From NCBI GenBank assembly GCA_030432255.1, contig JAUIHS010000008.1, positions 62,001 to 126,000 on the forward strand: 64,000 nt of DNA. Reading direction: 5' to 3'. Made by a program: the position numbers and the translations under genes. The notes below the pieces were generated by a model that saw only the letters and a list, made by a program, of their open reading frames with translations, was not told the origin of the DNA and searched no databases. Every line of letters begins with the position of its first letter. The stretch's first letter is position 1. This document shows, piece after piece, positions 1-64,000 of this stretch. Source of the DNA: Phycisphaerae bacterium. Lineage in GTDB: Bacteria > Planctomycetota > Phycisphaerae > Phycisphaerales > UBA1924.

Positions 1-2738
1 ATGGAGTTGATGAGTGTCAGTATGCCGTCCGCGGCCACGACCACGATGCCTCCATCGGCGCCGTTGGTGGTGTTGTTGGAAGCGGTGATGCGCTCGCCTT
101 CAAGCTCGCCCCCGGAGATTCCCGCGGCGGCGGCGGTGGGTGCTTCGTTTCCGGAGAAGAAGAGCATGGCGACCTTGACATCGCCATCGAGACCGACGAG
201 CAGGGCACCGCCCGCCATGGCGGCTTCGTTTCCGAAGAAGGCGGTTTCCGCGATGTCGAGGTCGAGTGTATCGACGTGGAGGGCGCCGCCGCTCAGGCCG
301 ATGTTCTGTTCAAAGGAGCATTCCCGGATCTCGGAGTCAGCGGATTCACCCGTCAGACGGATCGCACCGCCGAGACCGGTGGTGTTGTTGTTGCTGAGTG
401 TGCTCTGTTCGATGAAGAGGAGACTGGTGAGTGCGTTGATCGCGCCACCGTCGCCGATGGCCTGGTTGTCCTTGAGGACGCAGTCGCTGATCTGCAAGGT
501 GCAGCCTTCGGCATCAATGGCGCCTCCGGTGGTGCCGGCGGAGTTGCGCGAGAGGGAGGCGCCGTTGATGGAGACGCCAGCGTCCCGAGCGTAGATGGCG
601 CCTCCGGCGTTGGTGGCGACGCAGTCATCGATCGAGGTGTTGATGAGGCCGATGTTGCCGCTGATCGCCGCCACGGCGCCGCCGTCTGGGGCGGTGGCCG
701 GTTGGATGATGCAGTCTTCGAGCAGAAGTGTGGAACCGTTGGCGGCGCGGGCGACGGCACCGCGTCCGATGACCCGGTTGTTGCCGCGAAGCGTGAACCC
801 CTTGATGGTGACAACGGGTTCGCCCTCGTCACAGTTGATGGCTCGTCCGAGTCCATCGGCGTTGATGATGGTTGTGGCGGGTCCATCGGTGGCGATGATG
901 GCGACGGGGTCGCCCACGGTCTCGAGTTGCTCGGGGTATGAGCCGGGTCCGGCGAGGATCACGGATTCGCAGGGGCCGGCGGAGTTGATGAGTGACTGGA
1001 GTGTCGGTGCGACTCCGGCGGTGGCGACGAGATGCATGGTCTCGGTGGCGCCCATGTTGACGCGCGCGGTCGTGTCGCCGTCGATGTCTGTGATGCGCGG
1101 GCATCCGAAGACATCCTCGGTGAGGTCGACGGGGACGAGAGCGTTGTCACCGGCGTCGGTGCAGGGTGAGCCGGGCATGAGTCGGACATCGAAGAGCGTC
1201 TGTCCGAGTCCGCTTCCGAGATCGCTGACGAAAAGGGGGTCGGCGTCGATGTTGCCGACGCCTTCCCAGCCGCCTTCAACGCACGAGCGCTCGACGATGG
1301 GGTCATCGAAGTGATCGATCTGTGAGCGGTCGTCGAAGCCTTCATCGGTGCGATTGCCCCAGACGATGGAGTTGCGGATGTACGAGATGTCGGCGGGCTC
1401 GATGCCGGCGGCGACGCCGGTTGTGTAGTTCGCGATGATGGAGCAGTTGACGGCTTCGAGGTAGTCTTCGAAGACGCAGTTGATGCCGCCTCCCTGGTTG
1501 CCGACGATGATGCAGCCATGCACGTACGTGACGTCCGCGGCGTCGATCCCGATGCCGTCATTGCCTTGGATGATGCAGTTGCGCACGGTCAGCGCGTCGC
1601 CGGGATCGCTGCCGAACGTGTTAATGCCTTCGTCGCCGCAGAACTCGATGCGACACCTCTCGATGGTGGCACTGCTGGAGACTGAGATGCCATCATTCCC
1701 GCAGTTGCGGATCACGCAGTCGGTGATGGTCGAGTTGAGACCGACATCGATCCCGGTGAATGAGCAGCCGGAGACCTCGCAGTTGCTGATCGTGGCGGTT
1801 CCGCCGATGTCGATGGCGCCTCCGTTGTTGATGAAAGTCGAGTTCGTGATGGTGCCGGAGTTGGCCCTGACTCCGTCGCTGCCGTTGTCGATGAACGTGC
1901 AATCGGTCACCTCGACACTGTTCGTGAAGAGTCCGATGCCATCGAGGCGGTTGCCGTTGAACTCGCATCCGGTGAAGCTGAATCCGCCGTCGACACCGTA
2001 GCCGTCGTTGAAGGAGACGATGCAGTCCGTGAAGTCGGCGTCATCCGGGGCGTTGCGAACGCCTTCTCCGTCATTCAAGGTGATCAGGCAGCCGTCGAAG
2101 CCGGCCGTCGTGCCGGTGGATGTGAAGAAGATCCCATCGCTGCCGTTGCTCGCCACGGAGCCACCCGAGATGGTGAGGCTGCTGTCCTCACGGATGTACA
2201 TGCCGAAGTTGGTGTTGTTGTCCACATCGGTGTCGTTGAGGACGACCTGCGACAGTCCTTCGTCCGAAATACCGTTGGTGCTGTTCAGAAACACGCGGCA
2301 GTCGGTGAGGCTCAGGTCCGCATCATCGATGTGGATGCCGTTGCTCTGCGAGAAGCTGACGACGCAGTCGGTCATGCTGAGCCGGGCGGTCGCGACTTCG
2401 ATCGTCGCCAGCGTGGAACTGCCGCCCTCGAAGTCGATGCCTTCGACGATGAGCAGTTCGGCTCCGGTCCCGGTCACCGTCAGGGCGGATCCCGTGTTGG
2501 CGGCATCGATCACGACCTTGCCGACATCCGCCATCAGCGTGATATTGAGGTTCGTGACGACCACCTGCTCGGTATAGGTGTCCGCCTGGATGATGACGAC
2601 ATCCCCGTCCGACGACGCATCGACGGCCGCCTGGATGGTGGCGAACTGCGACGGCACGAGTCGGTCGACCGCGGATGCAGATGCGCAGAACAGAACCAGC
2701 CCGGCACACACCGGCACAGCACGAAAGAATTGCGGCAT
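1..2738 (-). CDS. Secreted right-handed parallel beta-helix protein, 5' part (runs off left edge)
   Basis: The reading frame is open from the ATG at 2738 to the window edge, so at least 912 residues are present and the C-terminus is missing. GGAGGAGA lies just upstream of the start. The N-terminus (MPQFFRAVPVCAGLVLFCASASA) is a clear signal peptide, followed at once by a 'VPSQFATIQAAVDASSDGDVV' type opening, which is typical of pectate-lyase-like beta-helix proteins. The rest is repeated short turns such as ISNCEVSGCSFTGID and ITDCVIRNCGNDGIS. The later part (from about residue 620) is rich in GGAI/GGGA turns. I infer an exported surface or extracellular protein. No catalytic residues could be identified. 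Its relatives in this window end in dockerin tails, so one probably lies beyond the edge. Confidence 0.88.
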   Translation of the reverse strand, partial: MPQFFRAVPVCAGLVLFCASASAVDRLVPSQFATIQAAVDASSDGDVVIIQADTYTEQVVVTNLNITLMADVGKVVIDAANTGSALTVTGTGAELLIVEGIDFEGGSSTLATIEVATARLSMTDCVVSFSQSNGIHIDDADLSLTDCRVFLNSTNGISDEGLSQVVLNDTDVDNNTNFGMYIREDSSLTISGGSVASNGSDGIFFTSTGTTAGFDGCLITLNDGEGVRNAPDDADFTDCIVSFNDGYGVDGGFSFTGCEFNGNRLDGIGLFTNSVEVTDCTFIDNGSDGVRANSGTITNSTFINNGGAIDIGGTATISNCEVSGCSFTGIDVGLNSTITDCVIRNCGNDGISVSSSATIERCRIEFCGDEGINTFGSDPGDALTVRNCIIQGNDGIGIDAADVTYVHGCIIVGNQGGGINCVFEDYLEAVNCSIIANYTTGVAAGIEPADISYIRNSIVWGNRTDEGFDDRSQIDHFDDPIVERSCVEGGWEGVGNIDADPLFVSDLGSGLGQTLFDVRLMPGSPCTDAGDNALVPVDLTEDVFGCPRITDIDGDTTARVNMGATETMHLVATAGVAPTLQSLINSAGPCESVILAGPGSYPEQLETVGDPVAIIATDGPATTIINADGLGRAINCDEGEPVVTIKGFTLRGNNRVIGRGAVARAANGSTLLLEDCIIQPATAPDGGAVAAISGNIGLINTSIDDCVATNAGGAIYARDAGVSINGASLSRNSAGTTGGAIDAEGCTLQISDCVLKDNQAIGDGGAINALTSLLFIEQSTLSNNNTTGLGGAIRLTGESADSEIRECSFEQNIGLSGGALHVDTLDLDIAETAFFGNEAAMAGGALLVGLDGDVKVAMLFFSGNEAPTAAAAGISGGELEGERITASNNTTNGADGGIVVVAADGILTLINS

Positions 2739-2871
2739 GGGAATGATCTCCTCCGAAAGACATGGTGGCAGAAGATCAAGTGAAAGGCAATGATCGTGGT
2801 GGGGTTCGGGGCTCAGACGCGCGCCACAGGGAGCGATAACACACGGAGCATTCGATGTGACTTGATCGTGG

Positions 2872-3186
2872 TCAGGCTGGTCGTCTGAGACGCTGCGGTT
2901 TTCCGGACACCTCGATCTCGCCCCGCGCCTCGAGATCCTGCTTGACAGCGATGACGTACCACGTCACGCCCTTGCCGGCGGGGAACAGAGGCTCGGGAAG
3001 TCGGGGCGTGATCGCTCGGGCCACGCCGCGGAGTGGCACGCCTTCGTGGTTCTCGGCGTCATCGATGTGCGCGAGGAGAGCGTTGCGGATGGCGTCGTAC
3101 TTGTAACGGAGGATATTGACACCCTGCTTGCCTTGGGGGTGCAGGGTCATGATCCGTTCATCGGTGGTTGAGGGCGGGTGGGTCAT
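2872..3186 (-). CDS. Small protein resembling the DUF6958 family
   Basis: 104 residues. The opening 'TLHPQGKQGVNILRYKYDAIRNALL' region and the later 'GVTWYVIAVKQDLEARGEIE' look like the DUF6958-type proteins that often accompany SRPBCC genes; this match is from memory and not verified. The central part looks like a small winged-helix fold, possibly nucleic-acid binding. Its ATG overlaps the stop of the SRPBCC gene by four bases (ATGA), so it is translationally coupled as the third gene of an ArsR/SRPBCC/DUF6958 operon. Its function is unknown. Confidence 0.7.
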   Translation of the reverse strand: MTHPPSTTDERIMTLHPQGKQGVNILRYKYDAIRNALLAHIDDAENHEGVPLRGVARAITPRLPEPLFPAGKGVTWYVIAVKQDLEARGEIEVSGKPQRLRRPA

Positions 3187-3692
3187 CCATGCTTCCTTTC
3201 AAAGAGTGCGATGATGCGGACCAGCAGTCTCTGTGATGGCTTCATGCAAGCCGGGCCATCGTGCCTGGAACGACGGATGCCAGCCATCTCGTCGAGGAGC
3301 GCCGGGAGTCGCTTGCCGTACATCGTGCCGCAGCCGATCTTCAGCATCCGTCCGATGAGCCACGCCTTCGCCCCGCGGAAGCCGGTCTGCGACATGACGA
3401 GTCGTGTTCCGCCGCTTTCGTGGGTCGAGAGTTGCAGTGTGACGACGGTGTCGATGGGGCCGCCCTTCCATGTGAAGGCGAGCAGCGTTGGTTCTTCCAT
3501 CCGGTTGACGGTGCAGTGCACGATGCCGTCAAACCCGGGGCCGGGATCGGTGCGGAAGGTGAACTCGTGACCGATGACGGGTTGGAAGTCGTTGGGCATG
3601 AGCCAGCGACCGAGCAGTTCCGGATCGGTGAGAGCCTTCCAGACGCGCTCCTGGGGATGGGGATAGATGCGCTCGATGGTGAAGCCGCTCAT
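3183..3692 (-). CDS. SRPBCC (AHSA1/START-like) domain protein
   Basis: 169 residues. The opening 'FTIERIYPHPQERVWKALTDPELLGRWL' pattern is the signature of the AHSA1 branch of the SRPBCC superfamily, a helix-grip fold with a hydrophobic ligand cavity. The middle 'GGTRLVMSQTGF' strand fits too. Proteins of this type next to ArsR regulators are common and mostly uncharacterised; the ligand is unknown. The start ATG overlaps the ArsR stop by four bases and its own stop overlaps the next gene, so the three genes form one tightly coupled operon. The last 35 residues are less conserved and basic. Confidence 0.88.
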   Translation of the reverse strand: MSGFTIERIYPHPQERVWKALTDPELLGRWLMPNDFQPVIGHEFTFRTDPGPGFDGIVHCTVNRMEEPTLLAFTWKGGPIDTVVTLQLSTHESGGTRLVMSQTGFRGAKAWLIGRMLKIGCGTMYGKRLPALLDEMAGIRRSRHDGPACMKPSQRLLVRIIALFERKHG

Positions 3693-4024
3693 GCGTCGCC
3701 CTCTTCCGCCGCGATGGCATCGAGTGTGCTGCCGAGTGCATCGAGTTTGTGATTCCAGAACGCGTGGAGTTGGAGGAGGTAGCTGGCGGCGTTGTGGAGG
3801 ATGTCGCCGCGAAGGCGGTATTGATGTGTGCGTCCGATGCGGTCGTAGTCGACGAGTCCGGCGTTGCGGAGGATGCGGAGGTGTTTTGAGAGTGCGGGTT
3901 GTGAGAAGGTGAAGGCTTCCTGGAGTTGCGAGACGGTGCGCGGGCCGTCCGTGAGGAGTTCGATGATGCGTCGCCGGGAGTAGTCACCGAGTGCATCGAG
4001 AGGCGTGGTCGGTGTCGCGGTCAT
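3689..4024 (-). CDS. ArsR/SmtB-family winged-helix repressor
   Basis: 111 residues. The order 'LGDYSRRRIIELLTDGPRTVSQLQEAF' then 'SQPALSKHLRILRNAGLVDYDRIGRTHQYRL' is a textbook ArsR winged helix, with the recognition helix at about residues 43-57 and the wing at about 60-72. No ELCVCDL metal-binding motif is present, so metal sensing is unlikely. It heads the operon with the SRPBCC and DUF6958-like genes and very probably represses its own promoter, where a perfect inverted repeat lies at 4034-4049. The ATG lies only seven bases from the likely -10 box, which suggests a leaderless mRNA. Confidence 0.93.
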   Translation of the reverse strand: MTATPTTPLDALGDYSRRRIIELLTDGPRTVSQLQEAFTFSQPALSKHLRILRNAGLVDYDRIGRTHQYRLRGDILHNAASYLLQLHAFWNHKLDALGSTLDAIAAEEGDA

Positions 4025-4030
4025 GGAGGA

Positions 4031-4059
4031 AATATAACTGAATAGTTATGCATTTGCAA
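4031..4059 (-). promoter_or_regulatory. Sigma70-type promoter with embedded ArsR operator
   Basis: On the minus strand TTGCAA (4059-4054), a 17-nt spacer and TATATT (4036-4031) match sigma70 -35 and -10 boxes. The perfect inverted repeat ATAACT-ATTC-AGTTAT (4034-4049) fills the spacer and overlaps the -10, the place expected for an autorepressor site. Transcription should begin at or next to the ATG at 4024, and no Shine-Dalgarno sequence precedes it. Confidence 0.7.
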
Positions 4060-4145
4060 CCTCGAATTCTGCCGTTCTTCGGGTCTTGAGTCTGGAGAGC
4101 AGTGCCCGCCCGGATGTCAGTCAGGAGCTGAGCCCAGAGGCCCCC

Positions 4146-5441
4146 TTACCCCCAGCGACACACATGCCACGACTTCTTGCCGCGGCGGATCAGCATCAGG
4201 TCGCCGTGCAGGAGGTCTTCGCTGGAGAGGGTGTCGTCGGGGCCCACCTTGCGTTCGTTGACGGTCACGGCGCCGTTGCCGAGGAACTCCCGGCTTTCGC
4301 GTTTGCTCTTCGCCAGTGACGTCTCCACCAGGAATTCCACCAGGGAGAGACCGGAGCCGAGTTCCGCCTTCGCGTGGTTGCTGGACGGCACCTCGGCGAA
4401 GACCTCTTCGAGCGTCGCGCGGTCGAGGCGGCTGACCTCGCCGCTGAAGAGCGCCTTGCCTGCTGCCTCCGCAGTCTCCGCGGCGTCCGCGCCGTGCACG
4501 AGCATCGTCGCCGCCCGCGCCAGTTCGCGATGCGCCTCGCGCCGATGTGGTTCGGACTCGTGGATCGATTCCAGTTCAGCGATGCGCTCCTGCGGGAGGA
4601 GCGTGAAGAACTTCAGGAAACGGATGACGTCCGCATCCGCGGCGTTCAGCCAGAACTGGAAGAATGCGTAGGGGCTGGTGCGATCGGCCGTGAGCCAGAC
4701 GGCGCCCGTCTCGGTCTTGCCGAACTTGCCGCCATCGGCCTTGGTCACGAGTGGGTTGGTGACGACCCAGGACTCGTTCCGGCTTTCCGGTTCAAGGCGA
4801 CGGATGAGATCCATGCCGCTGACCATGTTGCCCCACTGGTCCGAGCCGCCAAGTTGGATCGTCACATCATGGTGTCGGCGCAGCCACATGAAGTCGTAGG
4901 CCTGGAGAATGACGTAGCAGAACTCCGTGAAGCTGATGCCCTGCTCGCGATTCGTCAGCCGCTCGCGCACGGACTCCTTCTGGATCATCTGGTTGACCGA
5001 GAAGTGCTTGCCCACATCGCGAAGCACTTCGATGAACTTCAGATCGCCCAGCCACTCGTAGTTGTTGACGATCATCGCGGCGTTCGGGCCGTCGAAGTCG
5101 AGGATGCTCTCGAAGATGGGGCGCTGTGCATCGACGTTGCCCTGCACTTCCTCAACGGTGCGGAGATCGCGTTCCTTCTCCTTGCCGGAGGGGTCACCGA
5201 TGAGGCCGGTTCCGCCGCCCATGACCACGACCGGGCGGTGTCCCGCCTCCTGGAAGCGTCGCAGCATCATGATGGGAACGAGGTTCCCGATCGTCAGGGA
5301 GTCGGCGGTGGGATCGAAGCCGGCGTAGGCACGTCGCGTGCCGGAGGCGAGGTGGTCGCGCACGCCGGGTTCGTCGGAAGCCTGGTAGAAGAGGCCGCGC
5401 CATTGCAGCTCGTCGATGAAGTTGATTCGGGTCGTTGGCAT
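4146..5441 (-). CDS. tyrS: Tyrosine--tRNA ligase
   Basis: 431 residues, the usual length for bacterial TyrRS. It charges tRNA-Tyr in the cytoplasm. The class I Rossmann core shows 'YAGFDPTADSL', 'GGGTGLIGDPSGKEKER' and 'GGSDQWGNM'. The KMSKS-type loop is KFGKT (residues 239-243), as in E. coli. A C-terminal S4 RNA-binding domain follows (about 365-431). The HIGH motif is unusual: it reads TIGN (residues 50-53) in place of HIGH. The start at 5441 was chosen because 'MPTTRINFIDELQWRGL' aligns with the family N-terminus; the upstream open frame overlaps the CBS gene on the other strand. Confidence 0.96.
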   Translation of the reverse strand: MPTTRINFIDELQWRGLFYQASDEPGVRDHLASGTRRAYAGFDPTADSLTIGNLVPIMMLRRFQEAGHRPVVVMGGGTGLIGDPSGKEKERDLRTVEEVQGNVDAQRPIFESILDFDGPNAAMIVNNYEWLGDLKFIEVLRDVGKHFSVNQMIQKESVRERLTNREQGISFTEFCYVILQAYDFMWLRRHHDVTIQLGGSDQWGNMVSGMDLIRRLEPESRNESWVVTNPLVTKADGGKFGKTETGAVWLTADRTSPYAFFQFWLNAADADVIRFLKFFTLLPQERIAELESIHESEPHRREAHRELARAATMLVHGADAAETAEAAGKALFSGEVSRLDRATLEEVFAEVPSSNHAKAELGSGLSLVEFLVETSLAKSKRESREFLGNGAVTVNERKVGPDDTLSSEDLLHGDLMLIRRGKKSWHVCRWG

Positions 5442-5636
5442 GGTCGGAGAAGGATATCGGAATCGCCGCGAGAGGGAAGCGGGGGCGTGATTCGCCCGAT
5501 CGGGGTGGATTCTTCGTGCTTTTGAGCCATGCGGCCGGGAGAATGGTGCGTTGGGCGAGTTTCGGCCGCCCGGGAGCAGAGAGAGCGGTCCAGAGTTCGA
5601 GAGCCGTCGCGACGACGGCCGGAAAGGAGATCGCCG

Positions 5637-6071
5637 ATGGCTACAGTCAGTTCCGTGATCCGAGGCCGGGATGGTGGCATCATGACCATTCACCCGGATG
5701 CCACCGCTCAGTCCGCCGCAATGCTGATGAACGCGGCCCACGTCGGCTCGCTCGTGGTCACGGACCACGACGGGAAACTGGTGGGCATCTTCACCGAGCG
5801 TGACCTGTTGAAGCGGGTGGTTGCCCGCGATCTGCTGCCTCACGAGGTGCAGGTGGGTGACGTGATGACGGGTGAAGTCTGGACATGCACGCTGGAGACT
5901 CCGCTCGACGAAGTCCGCGTTCTCATGCGCGAGCACCACATCCGTCATGTGCCCGTGATGGATGACGACCGCCTCGTCGGGATGGTCTCGATTGGCGACC
6001 TCAATGCTGCCCAGGTGGAACAGTTGTCGGCAACCATTACGTATCTCGAGCAGTTCATGACGAAGATGTAG
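5637..6071 (+). CDS. CBS-pair domain protein
   Basis: 144 residues made almost entirely of two CBS repeats (about 8-62 and 76-130). Motifs 'GSLVVTDHDGKLVGIFTERDLLKRVV' and 'IRHVPVMDDDRLVGMVSIGDL' are characteristic, with the T/S-x-x-D ligand-contacting positions present. CBS pairs usually bind adenine nucleotides and act as energy or redox sensors. This stand-alone form has no effector domain. The start at 5637 follows AAAGGAGA at good spacing. It is divergent from tyrS and convergent with the CHAD gene, so its partner is not evident. Confidence 0.92.
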   Translation: MATVSSVIRGRDGGIMTIHPDATAQSAAMLMNAAHVGSLVVTDHDGKLVGIFTERDLLKRVVARDLLPHEVQVGDVMTGEVWTCTLETPLDEVRVLMREHHIRHVPVMDDDRLVGMVSIGDLNAAQVEQLSATITYLEQFMTKM

Positions 6072-6088
6072 GTGGCCGGCACACGGCA

Positions 6089-7141
6089 TCAGCCGTTGTG
6101 CTTCGCTTTGCCTCTCGCTTCACTCGTCGCCCAACCTTCTTCGAGCATTTCGAAGACGTGATGTTCGAGGACGTCGTCGATGGCTGCTGACGCCGCGGCA
6201 CAGGCGTCGTTGTTCTGTTGCTCGAAGCGTTCGATGAGCACCTTGTAGGAGCGCGCGATTGCCGGGTCGTCGATGTCGGTGCCGGCGTCACGCAGACGAA
6301 TCAGCACGTTGCAGACATCGTTCATCGCACCGAGGGCATCGACGAGCGGTATCACCTGGCTCTTCACGGACCGCTGGCGATCACCCGGCATGCTGCCGTA
6401 GAAGATCTCGCACGCGTAACGCAGACGCTTCACCGCGATGCGGACTTCATGCAACTGCGCTTCGGTGCGGGGCGTGACTTCCGACTCGCGGCGGACTTCC
6501 GCTGCCGCGGGTGGAACGACGACTGCCGCGAGATCACGAAGTTCGCGAATCTTCTTCTTCTTCTTCTTCTTCTTCTTCGAGTCGACGCCGATCCTGTCCG
6601 GCTTGTGCAGGGACTTCGCCAGCGCCTTCCGGGCGCGGCGGACGCGCTTGGCCGGGTACTTCTTCGAGACGCGGTGGATGGCCTCCTGCGCTTCGATACG
6701 CTGAAGTTCGAGCGAATCGATCAGATGACGAATCGCCAGCCGTTCATCCTCCGGAGCGTCCACCAGTCGGCGCCGGAAGAGATCGAGGTGCACGTCGCAG
6801 TCACGGGCGCCGCCTGCGGCGCGGCGGATGCGCTTCAGCATCCTGCGCGTCCCGGCGACTTCGGCCGCGTCGTAGCAGCATGCGAAGACGGTCAGGGCGG
6901 CTGCCGCCCGGCGCGTCGAGACGCGCACCTGGTGGACGTATTCGGTGTGGGCTTCCCAGTGGTCCGCCGCGGCGGGCAGCAGAACTTCGAGCGCCCGCAT
7001 GGGCACGCGCACCGCGGCCCGTGCGGCTGCCTTGGGAGACAGATCCGGGGCGAGATCCCTGGCGCGGGTTGCCGGAAGATCCGGCGGCGCGGGCGGCGAA
7101 GCGCCCTCGCCCGTCGGGGCTTGGGATGGCTGTGTACTCAA
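6089..7141 (-). CDS. CHAD domain protein with polylysine run
   Basis: 350 residues. CHAD domains are basic alpha-helical bundles that bind inorganic polyphosphate. The two conserved His-containing helices are visible: 'VHQVRVSTRRAAAALTVF' (about residues 69-86) and 'LHEVRIAVKRLRYACEIFY' (about 232-250). Between the two halves nine consecutive lysines (189-197) are encoded by nine identical AAG codons (CTT x9 at 6551-6577). The start is TTG at 7141 with GAGG seven bases upstream; no in-frame ATG exists before the domain. It is divergent from the CYTH gene only 47 bp away, the usual partner family. Confidence 0.92.
   Translation of the reverse strand: MSTQPSQAPTGEGASPPAPPDLPATRARDLAPDLSPKAAARAAVRVPMRALEVLLPAAADHWEAHTEYVHQVRVSTRRAAAALTVFACCYDAAEVAGTRRMLKRIRRAAGGARDCDVHLDLFRRRLVDAPEDERLAIRHLIDSLELQRIEAQEAIHRVSKKYPAKRVRRARKALAKSLHKPDRIGVDSKKKKKKKKKIRELRDLAAVVVPPAAAEVRRESEVTPRTEAQLHEVRIAVKRLRYACEIFYGSMPGDRQRSVKSQVIPLVDALGAMNDVCNVLIRLRDAGTDIDDPAIARSYKVLIERFEQQNNDACAAASAAIDDVLEHHVFEMLEEGWATSEARGKAKHNG
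6551..6577. repeat. Pure trinucleotide repeat, CTT x9 (AAG on the coding strand)
   Basis: Nine uninterrupted CTT units lie inside the CHAD gene and encode nine lysines. A pure run like this is prone to slippage in units of three, which would change lysine number without a frameshift. Confidence 0.97.
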
Positions 7142-7188
7142 TCAGGTCCTCGTTCCACCAGAGGTCTCACATATCCTACCATCCAGAC

Positions 7189-7668
7189 ATGAATCAATCG
7201 ATGCAGGAAATCGAGCGGAAGTTTCTGGTCGAAGCGCTGCCGGATGATCTCCCCGCCGAGTGCACGCGCGAAATCGAGCAGGGGTACGTCGCCGTGGACG
7301 GCGCTACGGAGGTTCGCGTGCGGCGGATGGACGATCGCTACCTCATGGCGGTCAAGTCCGGTGGCGGCATGGTGAGGACTGAGGTCGAGTTCGAGATCGA
7401 CCTGGCGCGATTCGATGTGCTCTGGGACCTCTGCGAAGGAAGACGGATCTCCAAGAAGCGCATCTCCATCCGGTACGAAGACCACACGATTGAGGTGGAT
7501 GTGTATCGCGGCCCACTGGCCGGGCTTGTCGTCGCGGAAGTGGAGTTCGAATCTGCGGCGGCTGCCAGTGCATTTGAGGGTCCCGCATGGTTCGGGCGCG
7601 ACATCACCGAGGATCTCACGTTCAAAAACTCAGCCCTGTCCCGTCTCAGCGGTCCGCCGCAAGCCTGA
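7189..7668 (+). CDS. CYTH domain protein (triphosphate tunnel metalloenzyme)
   Basis: 159 residues. The N-terminal 'EIERKFLV' contains the ExExK signature. It is followed by 'RVRRMDDRYLMAVKSGGG', 'EVEFEI', 'RISKKRISI' and 'EVDVYRGPLAGLVVAEVEFE', the alternating basic and acidic strands that line the tunnel of this fold. Bacterial members hydrolyse inorganic triphosphate or related compounds in the cytoplasm. The substrate here is not known. The divergent CHAD gene strengthens a polyphosphate link, because CYTH and CHAD domains often co-occur or are fused. The ATG at 7189 gives the family N-terminus; no clear Shine-Dalgarno sequence is present. Confidence 0.92.
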   Translation: MNQSMQEIERKFLVEALPDDLPAECTREIEQGYVAVDGATEVRVRRMDDRYLMAVKSGGGMVRTEVEFEIDLARFDVLWDLCEGRRISKKRISIRYEDHTIEVDVYRGPLAGLVVAEVEFESAAAASAFEGPAWFGRDITEDLTFKNSALSRLSGPPQA

Positions 7669-7683
7669 CGCACGAGATTGATC

Positions 7684-8646
7684 ATGTTCCGTCGCTGGTT
7701 CAAGAGACAACTCGAAGGTGATCGCACGCGTGAGTTGCTGATCGCGCCTTCCCTGCCCGAGATCGCAGTGGATGAGGTCCGGCAGTTCATCGTCGAGGAT
7801 GATGGCGTACCGCATATCAACTGGGCCGTGGCGGCGGCATGGATTGACGTCCATGCGGAAGACCCCGCGATGTATCCGGTGTTTCAGCGAGCGATTGCGG
7901 CGAAGTGGCTGGATGAGATTCACGACATGGTGGCGTACGAGACGATGCGCTGGCGTTCGGCGTTGGTGGAGGGGCTGGCTCCGACGCGAGATTCGGCGGC
8001 ATCGCGCCTGGAGGTGTGGAGTCTGCGTGCGCTGCATGACATCACCACATCGCTGGACCCGATTCATGACGGTGCGCTGCCGGGCCCGGTGATCATCTTC
8101 GCGACGCGCTCGTCGGATGCCTACTACAGTTTCATTGCGCACTTCTATGACGAGGGCGTGCACGGCGGGTCGGGGGGGATCTATCTCGGCGCCGAGCACA
8201 ACGCGTTTCCGATGCTGGTGATTGATGGTTCCGTGACCTGGGGCATCGAGGCGGTGGTGGTGCATGAACTGACGCACCACGCGCTGGCCGGATGTCGGCT
8301 GCCACTGTGGGCCGAAGAGGGGCTGACGCAGATGATGGAGGAACGCATCGCCGGGGGGAGGCCCTTCCTCATGAACAGCGAGATAATGGACAGGCATCGG
8401 GCCCTGTGGAGCGACATCGGTTTCGGACCATTCACCTCCGGCATCGCATTCGGCTCCGCAGAGCGTGACCAGCAGGAACTTGCATACCACCTCGCGCTCG
8501 CGATGACCCGCTCACTGCTCGAGCGGCGGGCGAGCGACTTCTTCGCCTTCGCCCGCGCGTGCCGGGACAACACGCACGAGGATGCCGCCAGGGAGCATCT
8601 CGGACGCCCCGCGGCGGAGATCGCGGCTGCTCTCCTCGATCTTTGA
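7684..8646 (+). CDS. Putative zinc metalloprotease, HExxH type (gluzincin-like)
   Basis: 320 residues, not assignable to a named family. 'VVHELTHHALAG' gives HExxH at residues 194-198 and 'LWAEEGLTQMMEE' supplies a downstream glutamate (211 or 212), the arrangement of gluzincin (clan MA) peptidases. There is no signal peptide, so it is probably cytoplasmic. The N-terminal half is acidic and helical without a recognised motif. It follows the CYTH gene by 15 bp and is probably co-transcribed. A TTG at 7678 is an alternative start. Peptidase activity is inferred from the motif alone. Confidence 0.72.
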   Translation: MFRRWFKRQLEGDRTRELLIAPSLPEIAVDEVRQFIVEDDGVPHINWAVAAAWIDVHAEDPAMYPVFQRAIAAKWLDEIHDMVAYETMRWRSALVEGLAPTRDSAASRLEVWSLRALHDITTSLDPIHDGALPGPVIIFATRSSDAYYSFIAHFYDEGVHGGSGGIYLGAEHNAFPMLVIDGSVTWGIEAVVVHELTHHALAGCRLPLWAEEGLTQMMEERIAGGRPFLMNSEIMDRHRALWSDIGFGPFTSGIAFGSAERDQQELAYHLALAMTRSLLERRASDFFAFARACRDNTHEDAAREHLGRPAAEIAAALLDL

Positions 8647-8650
8647 CGTT

Positions 8651-8668
8651 GGATCGGCCGTCCGATCC
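8651..8668. terminator. Hairpin after the metalloprotease gene
   Basis: A perfect 7-bp stem GGATCGG/CCGATCC with a 4-nt loop begins four bases after the stop at 8646. There is no T-run, so it could be a Rho-dependent end or RNA-stabilising hairpin and not a classical intrinsic terminator. Confidence 0.4.
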
Positions 8669-8739
8669 GAGCGCTGATTGGCCGCGGGGTCGATGAATGC
8701 CTCTGGAGGCGTTGCCTTCGGTGCCGCGCTCCGATAGTA

Positions 8740-8769
8740 TTCATCCGTTTATCCGGATCAACGGATGAA
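8740..8769. promoter_or_regulatory. 30-bp palindrome upstream of metH (putative operator)
   Basis: Fourteen of fifteen base pairs match across the dyad. It contains four half-sites in the order ATCCG, ATCCG, CGGAT, CGGAT around an ATCCGGAT core. It ends 45 bp before the metH ATG. This geometry fits a dimeric winged-helix repressor, for example an ArsR-type regulator of the methionine cycle. That identity is inference. I see no SAM, SAH or cobalamin riboswitch in the leader. Confidence 0.6.
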
Positions 8770-8814
8770 ATTCTGGCAACGACGAAGACGACGACTGCGA
8801 AGGGCCCCTCCTCC

Positions 8815-11800
8815 ATGACCGCACGCATCACCCACGAACTCAGCCGGCGCATCATCGTCATCGATGGTGCCATGGGCACGACTGTCCACCAGTGCAACTG
8901 CGAACTGGAGCGGGACTACCTCGGCAAGGAAAACTGCACCGAGGTCCTGCTCAAGACCCGTCCGGAGGTCATCCAGGGCATTCACGAGTTGTTCTTTGAC
9001 GCGGGCGCCGATGCCGTTGAGACGAATTCCTTCGGTTCGAACGATCTCGTCCTCGCCGAGTTCGATCTTCAGGACGAGACCCGGGAACTCAACCGGAAGG
9101 CGTGCGAGGTGGCGCATGCGGCGGCGGCGAAGTTTGCGACGGCGGATCGCCCGCGCTTCGTGCTCGGGTCGATGGGGCCGGGGACGCGCCTGGTGACGCT
9201 CGGCAACACGGACTGGGACACGATGCTGGCCTCGTACACCGAGCAGGCACGGGGTCTGATCGACGGCCGCGCCGATGCCTTCCTGATCGAGACGTGCCAG
9301 GACATTCAGCAGGTGAAGTGCGCGATGAACGCGTGTCTTGATGCACTTGCGGAACAGGGACTGACCGCGGCGGACATCCCCATCATGGTCTCGGTCACCA
9401 TGGAGACCACCGGCACGATGCTGCTGGGCTCCGAGATCGCGGCGGTCGCCGAGATGGCGCGTCGCTTCCCGATCATGTCGCTTGGCCTGAACTGCGCTAC
9501 GGGGCCCACGGAAATGACGGAACATGTCGCGTGGCTGTCGCGGCACTGGGACCGCGCCATTTCGGTCGTGCCCAACGCGGGCCTTCCGGTGCTGGTCGAT
9601 GGCCAGCCGGACTACCCGCTCAAGCCAACGCCCTTCGCGGACGCCATGGTGCGCTTCGTCGAGGAGTACGGCGTGAACATTGTCGGCGGCTGCTGCGGCA
9701 CGACCGTCGAGCACATTCGCGAACTGGCACAGGCCATGGAAGGGCGCACGCCATCGACGCCGGAGCAGCGTGAGGTGAAGCCGCCGCGAGCCGGCGCTGC
9801 CTCGCTTTACAGTGCGATGGAGTTTCAGCAGGACACGTCGTTCCTGATTGTCGGCGAACGGACGAACACCAATGGTTCGCGCAAATTCAAGCGACTGGTG
9901 AACGAAGAGGACTGGGACGCGACGGTCGCCATGGGTAAGGAACTGGTGCGTGACGGGAGTCACGTCCTCGATGTGAGCGTGGACTACGTCGGGCGCGATG
10001 GTGTGAAGGACATGCGCGAGGTCGTCAGCCGCTTCGCGCAGCAGATCACGGTACCACTGATGATCGACTCGACGCAGGTGGACGTCCTCGAAGAGGGACT
10101 CAAGCGTGCACCGGGCAAGGCGATCATCAACTCGATGAACCTCGAGGATGGCGAAGAGAAACTCGGCACGATCTGTCGACTGGCGCGGCGTTACGGAGCC
10201 GCGGTGGTTGCGGGCACGATCGACGAGGATCCCGAGGAGGCCATGGGCAAGACGGCGGCCCGCAAGATCGAGATTGCGGAGCGCATCTATGACCTGGCGA
10301 CGAAGACGCACGGTATCGAGCCCGAGGACCTGCTCTTCGACCCGCTGGTGTTGCCTGTCACGACGGGCGTGGAAGCGGACCGGCGCCTCGCACTGGAGAC
10401 CGTGGAGGGCATTCGCCTGATCTCAGAGCGGCTGCCGCGAGCGCAGACGATGATTGGCGTGTCCAACGTGAGTTTCGGTCTGAAGGCGAATGCGCGGGTG
10501 GTGCTCAATTCGGTCTTTCTGCATGAGTGCCTGGAAGCCGGGTTGACGGGTGCGATCGTGCATGCGAGCAAGATTCTGCCTCGGAACAAGATTGACGATG
10601 CGCGCTGGGACGCGGCCCTGGACCTGATCTACGATCGACGTCGCCCCGGCTTTGATCCGCTGACGGCCTTCATCGACCTGTTCCAGGATGACGAGGAGTC
10701 GCTGGGTGAAGCGCGGGTCGATCTCAAGGACCTCCCGCTGGATGAGCGCCTGCAGCGTCACATCATCGATGGGGAGACGGAGGGCCTGCCGGATGCGCTG
10801 ACACAGGCGCTGGAGGAATGGCCGGCGCTGGAGATCGTGAACACGCATTTGCTCGGCGGCATGAAAGTGGTGGGTGAACTGTTCGCATCCGGCGAGATGC
10901 AGTTGCCCTTCGTGCTCCAGAGTGCGCAGGTGATGAAGCAGGCGGTGGCACACCTCGAGCCGCACATGCCGAAGACGGACAAGTCCGACAAGGGCCGTAT
11001 CCTGCTCGCCACCGTGCAGGGCGATGTGCACGACATCGGCAAGAACCTCGTAGACATCATCCTGACGAACAACGGCTATACGGTCATCAACCTCGGCATC
11101 AAGCAGCCGCTGACGAGCATCCTGCGTGCGTTCCGTGAGCAGGGGGCTGATGCCATCGGGCTCTCCGGTCTGCTCGTGAAGTCCGTCGGCATCATGCACG
11201 AGAACCTCGCCGAGATGGCGCAGCTTGACATGGATGTGCCTGTCATTCTCGGTGGTGCCGCACTGACGCGCCACTACGCGGAGAATGACCTGCGCAGTGT
11301 CTATCCGAAGACCTACTACGGAAAGGACGCCTTCGAAGGTCTGCGCTTCATGGACTTCCTGACGACCGATCGCATCGGCGAGATCGACAGTGAGATCGGC
11401 GATCGGCTGGACAAGCGCGCGGAGACCGAGGCCCGCATCGAGGCCGGCCGCGCTGATTCGAAGAGTGGTGGTGCATCCGTCGCCGTGCTCGAACCGAAGA
11501 CCCGCAGCGATGTCGCCACAGATATCGATGTCCCCGCCGCGCCCTTCTGGGGCGATCGCGTGGTGGAGTCCGTCGATCTCGATCAGATCTATCCGTACGT
11601 CAACAAGGTCGCGCTGTATCGCGGCCAGTGGCGTTTCCGCAAGGGCAAGATGTCCGATGCCGAGTACGCAGCCCAACTCGAGGATCACGTGGAGCCGCTG
11701 TTCGCGGACCTGTGTGCCCGTTGCCGCGATGAGGACATCCTGCGGCCGCGAGTTGTCTATGGCTACTACCCAGTGCAGTCGGAGGGCGACGACCTGATCG

Positions 11801-12330
11801 TCTTTGATGCCGAGGATCACGATCGCGAGGTCGAACGTTTCACGTTCCCGCGTCAGCCGGATCGCAAGCGCCTGTGCATCAGCGATTTCTTTCGTTCCGT
11901 CGACTCGGGGGTCAAGGACGTGCTCGGCATGCACTGTGTCACGATGGGTGACGAGGTCAGCCGCCGCGCGAAGTCGCTCTTCGAGGCGGACAAGTACACC
12001 GAGTACCTCTACATGCACGGCATGGGGGTCGAGTGCGCGGAGGCGCTGGCTGAACTGTGGCACAAGCGCATGCGGACTGAACTCGGGATTGCGGGTGAGG
12101 ACAGTGCCGCGGTGCGCGACCTCTTCGTGCAGCGCTATCGCGGCTCGCGTTACAGCTTCGGCTACCCCGCCTGTCCGGAGATGTCCGACCAGGAGAAACT
12201 CTTCCGCCTGCTGAAGCCGCAGCGGATCGGATGCGAGCTGACCGAGAACTGGCAGATTGATCCGGAGCAAAGCACGAGCGCGATCATCGTGCATCATCCG
12301 GAAGCGAAGTATTTTGCTGTCAAGAAGTGA
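8815..12330 (+). CDS. metH: Cobalamin-dependent methionine synthase
   Basis: 1171 residues, close to the 1227 of E. coli MetH, with all modules in order. The homocysteine/zinc domain spans 1-310 (zinc ligands Cys227, Cys293 and Cys294 in 'NCATG' and 'GGCCGT'). The methyltetrahydrofolate domain starts near 340 ('VGERTNTNGSRKF'). The cobalamin cap covers about 620-715. The B12 domain holds D737-x-H739-x-x-G742, with His739 the lower axial ligand. The C-terminal reactivation domain (about 880-1171) has the AdoMet motif 'RYSFGYPACP'. It transfers methyl from methyltetrahydrofolate to homocysteine. A palindrome at 8740-8769 probably controls it. A heptamer-repeat hairpin begins six bases after the stop. 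Confidence 0.98.
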   Translation: MTARITHELSRRIIVIDGAMGTTVHQCNCELERDYLGKENCTEVLLKTRPEVIQGIHELFFDAGADAVETNSFGSNDLVLAEFDLQDETRELNRKACEVAHAAAAKFATADRPRFVLGSMGPGTRLVTLGNTDWDTMLASYTEQARGLIDGRADAFLIETCQDIQQVKCAMNACLDALAEQGLTAADIPIMVSVTMETTGTMLLGSEIAAVAEMARRFPIMSLGLNCATGPTEMTEHVAWLSRHWDRAISVVPNAGLPVLVDGQPDYPLKPTPFADAMVRFVEEYGVNIVGGCCGTTVEHIRELAQAMEGRTPSTPEQREVKPPRAGAASLYSAMEFQQDTSFLIVGERTNTNGSRKFKRLVNEEDWDATVAMGKELVRDGSHVLDVSVDYVGRDGVKDMREVVSRFAQQITVPLMIDSTQVDVLEEGLKRAPGKAIINSMNLEDGEEKLGTICRLARRYGAAVVAGTIDEDPEEAMGKTAARKIEIAERIYDLATKTHGIEPEDLLFDPLVLPVTTGVEADRRLALETVEGIRLISERLPRAQTMIGVSNVSFGLKANARVVLNSVFLHECLEAGLTGAIVHASKILPRNKIDDARWDAALDLIYDRRRPGFDPLTAFIDLFQDDEESLGEARVDLKDLPLDERLQRHIIDGETEGLPDALTQALEEWPALEIVNTHLLGGMKVVGELFASGEMQLPFVLQSAQVMKQAVAHLEPHMPKTDKSDKGRILLATVQGDVHDIGKNLVDIILTNNGYTVINLGIKQPLTSILRAFREQGADAIGLSGLLVKSVGIMHENLAEMAQLDMDVPVILGGAALTRHYAENDLRSVYPKTYYGKDAFEGLRFMDFLTTDRIGEIDSEIGDRLDKRAETEARIEAGRADSKSGGASVAVLEPKTRSDVATDIDVPAAPFWGDRVVESVDLDQIYPYVNKVALYRGQWRFRKGKMSDAEYAAQLEDHVEPLFADLCARCRDEDILRPRVVYGYYPVQSEGDDLIVFDAEDHDREVERFTFPRQPDRKRLCISDFFRSVDSGVKDVLGMHCVTMGDEVSRRAKSLFEADKYTEYLYMHGMGVECAEALAELWHKRMRTELGIAGEDSAAVRDLFVQRYRGSRYSFGYPACPEMSDQEKLFRLLKPQRIGCELTENWQIDPEQSTSAIIVHHPEAKYFAVKK

Positions 12331-12336
12331 GGGAAC

Positions 12337-12411
12337 AGGGACCAGTGATGAGGGACGAGGTAGGCTTCCTCAATCACATGTACTCGTCCCTGGTCCCTCT
12401 TCACTGGTCAC
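12337..12411. repeat. Heptanucleotide repeat block, inverted arms (3' of metH)
   Basis: The left arm (12337-12360) is AGGGACC, AGTGATG, AGGGACG in tandem with a period of 7. The right arm (12382-12411) is the same word family on the other strand. The arms pair into a long imperfect hairpin. The block begins six bases after the metH stop, where it could end or stabilise the metH transcript. The following dockerin gene starts immediately after it. Confidence 0.75.
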
Positions 12412-12414
12412 TTC

Positions 12415-13815
12415 ATGGCGATCCACCCCGCAACTCCGCTGCTCTTCGCGACCCTGTGCTCCGCCGCCGCTCTCGGGCAAGCGTGCCCGCACACGCAGGT
12501 GCAGAAGTTTCGGCCTGCGGACAGCGTTGCCGGTGACGCTTTTGCCGGGTCGGGGTCGTTTGAGATCTCCGGTGATCTGATCATTGCGGGGTCGCGCTAT
12601 CACGATCAGACGGCTGATGACGCCGGGGCGGCGTACATCTTTCGCTTCGACGGCATGACCTGGGTCGAGGAGCAGGAGTTGCTGGCATCGGATGGCCAGG
12701 CGGAAGACTGGTTCGGTTGGGAAGTGGGGATCCATGGCGAGACCGTCTTCGTCGGCGCTTTCGCGGATGATGATCTCGGCGAGGACTCCGGTTCGGTGTA
12801 TGTCTTCGGCTGGAACGGCAGCGCGTGGGTCGAGGAGCAGAAACTCAACGCCTCCGATGCCGAAGCGGGTGATCTCTTCGGGCGGCAGATCGCACTCGGC
12901 GATGGTGTCGCGCTCATCGGTGCCTGGTTCGCCGATGGGACGGAGTCGTCATCCGGAGCCGCTTACATCTTCCGCTACAACGGCAGCACCTGGGTCGAGG
13001 AACAGAAACTGATGCCTGCCGATGGCGAAAGCGGGGACGGCTTCGGTGGGTGGGTGGCTCTCTCCGGCGATACGGCGCTCATCGGCGCGCCCTTCCGTGC
13101 CGATGCGGGCGGGAACTCGGGTGCAGCATATGTCTTCCGCTGGAACGGCACCGCATGGGTCGAGGAGGATCGTCTCAACGCGAGTGATGCGGATGCAGGT
13201 GACACCTTCGGGAACTCCGTCGCGCTCGCCGGGAACACGGCAGTCATCGGCGCCGTCGGCGATAACGCCGGGGGCAGCAGCGCCGGTGCGGCGTACGTCT
13301 TCAACTTCGACGGAGCAGACTGGTCGCAGGTGCAGAAACTGGCCGCGACCGACGCCCATGCCGGCGCCCGCTTCGGCTATGTCGCCATCAACGAGTCCGC
13401 GGCGACGATCCTGATCGGAGCGCGGGGCGACAATGAAGAGGGGGCGGGGGCCGGTGCGGCGTATGTCTTTCGGCACAACGGCACCGCGTGGACGCAGACC
13501 GATAAGCTGCTCGCCTCGGACGGCGAGCCGGACGACGCCTTCGGGTGGCACGTCGCCATCCAGGATGAGACGGGTATCGTGGGTGCTCGCGGCGACGACG
13601 GCCTTGGTGTCGACTCGGGTGCCGCGTACGTCTACGACCTCGACCGTTGCCCGGCCGACGTGACGCGCGATGGGCGGGTGGACTTCGCGGATCTCAACCT
13701 TCTGCTCGATGAATGGGGCAGTGCGGGCGGGGAGGGCGAGACGAACTGCGACGGGTCGGTGGACTTCGAGGACCTGAACAACGTCCTGGAGCAGTGGGGG
13801 TGCGTGACGCCTTGA
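12415..13815 (+). CDS. Secreted FG-GAP beta-propeller protein with dockerin tail
   Basis: 466 residues. The first 21 form a signal peptide ending at 'SAAALGQA'. Seven repeats of about 52 residues follow. Each opens with 'L.ASD...AGD.FG' and closes with 'GAAYVFR.NG..WVEEQKL', as in a seven-bladed FG-GAP propeller. The last 55 residues are a paired-loop dockerin: 'CPADVTRDGRVDFADLNLLLDEWG' and a second loop ending 'LEQWGC'. The two Asp-rich loops should bind calcium. An exported, surface-anchored or complexed protein is inferred; no enzymatic motif is present. It begins four bases after the repeat block and is probably read from its own promoter inside or before it. Confidence 0.9.
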   Translation: MAIHPATPLLFATLCSAAALGQACPHTQVQKFRPADSVAGDAFAGSGSFEISGDLIIAGSRYHDQTADDAGAAYIFRFDGMTWVEEQELLASDGQAEDWFGWEVGIHGETVFVGAFADDDLGEDSGSVYVFGWNGSAWVEEQKLNASDAEAGDLFGRQIALGDGVALIGAWFADGTESSSGAAYIFRYNGSTWVEEQKLMPADGESGDGFGGWVALSGDTALIGAPFRADAGGNSGAAYVFRWNGTAWVEEDRLNASDADAGDTFGNSVALAGNTAVIGAVGDNAGGSSAGAAYVFNFDGADWSQVQKLAATDAHAGARFGYVAINESAATILIGARGDNEEGAGAGAAYVFRHNGTAWTQTDKLLASDGEPDDAFGWHVAIQDETGIVGARGDDGLGVDSGAAYVYDLDRCPADVTRDGRVDFADLNLLLDEWGSAGGEGETNCDGSVDFEDLNNVLEQWGCVTP

Positions 13816-14077
13816 GCGACTCGGGGCAGGTGCAGGTGCAGGTGGAGCGCCGTCGGTGCTCTAACGCTCCAGATCTCCCAGAATCGCCATCTTGAGCCTG
13901 CAGGCCATGGTGAGTTGTTTGTGATGTGGCCGAGCTTTCGGGCTGTTTGTTCCCGGCGCATGCGGTTCGCCCTGTAGACTCTTTTGCGGTGGAAGTGGCC
14001 GACCCGACGGAGGAGAGTTCCGCGGTGAGCGTGCCCGACAAGTGGTGGGTCAATCCGACCCCTCGGAGAATATGTTT

Positions 14078-17000
14078 ATGCGCTTTCCGTCCGCATTGAT
14101 CGTCGCACCTCTGTGCATCGTCGCGGCTGCCCAGGCCGACACCATCCTTGTTCCCGGCGATCATCCCACGATCCAGGCCGCGATCGACAACGCATTGTCT
14201 GACGACGTCATCGAGGTCTCGGCCGGTACCTACCGCGAGAACGTCGTGGTGCCGAGTGATCTGCGCATCGAGATTCGCGGCGTGGATGGCGCATCGTCGA
14301 CCATCATCGATGGTCTGGGAGTCGCGAGCGCCGTGACGGTGTCGGATAGCGCCGACGTTGATCTCATCAGTTTCACGATCACCGGCGGGGCTGCTGAGTC
14401 CGGCGGCGGCATTCACAGCATGAATGCCACGCTCCGCGTCAGCGACGCCATCATCATCGCCAACCAGGCGGGATCCGGCGGCGGCGCTCACGTCGCTGGC
14501 GGCTCTGCCCTTTTCAACGGTGTGATCTTTGACGGCAACATCGCCGAGACAGACGGCGGTGGATTGTCTTCGGTGGACGCGACCGTGAGTGTCGTCGACT
14601 GCTCAACGACCAACAGTCGTGCCGCGAGTGGTGCGGGCATGGCCTTCGCCGGTGGCGTCGTGGAAGTCGTGGCCACCAGCATTTCGGACAACATCGCGAC
14701 TGACAACGGCGGCGGCATCTGGTTCACCGGCGCCATCGATCCGGAGATTGACCGCTGCACGATCATCGGCAATTTCTGTTCCGCCAACGGCGCCGGTGTC
14801 GCGCACGATGGCATCGGGCAACTGGTGACGATCAGTTCGATCATCGCGAACAACGCCTCGACCGGTGGTGTGGGCGGCGGCATGTGGTCGACGGGCGCCG
14901 CCTCGATTCGCTGCCTCAACGGCACCCTCTGGGGCAACAGCGCCCCCAGCATCGGCGGTATCCAGTCCGAGCAGACGACGTTCATCGGTAACAGCGTGCT
15001 GTGGAACAACACGGACGCCACTGGGCCGACGGCCGCGGCACAGATCGGTGGCCCGGCCAACGTGGTCTACTCCGACATCCAGGGCGGCTTCGCGGGCACC
15101 AACAACATCAACCAGGACCCGGTGTTCAACGCGCCATCGGACAACGACTTCACGTTCCCGAACACCTCGCCCCTCTTCGATGCGGGTGACACGGCGCTCG
15201 TGGAGCAGGCCGGTGCGCTCGATGTGGCGGGCAACCCGCGTATCGCGGACGCGGAAGTGGACATCGGCGCGGTTGAGTTCCGCCGCACCGAGTACTTCGT
15301 GCCCGCGGACTTCGCGACCATCGGTGAAGCGATCGACTTCGCCAATGACGGTGAAACCATCTCCGTCGCCTTCGGTCAGTACGAGGAGTCACTGGACTTC
15401 ATGGGCAAGGCCATCACGCTGCGAGGGATGAGCCTTCGCGGCAAGACGCTGCTGCCCACCATCGCATCCCCGACTTCGGCACGGACCATCACATGCATCA
15501 ACCCCAACGGCCAGGCCCTGCTCGCCGACCTGATGATCACGGGTCCGAACGGGACCGGGGGCGGTGGCGTTCACGCCGAGGGGAACGTCCTGATCGTGGA
15601 CTGTCTCATCTTCGGATGCGAGTCTTCGGGTGATGGCGGTGGCCTGCTGGCCTCCGGCAACGTCAGGCTGGAGCGGACGACACTCGCGCAGAACCTCTCC
15701 GATGCGCGCGGTGGTGGCGCCTTCATCGAGGCCAGTGCCGATCCGGATGAGACGGTGCTGTTCCGCGACTGCGCCATCATCTCCAACTCGGCCGAGAATG
15801 GCGGGGGCGTGGCCTGCGCCGGCAACGCTCGGTTCATCGCGACGAACATCGTGCAGAACTCAACCCTCGGAACCGGTTCCGGTGGTGGCGTGCTCAACAC
15901 CGATGGTGATATCGAGATGATCAACTGTCGCCTGCTCGAGAATGATGCCGGCTTCGGTGGTGGTATCTTCGCCGCTGTCGGCAGTCACTCGACGCTCATC
16001 GGCAATTACATCGCGCAGAACACCGCCATCGACGGCGCGGGGGCGAATATTGATGTGAATACGTTCGTGCGGATGACGAACTGCTCCATCGTCGACAACA
16101 ACGCATCGGGAATCGGCGGTGGTCTCTATGCGACCGTTCAGAACTCCGACGCCCTCGTGGTCAATTCGATCCTCTGGGACAACGTGGGTGACGAGGTCTT
16201 CGCAGACTATGAGGGGGGTGGCGGTCGCGGCGGCGGTGACCTCGTCATCAACAACTCCTGCATCCGTTTCGGCTGGAGTGGTACCGGTACCGGCAACATC
16301 ACCGATGACCCGCTCTTCGAGGACCCGGAGGGGGATCTCTACTTCCTCACCGCCACGTCTCCGTGCATCGACATCGCGAACATGGCGGCGCTCATCACGA
16401 CGCGCGATGTTGACGACCTGGATCAGGATGGTCTCTTCCGCGAGTATTACCCGATTGATGTGAACGGCCTGCCGCGAGTGCGCAACGGTCGTGCGGACCT
16501 CGGCGCGTTGGAAGCGTTCGTGGGACCGAGTGACAGCCTGTGGACGGGTCTGGGCACGGCGGTCTGGTCAGATCCGATGTCGTGGTTCCCCGATGCGCCC
16601 GGCCCCAACAACAACGTGCTCTTCCGAGGCGACGCCAACCTGACACTGGATGCTCCGGCCACGCACACGCAGGTGCATTTCGACAATGGCGTCTTCAATC
16701 TCGATCCGAACGGCAACACGCTCGGCTTCACTGCGGATCTACTCGGTCCGGCGATCAGTGTCGGAGTGTGGTCCGACACCACCGCGGAACTGATCCTCTC
16801 GGATGGCGATCTCATGACCCTCGGCGCGCTGCCCATGCAGATCGGCGCCATGGGCGTCCTCTCCGGGAATGCGTCCATCCAGGCGGATGTTGATGTCGCC
16901 GGTGAGATTCGCCCGGGTGGTGACGGCTTCGGCAGCCACTTCATCTTCGGCGATCTCAGCATGACCGCGACTGATCCCCTCGGTGTGACCGAAGCGGGAC

Positions 17001-18634
17001 ACGCCTTCTTCAACATGTTCACAGTATCCCGAGGCCTGATCCTGAACGACAGCGTGGATGTGAGCGGCAATCTCAACCTTGCCGGTGCGCTGACCGTCGA
17101 GGATGACGGTATGACGACGCCGGTCGTCGGGCAGTCCTTCCAACTGATCGGATGCGATGGCGCCGTCACCGGGCGCTTCGATGTCGCATTCATGCCCGGA
17201 CTCCCCGCCGGTCGGTTCTACCGCGTCATCTACGACAATACCGGCCAGCGCGGCCAGCCCGGCGTCTACCTGCTCGTCGACACGCTTCGCGGCCGCCCCG
17301 AGTTCGAGTCCTCCAGTGACTTCGAACTCTCCGGCGCCGGTACCGACAGCGCCGTCGGTGACCTCAACGGTGACGGACTGCCGGACCTCGCGATCACGAT
17401 CCCTGATGCTTCGCCCGCAAACCCCGGTACGCTCATTGTCCTGTTCAATGGCGGCGTCTCCGGTGACGACTGGAATGGATTTACGTCTTCCGCTCAGTAC
17501 AACGTCGGGCGGGATCCCATCGCCGTGGATATCGGTGAACTCGACGGATCACCCGGACTCGATGTGGCCGTGCTGAATCGCGGCGATGACAGCATCAGCA
17601 TCCTCACCAATGATGGCGGCGGTGTGCTCTCGGGCGGGACGACGATCCCGGCTGTCATCGACGACGGCCGCGCACTGATCATCGTTGATGTTGATGGTGA
17701 TGACGATGATGACATCGCGGCGACCGGCCTGCGCATCGGCGTCGGGCGGCTCGTCGTGATCCAGAACACGAGCACACGCGGCGTGACGTCCTTTGGTTCA
17801 CCCATGTACTTCGAAGCGAATGACGACCCGGGTGACCTCGACCCTGCGGACTTCGACAACGACAAGGACCCGGACATCGTCACGACCAATCGCGACGGCG
17901 GTGCCGTCAGCGTGCAGCAGAACCAGAGTGGCGGCGGCAACGTGTCATTCAAGCGTAGCGGCGATGACATTCCGGTCGGCGGTCAGCCGCAGGCCTCCGT
18001 CGCCGAGGACGTGGATGGTGACGGCATGCCCGACATCATCACGGGCAACATGGAAGGCGAATCCGTCACGGTGATCCTCAACCGCTCGGATGGCGACATC
18101 GAGTTCGCTGAACCCGCCGAGTTCGATGTCGGTGGCCCCGTCCGCTCCATCGCTGCCGTCGATCTTGACGGTGACGGTCCCGACGGCATGGGCGACGTGG
18201 ATGTCGCGGCGGTCGTCGAGGATGAGATGGGCAACGGCGACGTCAAACTCCTGCGCAACGACACCTACGGTGACCAGCCGGTCCTGACGGATGACGGCAA
18301 GGTCGAGTCGGAGAGCAATGTCCTCTTTGTCGAGAAGGCGGACGTGAACGACGACGGCCTTGCCGACCTCGTGACGGTCAACGACCAGGTTCAGAGTACG
18401 CGAGGCGGCGGCCCTGCCGGCCGCGCGGTCCGCGTGCTGCTCAACCGCGGCGGCATTTGTGCTGGCGACCTGACGGGTGACGGGATGGTTGGCATGAACG
18501 ACCTGAACGAGATCCTCGACAACTGGTCCCAGTCGGTCGTCCCCGGCTTCGACGGCGATGCCAACTTCGACGGCGTCGTGAACTTCATCGATCTGGAACT
18601 GGTGCTGGACGAGTGGGCGTCGGCGTGTGAGTAG
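14078..18634 (+). CDS. Very large secreted beta-helix / VCBS-like / dockerin protein
   Basis: 1518 residues. The signal peptide MRFPSALIVAPLCIVAAAQA precedes 'VPGDHPTIQAAIDNALSDD', the usual opening of a parallel beta-helix. Beta-helix turns with many GGG motifs fill about residues 20-800, in two halves that each restart ('VPADFATIGEAIDFANDGE' near 408). A short 'W.DPMSWFPDAPGPNNNVLF' strand-rich section follows (about 830-1060). Then come FG-GAP/VCBS repeats ('DLNGDGLPDLAI', 'DVDGDGMPDIITGN'; about 1080-1460). A dockerin pair ends the protein ('CAGDLTGDGMVGMNDLNEILDNW' and 'LVLDEWASACE'). The ATG at 14078 was chosen because GGAG lies nine bases upstream. Confidence 0.9.
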   Translation: MRFPSALIVAPLCIVAAAQADTILVPGDHPTIQAAIDNALSDDVIEVSAGTYRENVVVPSDLRIEIRGVDGASSTIIDGLGVASAVTVSDSADVDLISFTITGGAAESGGGIHSMNATLRVSDAIIIANQAGSGGGAHVAGGSALFNGVIFDGNIAETDGGGLSSVDATVSVVDCSTTNSRAASGAGMAFAGGVVEVVATSISDNIATDNGGGIWFTGAIDPEIDRCTIIGNFCSANGAGVAHDGIGQLVTISSIIANNASTGGVGGGMWSTGAASIRCLNGTLWGNSAPSIGGIQSEQTTFIGNSVLWNNTDATGPTAAAQIGGPANVVYSDIQGGFAGTNNINQDPVFNAPSDNDFTFPNTSPLFDAGDTALVEQAGALDVAGNPRIADAEVDIGAVEFRRTEYFVPADFATIGEAIDFANDGETISVAFGQYEESLDFMGKAITLRGMSLRGKTLLPTIASPTSARTITCINPNGQALLADLMITGPNGTGGGGVHAEGNVLIVDCLIFGCESSGDGGGLLASGNVRLERTTLAQNLSDARGGGAFIEASADPDETVLFRDCAIISNSAENGGGVACAGNARFIATNIVQNSTLGTGSGGGVLNTDGDIEMINCRLLENDAGFGGGIFAAVGSHSTLIGNYIAQNTAIDGAGANIDVNTFVRMTNCSIVDNNASGIGGGLYATVQNSDALVVNSILWDNVGDEVFADYEGGGGRGGGDLVINNSCIRFGWSGTGTGNITDDPLFEDPEGDLYFLTATSPCIDIANMAALITTRDVDDLDQDGLFREYYPIDVNGLPRVRNGRADLGALEAFVGPSDSLWTGLGTAVWSDPMSWFPDAPGPNNNVLFRGDANLTLDAPATHTQVHFDNGVFNLDPNGNTLGFTADLLGPAISVGVWSDTTAELILSDGDLMTLGALPMQIGAMGVLSGNASIQADVDVAGEIRPGGDGFGSHFIFGDLSMTATDPLGVTEAGHAFFNMFTVSRGLILNDSVDVSGNLNLAGALTVEDDGMTTPVVGQSFQLIGCDGAVTGRFDVAFMPGLPAGRFYRVIYDNTGQRGQPGVYLLVDTLRGRPEFESSSDFELSGAGTDSAVGDLNGDGLPDLAITIPDASPANPGTLIVLFNGGVSGDDWNGFTSSAQYNVGRDPIAVDIGELDGSPGLDVAVLNRGDDSISILTNDGGGVLSGGTTIPAVIDDGRALIIVDVDGDDDDDIAATGLRIGVGRLVVIQNTSTRGVTSFGSPMYFEANDDPGDLDPADFDNDKDPDIVTTNRDGGAVSVQQNQSGGGNVSFKRSGDDIPVGGQPQASVAEDVDGDGMPDIITGNMEGESVTVILNRSDGDIEFAEPAEFDVGGPVRSIAAVDLDGDGPDGMGDVDVAAVVEDEMGNGDVKLLRNDTYGDQPVLTDDGKVESESNVLFVEKADVNDDGLADLVTVNDQVQSTRGGGPAGRAVRVLLNRGGICAGDLTGDGMVGMNDLNEILDNWSQSVVPGFDGDANFDGVVNFIDLELVLDEWASACE

Positions 18635-18644
18635 TGTGTTGGGA

Positions 18645-18679
18645 AGGGACGAGTGATCAGTGGTGAGGGATGAGTTGGG
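18645..18679 (+). repeat. Heptanucleotide repeat after the 14078-18634 gene
   Basis: Words AGGGACG, AGTGATC, AGTGGTG, AGGGATG and AGTTGGG follow one another with a 7-nt period. The block starts ten bases after the stop codon and reads in the sense of the gene. An inverted relative lies at 20086-20121. Confidence 0.8.
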
Positions 18680-18805
18680 TTGGTGCGCTCATTCCTCGGG
18701 TCTGATTTCGATGCTGCAGAGTCGATCAGATCGGTACTTCAGATCGCTTGCTGTGATTTGCTGCCAAGCCAAAGAACAGGACAAACCAAGTACGACCTTG
18801 TGTCA

Positions 18806-19990
18806 TCACTGCTGCTGTTCGTCGGGCCGTGTGCCGCATTCCGGGCATACATGAAGCCCTTCAACTTCATATGCGCACACTGGACACACTCCGCGAGTCT
18901 TGCGAACCGCGGTGATAGTCCACCGCACAACGTCGCGAGAGAGCAGCCAGCCAACCCAAAGAACCAAAGAGTAGATCAGTGCATTCGCGACAAACCCAGC
19001 CCAGCGAAGCTTGACTGGCCACGCTCGAGTCTGAAGCGTCAAGTCTGGCCAATGAGCACAAGGAATCCACTCTGGTACAGGGATTCCTCTTTCCCACTTC
19101 GAATGGGGAGGTGGATCACCGTGCACGCAGTAGAGCGATCGAAACGGCCATCCGGCGAGCACCAGGCTCGATTCATCGAAGGAGACGAAGTCTACGACCG
19201 AGACAAGCGATGAACGAAAAACCAGGGCGTTTTCCAACGTCAAAGCATTCGTGGGGCCACCATTGGTGTCGGATAGCGACTCCACGTGGTAGAGGTAGTT
19301 GACGGCTGGAAGCCCGCGCATCACACCTATCCATGAAGTGCAATAGACCAATGCCGAACTGAGCAACAGAAGCAGGGTCAGGCACGCAAGGTTCCGCGTC
19401 CGAAAGGCACAACCTGCTGTCAAGGCGATACGAACTCGGCGGGGCAGCCGCAGTCTGGCCAGAGAGAACGACGCGATTGCAAGAATGAGTGAGTTGATTG
19501 CCAGGCGTCCCCATATTGGGCGAATGGGTATGAACTGTGGCTCATCCATGACAGTCCAAGGCGTGGTTCTCGGGAAGCCCAGCCAACTTAAGGGCGGGCG
19601 AACTCCTCTTATCCAATGCGAGCGCGTCTCAACTTGCGGTTCGGAGGAGGCCGGTGAAGTTGGTACAACCCTCCACATGAACTCGGAGCGAAGAACTCGA
19701 AGTGGCCAACCGCTTTCGACAAGTCGACAGTGAAGCCCGCCTGAAGACTCCCAGGTCCAGACGTCAAGCCCAAGTCCATGACGGAACTCGGTCGCAACTG
19801 CTCCGTGGCTGAGAGGCAAGCCAGGAGCTCCCAATTGCCCGCTTCCAGCATTCGTTGGAGCCGTAACCGATCTCGTCGCAGTTGCAAGTGCGATCAGGTA
19901 ACTGAGACCAAGGCCAAGCAGACAGTGAGCACCCAGCCGAAACAGAAGTGAAGTCCTGCCCTTCCCAGTCATGCGCATCATGAGCTCCAT
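18806..19990 (-). CDS. Unrecognised membrane protein with C-terminal zinc ribbon
   Basis: 394 residues, no named family. Hydrophobic segments lie near residues 15-38, 160-182, 200-222 and 336-355. The C-terminus 'CPVCAYEVEGLHVCPECGT' is a four-cysteine zinc ribbon of the type common in Planctomycetota membrane proteins; here it is C-terminal, while two relatives at 56.4-57.4 kb carry it at the N-terminus. GC content is visibly lower than in the neighbours and codon use is less biased. The gene lies between two inverted heptamer blocks (18645-18679 and 20086-20121). GGAG precedes an internal ATG at 19978, which may be the true start. Confidence 0.78.
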   Translation of the reverse strand: MELMMRMTGKGRTSLLFRLGAHCLLGLGLSYLIALATATRSVTAPTNAGSGQLGAPGLPLSHGAVATEFRHGLGLDVWTWESSGGLHCRLVESGWPLRVLRSEFMWRVVPTSPASSEPQVETRSHWIRGVRPPLSWLGFPRTTPWTVMDEPQFIPIRPIWGRLAINSLILAIASFSLARLRLPRRVRIALTAGCAFRTRNLACLTLLLLLSSALVYCTSWIGVMRGLPAVNYLYHVESLSDTNGGPTNALTLENALVFRSSLVSVVDFVSFDESSLVLAGWPFRSLYCVHGDPPPHSKWERGIPVPEWIPCAHWPDLTLQTRAWPVKLRWAGFVANALIYSLVLWVGWLLSRDVVRWTITAVRKTRGVCPVCAYEVEGLHVCPECGTRPDEQQQ

Positions 19991-20085
19991 CCCCGGGCCG
20001 AAGGCTCGATCTCGCCTGATGTCGTCACCCCGCCTCTATCTTGCAACCTTCCGCCAGTCTACGCGGCGGGACGAAGCGCGTGGCG

Positions 20086-20121
20086 ACTGATCCCTCGTCC
20101 CTGCTCACTCATCCCTTCCCC
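20086..20121 (-). repeat. Heptanucleotide repeat after purH
   Basis: On the minus strand the words GGGATGA, GTGAGCA, GGGACGA and GGGATCA are in tandem (period 7). The block starts about five bases after the purH stop and reads in the purH sense. It belongs to the same word family as the blocks at 12337 and 18645. Confidence 0.8.
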
Positions 20122-20126
20122 GTTCC

Positions 20127-21719
20127 TCAATGCCGAAAGTGCCGCGTTCCCGTCACCATGCATGTCACGCCGCGCTCGTTGCACAGGTCGAAGGTGTCGC
20201 CGTCACGCTTTGAACCGCCCGGGTGCACCAGCATCGTGATGCCCGCATCAACCAGCAGTGTCGGGCCGTCGGCGAAGGGGAAGAAGGCATCCGATGCCGC
20301 GATCGCGCCGGTGCAGTGGTCGCCCGCTTTGCGGATCGCCAGTTCGCACGATGCCACGCGGTCCATCTGCCCCGCGCCCGCGCCGAAGAGACGCACCGCG
20401 TCGCCCTCCTCGCCGCCGATCGCGATCGCATTGCTCGTCAGATGCTTGCCGAAAAGCCACACCGTGCCCGCCGCGGCGAGTCGTTCCGCCGTCGGCTTCG
20501 GTCCCGCCTTGTGTTCCCACGCCGTGACATCCGGGATCGATGCATCGACATCCTGAACGAGCGCGCCGCCGGGAATGGTCCGGATGCTCTGTGTCTCGTG
20601 CGTCTGTGCCGGGTCCACGCGCAGGAGGCGCACGTTCTTCCAGCGCGCCGACAGGCGCTCCAGTGCGCCAGCCGTGTATGCCGGTGCGAGAATGACTTCG
20701 AAGAAGCGGTCCGGAGCGGCGATGCGTTCGGCCGCGGCATCGTCGATCACATGGTTCACGGCGAGGATGCCGCCGTAAGCCGCCAGGGGGTCGCCGGCGA
20801 TCGCCGCGGCGACTGCTGTCTCACACGCCGCGGCCACGGCCGCGCCGCAGGGATTCGTGTGCTTGATGACCGCAGCGCCGCAGACATCGGGATGCAGGCG
20901 CAGGAGATCGCACGCGATGCGCCAGGCGCCCGCGGCGTCATTGAGGTTGTTGTAGCTCAGGGCCTTGCCGTGCAACTGCTCGGCGCCGACCAGCCCGGCG
21001 GCAGTCACTGTGCCCGCGTGCCGATACACCGCCGCGCCCTGATGCGGGTTCTCACCGTACCGAAGCGTGTCAACTCGCTCATATGTGGCCGTGAGCCGCA
21101 TCGGGAACGCCTCGGAGGTGTCGTTCCCGCTCAGGTACGCCTCGATCGCGCGGTCGTAGGCGGATGTCAGGCGGAAGGCCGCGGCTGCCATTTCGCTCCG
21201 CAGTGCTTGCGATGTCGCGCCGTCGTGCGCATCCAGTTCGTCAATGACGCGTCCGTACTGCGCGGGGCTGGTGACGATGGTGACGAAGGCGTGATTCTTG
21301 GCGGCCGATCGCACCATGGCGGGACCACCGATATCGATCTGCTCGATCGCTTCGGGCCGGGTCACATCCGGCCGTGCGACGGTCGCTTCAAAGGGATACA
21401 GGTTGATGCACACGAGATCGATGGGGCCGATGTCGTGCTTCTCCATGGCGCTGACGTGCGTGTCGAGGTCACGACGCGCCAGGATGCCGCCGTGCACCTT
21501 GGGGTGCAGCGTCTTGATGCGGCCATCCATCATTTCCGGGAAGCCGGTGACATCTTCGACCGGTCGCACCGAAACGCCCGCATCGCTCAGGGCGCGGGCC
21601 GTGCCGCCCGTCGAGATGATCTCCACGCCATGACGCTCCAGCGCCCGCGCAAATGAAACAACATCAGTCTTGTCGCTGACGGAAATCAGGGCCCGCCGGA
21701 TGGGAACAGCGGTACTCAC
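20127..21719 (-). CDS. purH: Bifunctional AICAR formyltransferase / IMP cyclohydrolase
   Basis: 530 residues, full length. It catalyses the last two steps of purine synthesis: formyl transfer from 10-formyl-THF to AICAR, and closure to IMP. The N-terminal MGS-like cyclohydrolase domain (1-195) shows 'ISVSDKTDVVSFARAL' and 'FPEMMDGRIKTLHPKVHGG'. The formyltransferase domain (about 200-530) contains 'KHTNPCGAAVA' and ends 'LVHPGGSKRDGDTFDLCNERG'. The start ATG overlaps the stop of the upstream PQQ-propeller lipoprotein by four bases, so the two are translationally coupled, an unexpected pairing. Confidence 0.98.
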   Translation of the reverse strand: MSTAVPIRRALISVSDKTDVVSFARALERHGVEIISTGGTARALSDAGVSVRPVEDVTGFPEMMDGRIKTLHPKVHGGILARRDLDTHVSAMEKHDIGPIDLVCINLYPFEATVARPDVTRPEAIEQIDIGGPAMVRSAAKNHAFVTIVTSPAQYGRVIDELDAHDGATSQALRSEMAAAAFRLTSAYDRAIEAYLSGNDTSEAFPMRLTATYERVDTLRYGENPHQGAAVYRHAGTVTAAGLVGAEQLHGKALSYNNLNDAAGAWRIACDLLRLHPDVCGAAVIKHTNPCGAAVAAACETAVAAAIAGDPLAAYGGILAVNHVIDDAAAERIAAPDRFFEVILAPAYTAGALERLSARWKNVRLLRVDPAQTHETQSIRTIPGGALVQDVDASIPDVTAWEHKAGPKPTAERLAAAGTVWLFGKHLTSNAIAIGGEEGDAVRLFGAGAGQMDRVASCELAIRKAGDHCTGAIAASDAFFPFADGPTLLVDAGITMLVHPGGSKRDGDTFDLCNERGVTCMVTGTRHFRH

Positions 21720-22912
21720 CGCGGCGAGTACTTCTTCACCGTGCCGTCACGAGCGACCGTGATGAGGTTGCCGTCCACGAACTCGTCCGCCCTCAGGATC
21801 TGGACGTCGTCGAGCGTCTCGCGCTCGATCACGCGCCCGTGCCGAGGATCGACGAGCACGGCATCCGAGCCGTTCCAGACGAGCGGGCGACCATCACGGA
21901 TCGCGATCACATCACCGTCGACCTCCGGGTTATCCCAGTTGGTCACGCCGGTGGCGGTATCCAGCGAAGTGAGTCCCTTGCCGGGAATGGTGACGTAGAG
22001 CGTGTCACCATGCAGCACGGGCTGCGCCGTGATGGGCTGCTCGTAACGGTTGCGCCACCGAATGCGATCGGCACCGAAGGGTTCGATGGCCCAGATGGAC
22101 TGATCGAGGGATGCCACATACATGGCCGAGCCGTCGGAGACAGGGTTGTTCGCGAGACCGCCATAGATGCGGGTGATGCCGCGACCAGTCCCCTTGACGG
22201 CATCGAGGAACAGGACATCGCCACCCTGGCTGACGAGACCGACGACATTGCCGGAGACAACGACCGGCCTTGACGTGACGGCGCCGTTGACACCGTAGGC
22301 CCAGCCCCTGGCGCGGCGAACGACGTCCTGGCAGATGACGCGCGAGGTCGGGCAGCCGAAGACGGCGAGTCCGCCGGCGGTCATGGTCGGTGGCGTGTTG
22401 ACCAGTTCGGTCAGCTTCTGCCGATCGCGGAGATCGCCGGTGCGTTCGTCGAGGAGGTAGATCTCACTTTCACTGCACGCGACGACGCGCCGCGAGTCGC
22501 CCATGACGAGGCGGTCGAGTCCGACGAACTGTTCGAGGTCGCCCGCGAGGTCCGCGGACCAGCGCACGGCGCCATCGGTGGATTCGAGGAGTGTGACGGT
22601 GTTGCTGCCGTCCTGTGTGAGCACGATGTCGCGATATGTCATGACCTGTTCGACGCGCGAGCGACTCGAAACAACGGTGCGCGAACTCCACTCGAGCCGG
22701 TAGCCCAGACGTCGATAGGTGTTGTACGCGGAGTTCTCTTCGGGCGCGTAGCTCGCGGCATCGGTGCCGCCGGTCCGCGACGTACCATCGCCTGCACAGC
22801 CCGGCATTCCGACGACAGCAGCGAGACATAACGTCGCGGCCAGTGCGCCGCCCCATCGGCTCGCAGCGAGGCGACCGCACTCTTCAGATGCACCAGTACG
22901 CATGAGGCTCAT
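21716..22912 (-). CDS. PQQ-like beta-propeller lipoprotein
   Basis: 398 residues. The N-terminus has a basic start, a hydrophobic stretch and the lipobox GMPGC, so it is probably a lipoprotein. The body is made of PQQ/BamB-type blades such as 'DGSNTVTLLESTDGAVRWSA', 'YVASLDQSIWAIEPFGADRIRW' and 'TSLDTATGVTNWDNPEVDGDVIAI', which gives an all-beta propeller. It resembles BamB in design, but a role in outer-membrane protein assembly is only a guess. Upstream AAGG fits the ATG at 22912; ATG 22903 is an alternative. It is coupled to purH by an ATGA overlap and divergent from ribE. Confidence 0.85.
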   Translation of the reverse strand: MSLMRTGASEECGRLAASRWGGALAATLCLAAVVGMPGCAGDGTSRTGGTDAASYAPEENSAYNTYRRLGYRLEWSSRTVVSSRSRVEQVMTYRDIVLTQDGSNTVTLLESTDGAVRWSADLAGDLEQFVGLDRLVMGDSRRVVACSESEIYLLDERTGDLRDRQKLTELVNTPPTMTAGGLAVFGCPTSRVICQDVVRRARGWAYGVNGAVTSRPVVVSGNVVGLVSQGGDVLFLDAVKGTGRGITRIYGGLANNPVSDGSAMYVASLDQSIWAIEPFGADRIRWRNRYEQPITAQPVLHGDTLYVTIPGKGLTSLDTATGVTNWDNPEVDGDVIAIRDGRPLVWNGSDAVLVDPRHGRVIERETLDDVQILRADEFVDGNLITVARDGTVKKYSPR

Positions 22913-22980
22913 TCTCCACCTTCAAGTCAAGGGATCGGAGTATCATCCGGCGGGCCTATCGGGTCAAGCGAAGGACCGCC

Positions 22981-22999
22981 GGGTCGGACACTCCGACCC
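22981..22999. promoter_or_regulatory. Hairpin in the ribE leader
   Basis: A perfect 8-bp stem GGGTCGGA/TCCGACCC with a CAC loop lies between the divergent lipoprotein and ribE genes, 86 bases before the ribE ATG. I looked for the FMN riboswitch consensus here and did not find it, so regulation of ribE by FMN is not supported. Confidence 0.4.
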
Positions 23000-23084
23000 C
23001 GGATCCGTTCGGGTCCTGACCGCGCACGGTTCGATCTTCCTTGGGATTCGAGGGCCGATCGTCCTGAAAGGAGCCGCTTCCGGC

Positions 23085-23693
23085 ATGTTTACCGGCATCA
23101 TCCAGCACATCGGCACCGTCACCGCCCTCGAGGAGCGACCCTGGGGCCGACGCCTTCTCGTCGACGCGAAAGGCTGGGCCCACGCACCCCGCCCCGGCGA
23201 TTCCATCGCCATCAACGGATGCTGCCTCACGATCGCCGTTGACTCCGGACAGGGCAGACTGCCGTTCGACGTTATCACCGAGACACTCAACCGGACCACG
23301 CTCGGTGATCTCGCGGCGGGCGATGGCGTCAATCTCGAACACGCGCTCCGCGCCGACGCCATGATGGACGGGCACCTCGTTCAGGGCCACATCGACGGGA
23401 TTGGCAGGATCCGCGCGATTCAGTCGGACGAGGCGGATCATCGGCTTCGCATTGCGGCTCCGGCTGAGTTGATGGAGTACATCACGCCAAAGGGATCGAT
23501 CTCGATCAACGGGGTCTCGCTGACGGTTGCGGGCGTTCATCCGGCGGAGGCGACCTTTGAGGTCGCGCTGATTCCGACGACGCTCGACCTCACCAACCTC
23601 GATGCGCTGTGTGTTGACGATCGCGTCAATCTTGAGAGCGATATCGTCGCGCGGACCGTCGTGCACTGGGTGAGGCACTACGCAGTTCGGTGA
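23085..23693 (+). CDS. ribE: Riboflavin synthase alpha chain
   Basis: 202 residues, the family length. It converts two 6,7-dimethyl-8-ribityllumazine molecules to riboflavin. It is built from two related lumazine-binding domains (about 1-97 and 98-195). The opening MFTGIIQHIGTV and the paired motifs 'SIAINGCCLTI' and 'SISINGVSLTV' are diagnostic; 'GHLVQGHIDGIG' joins the halves. AAAGGAG lies about 12 bases upstream of the ATG. It stands apart from other riboflavin genes here. Confidence 0.97.
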   Translation: MFTGIIQHIGTVTALEERPWGRRLLVDAKGWAHAPRPGDSIAINGCCLTIAVDSGQGRLPFDVITETLNRTTLGDLAAGDGVNLEHALRADAMMDGHLVQGHIDGIGRIRAIQSDEADHRLRIAAPAELMEYITPKGSISINGVSLTVAGVHPAEATFEVALIPTTLDLTNLDALCVDDRVNLESDIVARTVVHWVRHYAVR

Positions 23694-23921
23694 AAAAAAT
23701 GACGAAAAACCACCAAGATGGTGAATTGTCGCTCTGGCTCACTTGATCAACAAGGGGACCAATCAGCACAATTGTGGAGACGCCCATCCATTTCAGTACT
23801 TCGATGGGCGGAGTCCGTCGGCGGACCGTTTCCAGAACGCAGACGCCCGCCGCTCATGACCATCCAACTGCCCATCCGGGTCCGATCGACTCGGATCCGA
23901 ATCGCGCCGGAGCTTCTCGCG
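23694..23921. other. 228-bp spacer between ribE and the phosphoesterase
   Basis: The first 25 bases are A-rich (two short A-runs) and unlike the rest of the window. The remainder is ordinary GC-rich sequence with a weak inverted repeat around 23880-23900 (GGTCCGA...TCGGATCC). I see no gene or recognised RNA in it. Confidence 0.4.
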
Positions 23922-24563
23922 ATGCGATTCCTCCTCTTCAGCGATCTGCACTGTGATCATGACGCCGCCGCTCGCCTCGTGGCCATGTCCGCTGATGCCG
24001 ACGTGGTGATTGGTGCGGGTGACTTCGGGATTCAGCATCGAGGTGTCGTCGAGATGATCGAGGCATTGAGCCCGATCACGTGTCCGGCGGTCATCGTCCC
24101 CGGCAATGGAGAGACGCCCGAGGAACTGGAGAGCGCATGCAAGGCGTGGCCGTCGGCTCACGTTCTCCACGGGTCTGGTGTTCAGATCGATGGCGTCGAC
24201 TTCTGGGGACTGGGTGGAGGCGTTCCGGTCACACCCTTCGGTGACTGGAGCTATGACCTCACGGAGACTGAGGCGCGCGACCTGTTGAGCGGGTGCCCGG
24301 ACAACGCTGTCCTGGTGACCCACTCGCCGCCACGAGACGCCTGCGACCTCGACGGCACTGACACTCCGCTGGGCAGCCTTGCGATTCGCGAGACCATCGT
24401 CCGCCACCGGCCGCATCTGGTGGTCTGCGGCCACATCCACGCCAGTTGGGGCCGCCGCGCCAACATCGGCGACTCGCTGGTCATCAACGCCGGCCCGTCG
24501 GGCACGTTGATTGAGGTCCTGGAACTGGGTACCGGGAATCCGGCATCCGGTATCCGGAACTGA
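23922..24563 (+). CDS. Calcineurin-like metallophosphoesterase
   Basis: 213 residues. All metal-binding motifs of the family are present in order: D-x-H in 'FSDLHCD', GD in 'GAGDFG', GN in 'VPGNGET', 'THSPP' and 'CGHIH'. The size fits the YfcE/MJ0936-like small phosphodiesterases, but the substrate is unknown. ATG 23922 has GGAG nine bases upstream. The last ten residues (TGNPASGIRN) and the stop codon are encoded by a CCGGNAT heptamer repeat (24533-24560), so the tail looks added and not conserved. Confidence 0.9.
   Translation: MRFLLFSDLHCDHDAAARLVAMSADADVVIGAGDFGIQHRGVVEMIEALSPITCPAVIVPGNGETPEELESACKAWPSAHVLHGSGVQIDGVDFWGLGGGVPVTPFGDWSYDLTETEARDLLSGCPDNAVLVTHSPPRDACDLDGTDTPLGSLAIRETIVRHRPHLVVCGHIHASWGRRANIGDSLVINAGPSGTLIEVLELGTGNPASGIRN
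24533..24560 (+). repeat. Heptanucleotide repeat (CCGGNAT) at the end of the phosphoesterase gene
   Basis: Four units CGGGAAT, CCGGCAT, CCGGTAT and CCGGAAC are in tandem. They form the last codons of the coding sequence, and the stop codon follows directly. Confidence 0.78.
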
Positions 24564-24626
24564 GCGGGTTCGCCAGGAACGGTCGGGCCACAGCGTCACA
24601 ATGCCGAGTGCCGTCATGCCATCAAA

Positions 24627-24659
24627 AAAGGCAGACGCCTCGTGGGAGCGTCTGCCTTT
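24627..24659 (-). terminator. Intrinsic terminator of the sigma/anti-sigma/PDZ operon
   Basis: A perfect 12-bp stem AAAGGCAGACGC/GCGTCTGCCTTT with a 9-nt loop. On the minus strand it is followed by six Ts, so it ends the operon whose last stop is at 24711. On the plus strand it may also stop the phosphoesterase transcript, though the T-run there is short. Confidence 0.9.
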
Positions 24660-24710
24660 GCCGGACTGGTCGATGCCAGGTGACCTGCCGGGTCGTGTGA
24701 GCAGAGTGAG

Positions 24711-26051
24711 TCAGTGGTTGGAGCGCGACTGCTGTTCGAGCAGGCGCTCAAGCAGGCTCTCGAGTCGGTCGAGCCGGTCGTCGAGCTTGTCCATGCGCTC
24801 TTCGAGTTCCTTCGTTGCATTGCTGCCGAGCCCACTGAGACCGCCGCCGACCGTTGCGCCGGGGCGCGGTGCACGGGGCACGATCACGGCGCCGTTTTCA
24901 TTGTCGTCACGGAAGAAGCGGTACTCCCGCTGAAGCAGTTCTTCGGGCACAACGGGAACTTCCCACTGGGGCGGGACGACGTTCCAGCCACCGGTTGCAC
25001 CATAGTCACCCAACTGCTCCTCAAGCTGCGCACGCAGGTCGTCGAGGTGCAGTTCGAGTTCCATCATGACCTCGTTGTTCTCGCCGAGGTGATCCTCGAG
25101 GGTGTCCATGAGGTCCTCGACGATGACCTGGTAGGTGGCTTCAGCACCGTCGGTGCGAAGCTTCAACTGCCCCTTGCCCGGGAAGGCGAGGTCTTCGTTG
25201 CCGAAGCGCCAGATGTTGGCGCCACCGTCCGGGGCCGCCGCGGGCGCCTTGGCGCCGAGCGCCTTCGCGTCGTAGGACTCGAGCATGAGGCGAAGTTCCT
25301 TGGGCTGCCCGGCGCGGAGCACCTTCAGCTTCAGTGCTTCACCCGGATGCTTCTTCTGCAGGATGGCACGGATGTCGTCCGGAGATGCCTTCTCATGGCC
25401 GTCGACCCTCACGACGATGTCGTGCGTCTTGAGCCCGCCCTTGGATGCGGGAAGACCTTCGATCACGCGGGTGATGCGCGTCGCCCGACCGTTGTCGATG
25501 CCGAGGTACTCGGCGAGGTTCTCGTCAACATCATCCATGATCACGCCGACCATCACCTTCGGCAGCGGCTTGGCATCCGGTGCAGCCGCGTCTTCCGCGA
25601 GACGGAGGCGCTGGATGACGTCCGGCTCATCGCCGACCCAGACCACGTCCGGATCGCCCGCGATGCCGAAGTTCACGTCCACGTCGCCTGAGAAGTTGAC
25701 GCCGCCGTCTGTCTTCCTGTTGAAGAAGCGGTTCATCAGGTGTGCACCCTCGTCGGATGATGCCTGCTTGCCGTCGATGTAGACGATCGTCTCGCCGTCC
25801 TTCTGCACGATCTTGATCGTGTGAGACTCGGCGCCGTCATCGTGACCCACCGCGTACACAGCGACGTGATGTTCGCCGGAACCGGCGTGTTCCGGATGAA
25901 TGAAGAAGGACCCATCCTTCGCATCCACCGACTTGATCTCAATCGTCTCGGTCGACTCGCACTCCGGCGGACACGCCGTCAGAAGCCCGCCCCAGGCGGC
26001 AAGGGTGCCAGCCGCGGCCGTCAGCGCCGTCATCATTCCATACTTGCTCAT
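24711..26051 (-). CDS. PDZ-domain lipoprotein with C-terminal coiled coil
   Basis: 446 residues. A hydrophobic N-terminus ends in the lipobox LLTAC, so it is probably lipid-anchored. An Asp-rich region of about 110 residues follows. One PDZ domain lies around 140-245: 'VMVGVIMDDVDENLAEYLGI', 'GLPASKGGLKTHDIVVRVDG' and 'ALKLKVLRAG'. The C-terminus is Glu/Leu-rich and ends in a strong coiled coil ('ELEERMDKLDDRLDRLESLL'). There is no protease domain. It lies 59 bp after an anti-sigma-like gene and an ECF sigma gene, so a role as envelope sensor is inferred. The ATG at 26051 is preceded by GGAGA. Confidence 0.86.
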   Translation of the reverse strand: MSKYGMMTALTAAAGTLAAWGGLLTACPPECESTETIEIKSVDAKDGSFFIHPEHAGSGEHHVAVYAVGHDDGAESHTIKIVQKDGETIVYIDGKQASSDEGAHLMNRFFNRKTDGGVNFSGDVDVNFGIAGDPDVVWVGDEPDVIQRLRLAEDAAAPDAKPLPKVMVGVIMDDVDENLAEYLGIDNGRATRITRVIEGLPASKGGLKTHDIVVRVDGHEKASPDDIRAILQKKHPGEALKLKVLRAGQPKELRLMLESYDAKALGAKAPAAAPDGGANIWRFGNEDLAFPGKGQLKLRTDGAEATYQVIVEDLMDTLEDHLGENNEVMMELELHLDDLRAQLEEQLGDYGATGGWNVVPPQWEVPVVPEELLQREYRFFRDDNENGAVIVPRAPRPGATVGGGLSGLGSNATKELEERMDKLDDRLDRLESLLERLLEQQSRSNH

Positions 26052-26110
26052 TGTTCGTGTTCTCCAGTGAAGTGAGTCATGCTTGTTCCAAACCCCAGGC
26101 CGCGGTGCCA

Positions 26111-26833
26111 TCACATGGCGTCGCGGCGACCCCGTGCGGGCATCGGTTCCTTGACCAGGAACGGGTTGCCCAGTTCGTCCGCCTGCAGGTCGAGTTGATT
26201 GAGTCGATTGACCTGGCGCCGCTCGACGATCTGGCGGACGATGAGGACCTCAAACGTGCCGTCATCGTTGGCACGGTAGTTGATGAACTTGTCGGGCATC
26301 ACACCGACCACGCGGTCGTGCTTCATGCCGGAACGCAGGTAACCCGAGTACACGGTGTCCGGGTCGTAGTTGTCGAAGACCGGGATCGTCTGGGCTTCAC
26401 CTTCTTCGCCGCCGACAGTGCCAGCCGGAGGACCGTGCTGTGCCACGTTTGAACTGCCGTTCGGCTGCAACGACTGCGGGCCCTGCTGCATGCCGGTCCA
26501 CCACATGACGCCCAGGGCAGCCGCGGCGGCCCAACCACCGAGCGTACCGATTCTCATCAGCACACCGGAGGACTCGCGATGAAGTGCCCGCGCCTCGATC
26601 AGTTCACAGATCGCGATGCGATCCTCGACGGTCTGTTCGAGTGCCGCATGCATGCGCTGCGCTTCGGCGAGTCGTTCGAGCACGCCGGCATCCTGCCGCG
26701 CGAGGCGCTGCAGTTCCGCCCAGTCATTGGGTGAAGCCTCACCGTCGGTGACGCGTCCGATGAGGATTTCCTCGCGGGTGAGTCCATCCTCGAATGCGTT
26801 GTCGTCGTTGTTGAAACTGATGCTGGTGTTCAT
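26111..26833 (-). CDS. Probable membrane anti-sigma factor
   Basis: 240 residues. The N-terminal 90 residues are acidic and helical ('EEILIGRVTDGEASPNDWAELQRLARQ'). One transmembrane segment follows at about 97-112 ('GGWAAAAALGVMWW'), then an exported C-terminal half with proline/glycine linker. This single-span topology and the four-base overlap with an ECF sigma gene are typical of anti-sigma factors. No HxxxCxxC zinc motif is seen, so it is not a classical ZAS protein. No family name could be assigned. It presumably binds the sigma factor at the inner face of the membrane. Confidence 0.75.
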   Translation of the reverse strand: MNTSISFNNDDNAFEDGLTREEILIGRVTDGEASPNDWAELQRLARQDAGVLERLAEAQRMHAALEQTVEDRIAICELIEARALHRESSGVLMRIGTLGGWAAAAALGVMWWTGMQQGPQSLQPNGSSNVAQHGPPAGTVGGEEGEAQTIPVFDNYDPDTVYSGYLRSGMKHDRVVGVMPDKFINYRANDDGTFEVLIVRQIVERRQVNRLNQLDLQADELGNPFLVKEPMPARGRRDAM

Positions 26834-27420
26834 GACTTATCCTCCGCCAACCCTGGCGAATGTTCCGTCGTCGCTTCACTCATGGCTTCGCGCACCATCC
26901 GTCGGGCGCGGGCCAGTCGCGTTTCGACTGTCGTGATCGGTAACTCAAGCGCATCGGCGATCTGCCGATAGCTCAATCCCCGGATCGCACGCAGCATCAG
27001 CGGCTCCCGGTACTCCGCCGGAAGAGCGCGGGCGATCTCGAGGAGACGACGACCCTCTTCCCGGCTGCCGTCTCCCTCTCCCGGGATGCTCGCTTCGTCC
27101 GGTCCATCCAGAATTCGCCCGTCGCCTGTTGAGACGACCTGCGAACGCACCTTCCGACGACGACCCGCCGTTCGGGCCGCGTTGATCGCCACCGCCCTCA
27201 ACCACGGACGCAGCGCTCCCGGGTCCTTCAGGCGGTGGACGTCCCGGACCATCTTGACGGCCACTTCCTGCAACAGATCCTCAAGCTCCACGTCCCGCGG
27301 CTTGTAGGCCAGCAGGATCGCCGCGATCCACCGCCTGTGGACTCTCCAGAGCGCCGTGATGGCATCCTGGTCTCCCAGTACGGCCCCGGTCGCGAATCGT
27401 CTCTCATCGGGCGAATGCAT
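26830..27420 (-). CDS. ECF-type sigma-70 factor
   Basis: 196 residues. Region 2 is at about 12-80 ('VELEDLLQEVAVKMVRDVHRLKDPGALRPWLRAVAINAARTAGRRRK'; the DLLQEV and WL...NAAR elements are typical). A Gly/Asp-rich linker follows at about 90-115. Region 4 is at about 125-180 ('LPAEYREPLMLRAIRGLSYRQIADALELPITTVETRLARARRMVRE'), with the helix-turn-helix. It directs RNA polymerase to a stress regulon. Its stop overlaps the anti-sigma start (ATGA). AAGG precedes the ATG. No GGAAC-type autoregulated -35 box is obvious upstream. Confidence 0.95.
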   Translation of the reverse strand: MHSPDERRFATGAVLGDQDAITALWRVHRRWIAAILLAYKPRDVELEDLLQEVAVKMVRDVHRLKDPGALRPWLRAVAINAARTAGRRRKVRSQVVSTGDGRILDGPDEASIPGEGDGSREEGRRLLEIARALPAEYREPLMLRAIRGLSYRQIADALELPITTVETRLARARRMVREAMSEATTEHSPGLAEDKS

Positions 27421-27501
27421 ACACCTTCATAGACGCAAGCCGGGGACCGGTCGGGCGTGAATTGGGGGAAGGGGGTGGGGTTTTTTGTTTGGGTGGAGAT
27501 A

Positions 27502-27536
27502 GGCATTCGGCATCTGGCACTCGGCACTCGGGATGG
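27502..27536 (+). repeat. Heptanucleotide repeat (GGCACTC family)
   Basis: GGCATTC, GGCATCT, GGCACTC, GGCACTC and GGGATGG follow with period 7. The word is nearly the same as that after rho at 53187-53228. This is the only block not located at a gene's 3' end; it lies between two divergent genes. Confidence 0.8.
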
Positions 27537-27544
27537 TCCGCCTT

Positions 27545-27593
27545 CGGCGTTCGTCCTGAGGAGCCTCTGCTCCGTCGGCAGGATCGAACGCCG
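27545..27593 (+). promoter_or_regulatory. Long inverted repeat in the tatC leader
   Basis: Arms of 14 and 15 bases (27545-27558 and 27579-27593) pair with one bulged base. The 20-nt loop contains a second small stem (GGAG/CTCC). The structure sits about 70 bases before the tatC start. It could be an RNA regulatory hairpin or the end of a REP-like element. No known family was recognised. Confidence 0.5.
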
Positions 27594-27660
27594 CGGCAAC
27601 CACTGATGCGCGACGTTCGCTGCCGTGCCGGCCTCAGCCGTCACCGCTATCCTCCCCCCA

Positions 27661-28620
27661 ATGGCTCCCTCCGACTTCGCCATCATGTCTTTCGGCGACC
27701 ACCTTGAGGATCTGCGTAAGCGCGTGGTCTTTGCGGGGCTGGGGTTCATTCCCATCTTCGTACTCGGCCTGATCTTCGGCGGGCCGCTGCTGGAGTTCCT
27801 GACCATCCCGCTGACCGATGCCCTGCGCGATGCCGGGCAGCCGGCGACGTTGCTCGCGACGAGTCCGCTCGAGACCTTCGGCGCCTACATCCGCGTTTCC
27901 ATCATCGTTGCCGTCATGGGTGCGTTCCCGTGGATGCTCTACCAGTTGTGGCTCTTCGTGGCGCCGGGTCTGTACACGCACGAGCGGCGCTTCGTGTATT
28001 TCCTCATCCCTCTCTCCACTGCGCTCACCGCCCTTTCGGCCATCTTTCTGTACAAGGTGCTCCTGCCCATCAGCCTGTATTTCCTGATCTTCTTCGGCTC
28101 CGCGATCGTGCAGCAGGATCATGGCAGCGCAGCGGCGGAGCCCGTTCCGGCGCTCACGCAGGTGCCGATTCTCGAGGGTGATCCGGCAGAGCCGGCGGTG
28201 GGGGATGCCTGGTACAACGCCGTCACGCGTACGCTCTGCATTCAGGTCGACGAAGAGACGATCATGCGCTTTGCAGGTCAGACGGGCGGCGCGATCATGC
28301 AGCAATACCGCATCGGTGAATACGTCTCTCTGATCTTCTGGCTCGGACTCGCATTCGCAATCGCATTTCAGCTTCCCGTGGTCATGATGTTGCTCGGCTG
28401 GGTCGACATTCTGCGCCCCGGCGACATCACGCGCTTCCGACGATACGTCGTCTTCGGCTGCGCCATCGCCGGTGCCATCCTGACGCCGCAGGACCCCTTC
28501 TCCATGCTCATCCTTGGCGCCGCTCTCTATATGCTCTTCGAGTTCGGCCTCATCCTGATGCGCTTCGTCCCCGCCAGCCGCGTCGCCGGCGAAATCGATG
28601 AGACGGAGGAGAGGTGGTGA
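27661..28620 (+). CDS. tatC: Sec-independent (Tat) protein translocase TatC
   Basis: 319 residues from ATG 27661 (ATG 27685 is an alternative; neither has a good Shine-Dalgarno sequence). TatC recognises twin-arginine signal peptides in the inner membrane. The signature 'SFGDHLEDLRKRVVFAG' opens the protein and six hydrophobic segments follow; 'ITPQDPFSMLILGAALYMLFEFGL' near the end is characteristic ('LTPQDPFSML' here). It is about 60 residues longer than E. coli TatC because the loop between helices 3 and 4 (about 145-215) carries a polar insertion. TatA and TatB are not in the window. Confidence 0.95.
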   Translation: MAPSDFAIMSFGDHLEDLRKRVVFAGLGFIPIFVLGLIFGGPLLEFLTIPLTDALRDAGQPATLLATSPLETFGAYIRVSIIVAVMGAFPWMLYQLWLFVAPGLYTHERRFVYFLIPLSTALTALSAIFLYKVLLPISLYFLIFFGSAIVQQDHGSAAAEPVPALTQVPILEGDPAEPAVGDAWYNAVTRTLCIQVDEETIMRFAGQTGGAIMQQYRIGEYVSLIFWLGLAFAIAFQLPVVMMLLGWVDILRPGDITRFRRYVVFGCAIAGAILTPQDPFSMLILGAALYMLFEFGLILMRFVPASRVAGEIDETEERW

Positions 28621-28701
28621 TGGGGGAGCGGTTGCCGGCGGAGGTGTTCCCGCTTCCATGCGCGTAGACTGACATCACCAGGAGCAAAGAGCTCCAGAAC
28701 G

Positions 28702-28729
28702 AGTGCCAAATGCCAAGTGCCGAGTGCCT
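28702..28729 (+). repeat. Heptanucleotide repeat (AGTGCCA) at the start of tadA
   Basis: AGTGCCA, AATGCCA, AGTGCCG and AGTGCCT are in tandem. The second unit contains the ATG used as the tadA start (28710), so the repeat encodes the first few residues. Confidence 0.8.
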
Positions 28730-29210
28730 ACCCCACGACTACCCCCTGATGCAGCGCGCCCTTGAACGTGCGCGCGAGGCGGCGGCCATGGGCGAGGTTC
28801 CGGTCGCGGCCATTGTCTACGAAACGGCCACCGGCAACGTGCTCGCGGAGGCGAGCAACCGGCGAGAGTGCGATGCCGATCCGATCGCGCATGCCGAGAT
28901 CCTGGCCATCAGGCAAGCCGCCCGCGCCCTCGGTGACTGGCGCCTCAACGACTGCACGCTCATCGTCACACTCGAACCCTGCATCATGTGCGCCGGCGCC
29001 ATCGTCAACGCCCGGCTCGGACGCGTCGTCTACGGGGCCGCGGACCCCAAGGCGGGCGCCACCGAGTCCCTCTACCGCATCCTGGAAGACGAGCGCCTCA
29101 ACCACCGCGTGACTCCGATCACCGGTGTGCTTGCCGAGGAGTCCGCCGCCCTGCTGCGCGAATTCTTCAGGGGAAGGCGCGGGGCGCGGGGAGCAGGGCG
29201 CGGGGATTGA
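28710..29210 (+). CDS. tadA: tRNA-specific adenosine deaminase
   Basis: 166 residues. It converts A34 to inosine in the tRNA-Arg anticodon. The zinc site is complete: H61-A-E63 and P-C91-x-x-C94 ('HAEILAI', 'EPCIMCAGAI'), and 'NARLGRVVYGAADPKAGA' is typical. Both ends are odd. The ATG at 28710 lies inside an AGTGCCA heptamer repeat, and the basic tail 'RGRRGARGAGRGD' is encoded by a GGCGCGG heptamer repeat. The conserved core therefore runs about 14-150; ATG 28749 is a possible alternative start without Shine-Dalgarno sequence. Confidence 0.94.
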   Translation: MPSAECLPHDYPLMQRALERAREAAAMGEVPVAAIVYETATGNVLAEASNRRECDADPIAHAEILAIRQAARALGDWRLNDCTLIVTLEPCIMCAGAIVNARLGRVVYGAADPKAGATESLYRILEDERLNHRVTPITGVLAEESAALLREFFRGRRGARGAGRGD

Positions 29211-29241
29211 AACGGAGCCCCCGCACCTCGCTCCCCGCCCC
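29176..29241. repeat. Heptanucleotide repeat (GGCGCGG), inverted arms, 3' end of tadA
   Basis: The left arm (29176-29210) is GGCGCGG, GGCGCGG, GGAGCAG, GGCGCGG, GGATTGA and contains the tadA stop in the last unit. The right arm (29221-29241) on the minus strand reads GGGGCGG, GGAGCGA, GGTGCGG, which is the sense of the convergent metalloprotease gene. Confidence 0.75.
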
Positions 29242-29253
29242 CCAAAAAGAACA

Positions 29254-29281
29254 ACTCCCGTGGCCACATGACCACGGGAGT
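29254..29281 (-). terminator. Intrinsic terminator of the M48-like gene
   Basis: A perfect 10-bp stem ACTCCCGTGG/CCACGGGAGT with an 8-nt loop. On the minus strand it is followed by a T-rich stretch (TTGTTCTTTTT). It lies 41 bases after the metalloprotease stop. Confidence 0.85.
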
Positions 29282-29322
29282 CGAGCGCAGGTGTGGATCC
29301 CGACAGGGGCAGGAACAGTCAA

Positions 29323-30288
29323 TCAGTGGTTGCCGCAGGCACAGCCGTATCCATACTGCTGATACTCGGCGAAGGGCGAGTCCTCATGAATGGAGTGCTG
29401 CTGGGCGATCGAGGCGGCGGCGCTCTGGACCGTCTCGAACATCAGCGCGATGTCGGACTTCTTGTCCTTCTTCTTGCGCTTGGAGTCGAAGTACGGCAGG
29501 ATCGAACTCTTGTAGTAGGAACGCAGGGCCTTCTTGAGCTTCTTCTTCTTCAGCTTGCCCTTGCGGTTGACGTAGTTGTCGGGGTGGAAGCCTTCGTCAA
29601 TGAGCGTGGAGCCGAGGCCGGTCGTGCTGCCGGTCTGCAGGCGATCGAGCACCAGCGTCGAGCCGGAGACCTGGGACTGTGTGTCCTCAACCTCGTCAAC
29701 GATCTCCTCGAGTTCCTCCATGACCTCTTCGTTGCCCGACAGGAAGTCCGCATAGCCAGCGCGGGTTGTCGCTGCACGGACGACGCCGGATGAGTGCACC
29801 GCGCTCGAGTCATCGGCGGCAGCCTCGACGAACTCAGCGGCGATATCGATGTCGTACCCCGCAAAGCCGAGGAACTGACCCGCAAAGAAGTCGGCATCAT
29901 CCTCGAGTGCGGTGGGCGTGTCGCCGCGAATGGAGACGGAGTAGTACTGGTTGGTCACATGACCGAGCGCCTGGTGGCCCCACTCGTGCCCGACAAGCCA
30001 CGCAAGGGCTTCGTCCTCGAACATGAAGAGCCACGGGTCGACCTGGATCTGTCCACCGGGCAGCGCCATGCCGCCGACGCCGGTGTCGTAGATCTCGACG
30101 GGGAATGACATGTCGCTGAACGCTTCGAGTTGCACGGCCACCATCTCAAGGCGAACCATGTTCGAGGTCTGGGCACTCAGGCCCTCGCCGGCCTGGGAGT
30201 CCGCCTGCATCGGCGCGATGAAGACGAGACCTGCCGATGCGATAAGGGTGAGAATGTCTGAACGCTGCTGCGGGGTGTTCCTGCTCAT
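29323..30288 (-). CDS. Exported M48-like metalloprotease with Cys/His tail
   Basis: 321 residues. A signal peptide covers about 1-30 ('ILTLIASAGLVFIAPMQADSQA'). 'LVGHEWGHQALGHV' gives HExxH at 101-105, and 'ALEDDADFFAGQFL' supplies the third ligand region, like M48 peptidases. A coiled acidic stretch ('EEVMEELEEIVDEVEDTQ') and a lysine-rich region ('KGKLKKKKLKKAL', 'SKRKKKDKKSD') follow. The C-terminus 'YGCACGNH' may bind metal. The start at 30288 was chosen because it yields the signal peptide; the open frame extends further upstream. The substrate is unknown. Confidence 0.82.
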   Translation of the reverse strand: MSRNTPQQRSDILTLIASAGLVFIAPMQADSQAGEGLSAQTSNMVRLEMVAVQLEAFSDMSFPVEIYDTGVGGMALPGGQIQVDPWLFMFEDEALAWLVGHEWGHQALGHVTNQYYSVSIRGDTPTALEDDADFFAGQFLGFAGYDIDIAAEFVEAAADDSSAVHSSGVVRAATTRAGYADFLSGNEEVMEELEEIVDEVEDTQSQVSGSTLVLDRLQTGSTTGLGSTLIDEGFHPDNYVNRKGKLKKKKLKKALRSYYKSSILPYFDSKRKKKDKKSDIALMFETVQSAAASIAQQHSIHEDSPFAEYQQYGYGCACGNH

Positions 30289-30797
30289 CGGTGTGGGTAT
30301 CCCGGGGATAGGAGCAGGCGAAAACTGAAACTGGTCAGTACGCCTGCCGCGTGAAACGGAAGGGCCTTCGCCGCCTTGGAGTGACGGCACCAGGTCAGTT
30401 CTCACCACCACTTTCGGGTACAACACCCCGGGCCATCAATCGCCGCGGCGTTGCCTGAGCGAATCATGGTCGGCGTGTACGGATAGTGCGGTCTGAGCGG
30501 ATGCCGCTCGACCAGCATGGACTCAGATACCCATGGAACCTCGCGATGATCGGACGCATCGCCGCCGCGTCAGGTCCGCGAAACAGCCGGAAAACGACAA
30601 ACACCGTGCACCACGGCCACCTGGCGTGATGCACGGCGTTGCATAGAGAGCAGGGGGAATGCGCAATTCCTGCCTCTGGCCACAAGCGCACCACCACATG
30701 ATGTGGCGAGGTTCCCGGTCCATTGCAGCGATGTTCGAGATCACACCAAGGCAAAAAGATGCTGGCCTCCCCGCGCTCCATGCACTAGGCTTTCGCC
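30289..30797. other. 509-bp region without a convincing gene
   Basis: It lies between divergent starts. The open frames in it have atypical composition and no recognisable protein. It contains one extended hairpin, CCGTGCA (30604-30610) with TGCACGG (30630-30636), whose loop can form an inner CACG/CGTG stem, and a smaller GAGCGG/CCGCTC hairpin near 30495-30509. An unannotated small RNA is possible but not shown. Confidence 0.45.
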
Positions 30798-31109
30798 ATG
30801 CGCATCTCCGGACCCACCAACCCCTTCCACCTCGCACGCGCCTACGGCGTGAACCCGGCGCAGCAGGCCCGGCCCGTCACACCCGTGACGCCCGTCCAAA
30901 GCGCTGCACCCACCGAGGTGGCCGCACGCATCGGGGTGGATCCCGCAGCAAGGCTCATCGCGGCACGCGTACCGGGCGGCATCAACTTTGACACGCAGCA
31001 GCCCACCGCCGCTTCGAACATCGCCATCCCCTTCTATCGCCATCCGGCGGATCGGAACGGAGCCGCGGTGAACATCGAAGCGGGACGCGTCGTGGATCTC
31101 AACGGCTGA
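30798..31109 (+). CDS. Small unrecognised protein
   Basis: 103 residues, not recognised. It begins MRISGPTNPFHLARAYG, has an Ala/Pro/Val-rich middle ('PVTPVTPVQSAAPTEVAARIG') and ends in a compact 'AIPFYRHPADRNGAAVNIEAGRVVDLNG'. No signal peptide or membrane segment. The well-formed C-terminus, GC-typical codon use and the four-base gap to the aminotransferase gene support it as real and co-transcribed. Its shape recalls short linker or assembly proteins, but that is speculation. Confidence 0.7.
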   Translation: MRISGPTNPFHLARAYGVNPAQQARPVTPVTPVQSAAPTEVAARIGVDPAARLIAARVPGGINFDTQQPTAASNIAIPFYRHPADRNGAAVNIEAGRVVDLNG

Positions 31110-31113
31110 AGCG

Positions 31114-32316
31114 ATGTCCGACGTCGCACCAGCGGATCTGTGGTCGCTCGATCCCGCCATCACCTTCCTCAATCACGGCTCCTTCGGCGCCTGCCCCCGC
31201 GCGATCCTCGAGTCGCAGTCACGCTGGAGAGCGCGTCTCGAAGCGCACCCCGTCCGGTTCATGGTCGATGAACTCGAACCACTGCTCGATGATGCGGCCG
31301 CGCGCGTGTGCGCCTTCATGCGCTGCGATCCCGCCGACTTCGCCTTCGTGCCCAACGCCACGGCGGGCGTGAACGCAATCCTCCGTTCGCTGGATTTCCA
31401 GCCGGGCGATGAGCTCCTCGCCAACAACCACGAATACAACGCGTGTCTCAACGCGCTTCGCTTCGTCGCCGAGCGCGACGGCGCCAGGGTCGTTGTTGCG
31501 GACATCCCCTGCCCGGTAACCGGACCCGATGACATCGTCGACGCGCTCATCGCGCACGTCACCGATCACACGAAACTCGCGCTCGTCAGCCATGTCACCA
31601 GCCCCACGGCGCTCATCTTCCCCATCGAACGCATCGTGCGTGAACTGGCACAGCGAGGCGTCGACACGCTCGTCGACGGCGCGCACGGTCCGGGGATGAT
31701 TGATCTGGACATCGACGGCATCGGTGCCGCGTACTACACCGGCAACTTCCACAAGTGGACGTGTGCGCCGAAGGGCGCCGGGTTCGTGCACGTGCGGCGT
31801 GATCGTCAGGCGGCGATCCGGCCCGCCATCATTTCTCACGGCGCCAACTCGCCCCGACAGGACCGCTCACGCTTCCGCCTCGAGTTCGACTGGACCGGTA
31901 CCGCCGATCCGACCGCGTACCTCTGTGTGCCCGAGGCCATTGAGTATGTCGGGAAGTTGCACCCGGACGGCTGGCCCGGCATCCGAGATGTGTGCGCGAA
32001 GCGCGTGCGCCGGGGCCGCGAAGTCATCTGCGAAGCGCTGCATCCGTTCGGCGCCGGTGTTCCGACGGGCCCGGACACGATGGCAGGACTGATCGCCTCG
32101 CTCACGCTCCCCGACTCCCCGGAGACCGAGCCGCCGAAGAGTTCGCTCTACACCGACCCGATGCAGACCCGCCTCTATCGCGAGCAGCACATCGAAGCCC
32201 CCTTCGTCCCCTGGCCTTGCATGCCCAGCCGACTGCTCAGGCTGTCAGCGCATCTGTACAACCGGCCGGAGGAGTATGAGAAGCTTGCGGGGGCGTTGGG
32301 TGAAGCGTTTGAGTGA
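31114..32316 (+). CDS. Class V PLP-dependent aminotransferase (isopenicillin-N epimerase-like)
   Basis: 400 residues, the normal size for fold-type I class V enzymes. The N-terminal 'FLNHGSFGACPRAILESQSRWRARLEAHPVRF' is typical of the isopenicillin N epimerase / cysteine desulfurase-like branch. 'LVDGAHGPGMIDLDID' gives the PLP-contacting Asp and His, and 'YYTGNFHKWTCAPKGAGF' contains the Schiff-base lysine (HKW). The C-terminal 'PFVPWPCMPSRLLRLSAHLYN' fits too. The real substrate cannot be told from sequence. It follows the small protein by four bases. A GCTTCTG heptamer repeat begins four bases after its stop. Confidence 0.92.
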   Translation: MSDVAPADLWSLDPAITFLNHGSFGACPRAILESQSRWRARLEAHPVRFMVDELEPLLDDAAARVCAFMRCDPADFAFVPNATAGVNAILRSLDFQPGDELLANNHEYNACLNALRFVAERDGARVVVADIPCPVTGPDDIVDALIAHVTDHTKLALVSHVTSPTALIFPIERIVRELAQRGVDTLVDGAHGPGMIDLDIDGIGAAYYTGNFHKWTCAPKGAGFVHVRRDRQAAIRPAIISHGANSPRQDRSRFRLEFDWTGTADPTAYLCVPEAIEYVGKLHPDGWPGIRDVCAKRVRRGREVICEALHPFGAGVPTGPDTMAGLIASLTLPDSPETEPPKSSLYTDPMQTRLYREQHIEAPFVPWPCMPSRLLRLSAHLYNRPEEYEKLAGALGEAFE

Positions 32317-32320
32317 GACC

Positions 32321-32397
32321 GCTTCTGGCTTCTGGCTCTTGCGGCAGTTCGCTTGCGCTCCGGCAGCCCAGAAGCAAGAAGCGAGAAGCCAGAAGCT
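32321..32397. repeat. Paired heptanucleotide repeats between convergent genes
   Basis: The plus-strand block 32321-32341 reads GCTTCTG, GCTTCTG, GCTCTTG. The block 32370-32397 reads AGAAGCA, AGAAGCG, AGAAGCC, AGAAGCT, which on the minus strand is the same GCTTCTN word. Each block therefore reads in the sense of its own adjacent gene (aminotransferase, acnA), and together they can fold into a hairpin. Confidence 0.8.
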
Positions 32398-32403
32398 GAC
32401 CCA

Positions 32404-32416
32404 GGGCCGAAGGCCC
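32404..32416 (-). terminator. Small hairpin after acnA
   Basis: GGGCC-GAA-GGCCC lies five bases after the acnA stop (minus strand). It is short, lacks a T-run and adjoins the GCTTCTN repeats. It may contribute to transcript ending. Confidence 0.35.
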
Positions 32417-32420
32417 CTCC

Positions 32421-35171
<2,751 letters not shown>

Positions 35172-35231
35172 GCGTCGCTCCTTGTCCTGTTGGGTTCAAA
35201 GGAAGCATACGGACCGGAGTGTCATCAGTCG

Positions 35232-35261
35232 AATCAATTGAATTTAGTATATCGATTGATT
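35232..35261. promoter_or_regulatory. AT-rich inverted repeat between acnA and the antitoxin
   Basis: AATCAAT (35232-35238) and ATTGATT (35255-35261) form a 7-bp dyad around an AT-rich centre containing TAGTATAT. In a GC-rich genome this stands out. A Phd-type antitoxin usually represses its own promoter through such a dyad, so this is the candidate operator. It could also act on acnA. Confidence 0.5.
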
Positions 35262-35313
35262 GTGTTGATGAACGCTCGCGTGGGTCGTCAGTCTTGACCA
35301 GGTGATCATCGTC

Positions 35314-35568
35314 ATGCAGACTCGTGGTGTGGAGAAGATCGACGCTGATAAGGTCAGAAGGCAACTCCCGCGGCTACTGGATCGGGTTGCCGACGGGGAG
35401 ACGATTGTGATCACGATTGATGGTAAGCCAGTCGCACGCCTGGTTGGACTCACGGGTGACCAGCCGGCTCGGGCCGGCGGCCACTGGAGGGGGTTGGTCC
35501 GTATTGACCCGGAGTTCAATGGCCCGCTACCAGAGGCAGAGGACCGGGCGTTTCGAGGGCTGTCATGA
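35314..35568 (+). CDS. Phd/YefM-type antitoxin, no toxin next to it
   Basis: 84 residues. 'VEKIDADKVRRQLPRLLDRVADGETIVITIDGKPVARLVGL' is the Phd/YefM N-terminal DNA-binding fold. The C-terminal 'FNGPLPEAEDRAFRGLS' resembles the toxin-binding tail of antitoxins paired with VapC-type PIN toxins. AGGTGA precedes ATG 35314; a GTG at 35302 is an alternative. The position normally held by the toxin gene is occupied by a secreted SUMF1-dockerin gene that overlaps its stop by four bases. No PIN, RelE or Doc gene was seen on either strand nearby. Confidence 0.88.
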   Translation: MQTRGVEKIDADKVRRQLPRLLDRVADGETIVITIDGKPVARLVGLTGDQPARAGGHWRGLVRIDPEFNGPLPEAEDRAFRGLS

Positions 35569-36710
35569 ACCGACTGGTGGGGCGAGCGAATTGGCTTTGG
35601 ATTCTGATTGGTTTGACGGTTCCTGCCGCCGCGGACTGTCCACCCGGAATCGATCCGGTGATCGATGGTGAATTCGACTGGGTCATCATCGGCGCGGCCG
35701 GGAACCCACCCTATGACGGCCCGACCTTCAACCTGATGCCACCCAATCATACGGGGTCGGTATCCCGTGAGTATCGGATCATGCGAACAGAGATCTCCGC
35801 GGCCCAGTGGCTGGAGTTTGCGAATGCATTTGGTCCTCTCGGAGATCCCTTCCGCATCGGGCGTGATGCACGGGAGATTGAACCGGTCATCGGAACCCAG
35901 TACGTCTTCCAGTACGCTCCGGGTGAAGAGATGCATCTCGCGGCGGTCTCCAACATCCAATGGCGAAATGCAGCGCGGTACTGCAACTGGCTGCACAACG
36001 GGAAGGACGTCTCCTTGGAGGCGCTTGAGACCGGGGCTTATGACACAACGACCTTTGGCGACAGCGAGTGCGGTGATGCGGGACTACCGTGTTTCACGGA
36101 CGACCCAACACATCTACCGGGGGCCAGATACTGGATTCCGACACTCGATGAGTGGATGAAGGCGGTTCACTACGATCCAGAGACCGGTTGGAGATTGTAT
36201 CCCGATGGTGGCGATGAGCCCCTTGTCTCTGGTTCCGCACTTGATCCACAGGCCGAGACCAACACAGAGTATGACGGACCAGATGAAGCGTATTCGTACC
36301 GGATTGGCCGCTACCCCCATGTTCAGACGCCATGGGGGCTACTTGATGCATCCGGAGGCGTGTCTGAGTGGCTGGAGAACATTCAGCCCTATTCCGGCAG
36401 TCGCCCATTCAGAAGGATGAAGGCGGGGTCCAGCCGAGGGCAGCTCTTGGGCTTGGTCTTGGACCACGCCAATCGCTTCCAATCTGATCGCGCTGATCTC
36501 GTCACTGGCGTAACTGGGCTCCGACTGGCATCCCGGGCAACGCTCGATGTGTTTGCGGATCTCACTGGTGACGGGGTTGTGGACTTTCAGGATCTCAATT
36601 GTGTGTTGTCGGAGTGGGGAACAGGTGTCGCCGATCTATCCGGAGACGGACAGACGGACTTCGTTGAACTCACGCTCGTGATCGAGCAGTGGGGGTGCGA
36701 AAGCGAGTGA
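35565..36710 (+). CDS. Secreted SUMF1 (formylglycine-generating-enzyme-like) protein with dockerin tail
   Basis: 381 residues. The signal peptide ends near residue 23 ('WILIGLTVPAAA'). The SUMF1/FGE-sulfatase fold is indicated by 'YRIMRTEISAAQWLEFANAFG', 'NIQWRNAARYCNWL', 'ARYWIPTLDEWMKAVHY' and 'GLLDASGGVSEWLEN'. The cysteines of true formylglycine-generating enzymes were not identified, so it may be a binding or non-catalytic variant. The last 50 residues form a dockerin pair ('DLTGDGVVDFQDLNCVLSEWG' and '...TLVIEQWGC'). GC content is lower than in the neighbours. The start overlaps the antitoxin stop (ATGA). Confidence 0.85.
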   Translation: MNRLVGRANWLWILIGLTVPAAADCPPGIDPVIDGEFDWVIIGAAGNPPYDGPTFNLMPPNHTGSVSREYRIMRTEISAAQWLEFANAFGPLGDPFRIGRDAREIEPVIGTQYVFQYAPGEEMHLAAVSNIQWRNAARYCNWLHNGKDVSLEALETGAYDTTTFGDSECGDAGLPCFTDDPTHLPGARYWIPTLDEWMKAVHYDPETGWRLYPDGGDEPLVSGSALDPQAETNTEYDGPDEAYSYRIGRYPHVQTPWGLLDASGGVSEWLENIQPYSGSRPFRRMKAGSSRGQLLGLVLDHANRFQSDRADLVTGVTGLRLASRATLDVFADLTGDGVVDFQDLNCVLSEWGTGVADLSGDGQTDFVELTLVIEQWGCESE

Positions 36711-37556
36711 TTACCGCCCACGACGGATCCCGCCGCACAACCCACGGTCTCGCGGCGGCTCCAGTTTCAGCACTTCGATCACGAAGTCCACGAAACGTCG
36801 GGCGCCCGGACCCCACTCCCGTCCCGACAGGTCATTGACCACCTCCGCGAAGGGCGAGCCCAGCGCGCGGCGGTAGACCATTCGGAAGGCCTCCTTCACC
36901 TCCCGGCGGTCGTCTTCGACCATGTCCGGGTGACGCTTCAGACCCACCATGTTCAGGCCCACCACCGTGTTCTCCGTCGCCAGCATCACGTACGGCGGGA
37001 CATGCATGCTCACCGCGGCGTTCGCCTGGAACATCACGCCCTCACCGACGTGCGTGAACTGGTGCACGGCCGCGTGTGCCGACATGACGCTGCGTGAGCC
37101 GACGCATGAATGTCCGGCGAGCGAAGCGCCGTTCGCCATGATCACGCGGTCGCCGAGGCGGGCGTTGTGACCGACGTGGGCGCACGTCATCATGAAGCAG
37201 TTCGAGCCGATCTGAGTTGGACCGCCATTCTGCGTGGCGCGATTCACGGTCACGCCTTCGCGGAAGGTGTTGCCGTCGCCGATGATCAGTTCGCCGCGAT
37301 CGTCCCCGGTGAAGGCGAGATCCTGGGGGTCTCCGCCGAGGACGACGTAGGGGTGGACATCGTTCTGCTTTCCCATGCGGGTGTGCTCGACGATGATGGC
37401 CCGATCGCGCAGGTGCGTGCCGGCGCCGATGACGCACGCCGGTCCGACGATGACATCGCGCCCGATCGAGACTTCCGCCTCGATGAGGGCCGAGGGGTCG
37501 ATGGTCGCGGTGGGGTGGATCCGCGCCGAGGCATGAATACCGGGGGTGAAGGACAT
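36711..37556 (-). CDS. lpxA: Acyl-ACP--UDP-N-acetylglucosamine O-acyltransferase
   Basis: 281 residues. It catalyses the first step of lipid A synthesis in the cytoplasm. The N-terminal two thirds is a left-handed beta-helix of hexapeptide repeats ('IHPTATIDPSALIEAEVSIGRDVIVGPACVIG'). 'EGVTVNRATQNGG' and 'NCFMMTCAHVGHNARLGDRVIMAN' contain the catalytic-histidine region. The C-terminal helices start near 'VVGLNMVGLKRHPDM'. The start at 37556 fits the family N-terminus (MSFTPGIHASARIHP). It supports a lipid A-bearing outer membrane. Confidence 0.95.
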   Translation of the reverse strand: MSFTPGIHASARIHPTATIDPSALIEAEVSIGRDVIVGPACVIGAGTHLRDRAIIVEHTRMGKQNDVHPYVVLGGDPQDLAFTGDDRGELIIGDGNTFREGVTVNRATQNGGPTQIGSNCFMMTCAHVGHNARLGDRVIMANGASLAGHSCVGSRSVMSAHAAVHQFTHVGEGVMFQANAAVSMHVPPYVMLATENTVVGLNMVGLKRHPDMVEDDRREVKEAFRMVYRRALGSPFAEVVNDLSGREWGPGARRFVDFVIEVLKLEPPRDRGLCGGIRRGR

Positions 37557-37647
37557 GATCCGGGGATTGTAGATCACGCCGATTGGACTGTGTGATGCCC
37601 GGCGTCCCGGCCCCGCATTCGCGTGCAATACCGGCGTTGACGACCGC

Positions 37648-39063
37648 TCAGGCCGTGCGGCGGGACTCGGAGGTGCCCCGCGATGCCCGGCGTCCCTCGG
37701 GGAGTGCCCGGCTGGGGGCGATGCCGCCGAACATCTCGTCCAGCGAGCGGTCGGCGGAGGGTGCGATCACCATCGCGGTCAGGTCATCGACCTGGTGGAG
37801 GGAGCCCGCCTGCTGATCGAGGAGTCCGGCAAGCTGCCGCATCGCCTTGGTCAGGCCCGCGGAGGTGCCACCCCGCGGGGCTTCATCGTCCCAGACGATG
37901 GAGTTGGCCCACGTTCCGGCGAGCGACTTGAAGTGGTGCAGGTAGTGGTCCGTCGGCAGGCGTCGCGCGTAGTCATCCGCATCGACGCGCGGGAACGCCG
38001 TCTCGAAGCCGTCGGAGTGCATGATCAGGATCTCGTCCTGTTCAAGCTGGAAGGTGGTCTGTTCGAACTCTTCACATTCGAGAACGCCGAGCAGCGGACC
38101 GCCCGCCGGGACGGTCGAGAATTCTCCGTTCCGCACCCGGATCGCCGGGGGATGGCCCCCGCTGGCCAGAGTCACCGTTCGATCGCGACAGTCCACCACG
38201 CCGTACACGGCAGTCGCGAAGCGCGATGAACCACCCTGGTGCGCCAGCATGGCATCGTTGAGATTGCGCAGCACATCCGACGGCGGGACAAGTTCGTAGT
38301 GATCGCCGGTCACACGCTTGGTGATGATGCTGCGCCCGATGATCATCGTCATCAGCGCCGCCGGTACACCGTGACCCACGGCATCCGCAATGAAGAAGCC
38401 CACGTGATGCTCATCCAGACGCTGCACGTCGTAGATGTCGCCGCTGACGTAGCCGCAGGGGCGGAAGAGGACCTGGAAGTCGATGTTCGGCACGATCGGC
38501 ATCTTCGTCGGCAGCGATTCCATCTGGACCGCCGCTGCCAGTTGCAACTCATCATGCAGGCGGTCCATCTCGCCGGACATGCCACCCTGGAAGCGGCGCA
38601 GGCTGCGCACCTCGGTGCGCAGTTCGTCCACTTCCGGACCCCGTGATGCAAGACCGTTCAGGGTCGCGGCGACAACGACCGGCGCCGTGTCATCTTCCAT
38701 GGGAATGATCCCCGGCATGGCGGCAACGGGGTTCTGAAGACCGGCGCGGCGCAGGAAGACGGCGGGGCGATGCTGTTCGGCCAGCAGCGACACCAGCCGG
38801 AGCAGGTGGACGGGTCGGGTGTTGCGGTCCAGCAGGACGAGGGCGGCATCTCCCCCGATCCCGTGGTGACGCTCCTCAAGGACGCTTGCGAACGTCCGGA
38901 AGTCGACGACGGGTGGGGCGGCGAAGGAGGGCCATGCGTTGGCGATGGGGCGCCAGGTCTGAGCCTGCACCAGTTCCGCTTCCGACTCGTGCAGAACCGT
39001 GATTGTGTGCTCAGACGCGGCTTGTGCATCACCCACAGGACGACCCTCCCATAACAACGCCAT
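37648..39063 (-). CDS. SpoIIE/RsbU-type PP2C serine phosphatase
   Basis: 471 residues. The C-terminal phosphatase (about 185-440) shows 'PCGYVSGDIYDVQRLDEHHVGFFIADAVGHGVPAALMTMII', with the Asp metal ligands in 'GDIYD' and 'ADAVGHG', and 'LASGGHPPAIRV' and 'ILIMHSDGFETAF'. The N-terminal 130 residues look like a degenerate receiver domain ('ALVLLDRNTRPVHLLRLVSLLAEQHRPAVFL'), joined by a short coiled coil ('EVDELRTEVRSLRRF'). Such enzymes usually dephosphorylate anti-sigma-factor antagonists in partner-switching pathways. No antagonist gene is nearby. Confidence 0.9.
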   Translation of the reverse strand: MALLWEGRPVGDAQAASEHTITVLHESEAELVQAQTWRPIANAWPSFAAPPVVDFRTFASVLEERHHGIGGDAALVLLDRNTRPVHLLRLVSLLAEQHRPAVFLRRAGLQNPVAAMPGIIPMEDDTAPVVVAATLNGLASRGPEVDELRTEVRSLRRFQGGMSGEMDRLHDELQLAAAVQMESLPTKMPIVPNIDFQVLFRPCGYVSGDIYDVQRLDEHHVGFFIADAVGHGVPAALMTMIIGRSIITKRVTGDHYELVPPSDVLRNLNDAMLAHQGGSSRFATAVYGVVDCRDRTVTLASGGHPPAIRVRNGEFSTVPAGGPLLGVLECEEFEQTTFQLEQDEILIMHSDGFETAFPRVDADDYARRLPTDHYLHHFKSLAGTWANSIVWDDEAPRGGTSAGLTKAMRQLAGLLDQQAGSLHQVDDLTAMVIAPSADRSLDEMFGGIAPSRALPEGRRASRGTSESRRTA

Positions 39064-39113
39064 CGGCGCCGCCTCGCGGACACCGACCCGCCAACGCCGC
39101 TATGGGCATCGTC

Positions 39114-39662
39114 CTATTGGGCGAGGGCCTTGAGTCGATCGAGCTCACACTCGACCTTCCGTCCCTCACGCATCCCCTGTTCCCTCAGCTCCTTGATGCT
39201 GCCGGGGGCCAGTTCGATCGCGATTCGGACCGGGAAAACACTGGAGTACCGCTTCAGACGCATCTCGTACTGCCGCTCGGTCTCTCCCTCGCGACGCGGC
39301 TCCTCCATCTTCATTTCGTGCCACTTGACGATGCGACCGCTGTCATCGACGAAAAGGATGTCGATATCGGTCAGGCAGTCACGCATCACGAATTCCTTGA
39401 CGTTCTTGTCCGACTTCGTGAAGGCGAAGATCATCCCCCCGTCCTCTTCGATCTCCTTGCGATCGCCCAGACCCTTGACACGCTTCTCTTCCGTCGCCGC
39501 GACTTCAAGGTCATACACCTCGTCGCAGATCTTCACACGGAAGCGACCATCTTCCGCCTCCTCGCATCCGGGAAGGGTGACGGCGGCCATCGCGGCAGCC
39601 ACGAGCAGCATGATCGCGCCGAAGCGTCTCCACGTGATGGTTGTCATCAAGCTCGCAGCCAT
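39114..39662 (-). CDS. DUF192 lipoprotein
   Basis: 182 residues. The N-terminus has a hydrophobic stretch and the lipobox LPGC (Cys33). The DUF192 domain follows with 'VYDLEVAATEEKRVKGLGDRKEI', 'GGMIFAF', 'VKEFVMRDCLTDIDILFVDDSGRIVKWHEM' and the closing 'AIELAPGSIKELREQGM'. The family function is unknown; members are often exported. The start ATG at 39662 has a strong GGAGG seven bases upstream and lies inside the end of gluQ (16-bp overlap). An internal ATG at 39647 overlapping the gluQ stop is an alternative. Confidence 0.9.
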   Translation of the reverse strand: MAASLMTTITWRRFGAIMLLVAAAMAAVTLPGCEEAEDGRFRVKICDEVYDLEVAATEEKRVKGLGDRKEIEEDGGMIFAFTKSDKNVKEFVMRDCLTDIDILFVDDSGRIVKWHEMKMEEPRREGETERQYEMRLKRYSSVFPVRIAIELAPGSIKELREQGMREGRKVECELDRLKALAQ

Positions 39663-40591
39663 GCATCGGCCTCCTGATCAAAAACGATCCGTTCCCGACT
39701 CATCTTACCGGCATCGAACCCCGCAACGATCTCCCGAAGCGTGATTTCCCGAGGCTGATCGACGATGCCGCACCAGTACGCCAGCAGTCCCAGCACCCGT
39801 GTCGCACTGACGCCCGCCTCGCGATACGCCGAAATGCGCGTGTCCCCGTGCCGCTTGGCCAGTCGTCGGCCATCCGGTCCCACGACCAGCGGCAGGTGGT
39901 GGTAGCGCGGCTCCGGCCCGAGTCCGAGGGCGCGGTACAGCAGCAGTTGACGGGCGGTGGAGTCGACCAGGTCGTCACCCCGCACAACCTCCGTGATCCC
40001 CTGCCGGGCGTCATCCACGATCACGGCCAGTTGGTACGCGGGTTGTCCCAGCTTCGTCCAGATGACGAAGTCGCCGGTCGTCCGGCCCGGCTGCTCCGTG
40101 CAGGGACCGGCGAAGGCATCGTCGAAGGTCACCGACGCATCCTCGTCCACGACAAACCGCCAGTTCGTGGCGCGGTCCTCGAAGAGCCGCGGCCCGAGTT
40201 CCGGTCGCAGGCCCGGCTCGAAGCGCAGTTCGTGTGGATCGCCCGCATGAGGCGCAACCGAGGCGGCCTCGATCTGTGAGCGCGTGAGTTCGCAGGGGTA
40301 TGCCAGGCCCGCGGCGGCGAGTTGACCCATCGCATCCACATAGGGCCCGAGGTCATCGGACTGGGTGTATGGTCCTTCGTCCCAGTCCAGTCCGAGCCAG
40401 CGGAGGATGTCGTACACCTCGGCGACGGCTTCGGGCTTGATTCGCGGCCCGACGAGATCCTCCATACGCATCACGATGCGCCAGCCCTCCCTGCGGGCCA
40501 TCACCCAGTTCACAAGAAAAGTCCGCGCGTTACCGAGGTGGAGGGCGCCGGTCGGCGACGGTGCGAGGCGGGTTGCGGGCATCTGAGGCAT
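39647..40591 (-). CDS. gluQ: tRNA glutamyl-Q(34) synthetase
   Basis: 314 residues, the length of GluQ-RS, which is GluRS without the anticodon-binding domain. It attaches glutamate to queuosine in tRNA-Asp. 'RLAPSPTGALHLGNARTFLVNW' holds the HIGH-type HLGN (18-21). 'MRMEDLVGPRIKPEA', 'QLAVIVDDARQGITEVVRGDDLVDSTARQ' and the KMSKS-like 'RRLAKRHGDTRI' follow. The zinc-cysteines of some members are not obvious. ATG 40591 fits the family start; ATG 40582 is an alternative. It is followed by an overlapping DUF192 gene. Confidence 0.95.
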   Translation of the reverse strand: MPQMPATRLAPSPTGALHLGNARTFLVNWVMARREGWRIVMRMEDLVGPRIKPEAVAEVYDILRWLGLDWDEGPYTQSDDLGPYVDAMGQLAAAGLAYPCELTRSQIEAASVAPHAGDPHELRFEPGLRPELGPRLFEDRATNWRFVVDEDASVTFDDAFAGPCTEQPGRTTGDFVIWTKLGQPAYQLAVIVDDARQGITEVVRGDDLVDSTARQLLLYRALGLGPEPRYHHLPLVVGPDGRRLAKRHGDTRISAYREAGVSATRVLGLLAYWCGIVDQPREITLREIVAGFDAGKMSRERIVFDQEADAWLRA

Positions 40592-40708
40592 GAAATCCAC
40601 GGGATCGGGGGCATTCGAGACATTGGCTGGCGTCCTCCCCACGCCGATCGCGCCAGTGTGTTCTAATACCCGCTGACCGGAGTATCGTCCAACCGAGGAG
40701 ATGCAGCG

Positions 40709-40987
40709 TTGGAGAAGATGACCGAGGAACAGATCGAAGCCGCCCTCGAGGACCTGCCCCAGTGGAGCGAGGTCAATGGTGTCATTCAGCGCACCTACCA
40801 GTTCAAGGACTTCGTGGCTTCCATGAAGTTCGTGGCGACCATCGCCGACATGGCCGAGGAGCGCCAGCACCACCCGGACATCCTCATCCGCTACAACAAG
40901 GTCACGCTGACGCTCTCGACCCACGATGCAGGTGGGATCACCCAGAAGGACTTTGATCTCGCCGCCGCCGCGGACGAGGTCAAGTGA
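40709..40987 (+). CDS. 4a-hydroxytetrahydrobiopterin dehydratase (PCD/DCoH)
   Basis: 92 residues, family length. It dehydrates the carbinolamine of biopterin after aromatic hydroxylation. 'FKDFVASMKFVATIADMAEERQHHPDILIRYNKVTLTLSTHDAGGIT' contains the conserved [E/D]xxxHHP active-site motif (ERQHHPD). The start is uncertain: TTG 40709 has AGGAG at ideal spacing, while ATG 40718 has none. Its stop overlaps the GTG start of the sulfotransferase (GTGA), so a coupled operon is likely. No aromatic hydroxylase is in the window. Confidence 0.93.
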   Translation: MEKMTEEQIEAALEDLPQWSEVNGVIQRTYQFKDFVASMKFVATIADMAEERQHHPDILIRYNKVTLTLSTHDAGGITQKDFDLAAAADEVK

Positions 40988-41778
40988 TCGCCTCCGAGTC
41001 ACCCTCCACCCATCACGTGCGAGCCTTCTGTGTCGGGCAGGCGAAATCCGGTACCGGATCGCTGGCGGCGATGCTGGCGCGCGACCACCGCGTTGCCCAC
41101 GAGCCTGAGCGAAGCGAGACGCTCGACCTCATTCGACGTGTGCACGATGAGGGGATGCAAGCGGACGCCATTCGCAATGCGTTCCTCGAACGCGACCGGC
41201 GCCTCCGCCTGGAGTACGACGTCGCCTGGGCGAACCAGTTCCTGCTGCCACACCTTGTGACCGTCTTTTCGCAGGCCCGCTTCGTTGTTCTCATCCGCGA
41301 GCCCGCATCCTGGCTCCGTTCCATCATCGGCCACCTCCTGTCCCGCACCATCCCTGATGAAGTTCGTGGCTTCCTCGACTGGTGGTTTCGCCCGGACGAG
41401 TACCCCGGTCGACGCGATGATGAACGACTCAGCGCCGCCGGTCTCTACAGCGTCGATGCCTTCCTCGCGGCGTGGGTCCGTCACATCGACACTTGCCTGA
41501 TGCACCTCCCGGAGGACCGGCGCCTCATCATCCGGACCCACCAACTCAGCCAGAGTCTCGACATGCTTGCATCGTTCCTCGGGATTTCAGCGGCGTCACT
41601 CGACACCTCCCGCATTCACCACAACCGCAGTACGTTCGACGGTGATCTCGCGGCAGTCGTGGATCCCGCGCACGTTCAGGCGTGCATCGACCGATACTGT
41701 CAGAGGCACATCGACGATCACTTCACTGAGGCGCCGCCGCGCCCGGATACTCAGCAGCAAAGGACTCCGCATGACTGA
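40984..41778 (+). CDS. Sulfotransferase-like protein
   Basis: 264 residues. 'FCVGQAKSGTGSLAAML' is the 5'-phosphosulfate-binding loop of PAPS sulfotransferases. 'ARFVVLIREPASWLRSIIGHLL' carries the 3'-phosphate-binding R..P..W..S pattern. The rest is weakly conserved, including a Trp-rich middle ('GFLDWWFRPDEYPG'). The acceptor is unknown. It starts at GTG 40984, overlapping the pterin dehydratase stop, and its end overlaps the next gene by eight bases. Confidence 0.82.
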   Translation: MIASESPSTHHVRAFCVGQAKSGTGSLAAMLARDHRVAHEPERSETLDLIRRVHDEGMQADAIRNAFLERDRRLRLEYDVAWANQFLLPHLVTVFSQARFVVLIREPASWLRSIIGHLLSRTIPDEVRGFLDWWFRPDEYPGRRDDERLSAAGLYSVDAFLAAWVRHIDTCLMHLPEDRRLIIRTHQLSQSLDMLASFLGISAASLDTSRIHHNRSTFDGDLAAVVDPAHVQACIDRYCQRHIDDHFTEAPPRPDTQQQRTPHD

Positions 41779-42139
41779 TGCACAGACCATCGAGTTGATC
41801 ACGCGCTTCGAGGAATGCTTCAACACGGGTGATGTCGACAGCATGATGGCCATGATGACCGACGACACGATCTTCGAGCATCTGGCGCCTCCGGCGGTGA
41901 GCGTCGGGCGTCACGAGGGGCAGGCGGCCGTTCGGGCGGTCTGGGAGTCGCTTCCGCAGCACTTTCCGAACTGCCATTTCCGGGTTGACGATATCTTCGC
42001 CGCGGGCGATCGCTGCACCTGCCGCTACACGCTCACGTTCGACAACCCCGAGGGCGGGCGCGAGACGCGCTTCGGTGCGGACGTCTTTCGACTGAGAGAC
42101 GGGAAGATCGCAGAGAAGTTGTCGTATCTGACGGTGTAG
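41771..42139 (+). CDS. SnoaL-like / NTF2-fold protein
   Basis: 122 residues. 'IELITRFEECFNTGDVDSMMAMMTDDTIFEHLAPPA', 'GQAAVRAVWESL' and 'FGADVFRLRDGKIAEKLSYLTV' match the SnoaL-like polyketide-cyclase branch of the NTF2 fold. Members have a small hydrophobic pocket and varied functions. The start lies inside the end of the sulfotransferase gene, so it is translationally coupled. A short heptamer run (CGATGCC, GATTGCC, GGTTGCC) follows the stop at 42164-42184. Confidence 0.88.
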   Translation: MTDAQTIELITRFEECFNTGDVDSMMAMMTDDTIFEHLAPPAVSVGRHEGQAAVRAVWESLPQHFPNCHFRVDDIFAAGDRCTCRYTLTFDNPEGGRETRFGADVFRLRDGKIAEKLSYLTV

Positions 42140-42163
42140 GGAGAAGGCGTCGGGCTCAATCCC

Positions 42164-42184
42164 CGATGCCGATTGCCGGTTGCC
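42164..42184 (+). repeat. Short heptanucleotide run after the SnoaL-like gene
   Basis: CGATGCC, GATTGCC and GGTTGCC are three consecutive 7-nt units, 24 bases after the stop. This is the weakest member of the heptamer set. Confidence 0.5.
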
Positions 42185-42190
42185 CAGCGC

Positions 42191-45100
42191 TCACCCCACA
42201 CATCCCCAGTTGTCGAGCAACTCATTGAGGTCGGCGAAGTCAACGGCGCCGCTGTTGTCAAAGTCACCCTCCGGACCCGCGGTTCCCCACTGGTCGAGCA
42301 GCAGGTTGAGGTCGGAGAATGTCACATTGCCATCACCGTCCGCATCGCCCTCGCAATCCGTCGGCGTTGCGGCGGGCGCTTCGTAAGCACCGATGTCGAT
42401 GACGCGACCCTGGGTATCCGGAAGGCCCTTGTCCTCCGATGACGGTACATCCACGAAGCGCGAATGCCCGACGATATCGAGCGGGAATCCGGATGGCATC
42501 GCGTTGCTGTCGCCCGCATCCACCAGCATCGAACCGGGACCCGGAGCGTAATCACCGCTCGACGGATCCATGAATTCAGGATCGCCGCCCTGCACGCCCG
42601 GTCCTTCCGATCCCGAAGCGCCCATGATGAGGCTGTACGCCAGACTCATGGCCGGCAGGCCGCCAATCTGCGCGGTGAAGCCCGTGCCGGAACCATCCGT
42701 ATTGTCGTGAAGCACACTGTTGTGCACGGCCAGGCCACCGGCAAGGTTGTAGATCCCGCCACCGACCTGCGCCGAGCCGCCGACCATCGTCGTGTTGATC
42801 AGGCGCAGCGCTCCGGACGATCCATCGGCAGCCGCAGCGGCGTGTCCGCCGAGTACGCCCGCGGTGTTGTTTTCGAGGATGGTGCTGATGAGGGAGACAT
42901 CGCCCGCCGCGTAGATCCCACCTCCGAAGCCCGGTGCATCATGATCCTGTATGCGCGACATCGCGATCGTGACATCGCCGGAGACGACGTACAGCCCACC
43001 ACCGGAATCCAGCACGCTGTTCGAGGAGATCGTTGATCTGGACATCCGCAGAGACGCATCTTCGACATACAGGCCACCGCCGATCAGGGCATCGTTCGAC
43101 GTGATGTCGCAGCCTTCGATGGACACATCAGCACCGGAGACAACAGCGACGCCGCCGCCGCGTTGCGCATCCCCGCCGATGACCTCGCAGTTCAGCAGGA
43201 GCAGGCGTGAGCCGGTGACCTGCACGGTGCCGCCCTCGGTCACGCTGCCGCCCACGAGCGTGCATCCCTCGACGACGCCGCAGCCCCAGGCGCCACCCGC
43301 GACGGTCAGTGCGCGGCTGCCGGTGCCGGATGTATCGATGGTCGTGATGCCGGCCCCTTCGCCCCGGATGTGTACGGGCTTTCCATTGAAGCTGACGGGT
43401 TCCATCCACACACCGGGGCCGAGCGCGATCTCGTCTCCTCCCAGCACCATGGTGTGATCGATGGCTTCCTGGACGGTTGATGCGAATCCCGGAACGTTGA
43501 AGGTCATGGGCGCCCGCACTTCGTATGCGCCGATGTCGACCGAGGCTCCGAGCAGGCGGCTGTCGCCGCCCATGTCGACGGGAAGTGGCTCGCCGATGTC
43601 CATGTCGTCGTCGAGATCGGCGATGTCGAGGGGCATGAGGCCGGTGCTGCCGGCATCCCGACATGGCGAGCAGGTCGAGATGCGGTAGTCGCCGCTCGAT
43701 GGGTTCATCAACTGCGGATCAGATGAGACGTTGCCGTCCCCGGGCCAGCCACCTTCGACGCAACTGTACGTGACCGTTCCGGCGTCCAGCACCGGAACAA
43801 TGTCGGAGCCGTTGTGATTGCTCCAGAAGATCGTGTTCGCGATTCCGGTCGCAGCCCCGCCATCAATCACCGTTGCACCCGGTGCGGTGATCGTATTGCC
43901 GATGATCGAGCAGTTGACCAGCGAGGCTGGCGCGCCCGCGAAGCGCACGAGGGCATTGGGCGAGGTGTTCCGTGTGAGCAGGCAGTCCACGACCGTGACA
44001 TCAGTGCCCGTCACTTCCATGACACGCGCATCATGTTCCTGGAAGCCGCACATCGCGACCACGAGAGCGTCAGCATCACGGACCACGATCGCACCGGTGT
44101 CGTTGTCCTCGAAGGCGACGTTCGCAATGACGATGTGCGACGAGGAGCCGGAGCCCCGGATCGCGCCGGGGAGAGCCGTTGATACGCCGCGGCGAACAGT
44201 ACCGCCTCGCACGAGCAGGCCACCGCCCCGCGCGCAGATGGCGCCGCCTTCCTCGGCCACCGTGTCCTGGAAGAGGCAGCTTTCCACCTGGACGACGCCC
44301 GTGCCGGGTCCGACATCCATGCCGCCGCCGATGGATGCCTTCTCACCGACGAAGCTGCATCCGAGGAAGAGCAGGTCGTGGGAGTCGTCGGTGACATCCG
44401 CGCCCGCGCCTTCCGGTGCGGAGTTACTGGAGAAGTCGCATGCGATGAACGTCGTGCCGGCCCCACTCAGTACACGCACGCCACCGCCTGCCTGGCTCGC
44501 GATGTTGTCCTCGAAGTCGCAGGACGTCAGCGTCGCTTCCGACTCGGTGATGTAGACGCCGGCGCCGACCATGGCGCTGCCGTTCCGGAAGGTGCACCGC
44601 TCCAGCACCGGCGTCCCGCCGACCAGCCAGGCGCCGCCGCCGTTGGATGCGGCGTTGCCGTCAAACGTGCAGTCGGTGAAGCGCGTGGAGCTGTCGACCA
44701 CGCTGACGCCGCCGCCGAGAGCAGCGGTGTTTCCCGTGAATGTGCAGTCGATGAAGTGTCCGGCGCTGCCCGTCGCATTCGCCGCACCGCCGACCGATGC
44801 CGATGAGTTCGCAGTGAAGTCACACGACTCGACATCCGGGTCCGCGCCCGACAGCAATTGCAGCGCCGGGGGTCCCCCCTTGTGGCCGGTGAAGGTAATG
44901 CTCACGAATCGGGGCGAGCCGCCGACACACAGCGCCTGGCCCGCATCGATGATGCAGGATCGAATCGTTGGTGAGGAACCCGTGCATTGGATGGAGTTGC
45001 CCATACTGCGCAGCGTTAATCCCTGGATGACCGTGTTACGTCCTTCGCCGTTGGCGATCAGAACCGCTGGTTCCGAGGACATGGTGTCGATCACGGTCTC

Positions 45101-45343
45101 CTGCACTGTGCCCGTCGAACGGATGCGGATCGCCTTGCCACTGGTATCAACCGATTCGACGTAGACTCCCGGCGCCACCAGCAGGATGTCGCCGGCAATC
45201 GCGGCATCCACACCATCCTGGATCGTGAAGATGCCCTCTCCGGGATCAGGTACATCAATGTCCGCGCCGCGAAGATCCGCGCCCAGCAACAGCGCCAGAA
45301 GGCCTGCCTGGGACAGGATTCTCACGGACACACCTGTTGACAT
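42191..45343 (-). CDS. Large secreted beta-helix protein with dockerin tail
   Basis: 1050 residues. The signal peptide ('VRILSQAGLLALLLGADLRGA') precedes 'GIFTIQDGVDAAIAGDILLVAPGVYVESVD', a beta-helix opening. Repeated turns such as 'FIDCTFTGNTAALGGGVSVVDSSTRFTDCTF' occupy about 40-600. A second beta-helix starts near 610 ('NVPGFASTVQEAIDHTMVLGGDEIALGPGVW'). The C-terminus is a dockerin pair: 'CEGDADGDGNVTFSDLNLLLDQWG' and '...NELLDNWGC'. GAGG upstream of ATG 45343 supports the start. No catalytic site is evident. It is convergent with the SnoaL-like gene. Confidence 0.9.
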   Translation of the reverse strand: MSTGVSVRILSQAGLLALLLGADLRGADIDVPDPGEGIFTIQDGVDAAIAGDILLVAPGVYVESVDTSGKAIRIRSTGTVQETVIDTMSSEPAVLIANGEGRNTVIQGLTLRSMGNSIQCTGSSPTIRSCIIDAGQALCVGGSPRFVSITFTGHKGGPPALQLLSGADPDVESCDFTANSSASVGGAANATGSAGHFIDCTFTGNTAALGGGVSVVDSSTRFTDCTFDGNAASNGGGAWLVGGTPVLERCTFRNGSAMVGAGVYITESEATLTSCDFEDNIASQAGGGVRVLSGAGTTFIACDFSSNSAPEGAGADVTDDSHDLLFLGCSFVGEKASIGGGMDVGPGTGVVQVESCLFQDTVAEEGGAICARGGGLLVRGGTVRRGVSTALPGAIRGSGSSSHIVIANVAFEDNDTGAIVVRDADALVVAMCGFQEHDARVMEVTGTDVTVVDCLLTRNTSPNALVRFAGAPASLVNCSIIGNTITAPGATVIDGGAATGIANTIFWSNHNGSDIVPVLDAGTVTYSCVEGGWPGDGNVSSDPQLMNPSSGDYRISTCSPCRDAGSTGLMPLDIADLDDDMDIGEPLPVDMGGDSRLLGASVDIGAYEVRAPMTFNVPGFASTVQEAIDHTMVLGGDEIALGPGVWMEPVSFNGKPVHIRGEGAGITTIDTSGTGSRALTVAGGAWGCGVVEGCTLVGGSVTEGGTVQVTGSRLLLLNCEVIGGDAQRGGGVAVVSGADVSIEGCDITSNDALIGGGLYVEDASLRMSRSTISSNSVLDSGGGLYVVSGDVTIAMSRIQDHDAPGFGGGIYAAGDVSLISTILENNTAGVLGGHAAAAADGSSGALRLINTTMVGGSAQVGGGIYNLAGGLAVHNSVLHDNTDGSGTGFTAQIGGLPAMSLAYSLIMGASGSEGPGVQGGDPEFMDPSSGDYAPGPGSMLVDAGDSNAMPSGFPLDIVGHSRFVDVPSSEDKGLPDTQGRVIDIGAYEAPAATPTDCEGDADGDGNVTFSDLNLLLDQWGTAGPEGDFDNSGAVDFADLNELLDNWGCVG

Positions 45344-45517
45344 TCGCAACCTCACTGCACGACACCCATCCGTCGTGGTCGGGTCTTGACAGCCTCCACC
45401 CTCATCCAGACGACGCGACATCCTATCCTAAGACAGGAGACGCAAAAGGCGAAGTCTGACGCCCAATTTGGGCGGCAGAGATTTGCAATGTTGCCTGAGC
45501 GGGGCGACGCGGACCGG

Positions 45518-46768
45518 TCAGGCGCCGGGCCCCCGGGGGGTGGCCGCGCCGGGCCCGATAAGCGTGTCCACGAAGGACCGGGCCTCGCGATCCGCGTCCA
45601 TCACATCGCTCTGATCCCGGATTTCGCTATGGGAGACCTCGTCAAGCGCGGCCCGGCTCAACTCGGGGATCCTCCCGAACGGAATCGAACCGGCGAGAAA
45701 GGCCTCGACCGCTCGTTCGTTGGCGGCATTAAAGACGGCACCGGAGGTCCCGCCTCGCCTGATGACATCGAACCCACTCGCGAGTGCAGGGAATCGATCC
45801 CCATCAACGGCTTCGAAGTCGAGGTTGGCGAGTGTTGCAACATCCACCGAGGGGGCCAGCCCGCCGATACGCTCGGGCCACGTCAGCGCCACCTGGATGG
45901 GCGTGCGCATATCAGGTGCACCGAGTTGCGCGATCATCGAGCCATCCACGAATTCGACGAAGGCATGGACGATCGACTGGGGATGGATCAGCACACCGAG
46001 GTGGTCTGCATCGATGCCGAACAGCCAGTGCGCCTCGACCAGTTCAAGCGCCTTGTTCGTCAGTGAAGCCGAGTCCACCGTCACCTTCGCACCCATGTCC
46101 CATGTCGGATGAGCAAGCGCCTCCTCCGGAGTCGCATCGAACATGCGCTGCAGGTCCCAGGTTCGAAGCGCACCGCCGGAAGCCGTCAGCGTGATGCGGC
46201 GGATGTGCTCTCCCGAGGGCGTCGGCGGCGCCTGGAGATCACGGGCCGCCGAGGCGAGACACTGCCACACGCCCGAATGCTCACTGTCCACCGGGAGAAG
46301 ATGCGCGCCGGATGACATCGCGGCTTCCACGATGAGCGCCCCGGCGGCGACGAGGGTCTCCTTGTTGGCGAGCGCCACCGTCATGCCGCGACGCACCGCA
46401 GTCAGCAGCGCAGGGACACCCGCAAACCCGACCATGGCACCGAGCACGATGTCGGCATCCGTTTCAGAGACGAGTTGTTCCGCGGCGTCCGGCCCGCGAA
46501 GTACGGGTCTCGTCGATGTCCACTCCACGTCAACAGCGGCGAGCGCAAGTGCGTTGACGCCCCATCGCTCCGCCTGTTCGGCGAGGCGATCTGCGTTGCG
46601 GCCTGCTGCCAGACCGACGATGCGATAGCGGTGGGGGTGTCGGCCCGCCTCGTGCAGTCGATTCAGGTGTGCAATCACCTCTTCGGTCTGGACGCCGATG
46701 GAGCCCGTCGACCCGAGCATCAGTACGCGTACGTCCCGGCCGTCGCTCACGACTTCAGTCCCGATCAC
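45518..46768 (-). CDS. dxr: 1-deoxy-D-xylulose-5-phosphate reductoisomerase
   Basis: 416 residues, family length. It makes MEP in the non-mevalonate isoprenoid pathway, using NADPH. 'VLMLGSTGSIGVQTEEVI' is the nucleotide-binding loop; 'ALANKETLVAAGAL' and 'LPVDSEHSGVWQCL' hold metal and substrate residues. 'TASGGALRTWDLQRM' and 'HPTWDMGAKVTVDSASLTNKALELVEAHWLFG' follow. The C-terminal 'IGPGAATPRGPGA' comes from a local GCGCCGGGCCC duplication. The start overlaps the end of rne by 14 bases, so the two genes are coupled. Confidence 0.97.
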   Translation of the reverse strand: MIGTEVVSDGRDVRVLMLGSTGSIGVQTEEVIAHLNRLHEAGRHPHRYRIVGLAAGRNADRLAEQAERWGVNALALAAVDVEWTSTRPVLRGPDAAEQLVSETDADIVLGAMVGFAGVPALLTAVRRGMTVALANKETLVAAGALIVEAAMSSGAHLLPVDSEHSGVWQCLASAARDLQAPPTPSGEHIRRITLTASGGALRTWDLQRMFDATPEEALAHPTWDMGAKVTVDSASLTNKALELVEAHWLFGIDADHLGVLIHPQSIVHAFVEFVDGSMIAQLGAPDMRTPIQVALTWPERIGGLAPSVDVATLANLDFEAVDGDRFPALASGFDVIRRGGTSGAVFNAANERAVEAFLAGSIPFGRIPELSRAALDEVSHSEIRDQSDVMDADREARSFVDTLIGPGAATPRGPGA

Positions 46769-49487
46769 GACGCTGCTTGGAGAGTTCGGTCGGGTTCACG
46801 CGGCGTCGGCTGGAGTACAGGGTTCGAGGCTTTTTGGTCGTGGCCTTCTTCGTCGTCACCTTCGCGGCCTCTTCCTTGATCGTGGCTTCAAGGTCCGACT
46901 TGGTCATGCGCTCGGACTTCGGTGTCGGCTCAGCGGACTTCGTGCCGTCGCTGCTGCCCGTCTTCTTCTTCGAGCGGCGTTTACGGGTCGACTTCTTCTT
47001 CGCCGCGGGCTTCTGTTCGGCATTGGCATCAGCGGGAGACTCGTCATCCTGCGCTTTGGCGGGTTCCGACCTGGTGGTCGTCTTCTTGCGCCGCCGCGTG
47101 ACCTTCCGGGCGGACTGGTCGGCATCGTCGGCCTGGTCCTCTTCAGCCTTCGCCTCGGCATCGGGCTTTGTGGCGGTTTTCTTCTTCGTCTTCCTGCGGC
47201 TGGACGGGCGCTTCGTCTCCGTGTCTTCGGGAGAGTTCTCGTCGCTCGCATCGGCATCCGATGCGGGGGCGTTGTCCTGCCCGTCCGACTCGTTGTCCGA
47301 CTTGCGCCGGCGGGAACGACGGCGCTTCTTCTTGCCGCCCCCTTCCGTGGCGCCTTCTTCACTGGCAGCTTCGTGCAGTGCAGCCAGAGCCTTGGCCCGC
47401 TTTTCCTCCGCGGCGGCGACTTCTTCGGGCGTCAGATCCCAGGAATCACCACGCTTCTCGGCGGGATCCGGGACATCGGCACCTTCGTCGTCGTCGGCGT
47501 CGTCGTGATCGCTGTCGGGTTCGCTCCTCGCCTGTCCATTGGACTCGGCCGGGGCCTGGTCGTCCTTTGAGCCACCCCGACCACGACGGCGGCGTCGGCG
47601 GCGCTTGCGACGACCACCCTCGCCCTCACCGGCGTCATCGGTGTCGCTTTGCTCTTCGGCATCGTCGCGAGATGCCTCGGCCTTCTGTTCCTCGCTCTCA
47701 CCGTCGCCCGAACCCGACTTGCGCCGGCGCCGACGGCGGCGCCGCTTCTTCTTCGGTGCCTCTTCCTCGTCGTCGTCGGCATTGAGGAATGAGTCGTCGG
47801 GCCGGTCGGTCTCGACGTGGGCCATGGCGGCGTGCTCGGGTTCCGGCAGCGCCTCTTCGATGGCTTCCTCGTTGATGTCGACCGCCCAGTCATCCGAGGC
47901 GGCATCGGTGCTCTCCCACACCTTGAGCTTCTTCGGCGGCTTGAGGCGGGGAAGTTTCTCGAGGTCAATGTCAGCCCCGGAACTGTCATAGGCGTACATG
48001 GTGACGCGGTCGGCGGGGATACTCTCGATGATCCGCACATCGATGTGCTTGCCCGACGAGAGCTCGATACGCGACAGGACGGCGCGGCGAGTCGAGAGAA
48101 TCTCTCCGGCGACGCGTGACGAAACAACGAGTTCCACCTTGGCGACACGGTCCTGTTCCATGAGCGCGGCGAGGTCGCGGAGCATCTCCGTGACGACGCT
48201 CTCGGGGCGCTGGAGAAGGCCCCGCCCGGTGCAGGTGGGGCAGCGCGCGAAATGCACATCGCGCATCGAGCCGCGCACGCGCTGGCGCGTCATCTCGACG
48301 ATGCCGAAACGGCTGATGGGCAGGGTTCGGGTTGCGGCCCGGTCCTTCTTGAGTCGGTCGCGGAACTGTGACTCGATCTTGCGTCGATTGCCCCGGCCGT
48401 GCATATCGATGAGGTCGCAGACGACGAGGCCGCCGATGTCGCGCAGGCGGAGTTGTCGGCAGATCTCATCGACGGCTTCGCAGTTGGTCTTGTAAGCGGT
48501 GGTCTCGGCATCGCCGGCGTCACGCATCTTGCCGGAGTTGACGTCGATGGCGATCATCGCCTCGGTCTCATCGATGACGAGCGAGCCGCCGGAGGGGAGC
48601 GGCACTTCGCGCGAGTAGATGCGCTGGATCTGCTCCTCGATGCCGTAGGCGTGGAACATCGGCACCGGGCTGTCGTAGTGCTTGAGCTTCGTGCTGCTCC
48701 TGGGCGACACGATCTTCATGAACTTGGAGGCTCGCTCCACCGACGGTTCGTGATCAATCACGATCTCATCGACATCGCTGGTCCAGATGTCACGCAGGCA
48801 GCGCATCAGGAGGTCGGACTCCGCGTACAGCAGGCGCGTGCGCCCCGAGCCCTTCTTGCGCCGCTCGATGTCCTTGTGAAGGCGCGCCAGGTAGGCGAGG
48901 TCGCGCTTGATCTCGGTCTTGCCCTTACCGGCTCCCGCGGTACGCATGATGAACCCGAAGCCCTCGGGCAGGTCCAGGGAATCGAGCACCTTGCGCATGT
49001 CGCGCCGCTCGTCGTCGTCCTCGACCTTGCGCGAGACGCCCACCTTGTCCATCTGGGGCAGCATCACGAGGTAGCGACCGGGGATCGACAGGTAAGTCGT
49101 CAGCGTCGGTCCCTTGGTGTTGATCGACTCCTTCAGAACCTGCACGATGACCTTCTGGCCGCGACGCAGGCACCGCTGGATCGGAGGGCGCTCCTTGCGG
49201 GGCGTCTTCTTGCCGATCTGTTCCGTGGTCTCTTCATCCTCACCCGGGAAGTACATCGGGTGCAGGTCGGAGACGTGCAGGAAGCCGTTGGTGGACTGAC
49301 CGAAGTCGATGAACGCGGCCTGGATGCCGGGCTCCACGTTCGTCACGGTTCCGAGATAGATGTTGCCAACGAAGTTGACCGAGTTGGCACGTTCGGTGTG
49401 GAACTCTTCGAGAGCCCCGTCAACAACCAGCGCGACCCGACACTCCTGGCCGGGCACGTAGTTGATCAGCATTTGCTTGGTGGACAT
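46755..49487 (-). CDS. rne: Ribonuclease E/G with long charged tail
   Basis: 910 residues. The catalytic half (1-495) has an S1 domain ('VGNIYLGTVTNVEPGIQAAFIDFGQSTNGFLHVSDLHP'), a DNase I-like core with the Mg-binding 'AMIAIDVNSGKM' and 'IGGLVVCDLIDM', and the zinc-link 'RCPTCTGRGLL'. From about residue 545 the protein is low-complexity: acidic runs alternate with blocks of up to nine arginines or lysines ('KKKRRRRRRRRK', 'RRKRRRRRRRRGRGG'). Such tails bind RNA and act as degradosome scaffolds. The start at 49487 fits the family ('MLINYVPGQECRVALV'). A 353-bp leader precedes it. Confidence 0.95.
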   Translation of the reverse strand: MSTKQMLINYVPGQECRVALVVDGALEEFHTERANSVNFVGNIYLGTVTNVEPGIQAAFIDFGQSTNGFLHVSDLHPMYFPGEDEETTEQIGKKTPRKERPPIQRCLRRGQKVIVQVLKESINTKGPTLTTYLSIPGRYLVMLPQMDKVGVSRKVEDDDERRDMRKVLDSLDLPEGFGFIMRTAGAGKGKTEIKRDLAYLARLHKDIERRKKGSGRTRLLYAESDLLMRCLRDIWTSDVDEIVIDHEPSVERASKFMKIVSPRSSTKLKHYDSPVPMFHAYGIEEQIQRIYSREVPLPSGGSLVIDETEAMIAIDVNSGKMRDAGDAETTAYKTNCEAVDEICRQLRLRDIGGLVVCDLIDMHGRGNRRKIESQFRDRLKKDRAATRTLPISRFGIVEMTRQRVRGSMRDVHFARCPTCTGRGLLQRPESVVTEMLRDLAALMEQDRVAKVELVVSSRVAGEILSTRRAVLSRIELSSGKHIDVRIIESIPADRVTMYAYDSSGADIDLEKLPRLKPPKKLKVWESTDAASDDWAVDINEEAIEEALPEPEHAAMAHVETDRPDDSFLNADDDEEEAPKKKRRRRRRRRKSGSGDGESEEQKAEASRDDAEEQSDTDDAGEGEGGRRKRRRRRRRGRGGSKDDQAPAESNGQARSEPDSDHDDADDDEGADVPDPAEKRGDSWDLTPEEVAAAEEKRAKALAALHEAASEEGATEGGGKKKRRRSRRRKSDNESDGQDNAPASDADASDENSPEDTETKRPSSRRKTKKKTATKPDAEAKAEEDQADDADQSARKVTRRRKKTTTRSEPAKAQDDESPADANAEQKPAAKKKSTRKRRSKKKTGSSDGTKSAEPTPKSERMTKSDLEATIKEEAAKVTTKKATTKKPRTLYSSRRRVNPTELSKQRRDRD

Positions 49488-49840
49488 GGATGGATCCGTT
49501 GCGTCGGCCCCGTTCCACGCGCCAATGTCCTTGCCATGGCAGACCACAGCACGCACGCGGCGACTCGGCGCCGGTGGGTGTCAGGGGAATCTGCATGGCG
49601 ATCAGAACATCGCCGGTGGGCATCGGAAGCCCCGCCTGGGTGTCGGCCGTCTCGCTTGCCGCAATGGTCCCCCGGCGGTCATCGGTGGTGCCTCGGCACC
49701 CGATTCCGCCCGCCCGGATCCGCTTTCGTCCGCCGGGAGCGTCCATCGACGATGCGTCGAGTGGGCTCTGAACCGGTGCGAAAGGGGTCCGGAGGTTCCA
49801 GCGGCCGCGTCTCGGCCTGGTGGTCCGAACCCGAGGGCAA
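49488..49840. other. 353-bp rne leader / ptsP spacer
   Basis: It lies between the ptsP stop and the rne start, both on the minus strand. There is no convincing gene. One perfect 6-bp hairpin GGCGAT/ATCGCC lies at 49597-49614. RNase E genes often have long structured leaders used for autoregulation, so an untranslated leader is a reasonable inference. Confidence 0.45.
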
Positions 49841-51592
49841 TCAGTCGGCGGAACGCCCGCCGATGCCATCGGGAAAGTGTTTCTTGAACTGATCACGCAG
49901 ATAAGACGTGACCTGTCTCTCAGAATCGAACGAACCGACCGTTCGGGCCAGCCGCTCACATGTCTCAATATCGGTACTTCTGACGACCCGCTTGAGGTAA
50001 GGGATACTCGCGGGTGTTACGGATAGCCTACGCAGCCCGAGACCAATGAGCAACATGGTCGCATCAGTATCGCTGGCGACCTCGCCGCAGCACGACACCT
50101 CCACCCCATGGCGTCGACTGGCCCGAACAACTTCCTTAATCAGCTTGATGACCGCAGGGTGGGCGGAGGAGTACAGGCTCGCCACTCGCTCATTCGTCCG
50201 GTCCACGGCGAGCGTGTACTGGATCAGGTCATTCGTTCCGATCGAGAAGAAGTCGACCTCCTTCGCGAATGTCGCCGCCATGACCGCCGCGGAGGGCACT
50301 TCGACCATCATTCCGATGGGGATATCCCGGCTGAACGGGATGCCCTCTTCCTCGAGATCCTCCATCACGTCGTGGAAGATCATCCGCGCCTGGCGGAGTT
50401 CCAGCGTATTCGTGACCAGCGGGAACATGACCTTCAGCGGTCCATGCGCCGAGGCCCGCAGAATGGCGCGCAACTGCCGCTTGAACATGCCGAGGTTCTG
50501 CAGGCAGTAGCGAATGCTGCGGCACCCCAGGAAGGGGTTCCGCTCCGGGTTCATCGCCCGTTCCTGGGTGTACTTGTCGGCACCGAGGTCGAAGGTGCGA
50601 ATGGTCAGGGCCTTGCCTTCGACGAGTTCGATGCACTCCCGGTAGTAGTCGTACTGTTCTTCTTCCGTCGGTTCGTGGTCGGAAGTCAACCAGAGGAACT
50701 CGGTGCGGAAAAGGCCGACGCCGTCCCCGCCGTGGCGCTGGATCATCTCGATCTCGGAGGGGAACTCGATGTTGCCCATGATCTCGATGCGGACGCCATC
50801 CGTCGTGACCGGATCCAGGTCCGCCAGTTCCGTCAACGTCAGGGCGTACGCCTCGGCAGCCTTCGCGTGGCGACGGTATTCCTCCAGCGTATCCTCATCG
50901 GGATCGATGATGATCACGCCGCGTTCGCCATCGACGATCAGCTGGTCGCCGTCGTCCGCGACTTCGCAGATGCGCTCGAGGCCGACCACCGCCGGGATGC
51001 CCAGCGCCCGTGCGAAGATGGCGGTGTGACTCGTCTTGCCGCCCATGTCCGTGCCGAAGCCGAGTACGGACTTCGTGCGGAATGCGGCGGTCTGGGAGGG
51101 CGTCAGGTCCCCGGCGAGCACGATGACATCGCCCTGCATCTCGTCGAGTTGGCTGTCGTGCTCACCGATGAGGTGACGCAGCACGCGATGGTGGAGATCC
51201 CACACATCGTCGACCTTGGTGCGGAACGCCGTATCGGACATGCCTCCGAACATGTCCGCGATGATGCGGAACTGCTCCTGCACCGCGTACTCGGCGGTGA
51301 CACGATCCTGCTCGATGCGCTCGCGGATGGGGTTGGTCAGGCTGGCATCAGCCAGCATGCCCTGGTGGAACGCGAAGATCTTGGCGGCCTCGGTTCCGAG
51401 TTCCTCCTCCGCCTGCTCGCGCATGCGTGTCAGGTCGGCGCGGGAGGCCGTGAGGGCGGATTCCAGGCGCGTGAGTTCGCCAGCCGGGTTGGCCACCGTC
51501 CGGCGCGGAATGTGCTGACGCACATCGTCCAGAACGAACGCTCGCCCAATGGCGATCCCCTGTGAGACCGGGATGCCGCGAAAGACCTGCAT
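49841..51592 (-). CDS. ptsP: Phosphoenolpyruvate--protein phosphotransferase (PTS enzyme I)
   Basis: 583 residues, close to E. coli EI (575). It takes phosphate from PEP and passes it to HPr. The phosphorylated histidine is H189 in 'GGKTSHTAIFARALGIPAVVG', the same number as in E. coli. The PEP-binding barrel shows 'GIGLFRTEFLW'-like 'GVGLFRTEFLWL', 'TIRTFDLGADK', 'NPFLGCRSIRYCL' and 'SIGTNDLIQYTLAVDR', with the catalytic Cys in 'VSCCGEVASD'. ATG 51592 has GGAG at good spacing; ATG 51652 is an alternative. No HPr or EII gene is in the window, so a regulatory PTS is possible. The symbol could equally be ptsI. Confidence 0.96.
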   Translation of the reverse strand: MQVFRGIPVSQGIAIGRAFVLDDVRQHIPRRTVANPAGELTRLESALTASRADLTRMREQAEEELGTEAAKIFAFHQGMLADASLTNPIRERIEQDRVTAEYAVQEQFRIIADMFGGMSDTAFRTKVDDVWDLHHRVLRHLIGEHDSQLDEMQGDVIVLAGDLTPSQTAAFRTKSVLGFGTDMGGKTSHTAIFARALGIPAVVGLERICEVADDGDQLIVDGERGVIIIDPDEDTLEEYRRHAKAAEAYALTLTELADLDPVTTDGVRIEIMGNIEFPSEIEMIQRHGGDGVGLFRTEFLWLTSDHEPTEEEQYDYYRECIELVEGKALTIRTFDLGADKYTQERAMNPERNPFLGCRSIRYCLQNLGMFKRQLRAILRASAHGPLKVMFPLVTNTLELRQARMIFHDVMEDLEEEGIPFSRDIPIGMMVEVPSAAVMAATFAKEVDFFSIGTNDLIQYTLAVDRTNERVASLYSSAHPAVIKLIKEVVRASRRHGVEVSCCGEVASDTDATMLLIGLGLRRLSVTPASIPYLKRVVRSTDIETCERLARTVGSFDSERQVTSYLRDQFKKHFPDGIGGRSAD

Positions 51593-52033
51593 GAACTGCT
51601 CCGACGCCTGGAGTGGCGTCACGATGATTCCTTTTCGGACCCGATCACACATCGGGAACCACTGGCTCGCCGAACCAATCCGAGGTTCGCCGGGCTCGCC
51701 GTTCCGCCGATCTCAGGCGGCACCAACACAGCGCGTCTCTCCACCCGCAAGTCCCCGGCATTCGAGCCATGGCCCGGATTCGGGCCAGAAGGAGAGTGTA
51801 GCATAATGGGGCGAGGATCTGCGTTCGGTGGGTTATCTCCGTGCCCGGGGGCCACGATGCGGGGGCCCGGCCTCGTCATCCCCGCGCTTCGGACTTGACT
51901 TCCGTCTGCTCCGGTGCTCCAATGCATCAACGATTCGTCCGGGGTCAACCGCAGAAATGCAGTGGTCGTCATCCAGGGGAGCATGGGATGTTTTCGGTGC
52001 GCCCACTGTCGCCTGCCACAGGTACTCGAACTC
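51593..52033. other. 441-bp divergent region ptsP / rho
   Basis: It holds the promoters and leaders of both genes. The rho frame remains open upstream to 51914, so part may be coding. A candidate rho promoter is annotated separately. No other gene or known RNA was recognised. Confidence 0.5.
51895..51923 (+). promoter_or_regulatory. Candidate rho promoter
   Basis: TTGACT (51895-51900), a 17-nt spacer and TCCAAT (51918-51923) match the sigma70 consensus at five and four of six positions. This would give a leader of about 100 bases before ATG 52034. Confidence 0.4.
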
Positions 52034-53179
<1,146 letters not shown>

Positions 53180-53186
53180 CGTAGGC

Positions 53187-53228
53187 GGCATTCGGTACTC
53201 GGTATTCGGCACTCGGCACTCGGGACTG
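53187..53228 (+). repeat. Heptanucleotide repeat (GGCACTC) after rho
   Basis: Six units are in tandem: GGCATTC, GGTACTC, GGTATTC, GGCACTC, GGCACTC, GGGACTG. All are 7 nt. It begins seven bases after the rho stop and reads in the sense of the gene. The clearest block in the window. Confidence 0.88.
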
Positions 53229-53358
53229 AGTGCCAGTTCCGTTCCCTCGTCCAATATCAATGACGCCTCCCCCAGTCGGGGGTCGCTTTCTGCTGCGCAG
53301 CGACCATCCCACGCACAGAGGGTCAAGGTCCGGCATCAGGGCGCCGATTTTTTCGGTG

Positions 53359-54096
53359 ATGCCACGCTCCTATGGCCAGAGCGATGCGGGGAGTCCCCGG
53401 TCCAGCAGCCTCCGCAAGCTGCCGACCATCATTGCGCTGGGCATGCTTGGGATCGGTGGGGCGCTCATGGTGCACGGCATCACCGGCGCACCGAGCCTTG
53501 ATGAGCGCTTCGGTGAGACCGCAGTTGTCGGGGATCAGTCCGCAGCGGTCGGCGTGCTGTGGCCGAGTGACCGGACCACCGGCAAGCTGATGGAACTGGC
53601 GAAGCATGTGGAGGACGTCGAGGAACACCCCGAGCTGTACCCGATGGCGAACCTGCCCGGTTCCCGCTCTCCGGATGGCGCCGTCATTCCCAATGGTGTG
53701 CGCCGGGTCTCGGAGCGCGAGGCCGCCGATCTCGCGTATCGCCGCGGCTGGTGCCTGCTCGATCTGCGGAAGTGGGCGGACGTGCGCGACAAGGGCACCA
53801 TTCCCGGCGCCGTCTTTCATGAGTATGGCTATCTCGCGAAAGAGATCGATCACGAACTCAGGCTGACCCGGCAGATCGTTGAGCAACTCCTCGCTGAGCA
53901 CCCGGGCCTTGTACTCTTCTGCAACGGTCCCTCGTGCTCGCGCAGCTACAACGCCGCCGTCACACTCCCGCAGGAGTGGGGCGTCGACCCCGATCGCCTC
54001 GCGTGGTTCCGCGGCGGCGTTCCAAGCTGGACCGCCACGCCCCTTCTGTCCATCGACCTTGAGTCGCGACAGGCGTCGGCGGAGGAATCGGAATGA
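53359..54096 (+). CDS. Membrane-anchored rhodanese-like protein
   Basis: 245 residues. An N-terminal hydrophobic segment (about 19-37, 'LPTIIALGMLGIGGALMVHG') anchors it, with the rest probably periplasmic. A rhodanese domain occupies about 125-225: 'AYRRGWCLLDLRKWADVRDKGTIPGAVF' and the active-site loop 'VLFCNGPSCSRSYNAA', with the catalytic cysteine in CSRSYN. It is expected to transfer or sense sulfane sulfur. Its stop overlaps the hybrid kinase start (ATGA), so the two are coupled. The start is uncertain; the frame is open upstream to 53230 and no good Shine-Dalgarno sequence is seen. Confidence 0.86.
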   Translation: MPRSYGQSDAGSPRSSSLRKLPTIIALGMLGIGGALMVHGITGAPSLDERFGETAVVGDQSAAVGVLWPSDRTTGKLMELAKHVEDVEEHPELYPMANLPGSRSPDGAVIPNGVRRVSEREAADLAYRRGWCLLDLRKWADVRDKGTIPGAVFHEYGYLAKEIDHELRLTRQIVEQLLAEHPGLVLFCNGPSCSRSYNAAVTLPQEWGVDPDRLAWFRGGVPSWTATPLLSIDLESRQASAEESE

Positions 54097-56390
54097 GCTG
54101 GTCGAAGGACTGGCTCCGCCCGTTGCTTGGTGGTCGCTCGGTAAGCCTGACCACAGGGATCGCGTGCCTCTGCGCGACGGTCGCCCTGCTCTCTTCGGGG
54201 CTTGTGCTGTTCGGTGGCTTCATCGAGCAGCGGCACGATGAGAAGGCGGAGACCGCGCGGTTCGAAGAGGTCGCATCCACATCCTGGGCATACGCGCTTG
54301 AGGCATGGGAGAGGCGTGCCCGCGAGTTGGTGCAGGCCGGCGTTTATCGCGACGGTGTGATCGAATCACTGCGCGAGCGCGACCGTGACGGCCTGTACAG
54401 CGCCCTCGGTACATTCTTCAACTACTCCCGCTCCGGCGCCATGGTCGACGATTGGCGCATCTGCGATGCCGATGGCATCTGCTACGCATCGCTGGCCAAC
54501 TCGATCACCAGCGATGAACCGGAGCAGACGGTCCTTCGAGGTGAGCCTGTCACCAGCTACACACGGGCGGAACTGCTCATGGAGCACGGGCTGCCGGAAC
54601 TGGTGATCCCAGTGCGGGATGAGGATGCTTCCATTCTCGCCTGGTTTCACCTGTACCCGCCGCGGGATGCGCTGCTGGCCGAACTGGAATTGATGACCAG
54701 CCATCCCATCGTCGAGATCACTGGGGGTGAGGTATTCAAGTCTCCGGGCGCGTCCGATGCATGGGCACAAACGCTGTATGACGCTCGCGGCACGGAATGT
54801 CGGATCAACGAAGTGAACGGCCGCCTGATCCGATGCGTCTCGATCCGCGCGGATGCGGACTCGCAGCTTGTCGTCGGCTTCGACGTCACCGATGCGGTCG
54901 CGGATCGCCATTTCATCGCCTCGCGCATGATCGGCGGCATCGCATTCATCGTGATCGGCATCATCACGCTCGGCGTACTGCTCGTGCACGTCCTGATCCG
55001 ACCCATCCGCGAGATCACCGATGCGATCGAGCAATCTGAGGATGCCAGCGACGTCGACCTGCCTCCGGCCGTTTCCACTGGAGCGCGCGAGACGGTCGCC
55101 CTCTCGCAGGTCCTGCGCAAGTGGTCCCTCGTGGCCCGCGCTCACATGACCGAGGTGACCCGTGCACGGGACGCCGCGGAGATCGCCAGCCAGGCGAAGT
55201 CGGACTTCCTCGCCAACATGAGTCACGAGATCCGGACGCCGATGACCGCCATCCTCGGCTACACCGACCTGCTTGCCGAGGATGGAGACATCAAGCAGGC
55301 GCCGGAGACCCGACGCGAGACGATCGCCACGATCCGGCGTAACGGTCAGCATCTGCTCACGCTCATCAACGACATCCTCGACATGTCGAAGATCGAGGCG
55401 GGCCGCATGTCCGTCGAGCAGATTCCCACCAGCCCGTCCCAACTCGTTCAGGATGTCGCCTCGCTCATGCGTCCCAAGGCGATGGAGAAGGACCTCGAAC
55501 TCAAGGTCGAGTACCGCTCCGAGATTCCTCGGCAGATCATCTCCGATCCCACGCGGCTGCGTCAGATCATCGTGAACCTGGTCGGCAACGCGCTCAAGTT
55601 CACCGAGCAGGGATCCGTGACGATTGCCGTCGAGCTCCTGCGCGATGCCGAAGCGGACATGCTTCAGTTCCGCGTGGTCGACACCGGCATCGGCATGTCA
55701 CCTGAGCAGGTGCAGGTCCTCAGTCGCTTCGAGGCCTTCTCACAAGCCGACGGTTCGACGACCCGCCGCTTCGGCGGCACCGGCCTCGGCCTGCGCATCT
55801 CCAACAGTTTCACCGAGCTGCTCGGCGGCGCGCTGACGATCACTTCTGAAGAAGGGGTCGGCTCACAGTTCACCGCTACGGTTCGCACCGGTTCGCTCGC
55901 GGGCGTCCAGATGCTGGATCCGGAAACGGCTGCCGCCGCCGTGCAGGACCAGCAGGCCCTGGCCGAGGCGCCGGCCGATGCCACCGATGCGCCGCCGCTG
56001 GAAGGCCTGCGCATCCTCCTTGCCGAGGACGGGCCGGACAACCAGCGCCTCATCTCCTTCCACCTGAGCAAGTCCGGTGCCGAAGTCACGATCGCCGACA
56101 ACGGGCAGGTCGCGATCGACGAGGTCCGGGCCGCGACCCAACCCTTCGACGTGATTCTCATGGACATGCAGATGCCCGTGCTCGACGGCTACAGCGCCGC
56201 AGGCAAGCTGCGCGACATGGGCAACCTCACGCCCGTCATCGCACTCACCGCGCACGCCATGACCGGCGATCGTCAGAAGTGCCTCGACGCCGGTTGCAAC
56301 GACTACCTCACCAAGCCCATCGACCGTAAGAAACTCATCAGCGTCTGCCGCATGTGGGCTGCGACGCGCATCCAGTCCGACGCGGCATAG
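54093..56390 (+). CDS. Hybrid sensor histidine kinase / response regulator
   Basis: 765 residues. Two membrane helices (about 20-44 and 275-298) flank a periplasmic sensor domain of about 230 residues with several cysteines ('DWRICDADGICYASL'). A HAMP-like linker ('HVLIRPIREITDAIEQSED') leads to the HisKA helix with H378 in 'FLANMSHEIRTPM'. The ATPase follows ('LVGNALKFTEQG', 'DTGIGMSPEQ', 'GGTGLGLRISNSF'). A C-terminal receiver has the phospho-acceptor D691 in 'VILMDMQMPVLDGY'. Output must pass through another protein, because there is no DNA-binding domain. It is translated together with the rhodanese. Confidence 0.96.
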   Translation: MSWSKDWLRPLLGGRSVSLTTGIACLCATVALLSSGLVLFGGFIEQRHDEKAETARFEEVASTSWAYALEAWERRARELVQAGVYRDGVIESLRERDRDGLYSALGTFFNYSRSGAMVDDWRICDADGICYASLANSITSDEPEQTVLRGEPVTSYTRAELLMEHGLPELVIPVRDEDASILAWFHLYPPRDALLAELELMTSHPIVEITGGEVFKSPGASDAWAQTLYDARGTECRINEVNGRLIRCVSIRADADSQLVVGFDVTDAVADRHFIASRMIGGIAFIVIGIITLGVLLVHVLIRPIREITDAIEQSEDASDVDLPPAVSTGARETVALSQVLRKWSLVARAHMTEVTRARDAAEIASQAKSDFLANMSHEIRTPMTAILGYTDLLAEDGDIKQAPETRRETIATIRRNGQHLLTLINDILDMSKIEAGRMSVEQIPTSPSQLVQDVASLMRPKAMEKDLELKVEYRSEIPRQIISDPTRLRQIIVNLVGNALKFTEQGSVTIAVELLRDAEADMLQFRVVDTGIGMSPEQVQVLSRFEAFSQADGSTTRRFGGTGLGLRISNSFTELLGGALTITSEEGVGSQFTATVRTGSLAGVQMLDPETAAAAVQDQQALAEAPADATDAPPLEGLRILLAEDGPDNQRLISFHLSKSGAEVTIADNGQVAIDEVRAATQPFDVILMDMQMPVLDGYSAAGKLRDMGNLTPVIALTAHAMTGDRQKCLDAGCNDYLTKPIDRKKLISVCRMWAATRIQSDAA

Positions 56391-56412
56391 CGTGGCTCCG
56401 CGCCATACCCCC

Positions 56413-56916
56413 TCACAACACCACGGCCAACGTGATACCCGCCGCCAGGTGCATCAGCCCCACGCCGATGAACCAGGCCGACGCGAGCTTCCAGCGTGCC
56501 TTGACCGGGCGCTTCATGAAGTTCGAGCGATGCGAGAGCAGATACATCAGCACCGCGAGGTCGATGAGCGCCAGCAGCAGCATGGTTGAGAAGATCACGA
56601 CCGGCTGCCACGGGATCGCCGCCGAGCCCTGCTGGATCCGTTCCAATGTCACCGCAACCAGCAGGATGGCCGCGACCACGCTCGTGAACCCCATCCCCAG
56701 CGCCGGCGCCAGCATCGCGAAGAGCCATGCACCCTGCCGCGCTTCCGATGAATCGACGGTCAGGCGAAGGTCTGTCCCGCACTCCGGACAGCGCGCCGAC
56801 TCGATCCCCTGCAGACGATAGCGGCACACCGGACAACACTCGTCATGCCGCTCGAGCCACGTCAGCAGCATCGCTTCATCACGGGACGGCCCATCATCGA
56901 CCGGAGCGCACGACAT
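56413..56916 (-). CDS. Zinc-ribbon membrane protein (copy 2)
   Basis: 167 residues. An N-terminal zinc ribbon 'CPVCRYRLQGIESARCPECGTDL' precedes three hydrophobic segments (about 62-85, 97-118, 142-167). It shares its plan with the upstream neighbour and is probably a tandem paralogue. The start was set at 56916, where TGATG joins it to the stop of that neighbour. The function is unknown. Confidence 0.8.
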   Translation of the reverse strand: MSCAPVDDGPSRDEAMLLTWLERHDECCPVCRYRLQGIESARCPECGTDLRLTVDSSEARQGAWLFAMLAPALGMGFTSVVAAILLVAVTLERIQQGSAAIPWQPVVIFSTMLLLALIDLAVLMYLLSHRSNFMKRPVKARWKLASAWFIGVGLMHLAAGITLAVVL

Positions 56917-57353
56917 CAGAAGATCACCACCATGGAGGCGCACAGGCCGAGCAGCATCGCGGCGAACGTCACTGCCAACATCCCCAGCACGATCCCGCGC
57001 AACGGACGACCCGAGGTCACCCGCTCACGACGACGGAGGTGCATCATCAGCGTGCCCGCAGTGCCGACAATCGCCGCCGCGAGGTACACCGCCAGCAGCC
57101 ACGCGCCGGCGCGACCACTGGAGACCGACAGCAGCAGCACCAGCAACAGCAGGATGACATCCGCGACACAGACGAATGCGAGACCGAAGACGCCCGCGGC
57201 CCACCAGTCGAACTCGTCACAGCGCTGCAGGACCAGGTCCTCACCACACTCCGGACAACGCTTCGAGCGCACGCCCCGAAGCTGATACCGGCAGCGCGGA
57301 CACCGCGCATCGTGCTCATCGATCCACCGAAACAGGAACGTCGTGTCCGGCAT
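56916..57353 (-). CDS. Zinc-ribbon membrane protein (copy 1)
   Basis: 145 residues. 'WIDEHDARCPRCRYQLRGVRSKRCPECGEDLVL' is an N-terminal zinc ribbon followed by four hydrophobic segments ('GVFGLAFVCVADVILLLLVLLL', 'GAWLLAVYLAAAIVGTAG', 'GIVLGMLAVTFAAMLLGLCA'). It lies two bases after nnrE and is coupled to copy 2. The CPxCxYxLxG...CPECG pattern is common in Planctomycetota; its role is not known. Confidence 0.82.
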   Translation of the reverse strand: MPDTTFLFRWIDEHDARCPRCRYQLRGVRSKRCPECGEDLVLQRCDEFDWWAAGVFGLAFVCVADVILLLLVLLLSVSSGRAGAWLLAVYLAAAIVGTAGTLMMHLRRRERVTSGRPLRGIVLGMLAVTFAAMLLGLCASMVVIF

Positions 57354-57355
57354 GC

Positions 57356-58066
57356 CTACCCCCCGACCTCGTCCAGCAGTGCCGTCGGCACGCCGATGTC
57401 ACCGACCTCCACGCGTCCCACGATCTCCGGGGCGAGCGTCAGCCCGGGCTTCATCGCGGCGAGCGTCACCGTGACATCAGCCTGCACCGCCACACCGAGG
57501 ACTTCTCCGGAATCCGCATCCAGCCCCGACGGCACATCCACTGCAACCACAAAGGCACCCGCATTCCGCGCCCGCTTGACCCACGCGACGACTTCGGACA
57601 CCCCAGCCCGCACCGGCCGATCGAGCCCGGTTCCCAGCAGCGCATCGACGATCAGCGTCTGTTTCGGATCAGCCGGAAGTACCCGCTCGACATCTTCAAG
57701 ATCAAGGACGCTGCACGAGATGCCCATGCAGCGCACGATGTGCAGCATCACCGCCGCATCGCCCGCGTAGCGCTCGTCGTCGGCAGTGAGGAATACCTCG
57801 ACCGGCACGGCACGGTTCTGCAATCGCCGCGCCAGGGCGAGACCATCGCCTCCGTTGTTCCCCGGCCCGCACAGCACCAGCACGGAGGAATCAGCCGGAA
57901 GATCGCCCAGGCACGTGAGGACCACTTCCTCGATCGCCGCCGCGGCGTTCTCCATCAGGACCACGCCGGGGATTCCGTACGCTTCGATCGCGCGTCGGTC
58001 CAGTTCACGGACCTGCTCACGGGTGAGCGTTCTGATCGTGCTCGGACGGTGGTGCATATCACCCAT
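57356..58066 (-). CDS. nnrE: NAD(P)H-hydrate epimerase
   Basis: 236 residues, the YjeF_N fold alone without the C-terminal dehydratase. It epimerises damaged NAD(P)HX so that a partner dehydratase can repair it. 'REQVRELDRRAIEAYGIPGVVLMENAA', 'VLVLCGPGNNGGDGLALARRL', 'LIVDALLGTGLDRPVRAG' and 'VVAVDVPSGLDADSGEVLG' are all typical. The start is chosen at ATG 58066; 58057 is an alternative. The C-terminus adjoins two zinc-ribbon membrane genes. The dehydratase is not in the window. Confidence 0.94.
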   Translation of the reverse strand: MGDMHHRPSTIRTLTREQVRELDRRAIEAYGIPGVVLMENAAAAIEEVVLTCLGDLPADSSVLVLCGPGNNGGDGLALARRLQNRAVPVEVFLTADDERYAGDAAVMLHIVRCMGISCSVLDLEDVERVLPADPKQTLIVDALLGTGLDRPVRAGVSEVVAWVKRARNAGAFVVAVDVPSGLDADSGEVLGVAVQADVTVTLAAMKPGLTLAPEIVGRVEVGDIGVPTALLDEVGG

Positions 58067-58091
58067 CCTACCTGTACTCTTTGTCAGCACC

Positions 58092-59333
58092 ATGCCCCTG
58101 CCCCTGCTCATCATCCTGTTCTTCCTGATCTTCACTGCCTTCGCCGGGTTCGTGTACTACGGCGTGGTCTTTGTCCGCGTCCTGATGACCAATCGCCATC
58201 TCCCGACCGCTCGGGACGGCCGTTGCATCACGCCCGAAAACCCACCCGATCCCGATGCCGTCGTCGCGATCATCGTGCCAGCGCACAACGAACAGGACGT
58301 CATCGCCGATCTGATCGCATCCCTGCGTGCCCAGACCTGGCCCGGCATCCATGTCTCACTCGTCCTCGATCGCTGCACCGATGACACCGAACGCATCACA
58401 CGCGAAAGCATCGGCGACGACCCTCGCTTTACCATCCTGCTCAATGACCATTGTCCCGAAGACTGGGCGGGCAAGACACACGCTGTGCATCGTGGCGTCC
58501 AGTCGATGCCCGCGGCGATGCAGGCCGACTACCTCCTCTTCGCCGATGCCGACACCACGTTCCATCCCGATGCCGTCACCGCCACGCTCAACCTTCTTCA
58601 CGATCGCCACCTCGATATGCTCAGCCTCCTGACAACCCTGTCGCGCGATACGTGGTTCGAGCGCATCGTCCAGCCTGCCGCCGGTTTCGAACTCGTGCGC
58701 CAGTTCCCCCTCGATTATGTCAACCGCCAGGACGCCGGCCGCGCCTTCGCCAATGGTCAGTTCATGCTCTTTCGGCGCGAAGCCTATGACGCCATCGGAG
58801 GACACGAAGCCGTGCACGATGCGCTCCTCGAAGATCTTGCATTCGCTCGCCGCATGGCGCGCCCGAAGGCACGACGCCCCGTCGGCGTCCTCGTCGCTGA
58901 TGGCATGGTCAAGTGTCACATGTACCGGTCGTGGAGTGCGTTCGTTCGCGGCTGGACGCGCATCTTTACCGAAGCGGCCCGGCAGAAGCCGCCGCGACTG
59001 CGCAAGTCCGCTCGTCGGGTTCTGATCAGCGGCGTCGTGCTGCCCGCCGCGGCGATCGTCACCGCGCTCATCGGGGCCGCGATGCTCGCCACTGATACAG
59101 AGATACCCTTCGCCTGGCTGGCGTTGGGGAGCGGCGTCGTCGCGATCCTGCAGACGGCCCTCACCCTGCTCCTGATCTACCGCAATCAGGGCGCCCGCGC
59201 CATCGACATCGTCGCCTGGCCTGTGGGTGCGTGGCGCGTCGCCGCGATTCTGCGCAACGCGGCACGTGATCTTGAAGGCGGCGTGGCAACAGCATGGGGC
59301 GGGCGCGAATATGCACGGGAGGTGCGCTCATGA
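58092..59333 (+). CDS. Membrane glycosyltransferase, GT2 family
   Basis: 413 residues. One N-terminal hydrophobic segment (3-29), a GT-A catalytic domain and C-terminal hydrophobic segments (about 317-338 and 345-369). 'VAIIVPAHNEQDVIADLIASLRAQ' is the nucleotide-sugar fold, 'YLLFADADTTF' has the DxD metal site, and 'GQFMLFRREAYDAIGGHEAV' and 'RSWSAFVRGW' resemble the acceptor-site motifs of GT2 enzymes. It resembles HpnB-type transferases of hopanoid or carotenoid clusters, but the sugar and acceptor are unknown. It is divergent from nnrE and overlaps the SpoU gene by four bases. Confidence 0.88.
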   Translation: MPLPLLIILFFLIFTAFAGFVYYGVVFVRVLMTNRHLPTARDGRCITPENPPDPDAVVAIIVPAHNEQDVIADLIASLRAQTWPGIHVSLVLDRCTDDTERITRESIGDDPRFTILLNDHCPEDWAGKTHAVHRGVQSMPAAMQADYLLFADADTTFHPDAVTATLNLLHDRHLDMLSLLTTLSRDTWFERIVQPAAGFELVRQFPLDYVNRQDAGRAFANGQFMLFRREAYDAIGGHEAVHDALLEDLAFARRMARPKARRPVGVLVADGMVKCHMYRSWSAFVRGWTRIFTEAARQKPPRLRKSARRVLISGVVLPAAAIVTALIGAAMLATDTEIPFAWLALGSGVVAILQTALTLLLIYRNQGARAIDIVAWPVGAWRVAAILRNAARDLEGGVATAWGGREYAREVRS

Positions 59334-60106
59334 GTCGGGAGTCCAACAAGCGTCATCGCGGCGAGACCTCGCTGATCATCTACGGGCGCCGCTCAGTGCT
59401 CGAAGCGATCGAGACGGAGACGGTCGAAGTCAACGAGATACGGGTGGCGAAAACCGTCGCCGCGGACTTCCGCCGCCGCCTGCGGGAAGCGGCCGATCGC
59501 CGACAGGTGCCGGTGGACGCCGTCGCCGAACATGCCGTGCACGACCTGTCGCGCGATCGACGTCATGACCAGGGCGTCGCGGCCCGCATCCGCATGACGA
59601 ACGTCACCGACGTCGAGACGTTCGTGGAATCGCTGAAGGGGGCGGCTGCGAAACACCGCACGTCGGTGCTGGTGATGGACGCGATCACCAACCCGCAGAA
59701 CATCGGCATGATCATTCGTTCCGCGGCGGCCTCGGGCATGAACGCGATCGTGTGGCCGTTGTCGGGTTGTCCGTGGGTGAGCGGCCTGGTCATCAAGACA
59801 TCGGCGGCGACGATCTACCGCATGCCACTGATCCGTTGCGACACGATCGACGAAGCGATCCACGCGTTGCGTGCGGGCGGCTTCCACATTCTCGGCCTCG
59901 ACGCCGCCGCGGACGCGCACGACCTCTTCACCTTCGATCCCCCGCACCGCGGCGCGTACATCCTCGGCGCCGAGACGACGGGCATTTCCCCGGGGGTGCA
60001 CGACCTCCTCGACGCCCGCCTCCGCATCCCGATGGCGGGCGACGTCGAGTCACTCAACGTCGCCGTCAGCGCGGCTCTTGTCGGCTACCGCGTGGGGTTG
60101 CGGTGA
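59330..60106 (+). CDS. SpoU/TrmH-family RNA 2'-O-methyltransferase
   Basis: 258 residues. An N-terminal substrate-binding domain ('IIYGRRSVLEAIETE') is followed by the SPOUT knot: motif 1 'NPQNIGMIIRSAAASG', motif 2 'AYILGAETTGISPG' and motif 3 'IPMAGDVESLNVAVSAALVGY'. The layout fits RlmB (23S rRNA G2251), though a tRNA target is possible. Motif 2 reads GAETTG where GSEGKG is usual. GGGAGG and an ATGA overlap support ATG 59330. A hairpin (60119-60139) follows the stop. Confidence 0.92.
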   Translation: MSRESNKRHRGETSLIIYGRRSVLEAIETETVEVNEIRVAKTVAADFRRRLREAADRRQVPVDAVAEHAVHDLSRDRRHDQGVAARIRMTNVTDVETFVESLKGAAAKHRTSVLVMDAITNPQNIGMIIRSAAASGMNAIVWPLSGCPWVSGLVIKTSAATIYRMPLIRCDTIDEAIHALRAGGFHILGLDAAADAHDLFTFDPPHRGAYILGAETTGISPGVHDLLDARLRIPMAGDVESLNVAVSAALVGYRVGLR

Positions 60107-60118
60107 ACACGGCCGGTA

Positions 60119-60139
60119 CCACTGCCGCCCCGGCAGTGG
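60119..60139 (+). terminator. Hairpin after the SpoU gene
   Basis: A perfect 9-bp stem CCACTGCCG/CGGCAGTGG with a CCC loop starts 12 bases after the stop. There is no T-run, so it is a weak terminator candidate. Confidence 0.5.
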
Positions 60140-60213
60140 CCAGCGCACCAACCTGCAAGAGCGCCGGATCATCACTCAAAGTCCAACCTCGGAAGCACCG
60201 CGCCCCACGTCTA

Positions 60214-60546
60214 TCACTCAAGCTCCCATTGATCCCAAATCCTGACACCGACCTCAGTGAGACCAAACCAGATCTCCCCCTGATCGTCGAGCCCAAAGTG
60301 TGCGGAGCCTTCCTCAACTCGCACAAGTCCTCCGGGTTCCTCAGCCGCGACGAAAACGCATCGTGCTCGTGTCAGCCGCCTGAGTGACTCCCAGACCTCA
60401 CCCTCCGTAAACCACCGGCCCCACTCGCTCCTCCAACCAATGCAGCCATCATCATTGAGCAGATTGAGTATAGAACTCAGTTGCTCGACCTCGTCATGCC
60501 TCAGGACATCAAGCACATACATGTCGATGACATGACGCGGCTTCAT
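60214..60546 (-). CDS. Hypothetical protein, lower GC
   Basis: 110 residues, not recognised. It begins MKPRHVIDMYVLDVLRHDE and ends 'FGLTEVGVRIWDQWELE', with a Trp-rich centre ('GWRSEWGRWFTEGEVWESL'). The composition is clearly less GC-rich than the neighbours, which hints at recent acquisition. AGGA precedes ATG 60546. The layout (winged-helix-like N-terminus, short C-terminal strands) is compatible with a small regulator or immunity-type protein, but no evidence selects one. Confidence 0.55.
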   Translation of the reverse strand: MKPRHVIDMYVLDVLRHDEVEQLSSILNLLNDDGCIGWRSEWGRWFTEGEVWESLRRLTRARCVFVAAEEPGGLVRVEEGSAHFGLDDQGEIWFGLTEVGVRIWDQWELE

Positions 60547-60786
60547 GGACGCGTCCTGGTGAGATTCAAATCCCTGAACTGACTCATGAGAGCGATCATC
60601 CACACAGTGTATGCATGACATCATGCGAATGCCGCCAGGTTCACCCTGACGCATGCGCCAAGTTCCAGGCTCTCAACCTTTGAGCCAGAACGTCGCGCTT
60701 GATGTCGGGACGTGGTGCGCGTGTTTGTGCTGTTCTCCACCGCCGGGACGGCAGAGGCACCGATCTGTACGGCGCCCCCGCTCCCA

Positions 60787-63477
60787 TCACCCGCCCCGCA
60801 TCTCGATCACCTTCTCCAGGCGCTTCTGGTGGATGTCGCGGTTCGGCTCGATCCGGGTCAGGGCGCGGATGTGTCGCTCGGCGTCCTCGAGTTCGCCCTG
60901 GCGAATTGCAACGGTCGCCGCGAACTCGCGGTAGTCCGCGTCGAAGGGTGCGATCTGGGTGGCGCGCAGTGCCTTGGACGCTGCCTTGTCCCACTGCTTC
61001 AGCGTGGCGTAGCGCCGCGCCAGTTCAATGGCGTATGCGGGCGAGTGCTGCTCGCGGATGTCGAGGTACTCGAGATGCGGAATCGCCTTCTCCGGCGTGT
61101 CCGACGCCAGGTACAGCTTCGCCAGGTGCCGATGCGGCATGTCATCCACCGGGCGGGCCTGAGCATACGCCTCCAGTTGCGGAATGATCTCCGGGACCGG
61201 TTCGCCGTCCGTGAAGGCGAGCAGTTCGTGCACCACGAACTCCAGCAGGTCCGGATGGTCGGGGTGCGACTGCAACCACCAGTCCACGCGATCCGAACGC
61301 ACCTCCGCCAATTCCGGCTCCCACGCCGATCCCGCTGTGCCACCCGTCAGGCGGTGCGCTGTGCTGGCCGCGTACCGCTCCAGTTCGGTCATCAGCCCCT
61401 CTGCCGACTCCGGATCATTCAGCGTCTCCTGCAGGCGCAGTTCGCGCAGTGAGGGACTGGGATGCATGCCGTGCGCTTCCAGGTCCTTTCGCGCCCAGTC
61501 GAGGAAGTCCGCGTGGAACTCGTCGCGCGAACGACGCAGCACCGTGCACATCGCCTCCTCTTCACGCACGCCCGCCGCGTACAGGTCCATCAGGTCCAGC
61601 GCTGCGCGGCCACCCCAGCGCTCCACGATGAACTGGTACATCCAGTGCCCCTGTGCATACGCCAGCGACCGGTCCTGCCGACGCTTGGGACGCACGAACG
61701 CAATGTTGATCTCCGACATGTCGAAGAGCGTGCCTGCATCGAGCTCCGCCGCCAGCATCTTCCAGCGCATGTAGTCCCGCGGCGTCCCTTCCAGATACAC
61801 CGCCGCCGCCTCCGTGAACCAGTGCGGGATGCGATTGCGGGTGCGCGAGAGCGTGATCGTATGGACGTACTCGTGACGGATCACGCGGACCCAGTCGTAC
61901 TCACCGAAGTGCTTCGCACCGTCGCGCGGCGCTTCCATCGCGATCACCGGGCCCGTGCACGCGGCGATGGTGTGAATGGCCGGCATACCCGTGATGCGCA
62001 CGGCGAACCACTCGTGGTCGGGCATCAGTTCGATCACGGTCTTGCGATCCGGTTCGTGATCGAACGCCTCGGACGCCAGTTCATGGATGTGCTCCAGCGG
62101 ACCCAGCATTTCCGAGGCCATCACCTCGGATTCGCCGGGCTGATATCGCACCACGAAGTGTTCGCTCTCGACCGTATCCCATTGCAGCAGTTCTTCGATC
62201 AGGCGCAGGCTGTTACGCGCCCGCACGTTGAATTCATCGAGACGCTGTGCCATGGTCAGCGCCAGGTGCGCCCGTTCGTCGTTGCCGGACTGCATCTCCA
62301 GCAGTCCCAGTTCGATGATGGGCTGCGGCCAGTTGGGCTGACGACTCGAGGCCTGTTCGAGGTATTGCGCCGCCGCGTCATACTGCCGCGCATCCGCCAG
62401 CGTGCGTCCGACCTCGTACAGGGCGACCGGCGATCCCGAGGAGAGTTCATCGAATGCCGCCAGTCGCTCGGATGTCAATGATTCATCGAAACGCAACGCC
62501 GCGATCGCGCACTCCAGCGCCCGCGCTTCGCGCATCTTCGGGAACCGGTCCAGCACCCGCATCAGGCACCGTTCCGCTTCATCGGGGTCGTTCTGTCGCA
62601 TCCAGAGGCGCGCACGGATCAGGTTGGCATACGGATGCTCATACGCCTCATGCCCCGACAGGCGACGCGCGATCCTGTCGAGCATCGCGGCACACTCTTC
62701 CGCCATTGCGAACCCGAACGTCTGCACGTGCATCATGCCGATGACGTACCATGCGCGGGCGGCGCCGGGATTGAGCTTGAGCACCTCGCCGATCGCGGTT
62801 GACGACTCGGCATGGTTGCTCTTGTCCTGAAGGAGTTCCGCCTCCGTGAGGATCGCCGGCCAGTACAGGCGGTCCATTTCCTGATGCACCTGCGACAACA
62901 ACTGCACCATCGCCTTGTAGTCACCCGTCGTGCGCCCCTGCAGTCGCGCCCGGATGATCAGGGCGCGAACGCCCTCGTGCAGTTCTTCGGGCGTGGTGAG
63001 CCGGTTGCGCTGAAGCGTTGAGACGACCGGATCGATCGCCGCATCCGCCTCGGCGAAGCGCCCGAGACCTTCGAGGGCTTCCGCACGGATGCGACGGGCG
63101 CGCATGGACTGGTGACCCGTCAGCATGTCGAGAGCAGAACGCAGGTCGCCGCGGATCACCGCCGCTTCCGCACGGTCTTCGGCGGCCGCGGCGTCGTCCA
63201 TGAGCGACGCATCGTCGAAGACTCCGATCATGAGCGCGATCCGGGCCCGGTCGGCGACGATCTCATCATCCGGTTCCGCCCACAGGCCGTGAAAGATTCG
63301 CAGGTCGCGGCGCTCATCCTCATCCAGGTACGGGGCTTCCAGCTTGCGGAGGACCGCCTTGGAGATGGGCGGGGTCTCGATGCCGGCGGGTTGTTCACCG
63401 ACGTCCACCTGTCCATGGACCACCGGTGCCACGAGAACGCAGATCAGCACGACGCAGAATCGATGCAGCCATGTCAT
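60787..63477 (-). CDS. Exported TPR protein with gluzincin metalloprotease domain
   Basis: 896 residues. The signal peptide ends near 'VVHGQ' (22). TPR-like helices fill about 60-480 ('AARAWYVIGMMHVQTFGFAMAEECAAML'). A metalloprotease domain of the peptidase MA type follows: 'RVIRHEYVHTITLSRTRNRIPHWFTEAAAVYLEG' gives HExxH at 535-539 and E556. More TPR units cover about 700-890. SD GGAGG and an ATGA overlap with the upstream gene support ATG 63477. It is probably periplasmic; the substrate is unknown. Confidence 0.88.
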   Translation of the reverse strand: MTWLHRFCVVLICVLVAPVVHGQVDVGEQPAGIETPPISKAVLRKLEAPYLDEDERRDLRIFHGLWAEPDDEIVADRARIALMIGVFDDASLMDDAAAAEDRAEAAVIRGDLRSALDMLTGHQSMRARRIRAEALEGLGRFAEADAAIDPVVSTLQRNRLTTPEELHEGVRALIIRARLQGRTTGDYKAMVQLLSQVHQEMDRLYWPAILTEAELLQDKSNHAESSTAIGEVLKLNPGAARAWYVIGMMHVQTFGFAMAEECAAMLDRIARRLSGHEAYEHPYANLIRARLWMRQNDPDEAERCLMRVLDRFPKMREARALECAIAALRFDESLTSERLAAFDELSSGSPVALYEVGRTLADARQYDAAAQYLEQASSRQPNWPQPIIELGLLEMQSGNDERAHLALTMAQRLDEFNVRARNSLRLIEELLQWDTVESEHFVVRYQPGESEVMASEMLGPLEHIHELASEAFDHEPDRKTVIELMPDHEWFAVRITGMPAIHTIAACTGPVIAMEAPRDGAKHFGEYDWVRVIRHEYVHTITLSRTRNRIPHWFTEAAAVYLEGTPRDYMRWKMLAAELDAGTLFDMSEINIAFVRPKRRQDRSLAYAQGHWMYQFIVERWGGRAALDLMDLYAAGVREEEAMCTVLRRSRDEFHADFLDWARKDLEAHGMHPSPSLRELRLQETLNDPESAEGLMTELERYAASTAHRLTGGTAGSAWEPELAEVRSDRVDWWLQSHPDHPDLLEFVVHELLAFTDGEPVPEIIPQLEAYAQARPVDDMPHRHLAKLYLASDTPEKAIPHLEYLDIREQHSPAYAIELARRYATLKQWDKAASKALRATQIAPFDADYREFAATVAIRQGELEDAERHIRALTRIEPNRDIHQKRLEKVIEMRGG

Positions 63478-64000
63478 GAACGATCCTCCGACTCGGTGCC
63501 CTCCCCGGTGTCCGGCTTCACGTCCGATGCAATTGAGTCTTCCTTGATGTTCTTGACCCACCCCTCGCCGTCCGGCGGCTCAGTGGTGTCCATCACCTGC
63601 GGCGGAATCTCGATGTTCCGAGCGACACTGTGCAGCACGAGAATGGAATCGGCATCACCACCGCGAGCCTGCCGCGTGCGCGCCATTCGAGGCAGCAGCG
63701 TCGTGCGGTCATACCACAGGCGCACCTCGCTGAACGAGTCGTTGAATGAGTCATCCCGCGCTACCAGCCGGAGTTGCATGGCATCCGTCCACCCGAGCGC
63801 AAAGACCGCCTCCGACGGATCGCCCACGAGGTCTTCAACACCATCCATGGGGTCGAGCAGTTCAGCTTCGTAACGCTTGAGGATCGACTCCCGGGTCTGG
63901 CCGATGGGGATCGGGAGCGGCCCCTCGCCCAGGATCAGCGGATCCACCCGTTGCCCCTCCGGCGCCACCCGACGACGCTCGTAGTACCGATCATCCAGCG
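63474..64000 (-). CDS. 3' end of a LolA-like gene (cut by window edge)
   Basis: The frame is open to the edge; about 175 C-terminal residues are seen. 'DPLILGEGPLPIPIGQTRESILKRYEAEL', 'MQLRLVARD' and 'VRLWYDRTTLLPRMART' resemble planctomycete LolA-family proteins, which are periplasmic carriers of lipoproteins. The similarity is moderate, so LolA function is inferred. The last 45 residues are polar and negatively charged. Its stop overlaps the TPR-metalloprotease start, so both belong to one operon. Confidence 0.65.
   Translation of the reverse strand, partial: LDDRYYERRRVAPEGQRVDPLILGEGPLPIPIGQTRESILKRYEAELLDPMDGVEDLVGDPSEAVFALGWTDAMQLRLVARDDSFNDSFSEVRLWYDRTTLLPRMARTRQARGGDADSILVLHSVARNIEIPPQVMDTTEPPDGEGWVKNIKEDSIASDVKPDTGEGTESEDRS

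What the first reader, a model, noticed from the sequence alone, without database searches (positions are those of the whole stretch)
35232..36710. Antitoxin without toxin, coupled to a secreted SUMF1-dockerin gene
A Phd-type antitoxin with a VapC-partner-like tail overlaps, in the exact toxin position, an exported SUMF1 protein with dockerin. Nothing toxin-like is nearby. Possibly the toxin was replaced and the antitoxin now serves as a repressor of the secreted protein. The lower GC and an AT-rich dyad suggest a mobile origin.
Basis: partly seen in the sequence, partly recalled or inferred. Interest (0 to 1): 0.6.

Follow-up and report, generated by a model that had tools for sequence, protein, structure and literature searches.

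The report
Orphan antitoxin beside a secreted-protein gene
In one planctomycete-like genome a gene pair that normally makes an antidote and its poison has lost the poison gene, and a gene for an exported protein of a family common in these bacteria sits exactly where the poison gene used to be; this is an unusual relic, with no sign that the antidote controls the exported protein.

Summary
A Phd/YefM-type antitoxin (best start GTG 35329, stop 35568) overlaps by ATGA a secreted SUMF1-domain protein with a GC-type dockerin-like tail (35565-36710), and no toxin is near. The antitoxin belongs to a vapBC-like subfamily. All 17 closest relatives, and 28 of 30 counting more distant ones, have a PIN toxin exactly at that position. 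None pairs with SUMF1, and no cognate PIN was found in this genome. Two relatives from other families sit beside aconitase (acnA), one divergently as here. The antitoxin promoter of the relatives (TTGACY-N17-YRRACT, ending 6 nt before the start codon) is kept at 35294-35322, but its embedded ACTWAGT core is gone, and the antitoxin's first 16 residues (DNA-binding end) have diverged while its toxin-binding tail has not. This argues against, but does not exclude, a repressor role. Other toxin-less antitoxins occur in the same genome. Known kind, unusual junction.

The parts
35329..35568 (+). Phd/YefM-type antitoxin, 79 aa, most likely start GTG 35329 (longer in-frame starts GTG 35302, ATG 35314)
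   Evidence: TIGR01552 over cut-off; aligns end to end with 79-80 aa relatives from this start; relatives' promoter lies exactly 6 nt upstream of it
35565..36710 (+). exported SUMF1-domain protein with GC-type dockerin-like tail, occupying the toxin position
   Evidence: PF03781 46.8 bits; family-wide relatives at about 35-52% identity; PIN occupies this position in relatives
35565..35633 (+). probable signal peptide MNRLVGRANWLWILIGLTVPAAA
   Evidence: read from the sequence; comparable leaders in relatives; no predictor was run
35742..36380 (+). SUMF1 (FGE-sulfatase) domain
   Evidence: Pfam match residues 60-272
36555..36695 (+). GC-type dockerin-like tail with two DxxGDGxxD loops
   Evidence: weak NF041540 match; about 140 similar places in the own genome
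35565..35568 (+). ATGA stop/start overlap of antitoxin and SUMF1; GAGG at 35555-35558 is a likely ribosome site
   Evidence: sequence; the same kind of overlap joins antitoxin and PIN in relatives
35294..35322 (+). antitoxin promoter-like element TTGACC-N17-CAGACT, ending 6 nt before GTG 35329; ACTWAGT core of the relatives missing
   Evidence: same element and distance in 8 relatives; only hit in 64 kb on both strands
   Evidence: best hit in the window to a motif found upstream of 18 of 29 other family acnA genes
35253..35270 (+). inverted, weaker copy of the acnA element (holds the right arm of the dyad)
   Evidence: second best hit in the window; 0.5% of shuffles reach it
32421..35171 (-). 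aconitase (acnA), divergent neighbour; also beside the antitoxin-PIN pair in G076 and G112
   Evidence: PF00330 547 bits

Best explanation
This is the remnant of a vapBC-like type II toxin-antitoxin operon (Phd-family antitoxin, PIN-domain toxin) beside acnA. The PIN gene was lost, and a gene of the family-wide secreted SUMF1 group took its place directly behind the antitoxin. The antitoxin promoter and the ATGA junction survive, so the antitoxin promoter now probably also transcribes the SUMF1 gene, which has its own ribosome site and is exported. Autorepression by the antitoxin is probably lost or rewired. The surviving antitoxin is an orphan with an intact toxin-binding tail: most simply a relic, with a possible side role against related PIN toxins that enter the cell. 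Shown: gene order, conservation of the pair in relatives, promoter-like element kept, ACTWAGT core gone, DNA-binding end diverged. Inferred: ancestral toxin at this site, transcription of SUMF1 from this promoter, loss of repression.
For: All 17 relatives at 100 bits or more, and 28 of 30 at 75 or more, have a PIN gene directly downstream. No cognate PIN found elsewhere in the genome; the genome's two PIN genes each have their own Phd-like antitoxin. The pair lies beside acnA in G076 and G112, divergent in G112 as here. The promoter-like TTGACY-N17-YRRACT ends 6 nt before the start in 8 relatives and here; of those 8, seven keep ACTWAGT and one has the variant GCTTAGT (G624), while the window has neither. 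Segment identity: first 16 residues 21 vs 66%, tail 52 vs 51%. None of 29 SUMF1 relatives and none of 29 other family acnA loci has a Phd gene in the flanks held. The same genome holds further toxin-less Phd antitoxins, one with a broken ParE-like gene joined to a piece of a secreted-protein gene.
Against: No toxin remnant is left in the DNA, and no other genome of the same genus is held, so the loss itself is not seen. The exact ATGA junction with a complete gene is tidier than random decay usually leaves. The acnA linkage is found in only 3 of 31 loci.
Confidence: 0.75

Rival explanations
1. Functional orphan antitoxin kept for anti-addiction: toxin loss as above, but the antitoxin is now maintained because it neutralises PIN toxins brought in by plasmids or other elements, and the SUMF1 gene is an incidental passenger.
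For: Toxin-binding tail as conserved as among working pairs; orphan antitoxins proposed as anti-addiction modules (PMC7354431; PMC7192599).
Against: One genome only, so selection on the tail cannot be measured; recent toxin loss would look the same. No close relative of the antitoxin turned up on viral contigs beyond one weak match.
Confidence: 0.12
2. One reading: the antitoxin has become a repressor of the secreted SUMF1 gene.
For: The two genes form one tight unit with the antitoxin promoter-like element kept; operator and DNA-binding end have both changed, which could be joint rewiring.
Against: ACTWAGT core absent; DNA-binding end diverged while the tail, of no use for repression, is kept; the dyad matches an acnA element; pairing found in no other genome.
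Confidence: 0.08
3. Misassembly: the contig joins an antitoxin gene to an unrelated SUMF1 gene, and the PIN gene is really there.
For: Genome of 122 contigs at 94% completeness; repeated dockerin-like tails are common.
Against: The junction lies at the 5' end of SUMF1, not in the repeated tail; no other SUMF1 domain of this type was found in the genome with this query; the tail is of the host's own kind.
Confidence: 0.04
4. The SUMF1 protein is a new toxin neutralised by the antitoxin.
For: It holds the toxin position.
Against: It has a signal peptide and sorting tail, so it would not meet a cytoplasmic antitoxin; its relatives throughout the family stand without antitoxin.
Confidence: 0.01

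Closest known systems
vapBC-type toxin-antitoxin modules with Phd/YefM-family antitoxin and PIN toxin (weak sequence match to antitoxin VapB46, PDB 6jqy, E 0.0027)
   Same: Antitoxin family, size, W-G-V..F toxin-binding tail, promoter position, stop/start overlap with the following gene
   Different: PIN gene absent; operator core and DNA-binding end diverged; SUMF1 gene in the toxin position
Orphan (solitary) antitoxins, e.g. the 2253 described in Klebsiella pneumoniae (PMC7192599)
   Same: Antitoxin gene without toxin, many with another coding sequence in the toxin context
   Different: Here the following gene is a complete exported protein joined by ATGA, in a planctomycete-like genome
Secreted SUMF1-domain proteins of this bacterial family
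   Same: Signal peptide plus SUMF1 domain
   Different: Most relatives end in a VPxPG...RRR (PEP-CTERM-like) tail; this one ends in a GC-type dockerin-like domain, the tail seen widely in this genome

Membership tests
Phd/YefM antitoxin family | matches a family profile above its cut-off | tested here: met
   TIGR01552 28.8 bits, cut-off 20.8; Pfam PF02604 27.8, just under 29.8
Phd/YefM antitoxin family | conserved toxin-binding C-terminal tail of the subfamily | tested here: met
   tail 52% identical to relatives, which are 51% among themselves
vapBC toxin-antitoxin module | PIN-domain toxin gene next to the antitoxin | tested here: not met
   no PIN in the window, no cognate PIN found in the genome
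vapBC toxin-antitoxin module | operator overlapping the antitoxin promoter | tested here: inconclusive
   promoter-like element kept, ACTWAGT core of the relatives absent; a new operator cannot be excluded by sequence
Orphan antitoxin | antitoxin gene with no linked toxin while relatives have one | tested here: met
   17 of 17 closest relatives paired with PIN; none here
SUMF1/FGE-sulfatase domain family | matches PF03781 above cut-off | tested here: met
   46.8 bits, cut-off 23.3
Formylglycine-generating enzyme (functional FGE) | catalytic cysteine pair near the C-terminal end of the domain | tested here: inconclusive
   no Cys in the stretch AGSSRGQLLGLVLDHANRF and none among the conserved columns of relatives; position judged from memory of the FGE motif, no FGE was aligned
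GC-type dockerin | matches NF041540 above cut-off | tested here: not met
   16.6 bits, cut-off 29; but it resembles about 140 places in the same genome

The most novel reading that the evidence does not exclude
A secreted-protein gene captured a toxin-antitoxin operon: the antitoxin, with re-evolved DNA specificity, now controls an exported SUMF1 protein, so that proteolysis of the antitoxin under stress would switch the exported protein on.
Probability: 0.07. Interest if true: 0.6.

Novelty: new member of a known kind. Interest (0 to 1): 0.3.

Why it matters
It is a clear case of what becomes of a toxin-antitoxin operon after toxin loss: promoter and toxin-binding tail remain, while operator core and DNA-binding end drift, and an unrelated gene is left under the antitoxin promoter. 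If the repressor reading were true, it would show how an antitoxin can be recruited to control an exported protein.

Tried and rejected
Antitoxin-SUMF1 pairing elsewhere: none in the 29 SUMF1 loci or beside the relatives of the antitoxin. PIN remnant behind the antitoxin: none. Cognate PIN in trans: none, though the empty answer has no positive control in this genome. Frameshift as cause of the odd N-terminus: the other frames of 35314-35376, read by eye, show no HEAKTHLS motif. Dyad as antitoxin operator: my first alignment placed the operator at the dyad; the acnA comparison and the position check on the promoter corrected this. SUMF1 start as a leftover of the toxin's first codons: no similarity by eye beyond the ATGA. 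Mobile element: one weak viral match only, no tRNA in the window. Defence system: no PADLOC match. Solved structures for SUMF1: none at E 0.01. Sigma-70 consensus scan: nothing above its threshold, as the element is a weak consensus. No structure prediction was run.

Full report
Observation. Reading the window confirms a small ORF on the + strand whose stop overlaps, as ATGA at 35565-35568, the ATG of a 381-residue protein with an apparent signal peptide. The first matches the prevent-host-death antitoxin family (TIGR01552 over cut-off, Pfam Phd_YefM just under), the second the SUMF1 domain (PF03781, 46.8 bits) with a weak GC-type dockerin tail. About 140 places in the same genome match that tail, so it looks like a sorting domain of the host. 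Neighbours are aconitase (divergent), an LpxA-like acyltransferase, a SpoIIE-type phosphatase and a DUF192 protein. No PIN toxin is present.

The antitoxin's family. Relatives were collected from samples of relatives, phylum and class and from GTDB contigs. Every one of the 17 closest, counting each genome once, has a PIN gene directly downstream, usually with a stop/start overlap; of 30 down to 75 bits, 28 do. The two exceptions are G614, followed by a non-toxin ORF, and G606. The window is the only one with SUMF1. The cognate PIN type was not found in the whole genome, although that empty answer has no positive control; the two PIN genes found by Pfam each follow their own Phd-like antitoxin. 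Two relatives outside the family, G076 and G112, carry the antitoxin-PIN pair next to acnA; in G112 the pair is divergent from acnA exactly as here. None of 29 other family acnA loci has such a neighbour in the flanks held. The simplest history is an antitoxin-PIN pair beside acnA whose PIN gene was lost and replaced by SUMF1.

Promoter and start. In eight relatives a promoter-like element TTGACY-N17-YRRACT (TGGACT first in one) ends exactly 6 nt before the antitoxin start; in two more it lies 29 nt away. The window has TTGACC-N17-CAGACT at 35294-35322, exactly 6 nt before GTG 35329, and it is the only such hit in 64 kb on both strands. From GTG 35329 the protein aligns end to end with the relatives. 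Hence the start is most likely 35329 and the transcript close to leaderless (inference). Inside this promoter most of the relatives carry a core ACTWAGT, probably the operator; the window reads TCATCGT there.

The dyad. The arms AATCAAT and ATTGATT inside 35232-35261 belong to two oppositely directed matches to an 18-base element (consensus TGATTGATTTGATTCATG) found 40 to 90 nt upstream of 18 of 29 other family acnA genes. With the window left out of the model, its two best hits in the whole window are these two sites, 22.1 and 17.4 bits; against shuffles of the local sequence the acnA-facing copy was never reached in 2000 and the other in 0.5%. The dyad is thus most simply part of the acnA control region.

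What is kept and what is lost. Against nine relatives, the first 16 residues of the antitoxin are 21% identical where the relatives share 66% among themselves. Residues 17-39 are 64 against 67%, and the tail 52 against 51%. In YefM-type antitoxins the N-terminal domain binds palindromes overlapping the promoter (PMC7730913). So operator core and DNA-binding end have changed together, while promoter and toxin-binding tail are kept. That fits loss of autorepression after toxin loss, or a change to a new operator; sequence alone does not separate the two. It does not favour a repressor role.

The SUMF1 gene. Relatives occur in most genomes of the family, the best at 40-45% identity, mostly with a PEP-CTERM-like tail. 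None of 29 has a Phd gene beside it. Its GC is 0.585 against about 0.64, within the low tail of the window; several relatives are also below their flanks. The antitoxin has GC 0.625. No sign of a mobile element was found.

Other antitoxins of the genome. Of five further Phd-family genes over the Pfam cut-off, one is followed by PIN and one by ParE; one is followed by a broken ParE-like start joined to a fragment of a secreted repeat protein that has paralogues in the window (the ParE part rests on a weak match, 32% over 50 residues); two have no recognisable toxin. Toxin loss with retained antitoxin is thus common in this genome. Orphan antitoxins are also common elsewhere: 2253 were counted in Klebsiella, about half with another coding sequence in the toxin context (PMC7192599).

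Verdict. Most likely a toxin-antitoxin remnant with a secreted-protein gene in the toxin position. The junction is unusual, the kind is known. The repressor reading remains possible at low probability and is easy to test.

Noticed in passing
35223-35240 (-) and 35253-35270 (+): An 18-base element (TGATTGATTTGATTCATG) lies 40-90 nt upstream of acnA in 18 of 29 other family genomes; the window has it plus an inverted copy. Its regulator is unknown; only one exact match to a narrower pattern occurs in the genome.
   Followed up: partly
L085 1500-2213 (contig C121 of the own genome, about 39299-40012): A Phd antitoxin followed by a ParE-like toxin with a broken start, whose 3' part is a fragment of a secreted repeat protein with paralogues in the window at 1095-1262 (-) and 15092-15280 (+).
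   Followed up: partly
L089 and L124 (G076, G112): Antitoxin-PIN pairs of this subfamily sit next to acnA in two genomes of other families, in different orientations; with the window 3 of 31 loci, far more than chance placement would give.
   Followed up: partly
L086 1228-1740 and L087 (antitoxin ORF 1454-1813 on its - strand): Two further Phd antitoxins of the own genome with no recognisable toxin behind them.
   Followed up: partly
own genome, e.g. L053-L081: About 140 places match the GC-type dockerin-like tail, while the tail here scores below the public model's cut-off; the model may be too narrow for this lineage.
   Followed up: no
upstream of antitoxins in G193, G368, G484, G151, G112, G587, G624, G618: The promoter-like element ends 6 nt before the start codon, which suggests leaderless transcripts for this vapBC subfamily.
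   Followed up: partly
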